A program made the translations under genes and the position numbers. From assembly GCA_030671985.1 (NCBI GenBank), contig DAOVHI010000075.1, forward strand, positions 1-7,163: a stretch of 7,163 bases of DNA, read 5' to 3'. Positions within the stretch are counted from its first letter, which is position 1. Every line of letters begins with the position of its first letter. Of this stretch, positions 1-7,163 are shown in pieces. The notes beneath the pieces were generated by a model. It saw only the letters and a program-made list of their open reading frames with translations. It had not been told where the DNA came from and made no database searches. The DNA comes from JAHJDO01 sp030671985 [NCBI: bacterium] (GTDB lineage Bacteria; JAHJDO01).

Positions 1-675
1 ATTGTTGAATATAGCGATGCCCAAGAATTTGTCGTTGTAACAGGAAATAAAATCGATATATTCTCAGATTCTAAGTGTAAAAATTTTCTTGATAACGCGC
101 AGATGGGAACATGTTTCCCTTTAATGAGCAGCAAAAAAGGGTATTTTATTATTGCGTTTCCCGTTGCAAATAAAAAGAACAAATTGTCTTTTAGAAAAGC
201 ATATATACCTGCTTATGAAGACGTACACACAGGATATCTTCTCTATACAAAAAGGAATGTAAGTAATCAGGCTTTTAAATTATTGCACACCCCTTATGGC
301 TGGGGAGGTATGAAAGGAGAGAGAGATTGCTCCAGATTCATAATGGATGTATTTGCATGTTTCGGAATAAGGATGCCCCGTAACTCAAGTCGTCAGGCAA
401 GAATGGGTGAGGAAATTGCAGGACTTGAAAAACTTTCACCCGGCATATCTACTCTTTGCTTACCGGGACATATAATGCTCTATCTTGGGAAAGATAATGG
501 AAATTATTATGTTATTCACGACACATGGGCGTATACTGAAGGAAAATGGCCGCATGCGGCGAAAAAACATATTGGTAGAGTAGCAGTATCGGATCTGAGT
601 TTAGGAGAATACGGCAGAACAGGATCTTTGCTTGAGCGATTAAAAATTATGAAAATTATAAATGGGGAGTATTAA
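1..675 (+). CDS. SH3/NlpC-P60 cell-wall peptidase, C-terminal part (5' end outside window)
   Basis: The frame is open from base 1, so the gene begins upstream; the ATG at 103 lies inside a domain and is not the start. 224 residues are visible. Residues 1-85 look like the end of a bacterial SH3 region. The NlpC/P60 domain follows, with YGWGG (99-103), the catalytic Cys110 in RDCSRF, then PRNSSRQ (126-132), the probable catalytic His157 in PGHIMLYLG, and a possible third polar residue at H173 (HDTWAY). Family knowledge: SH3-NlpC/P60 proteins of this layout, such as YkfC-like enzymes, cut gamma-D-Glu-L-diamino acid bonds in cell-wall peptides, either for recycling or in the wall. A signal peptide would be upstream and cannot be seen. 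The gene ends with TAA one base before the next start, so it is probably co-transcribed with the oxidoreductase. Family assignment is firm; exact substrate is inferred. Confidence 0.88.
   Translation: MVEYSDAQEFVVVTGNKIDIFSDSKCKNFLDNAQMGTCFPLMSSKKGYFIIAFPVANKKNKLSFRKAYIPAYEDVHTGYLLYTKRNVSNQAFKLLHTPYGWGGMKGERDCSRFIMDVFACFGIRMPRNSSRQARMGEEIAGLEKLSPGISTLCLPGHIMLYLGKDNGNYYVIHDTWAYTEGKWPHAAKKHIGRVAVSDLSLGEYGRTGSLLERLKIMKIINGEY
664..669 (+). promoter_or_regulatory. Ribosome binding site that sets the oxidoreductase start
   Basis: GGGGAG lies 7 bases before the ATG at 677, inside the last codons of the peptidase gene. An in-frame ATG at 662 has this purine run inside its own coding part and would add five residues ahead of the nucleotide-binding strand, so 677 is the better start. 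Confidence 0.7.
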
Positions 676-676
676 G

Positions 677-1657
677 ATGCTTAAAGTTGGAATAGTCGGC
701 ATGGGACATATGGGAGAAAGACACATTAACAGCTATAAAAAGATAGATGATGTGGAAGTTGGCGCAGTTAACGACGTACGAATAAATGAATTAGTGAACA
801 AGTTTGATCTTGAAGGGATCAAAACATACGAAAAGTTTGACGACCTTCTAAATGATAAAGATATTGATTTTATTGATGTATGCCTGCCTACATTTCTTCA
901 TAAAGAACATACTATCAAGGTTCTTAATGCAGGCAAACATGTAATTTGCGAGAAACCTATGGCTATGAATGTTGAAGAATGCGACGCAATGATTGAGGCG
1001 CAGAAAAAAAGCGGCAGGTTTCTCATGATCGCTCAATGCATCAGATTCTGGAATGAATACGAAATACTCAAAGATTATGTTTCCAAGAACAAGTTTGGCA
1101 GGCTTCTATCATTGTATCTGCTCCGAGCGTGTCAAAACCCCTCGTGGTCATGGAATAATTGGCTGGCACAGGGAAGTAAAAGCGGCGGCGCAATACTGGA
1201 TCTGCACGTGCACGATGCAGATATGATAAATTATCTATTAGGCATGCCTAAAGCTGTATATAGTGTCGGTGCGAATGCAATAAAAGACGGTGGAATTGAT
1301 ATATTGTCGACACAATACCTATATGATAAAGATATGGTAGTAACAGTGGATTGCAACTGGGTTATTGAAGGAGGATTTGGGTTTGAGATGAGTTACAGGG
1401 CTTATTTTGAGGGAGGAACTATCATTTTCTCATCAAAGAATAATCCTTCTATCATGGTATATCCAAAAGGCGAGAATCCATTCGTTCCTGAGCTGGGAAC
1501 AAAAGATGCATATGAAAAAGAGTTATCATATTTTGCAAACTGTATAGAGAAAGGCAGAGAGCCTGAAATAGTTACTCCCCAAAGCGCCCGGGATACAATA
1601 AAGATGGTAACTGCCGAACTAAAATCGATTAAGTCTAAAGAAAGAGTTCTAGTTTGA
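677..1657 (+). CDS. Gfo/Idh/MocA family NAD(P)-dependent oxidoreductase
   Basis: The protein has 326 residues, a normal length for the family. The N-terminal Rossmann fold starts at once with VGIVGMGHMG (G8-x-G10-x-x-G13) for NAD(P) binding. The EKP signature is at 92-94; Lys93 is the usual catalytic lysine. The second half holds GGAILDLHVHDADM (170-183), where His179 and its neighbouring acidic residues match the substrate and catalytic motif of the family. Family knowledge: these cytoplasmic enzymes oxidise or reduce a hydroxyl or keto group on sugars, inositols and related compounds; the sequence does not tell which. The gene starts one base after the stop of the NlpC/P60 peptidase, and its RBS lies inside that gene, so the two are probably made together. 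That pairing would suit use of a cell-wall sugar, but this is inference only. Confidence 0.9.
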   Translation: MLKVGIVGMGHMGERHINSYKKIDDVEVGAVNDVRINELVNKFDLEGIKTYEKFDDLLNDKDIDFIDVCLPTFLHKEHTIKVLNAGKHVICEKPMAMNVEECDAMIEAQKKSGRFLMIAQCIRFWNEYEILKDYVSKNKFGRLLSLYLLRACQNPSWSWNNWLAQGSKSGGAILDLHVHDADMINYLLGMPKAVYSVGANAIKDGGIDILSTQYLYDKDMVVTVDCNWVIEGGFGFEMSYRAYFEGGTIIFSSKNNPSIMVYPKGENPFVPELGTKDAYEKELSYFANCIEKGREPEIVTPQSARDTIKMVTAELKSIKSKERVLV

Positions 1658-1900
1658 TTTTGGCAGAGGCTTTGCGCCGGAAGAATCGCTTATCTCCGTT
1701 ATATTGTCCGGCAGGTCTTTTTCAGAATCGCCTAACTTTAATGCGAGATTACCAATTATCATTTAGCTTTTTCATTTTTTTCTTTTATCTCTTACCAAGA
1801 TTAAAGGGAGTTGACCACTTTATTCTTTATTCTTTAAGCTTTTGTCTTTTTGGGGAAACTTCTGAAGAGGCGTCTGTTGTCCCCTTTAACCTTTTGCTCT
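1658..1900. other. Gene-free stretch between convergent genes
   Basis: I find no convincing gene in these 243 bp. The plus strand is rich in T-tracts. Two weak hairpins could end plus-strand transcription: GCCGGA (1676-1681) with TCCGGC (1707-1712), followed by AGGTCTTTTT but with a 25-base loop; and GGGGA (1852-1856) with TCCCC (1880-1884). Neither is a textbook terminator. A minus-strand frame of 37 codons (1762-1649) overlaps the oxidoreductase end and lacks a clear RBS. Bases 1755-1766 (ATTATCATTTAG) repeat bases 3864-3875 of the fic promoter region exactly. Confidence 0.5.
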
Positions 1901-2863
1901 CTACAGGTCGATATTGCTGTCTTTGTAGAGCATTTTATTATCAAACATAAAACTGCGGCCTGTCCACTTTTTGTCCGGGTCCTGAGACTTTTCTACCATT
2001 TCCTGAAAGCCCGATATCTTTGCATCCATATCATCCATGTAGTGAAGAATAACCGCTTCCAATACCTTGGGCTTCTTGGGTGATCCCCATTCATATTGTC
2101 CATGATGACTGAGAAGCATATGTTCGAGCAGCATTTCCAATTCCGCTGGGAACTGTGGAATCTCAGCTATCTTTGACTTTACCATTTGAGTTCCTATTAC
2201 GACATGACCTATCAACCTGCCTCTGTCTGTGTAATCAAAGGCATGCGAATACTCATACTCATATATCTTGCCAATATCATGTAAAATAGCGCCTGCCACG
2301 AGAAGGTCTTTGTTAATATTCTTATAATGTTTATCTATTTCCATGCACATATTGGTTACGGATAAAGTATGTTCCAGCAGTCCGCCAATATAGTAACTAT
2401 GCATTTTTACGGACGCCGGCGCTTTTTTAAATAATTTCCTGTATTCTTCCACTTCAAAGACCGCCTGCAACAGATTCTTGAGCCACTTATTTTGCATTCC
2501 CTCAATTATGTTGACAATTTGGTCAAACATCAAATCTATGTCTTTAGTAGCGGTTGGAAGAAATTCGTCAATATCTATTTTGTCCTGCGCCACCACTTGA
2601 ACCTGTTTAACGTTTATTTGCAGCTTATTCTGAAAACTTTCAACTATGCCGATAACTCTCACGAAATCATTGTCTTTGAATAACATGGATATTTCCTCTG
2701 CGTTATCCCAAATTCTTCCAATAATTTCTCCTGATTTATCTACAAGCTCAAATGCAAGATAAGATTTATTGTTTTTTGTTATTCTTACATGCTTATTTCT
2801 CACAATAAACACACTGTCAACTTTATCATCGGTCTTAAGTTTATTCACATATTGTTTAGCCAT
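1901..2863 (-). CDS. OB-fold/HD-domain phosphohydrolase, YhaM-type 3'-5' exoribonuclease
   Basis: The protein has 320 residues. An OB-fold nucleic-acid-binding domain lies at about 13-92. An HD domain covers about 150-290, with metal-binding candidates His155 and His165 (GLLEH), His195-Asp196 in AGAILHDIGK, His220, His248, His253-His254 in LSHHGQYEWGSP, and acidic residues in HYMDDMDAK (274-282). Order and motifs match the YhaM family, which degrades RNA, and in some reports ssDNA, from the 3' end in the cytoplasm using divalent metal ions. The start at 2863 is supported by AAGGAG 8 bases upstream. The gene overlaps the end of trpF by 8 bp (ATGGCTAA), so the two are coupled in translation. 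A link between RNA decay and tryptophan synthesis is not evident; the pairing may simply be shared transcription. Fold and family are secure, nuclease activity is inferred from the family. Confidence 0.9.
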   Translation of the reverse strand: MAKQYVNKLKTDDKVDSVFIVRNKHVRITKNNKSYLAFELVDKSGEIIGRIWDNAEEISMLFKDNDFVRVIGIVESFQNKLQINVKQVQVVAQDKIDIDEFLPTATKDIDLMFDQIVNIIEGMQNKWLKNLLQAVFEVEEYRKLFKKAPASVKMHSYYIGGLLEHTLSVTNMCMEIDKHYKNINKDLLVAGAILHDIGKIYEYEYSHAFDYTDRGRLIGHVVIGTQMVKSKIAEIPQFPAELEMLLEHMLLSHHGQYEWGSPKKPKVLEAVILHYMDDMDAKISGFQEMVEKSQDPDKKWTGRSFMFDNKMLYKDSNIDL

Positions 2864-3563
2864 TAGAAAAACTCCTTGTTATTTTTATCAACTCCATAAC
2901 CTTCTCAGGATCTTTTATTCCTTTTTCCTTTTCCACACCGCTTGCAACATCAATTCCGTATGGATTAACTTGATTTATAGCATCCCTGACGTTAGAAGGC
3001 TTTATTCCTCCCGCAAGAAACACAGATGCATCCAGATTTTCGGTAAGTTTAGCTACTGTATTCCAATCGGAAATTTTGCCCGTTCCACCATGTTGAACAC
3101 TATTGCCGGATTTATAAACCGTGTCAACAAGAATCACATCAGCCCCGCTATTCACATAAGTATTTATTCTTGTTCTCATATCCCCGATATTGATGTCAAC
3201 ATCCTGGGCAATGCCCTGTTCTGAAGACGGCAGATGTATGGATTTCCACACCACTACATCTGGAATTTTCGACTTTATCTCACAAACCAGTTCAGGACTT
3301 TCCTGACTAAGCAGTTGAAACGCATACGGCTTTAGTTTGTTATACACAATCTCAACTTCTTCAAACGTAGGCTGCCATAAAAGGATAACAACGGGTATTC
3401 TTGCCTTTGAGCATAAATTTTTCGCCTTTTTCATATCGACACTGCGTTTAGAAGCAGAAACATTGACCAATATCCCCGCGTAATCAGCGCCGGAAGAGGA
3501 AACCAGTTCTATATCTTTAAGATTTGTAATACCGCAAATCTTGATTTTAGGGGTTGCAAACAT
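2856..3563 (-). CDS. trpF: Phosphoribosylanthranilate isomerase, divergent and free-standing
   Basis: This is a 235-residue TIM barrel. Family marks in order are KICGIT (8-13) with the catalytic Cys10, SKRSV (39-43) at the phosphate or substrate arginine, VDT with the probable catalytic Asp147, GGTGKISDW (159-167), LAGGIKPSNV (183-192) and IDVASGVE (204-211). Family knowledge: TrpF turns N-(5'-phosphoribosyl)anthranilate into CdRP, the third step of tryptophan synthesis, in the cytoplasm. Oddities: the usual QLHG.E motif reads QLLSQE (83-88), losing the conserved His and Gly, and the usual GVFVN strand reads VILLW. No other trp gene is in view. The ATG at 3563 is the only sensible start, because an in-frame stop lies 9 bases upstream. 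It has no Shine-Dalgarno site; a strong promoter directly before it suggests a leaderless mRNA. Most likely a working TrpF, but a paralogue with altered specificity is possible. Confidence 0.87.
   Translation of the reverse strand: MFATPKIKICGITNLKDIELVSSSGADYAGILVNVSASKRSVDMKKAKNLCSKARIPVVILLWQPTFEEVEIVYNKLKPYAFQLLSQESPELVCEIKSKIPDVVVWKSIHLPSSEQGIAQDVDINIGDMRTRINTYVNSGADVILVDTVYKSGNSVQHGGTGKISDWNTVAKLTENLDASVFLAGGIKPSNVRDAINQVNPYGIDVASGVEKEKGIKDPEKVMELIKITRSFSNG
2872..2877 (-). promoter_or_regulatory. Ribosome binding site of the OB/HD gene
   Basis: AAGGAG on the minus strand lies 8 bases before the ATG at 2863, within the last codons of trpF. It fixes the start and supports translational coupling across the 8-bp overlap. 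Confidence 0.75.
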
Positions 3564-3568
3564 AGATT

Positions 3569-3598
3569 TTTATAGCAAATAGTTTTGTTACCTGTCAA
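3569..3598 (-). promoter_or_regulatory. Sigma70-type promoter of trpF and the OB/HD gene, probably leaderless
   Basis: On the minus strand the -35 is TTGACA (3598-3593, perfect consensus), the spacer is 18 bases and the -10 is TATAAA (3574-3569). Only five bases separate the -10 from the ATG at 3563, so the predicted transcript start is at or beside the A of the start codon. This agrees with the missing Shine-Dalgarno site. Confidence 0.72.
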
Positions 3599-3602
3599 GT
3601 TG

Positions 3603-3611
3603 TGGTAAAAT
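3603..3611 (+). promoter_or_regulatory. Extended -10 promoter of tRNA-Ser
   Basis: TGGTAAAAT is an extended -10 (TG-n-TAAAAT) that would start transcription near 3618, about nine bases before the mature tRNA. A weak -35-like TTGTTA lies at 3585-3590 with a short 15-base spacer. The region overlaps the divergent trpF promoter, so the two may compete for polymerase. Confidence 0.45.
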
Positions 3612-3626
3612 TATTGTAATTTAATT

Positions 3627-3720
3627 GGAGAGGTGGCTGAGCTCGGCTGAAAGCGGCAGACTCGAAATCTGTTGTCCTGATTTTTCGGGACCGGGGGTTC
3701 GAATCCCTCCCTCTCCGCCA
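3627..3720 (+). tRNA. tRNA-Ser (anticodon CGA, reads UCG), CCA encoded
   Basis: The 94-base gene folds as a class II tRNA. The acceptor stem GGAGAGG pairs perfectly with CCTCTCC, followed by discriminator G3717 and encoded CCA (3718-3720). The anticodon stem GCAGA/TCTGT closes the loop CTCGAAA with anticodon CGA at 3663-3665. A long variable arm has the stem GTCCTG/CGGGAC, as expected for serine tRNAs. The T arm is GGGGG-TTCGAAT-CCCTC. No terminator hairpin follows. Instead the last four bases, GCCA, are the first bases of the 64-bp repeat copied from the rsmD end, so the tRNA's original downstream DNA seems to have been replaced or interrupted. Confidence 0.96.
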
Positions 3721-3780
3721 GAATCGTGTCCCCGTATCTTTTTGATTTAATATGGCATAATTCTTTAATGTTTGAGCAAG
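3717..3780 (+). repeat. Left copy of 64-bp direct repeat (rsmD 3'-end fragment)
   Basis: This copy starts with the tRNA's terminal GCCA and ends with GAGCAAG. It matches 5152-5215 at 63 of 64 bases; the one difference is A3753 against G5188. On the minus strand it encodes the same residues as the RsmD C-terminus (CSNIKELC..., RYGDTILA), but here it is cut off from the rest of rsmD, so it is an rsmD fragment. Beyond 3780 similarity falls off quickly, leaving only scattered matches. Confidence 0.93.
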
Positions 3781-3798
3781 ATAGCGCGTTCTGGTGAG

Positions 3799-3951
3799 TT
3801 AGTGACAATAATGAACATCCTTATTGTTATTTAACGTCTTAAGTGAAAATAAGGCTTTCTCTTATTATCATTTAGGATGACTAGCTTTGTTTGTGGATAT
3901 AAATAACAATAAATATTTTCCTATTGACATTTAATGGCGTAAATGATAATA
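3799..3951. promoter_or_regulatory. Candidate operator array: six copies of a 12-bp motif before fic
   Basis: The motif TATTRTYATTTA occurs at 3822-3833 (+, TATTGTTATTTA), 3863-3874 (+, TATTATCATTTA), 3900-3911 (-, same as the first), 3922-3933 (+, TATTGACATTTA, one mismatch), 3940-3951 (-, same as the second) and 3799-3810 (-, TATTGTCACTAA, two mismatches). The pairs 3821-3833/3900-3912 and 3863-3874/3940-3951 are perfect inverted repeats of 13 and 12 bp. The last two sites face each other as CATTTA-N6-TAAATG between the -35 and -10 of the fic promoter, a typical place for a repressor. The binding protein is unknown; the winged helix of Fic itself is the nearest candidate. Confidence 0.6.
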
Positions 3952-3952
3952 T
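3924..3952 (+). promoter_or_regulatory. Strong sigma70-type promoter of fic
   Basis: TTGACA (3924-3929), a 17-base spacer and TAATAT (3947-3952), with an extended -10 TG at 3944-3945, make a near-ideal promoter. Transcription should start near 3959, giving a leader of about 48 bases. The -35 and -10 each lie inside one arm of the motif pair at 3922-3951, so a bound protein would block polymerase. Confidence 0.75.
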
Positions 3953-4006
3953 GTGTTATGGCTTGAAAAAATAGGTACAAATATTCCAAGGTGATAAAGG
4001 TGATAT

Positions 4007-5125
4007 ATGTTTAAAGCAGGAACTTATAAACAACAATATGAATATAAAAGTTTTTTACCTTCACTGATAAATGATGATTATCGATGGGAGGATCGAAAAA
4101 TTGTAGTTTTCTTGGAAGATGCTATGCGCTATCTGGGGGAGCTTAATGCTTATTCAACGCTAGTTCCTGACGTGGACTTTTTTATTCAAATGCATGTAGC
4201 GAAAGAAGCTACAACATCAAGCCGCATTGAAGGAACACGAACGAATATTGACGAAGTTGTCTTACCTGAAAATGAAATCAGTCCTGAAAAACGAGATGAC
4301 TGGACTGAGGTTCAAAATTATATCAAGGCAATGAATTTCGCTATCAATGAGCTTGATAAATTACCTTTATCGATGAGGCTGCTCAAAGAGACGCATAAGA
4401 GATTGCTCTCAGGTGTAAGGGGTCATCATAAACTTCCTGGAGAAGTAAGAAGAAGCCAAAACTGGATAGGCGGTTCAAGCTTAAAAGACGCTTTTTTCGT
4501 TCCGCCACATCACGAAGATTTGCCGAATTTATTAACAGACCTTGAAAAATTTTGGCACAATAAGAAAATCAATCTTCCCCACTTAATTCGGGTTGCGATC
4601 AGCCATTATCAATTTGAGACTATTCATCCTTTTTTGGACGGTAATGGCAGGACAGGACGACTTCTTATAACTTTACAATTAGTTGATATGGATATATTAA
4701 ACAAGCCTTGTCTTTATCTTTCAGATTTTTTTGAAAGAAATAAAGGGTCATATTATGATTCATTGAGTGTGGTAAGGGCTTCGAATAATCTTGACCAGTG
4801 GATAAAGTTTTTTCTTTCCGGAGTCATTGAAACAGCTAAAAATGGAAAGGAAACTTTAGAGGCTATTATTAAACTCAGAAAACAATATGATGACAAGATT
4901 ATAACTATGGGAAGAAAGTCTAAATCCGCTCAAAAACTGCTGCTATTCCTTTTTTCGCATCCTATTGCTTCTATCGGGCAGGTTTCAGATCATTTAGGAG
5001 TAGGATTTGCCGCGGGCGGAAGATTGATCGCAGATTTTCAAAGAGTCGGATTTTTAAAAGAAGTAACGGGTCTTTCAAGGAATAGATTGTTTGCCCTGTC
5101 AGAGTATTTATCGTTGTTTAAGTAG
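4007..5125 (+). CDS. Class II Fic protein AMP-transferase with C-terminal winged helix
   Basis: The protein has 372 residues, the size of the known Fic_N-Fic-winged-helix proteins such as Shewanella oneidensis Fic. The N-terminal domain (about 15-95) contains the inhibitory helix motif S71-S-R-I-E75-G76, matching (S/T)xxxE(G/N), so it is class II and self-inhibited. The substrate flap is [13 protein letters not shown] (155-167). The Fic core is complete: [12 protein letters not shown] at 207-218 with catalytic His207, Asp211, Asn213, Arg215 and Arg218. Residues about 305-372 form a winged helix ([11 protein letters not shown]). Family knowledge: such enzymes attach AMP from ATP to protein hydroxyls, and the inhibitory Glu (here E75) must move to allow it. 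Targets cannot be read from the sequence. The start is supported by AAGGTGAT just upstream, which occurs twice (3988-3995 and 3997-4004). No antitoxin gene is adjacent, as expected for class II. The tail overlaps the end of rsmD by 8 bp. Confidence 0.95.
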
Positions 5126-5687
5126 AGGAATGAGGCTTAGGTCCATAAATAGCCAGAATCGTGTCCCCGTATCTTTTTGATTTAATGTGGCATAATTCTT
5201 TAATGTTTGAGCAAGGCGGTGTGTTTCTTTTGGAATGCTCAATAACTAAGATCGCTTTGCTGTTCAGTATATCTTTAAGACGCGGATTATTTAAGATTTT
5301 TTTGGCTTCTTTTGTATCATACGGAGGATCCATTAAAACAATATCAAATTTCTTATTCCGATTGGCGAGAAAGTTTATAGTTTTGTACGCATCTCTCACA
5401 TAAGCGGAACCTTTGACTCCAAAATCAAACTTGTTTAAATTTTTATGGATAACACGCACGCATTTCGAATTGTTATCTATGAACACAACGTTTTTTGCTC
5501 CTCTGCTGAGCGCTTCTATTCCAAGACTACCTGAACCGGCAAAAAGATCAAGCATCTCCGCATCAATAACCTTATCACCCAGAATATTGAATAACGCCTC
5601 CTTAACAATTCCTAATGTGGGACGCGTTTTTCTATCTGGAATTGTTTCTAATACGGCTCCACTGTTTTTTCCTGCAATTACACGCAC
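5118..5687 (-). CDS. rsmD: 16S rRNA (guanine(966)-N(2))-methyltransferase
   Basis: The protein has 189 residues, normal for RsmD. It begins [10 protein letters not shown] like the family, has RPT at 22-24, the SAM-binding motif [16 protein letters not shown] (45-60), the acidic FIDNN (69-73) and the catalytic DPPY at 120-123. Family knowledge: it uses S-adenosylmethionine to methylate G966 of 16S rRNA during assembly of the 30S subunit. The start is GTG at 5687, overlapping the recG stop by one base (TAGTG), with AGGGTAGG upstream serving as RBS, so the two are coupled. The last part (159-179) is the 64-bp repeat, and the final ten residues after it ([10 protein letters not shown]) lie beyond the repeat, in the fic segment. 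The stop overlaps the tail of fic by 8 bp. The catalytic core is intact, so the gene should work despite the altered end. Confidence 0.94.
5152..5215 (+). repeat. Right copy of 64-bp direct repeat, inside rsmD
   Basis: This copy lies within the coding sequence of rsmD, covering codons for about residues 159-179. It is in the same orientation as the left copy at 3717-3780 and differs from it by one base. It is the edge where the fic segment meets the body of rsmD. Confidence 0.93.
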
Positions 5688-7163
5688 TATCCTACCCTTA
5701 CTAAATCAATCCTATGTTTAAAGCTCTGCAGAAAATCTCTCTTGATATGACGATTCTCTTCGGCCGAGAGTTCAGGATCAGATTTAATTATATTAGCGGC
5801 TTCTTTTCTGGCAATCTCCATTATATCTATATCTGAAATTATATTGCCGATTTTTAATTCAGGCAGACCGTGCTGCTTTGTTCCGAAGAATTCCCCCGGG
5901 CCTCTAAGTTCCAGATCCTCCTGCGCAATCATAAAGCCGTCCTGGGTTTGTGTCATAACTGTCATTCTCCTTTGCGCTTCAGGATTGCCTTGCGTACCAT
6001 GTAATATGCAATATGACTGGTCCTGCCCCCTGCCGATTCTTCCTCTAAGTTGATGAAGCTGTGAAAGCCCAAATCGTTCGGCATTCTCTATCAGCATTAC
6101 AGTTGCATTAGGGATGTCTATTCCGACTTCAATAATTGTTGTAGATACCAGTATATTGATCTTGTTTTCACGGAACTCTGTCATTACCTTTTCTTTATCC
6201 TCGTTTTTCATTTGCCCGTGTAAAAGCCCTACCCTTAGATTTGGAAATGCCTCTTTTTGGAAATGTTCAAAGATCTGAGTAGCTCCGATAACTGTCGAAG
6301 ACTTCATTATATTCAACTCCCCAATCAATGGAGAGACAACATATGCCTGCCGCCCTTTTTTTATCTCTTCTTTAATGAACGCATATATCCCCTGAAGCTG
6401 TGAATTTGAGACCAAATGTGTTGATACAGCGCCTCTTCCGGAAGGAAGTTCCCTGATCGTAGAAATATCCAAATCTCCATATACAGTGAGCGCAAGAGTT
6501 CTAGGTATAGGCGTAGCGGTCATTACCAAAACGTCGGGATTAAGCCCTTTTTTTCTTAACATGTTTCGCTGCAGCACACCAAAACGATGTTGTTCGTCTA
6601 TTACTACAAGCCCAAGTCTTTTAAATTTAATTTTCTCTTGAACCAACGTATGCGTTCCAATAATAATATCCGTAACTCCGCTTCGTATATTCTCTATAAT
6701 CTCCGTACGTGATTTTTGACCGGTACTGCCAATCAGCAGATCGATTTTTATCCCGATTGGAGCCAATGCTTCTGCCATATAAATATAATGCTGCTCTGCA
6801 AGTATCTCTGTCGGCGCCATTATGGCTCCCTGATAGCCGTTCTCAACACTGGTCAGTAGTGCAGCAATTGCAACAACGGTTTTTCCCGATCCTACTTCAC
6901 CCTGAATTAATCTGTTCATCTGCTTCTCAGACGTCATGTCCTGATTTATTTCATCTATGACTTTATGCTGTCCATTAGTCAGCTTGAATGGCAGGGCTTT
7001 GAGAAATTGCGCCAGCAGTCTACCCTTATTTTCGTGCTTTATACCAAGCTGAGGCTCTGAAATAGAGGCTTTTTTCGAGGTAATTCCTAATTGCAGTAAA
7101 AGGAATTCATCAAAAACAATTCTTCTATAAGCTGATTCCCTATCCTTCAAAGTCTTTGGAAAA
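5687..7163 (-). CDS. recG: ATP-dependent DNA helicase RecG, C-terminal part (5' end outside window)
   Basis: 491 residues are visible, about two thirds of a usual RecG of near 690. The frame stays open to the window edge and reads FPKTLKDRESAYRRI there, which matches the RecG segment before the helicase domains; the TTG at 7150 is therefore not a start. Counting from codon 7150, motifs are LTNGQ (57-61), Walker A GEVGSGKT (84-91), DEQH (185-188), TATPIPRTLA (211-220), STTIIEVGIDIPNA (336-349), and QLHQLRGRIGRG (364-375) near the arginine finger. The wedge domain is upstream and not seen. Family knowledge: RecG remodels stalled replication forks, branch-migrates Holliday junctions and removes R-loops. 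It lies directly before rsmD and shares its last base with the rsmD start; recG-rsmD is a common bacterial neighbourhood. Confidence 0.96.
   Translation of the reverse strand, partial: FPKTLKDRESAYRRIVFDEFLLLQLGITSKKASISEPQLGIKHENKGRLLAQFLKALPFKLTNGQHKVIDEINQDMTSEKQMNRLIQGEVGSGKTVVAIAALLTSVENGYQGAIMAPTEILAEQHYIYMAEALAPIGIKIDLLIGSTGQKSRTEIIENIRSGVTDIIIGTHTLVQEKIKFKRLGLVVIDEQHRFGVLQRNMLRKKGLNPDVLVMTATPIPRTLALTVYGDLDISTIRELPSGRGAVSTHLVSNSQLQGIYAFIKEEIKKGRQAYVVSPLIGELNIMKSSTVIGATQIFEHFQKEAFPNLRVGLLHGQMKNEDKEKVMTEFRENKINILVSTTIIEVGIDIPNATVMLIENAERFGLSQLHQLRGRIGRGQDQSYCILHGTQGNPEAQRRMTVMTQTQDGFMIAQEDLELRGPGEFFGTKQHGLPELKIGNIISDIDIMEIARKEAANIIKSDPELSAEENRHIKRDFLQSFKHRIDLVRVG

Follow-up and report, generated by a model that had tools for sequence, protein, structure and literature searches.

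A SoFic-like gene between direct repeats of the rsmD 3' end: a candidate insertion with long target duplication in an uncultured bacterial genus

How single genes enter chromosomes without an integrase or a transposase is poorly understood. Genomic islands occupy the 3' ends of tRNA genes by means of a tyrosine integrase. The locus described here lies in a window of 7,163 b (the whole stretch of DNA analyzed), which is one entire contig of a draft genome (G000) of 152 contigs. It resembles such islands in its position at a tRNA end and in its direct repeats; however, its repeat consists of gene-end DNA, not of a tRNA end, and there is no integrase among the main ORFs of the window.

For restriction-modification genes of Helicobacter, insertion with long target duplication has been reported (Nobusato et al., 2000, Gene 259:99, as cited in PMC1643837, PMC3031569, and PMC3154945), and the citing passages of these three texts give no established mechanism for it. 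As far as those passages describe it, the Helicobacter case and the window share a defence- or addiction-type gene between long direct repeats, a target found only once in relatives, and duplications of considerable and variable length. They differ in cargo, which is a restriction-modification system there and a solitary SoFic-like gene here, in host (Helicobacter versus an uncultured genus from a phylum represented here by five genomes), and in the left outer flank, which in the window departs from the empty-site pattern. The window locus works like an insertion of this kind but, given its divergent left outer flank, is not a proven member. Long direct repeats, of 8-514 bp, also accompany insertions of IS1634/IS1549, for which, according to PMC2266710, no mechanistic model had been proposed. 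Those elements have a transposase and IS ends, whereas the window insert has neither a transposase nor a clear terminal inverted repeat. Among the matches listed for literature mentioning Fic, there was no mention of target duplication.

The SoFic-like gene and its flanking repeats

The fic product matches the PADLOC SoFic model (7e-116, 385 bits) and PDB 3eqx (8e-30; phmmer), and its terminal part aligns with SoFic. It contains Fic_N and Fic domains (PF13784, PF02661) and a stretch that we take, from its consensus, to be the Fic motif. Domain order, Fic motif, and length are those of the Shewanella oneidensis protein (SoFic; PDB 3eqx), to which the overall similarity is only weak (107 bits); because the score of 169 bits lies far under the NCBIfam equivalog cut-off of 550 bits, the protein is named SoFic-like and not SoFic. 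The gene is a predicted defence gene and, judged by its sequence, was laterally acquired, because its best homologues lie outside the genus (81% in Scalindua, 79% in an Acidobacteria MAG), whereas the best in congeners reaches 35%. Among the compared loci, the DNA upstream of fic is weakly similar (E 1e-4) to that upstream of the Scalindua and Acidobacteria homologues.

A preliminary description of this DNA had placed fic between two sharp-edged copies of the rsmD end, and this was confirmed: 3717-3780 and 5152-5215 agree at 63 of 64 bases, BLAST of one fic flank against the other recovers the repeat at E 4e-28, and the identity ends abruptly on the left and on the right. The interior likewise holds fic (4007-5125) and its upstream control DNA, as had been stated. 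A search of the draft genome (1.25 Mb, 92% complete) for extra copies returned only the two known ones and no third at E <=0.001. The right copy had been taken for the real rsmD end, and alignment with four congeners and with RsmD C-termini bears this out, as congener homology extends leftwards across 5145-5151. This stretch, ATAAATA, lies within the conserved AIY or SIY codons of rsmD and is absent from the left copy, which is indeed an isolated, truncated rsmD fragment in which the AIY codons are incomplete. The direct repeats on either side of the insert are 64 bp long, and the native stretch on the right measures at least 71 bp.

The lone mismatch between the copies is a synonymous change in a His codon of the live right copy, and the left copy retains the base found in all four congeners. 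Identity of the left copy to the congeners is 84-88% (over 64 bases in G001-G003 and 49 bases in G004). Because both copies carry the substitutions that set this species apart from its congeners, the duplication of the rsmD end is recent and lineage-specific.

The left copy begins on the final bases of tRNA-Ser(CGA), with GCC common to both, and the translation of the rsmD fragment continues into the antisense tRNA (Table 1). The last A of the encoded CCA of this tRNA is supplied by the rsmD fragment; in three congeners, the tRNA-Ser gene ends with ...CTCTCCGCC, followed by TTG or TTA. At the other end, the stop codons of rsmD and fic overlap, and the last eight rsmD codons (GPKPHSST) derive from the insert. 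The earlier statement that one side rebuilds rsmD stands in that the insert supplies the tail of the live rsmD past AIY; the att-bounded site proposed as its cause is not supported.

Table 1. Coordinates of features in the window around fic
Feature	Position	Strand	Basis or remark
trpF	2856..3563	-	PF00697
tRNA-Ser(CGA)	3627..3720	+	ARAGORN, Rfam RF00005; 3' end is the left junction
GCC common to tRNA end and rsmD fragment, putative deletion microhomology	3717..3719	.	Comparison of congener tRNA and rsmD ends
Left copy, truncated rsmD 3' fragment	3717..3780	-	63/64 against right copy
Left end of insert: fic upstream region, promoter-like and inverted-repeat motifs	3781..4006	+	Weak similarity to upstream DNA of homologues
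fic, SoFic-like protein (Fic_N, Fic)	4007..5125	+	PF13784, PF02661
rsmD, intact	5118..5687	-	PF03602; TIGR00095 above cut-off
Right end of insert, 19 bases past the fic stop	5126..5144	+	No similarity to the DNA that follows rsmD in congeners (alignment)
Native rsmD 3' end: ATAAATA and right 64-bp copy (5152-5215)	5145..5215	-	Alignment with four congeners, RsmD C-termini
recG, native rsmD neighbour, runs off the contig	5687..7162	-	PF19833, DEAD, helicase C; congener synteny

Comparison with congeners and the proposed history

In all four congeners used for comparison (G001-G004; G001 is 62% complete), the rsmD end is single and there is no close fic, which agrees with the earlier idea of fic as an inserted gene and supports its being an addition relative to the congeners. 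The outer right flank of the insert continues as in the congeners. The outer left flank differs, with tRNA-Ser in the window versus pilT in G003, a 474-477-aa gene in G001 and G002, and a 157-aa ORF in G004; a pilT-like gene is found within about 5 kb after rsmD in all four, and immediately after it only in G003. Where tRNA-Ser and rsmD lie on one contig, namely in G002 and G003, they are 29 kb and 22.5 kb apart, respectively, and the space is filled by a type IV pilus region (in G003, by Pfam: three T2SSE, T2SSF, secretin, PilM, prepilin motif). With the G003 region as query, no close copy was found in the draft genome, the matches being at most 77% identical or at most 47 bases long, limits that leave aside rsmD as well as the tRNA and the DNA on its far side. 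The idea of a scar in the preliminary description is partly borne out, in that the left edge coincides with the loss of this 22-29 kb region.

The best reading, to which we assign a probability of roughly 0.5, is an insertion with duplication of the rsmD end, followed by a deletion that reached the tRNA. A SoFic-like gene, preceded by about 230 bp of its upstream DNA, would have entered just behind the last conserved rsmD codon as an insert of 1,364 bp (3781-5144), and a long target duplication would have copied the rsmD end over 71 bp or more (5145-5215), resulting in the flanking direct repeats; the live rsmD would have kept its conserved end and gained its final codons from the insert. Later, the pilus region between tRNA-Ser and rsmD would have been deleted, the tRNA 3' end being joined at GCC to the redundant left rsmD fragment, of which 64 bp would have been left. 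We infer both that insertion and duplication were one single event and that the two steps followed in this order. The insertion step is supported by a case within the genus: in G003, a DUF4143 gene is enclosed by two 177-bp copies (95%) of the start of an amidohydrolase-like gene, which is uninterrupted in G002, and both outer flanks of the G003 insert continue as there.

The tRNA as left flank requires a second event to be assumed, because it is not the neighbour seen in congeners. A plain target duplication at an already existing tRNA-rsmD fusion was rejected, as ATAAATA, which belongs to the conserved rsmD codons, would then have had to be recreated by the insert through coincidence.

Flanking repeats at other loci

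The Fic loci compared were the best 80 of 580 homologues plus listed sets of 25, 15, and 30 loci; the near-identical viral records L100/L101 and L108/L109 were scored separately, and L215 is the same place as L035. Direct repeats flank 15 of the 113 Fic loci listed (the window included, and the 15-locus set taken without strand correction, so that some ORF ends are wrong) and 3 of 26 DUF4143 loci, compared with 1 of 115 controls. An earlier count, in which the standard and not the exact fic end was used for most of the best 80 of 580 homologues, gave 14/105 listed Fic loci, again with the window among them, versus 1/89 neighbouring ORFs (one-sided p = 0.001). In strand-corrected family sets, with 26 loci each used of 30 (Fic_N), 30 (DUF4143), and 29 (RsmD), the repeats were found at 3, 3, and 0 loci, respectively. 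Mobility specific to Fic was rejected on this control, with DUF4143 at an equal rate (3/26 and 3/26). Both copies are orphan fragments in the positives L120, L149, and L168, where the intact host gene is not visible, and 98 of the 113 Fic loci listed have no flanking repeat.

A repeat scan of the sampled contigs returned 17 rows (16 direct, 1 inverted), of which six were kept (the window, L211, L291, L296, L303, and L317). Those dropped were pilus paralogues, judged mostly by ORF text (three in L281, one each in L048 and L051, and the direct one in L049), a dispersed palindrome (L280), two rows in L305, one in L312 (short gap, 73%), and the inverted one in L049. The candidates include RelE/RelB upstream of thiE with 77-bp repeats (L291), a 476-aa ORF preceding a flippase-like gene with 58-bp repeats (L296), and a uracil-methyltransferase gene at the fmt end with 89-95 bp repeats (L211 and L317). 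Among the sampled loci, there was no uninterrupted site for L291 or L296, and the sole match for L211 was L317, which is arranged identically; the junction pattern had 0 matches in viral contigs.

Together, the window, the filled and uninterrupted pair within the genus, and the excess at Fic and DUF4143 loci suggest that the same signature occurs at other defence genes in other phyla; if so, it lends itself to automatic scoring in genome pairs, with the breakpoints as a test of repair-based versus enzyme-based models. Solitary genes of the defence or addiction kind (SoFic-like Fic, DUF4143 ATPases, RelE/RelB) might even spread across many phyla by one recombinase-free route, in which a single gene goes in at a gene boundary and 50-300 bp of target sequence are copied, the copy keeping the neighbour intact, a proposal that we regard as tentative and rather doubtful.

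Alternative readings of the locus

The preliminary description had favoured an att-bounded insertion lacking its own integrase. Its second half is upheld, as none of the seven main window ORFs is an integrase; its first half is not supported, since the repeat has no further copy in the draft genome, the repeats at other Fic loci vary, and similar duplications surround DUF4143 and RelE/RelB. In this form, a non-autonomous fic cassette would have been moved by a recombinase acting in trans, the two 64-bp copies serving as attL and attR at the rsmD or tRNA-Ser end. The direct repeats, the rebuilt gene end, and the adjacent tRNA fit such an event, as do a few Fic loci elsewhere: L129 has fic and one ORF between a tRNA-Met end and its 55-bp copy, a same-strand tRNA end lies <=500 bp upstream in 7 of 107 listed Fic loci (strand-corrected), a crude motif scan found tyrosine-recombinase-like motifs at 3 of 120 listed loci (L106, L113, L185), and in L118 the left copy overlaps the end of an integrase-like ORF next to fic, which we read as resembling a tyrosine recombinase. 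It is nevertheless quite improbable, with no recombinase among the seven main ORFs, only two repeat copies in the draft genome, just GCC(A) common to repeat and tRNA, and repeats at other Fic loci that are unlike in sequence (by inspection) and in length; no relevant title was found in the literature on rsmD as an attachment site. An integrase att site was rejected as the main explanation on the absence of a recurring core and of a recombinase in the main ORFs, and on the variable repeats elsewhere. Given the Fic loci after tRNA 3' ends, the tRNA rather than rsmD could be the target. An IS-like insertion was rejected for want of clear terminal inverted repeats, and an integron cassette was dismissed by eye from the repeat sequences. 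Fic is the sole ORF >=60 aa on its strand of the insert, where no transposase is present, and the best terminal inverted-repeat match of the insert is 8 of 20 (8-11 of 20 in five inserts and 13 of 20 for RelE/RelB, without a shuffle control).

A sequence identical to that expected from insertion with duplication would also arise from one repair event in which 64 bp were copied in from a template, or from a tandem duplication with subsequent deletion. In the former, fic would already have stood beside rsmD without a repeat, and the break that removed the pilus region would have joined the tRNA-Ser end to the fic side, with 64 bp of the nearby rsmD end as filler via GCC. The GCC at the left junction, the 22-29 kb region without a close copy in the draft genome, a filler source only 1.4 kb away, and a second contig (C122) scrambled relative to G003 are consistent with this; we consider it unlikely, as it leaves unexplained the recurring flanking repeats at Fic, DUF4143, and RelE/RelB genes and the DUF4143 case with its uninterrupted G002 site. 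In the tandem duplication, a 1,435-bp unit (3781-5215, fic and the rsmD end) would have been doubled, and a deletion from the tRNA into the first unit would have taken its fic and the pilus region, leaving its last 64 bp. The fit to the sequence is exact, and the window blocks 654-1661 and 1911-3613 have changed places, without inversion, compared with G002 and G003, a pattern that duplication with loss would give. This course is improbable, in that it presupposes fic in place and insertion with duplication accounts more simply for the DUF4143 case in G003, where no repeat of the upstream region precedes the second copy. A contig made chimeric at one junction by assembly or binning is highly improbable: the draft is fragmented, the window has several synteny breaks, and contig C8 of G000 starts inside the gene that adjoins tRNA-Ser in G003, but the 3-base overlap at the left junction should be too short for an assembler alone, C122 likewise matches G003 as pieces from three contigs, and both rsmD copies carry the species' own substitutions.

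In G002 and G003, trpF is on a different contig from tRNA-Ser, and the break between the two genes in the window, at about 3613-3626, is a separate rearrangement.

Duplicated rsmD end and tRNA-Ser junction

The direct repeat of 64 bp reported around fic in the preliminary description is present, with 63 of 64 bases identical, and a search of the source genome (E up to 0.001; a draft of 1.25 Mb in 152 contigs, 92% complete, in which the window is an entire contig of 7,163 b) returned just these two copies. Five genomes for the phylum were compared, that of the window (G000) and four congeners (G001-G004), all belonging to the same genus. The right copy had been regarded as the genuine rsmD end, and this is borne out by congener homology, which spans the right copy and extends leftward through ATAAATA, a part of the conserved AIY of RsmD (SIY in G004) that is missing from the left copy in the alignment with the four congeners. 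In all five genomes, the RsmD C-terminus comprises this motif and a variable tail; the tail in the window, GPKPHSST, is derived from the insert, and the translated left fragment reads ...GDTILA, followed by antisense tRNA. The sole mismatch between the copies is synonymous, with the derived state in the live right copy. Since the congeners diverge from the left copy by 12-16%, the duplication is recent.

The left copy begins on the 3' end of tRNA-Ser(CGA). The tRNA-Ser genes found in three of the four congeners (G001, G002, and G003) end in ...CTCTCCGCC followed by TTG or TTA, so that the rsmD fragment has GCC in common with the end of the tRNA gene; G004 gave nothing beyond 72-73% matches.

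Features of the window and of loci (L numbers) taken for comparison
Source	Position	Feature	Remark
Window	654-1661; 1911-3613	Gfo/Idh gene; trpF and HD-domain gene	Order swapped, uninverted, relative to G002/G003
Window	3627-3720	tRNA-Ser(CGA)	
Window	3717-3720	End of tRNA-Ser(CGA)	A of rsmD fragment completes encoded CCA; G001, G002, G003 genes without encoded CCA
Window	3717-3780	Left copy	
Window	3862-3874; 3940-3951	Inverted motif TTATTATCATTTA / TAAATGATAATA	5' of fic
Window	4007-5125 (+)	fic	
Window	5118-5687 (-)	rsmD	
Window	5145-5151	ATAAATA	
Window	5152-5215	Right copy	
G002	1441-1677	Final 60 bases of G003 left flank plus left copy	Amidohydrolase-like site
G002	1501-2812	G003 right copy plus gene	Amidohydrolase-like site
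L121	802-9114	hsdR-fic-hsdM (Scalindua fic homologue)	Type I restriction-modification locus, as read from ORF sequence
L121	3719-3759	Motif TTATTATCATTTA / TAAATGATAATA	Single compact palindrome
L129	3676-6115	tRNA-Met, fic, 209-aa ORF without Pfam match	55-bp, 93% copy of tRNA end
L141	3681-8776	tRNA-Gln-fic-hsdM-hsdS (close fic relative)	Type I restriction-modification locus, as read from ORF sequence
L211	8658-8743	Dispersed repeat, up to ~85 bp	Matches in eight other G000/G003 stretches examined
L280	6782-7282	IS200-like transposase (Y1_Tnp)	Adjoins 31-bp palindromic repeat with several copies
L291		RelE/RelB module upstream of thiE, 1.08 kb	77-bp repeat; RelB model marginally below cut-off
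L296		476-aa ORF before flippase-like gene, 1.55 kb	58-bp repeat; glycosyltransferase-like model below cut-off
G000		Uracil-methyltransferase gene at fmt end	89-bp repeat; one extra ORF
G003		Uracil-methyltransferase gene at fmt end	95-bp repeat

Gene neighbourhood in the congeners and origin of fic

Relatives with a single rsmD end and no fic had been named as support for an insertion; each of the four congeners has one rsmD end, and no congener gene matches fic closely, the best hit, in G002, being 35% identical and G003 giving no hit. The fic product comprises Fic_N and Fic domains with the Fic motif, aligns with SoFic (3eqx) along most of its length (E 8e-30), matches the PADLOC SoFic model (7e-116), scores far below the NCBIfam SoFic cut-off, and is predicted to be SoFic-like. 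Because the congeners have no close fic and its nearest relatives among the matches listed come from Candidatus Scalindua (81%) and an Acidobacteria MAG (79%), the gene was probably acquired laterally. The inverted motif upstream of fic, a palindrome in the Scalindua homologue, is perhaps an operator.

In G003 and G002, tRNA-Ser and rsmD are convergent, as in the window, and are separated by 22.5 and 29 kb, respectively, mostly pilus genes with some regulators (seven Pfam-confirmed ORFs in G003: three T2SSE, T2SSF, Secretin, PilM, and N_methyl). The nearest gene downstream of rsmD differs (pilT in G003; in both G001 and G002 a gene encoding 474-477 aa, the G001 copy having no Pfam match; and a 157-aa ORF in G004), and a pilT-like gene lies within ~5 kb after rsmD in all four congeners. 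Excepting rsmD, tRNA genes, and the far side of the tRNA, no close copy of the G003 pilus region was found in the G000 draft, the residual matches showing 64-77% identity, or up to 88% across at most 47 bases. This is strong, albeit not final, evidence from a draft 8% incomplete that the region was lost from the window lineage. Further lineage breaks lie on the left side, where trpF abuts the tRNA near 3613-3626 and the blocks at 654-1661 and 1911-3613 have changed places. In G002 and G003, the counterpart of window 3613 nearly adjoins that of 654, and the swapped blocks look like a tandem duplication with loss. Pieces of a second G000 contig, C122, match three different G003 contigs.

Comparable insertions and flanking repeats

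A DUF4143 ATPase gene of G003, which PADLOC classes as defence candidate PDC-S01, is flanked by two 177-bp copies (95% identical) of the 5' part of an amidohydrolase-like gene. Of these, the left one retains the upstream region but is truncated, and the right continues into a long ORF. G002 carries one uninterrupted version of this site, whereas the gene has no match in G000, G001, or G004. On this comparison, 1,367 bp were inserted in G003 and 177 bp of the target were duplicated. A repeat scan of 594 kb of genus DNA yielded further candidates, namely L291, L296, and the uracil-methyltransferase gene at the fmt end. The DNA examined contained no uninterrupted counterpart of L291 or L296. The fmt-end candidate, present in both G000 and G003, is considered old for that reason.

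Among Fic loci with full 600-b flanks, 14/105 had direct and 1 inverted repeats, compared with 1/89 and 2 for other ORFs from the same loci (direct repeats, one-sided Fisher p = 0.001). When flanks down to 300 b were admitted, direct repeats occurred in 11/74, 2/15, and 2/24 loci of three Fic sets; pooled, Fic loci exceeded the controls (15/113 vs 1/115, p = 0.00015), in statistics that are exploratory, given unequal sampling, loci drawn from among the matches listed, and the window counted among the positives. The excess is not peculiar to Fic, since searching these 289 genomes by protein family gave equal frequencies for Fic_N and DUF4143 (3/26 each; DUF4143 vs the same 115 controls, p = 0.02, likewise exploratory), with 0/26 for RsmD. 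The repeats at Fic loci vary in sequence and length; some are pieces of adjacent genes or of the end of a tRNA, and others are intergenic.

Proposed mechanism and its alternatives

We infer a two-step history. The insertion of fic would have duplicated 71 bp or more of the rsmD end, and a deletion would then have taken out the pilus region, fusing tRNA-Ser at GCC to the left copy, by then redundant. Such a history would explain why rsmD remained intact, why the left copy stops at the tRNA, and why the AIY codons are complete in the right copy but not in the left. The same letters would result if a templated filler of 64 bp had been used in one repair event, or if a deletion had followed a tandem duplication. 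No clear terminal inverted repeats were found on the inserts (best 8-11/20; RelE/RelB, 13/20).

Insertion at the tRNA end rather than the rsmD end stays a rival, because at 7/107 loci the 500 bp upstream of fic include the end of a tRNA on the same strand (opposite strand, 1 locus), compared with one same-strand and one opposite-strand locus downstream; the upstream same-strand frequencies in other sets were 1/26 (Fic_N), 0/25 (DUF4143), and 0/27 (RsmD). Among the six other loci examined, only L129, which we regard as a mini-island with no integrase noticed, has a repeated tRNA end. In the seven loci (L033, L129, L141, L173, L188, L191, and L193), the tRNA 3' end lies 62-461 bp upstream.

The arrangement resembles the 'insertion with long target duplication' described in Helicobacter pylori, where restriction-modification genes are frequently involved (Nobusato et al., 2000, as reported in PMC1643837, PMC3031569, and PMC3154945, and listed as a reference in PMC2654758 and PMC2869330). 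Since the left outer flank, unlike in that type, does not resemble that of the congeners, the window may be termed a variant rather than a proven member. An excess analogous to that of Fic and DUF4143 is reported in PMC2869330 for transposed Arabidopsis genes, flanked by repeats >30 bp in 18/126 vs 2/102 cases. IS1549 and IS1634 are described in PMC2266710 as generating direct repeats of 8-514 bp, at that time without a model.
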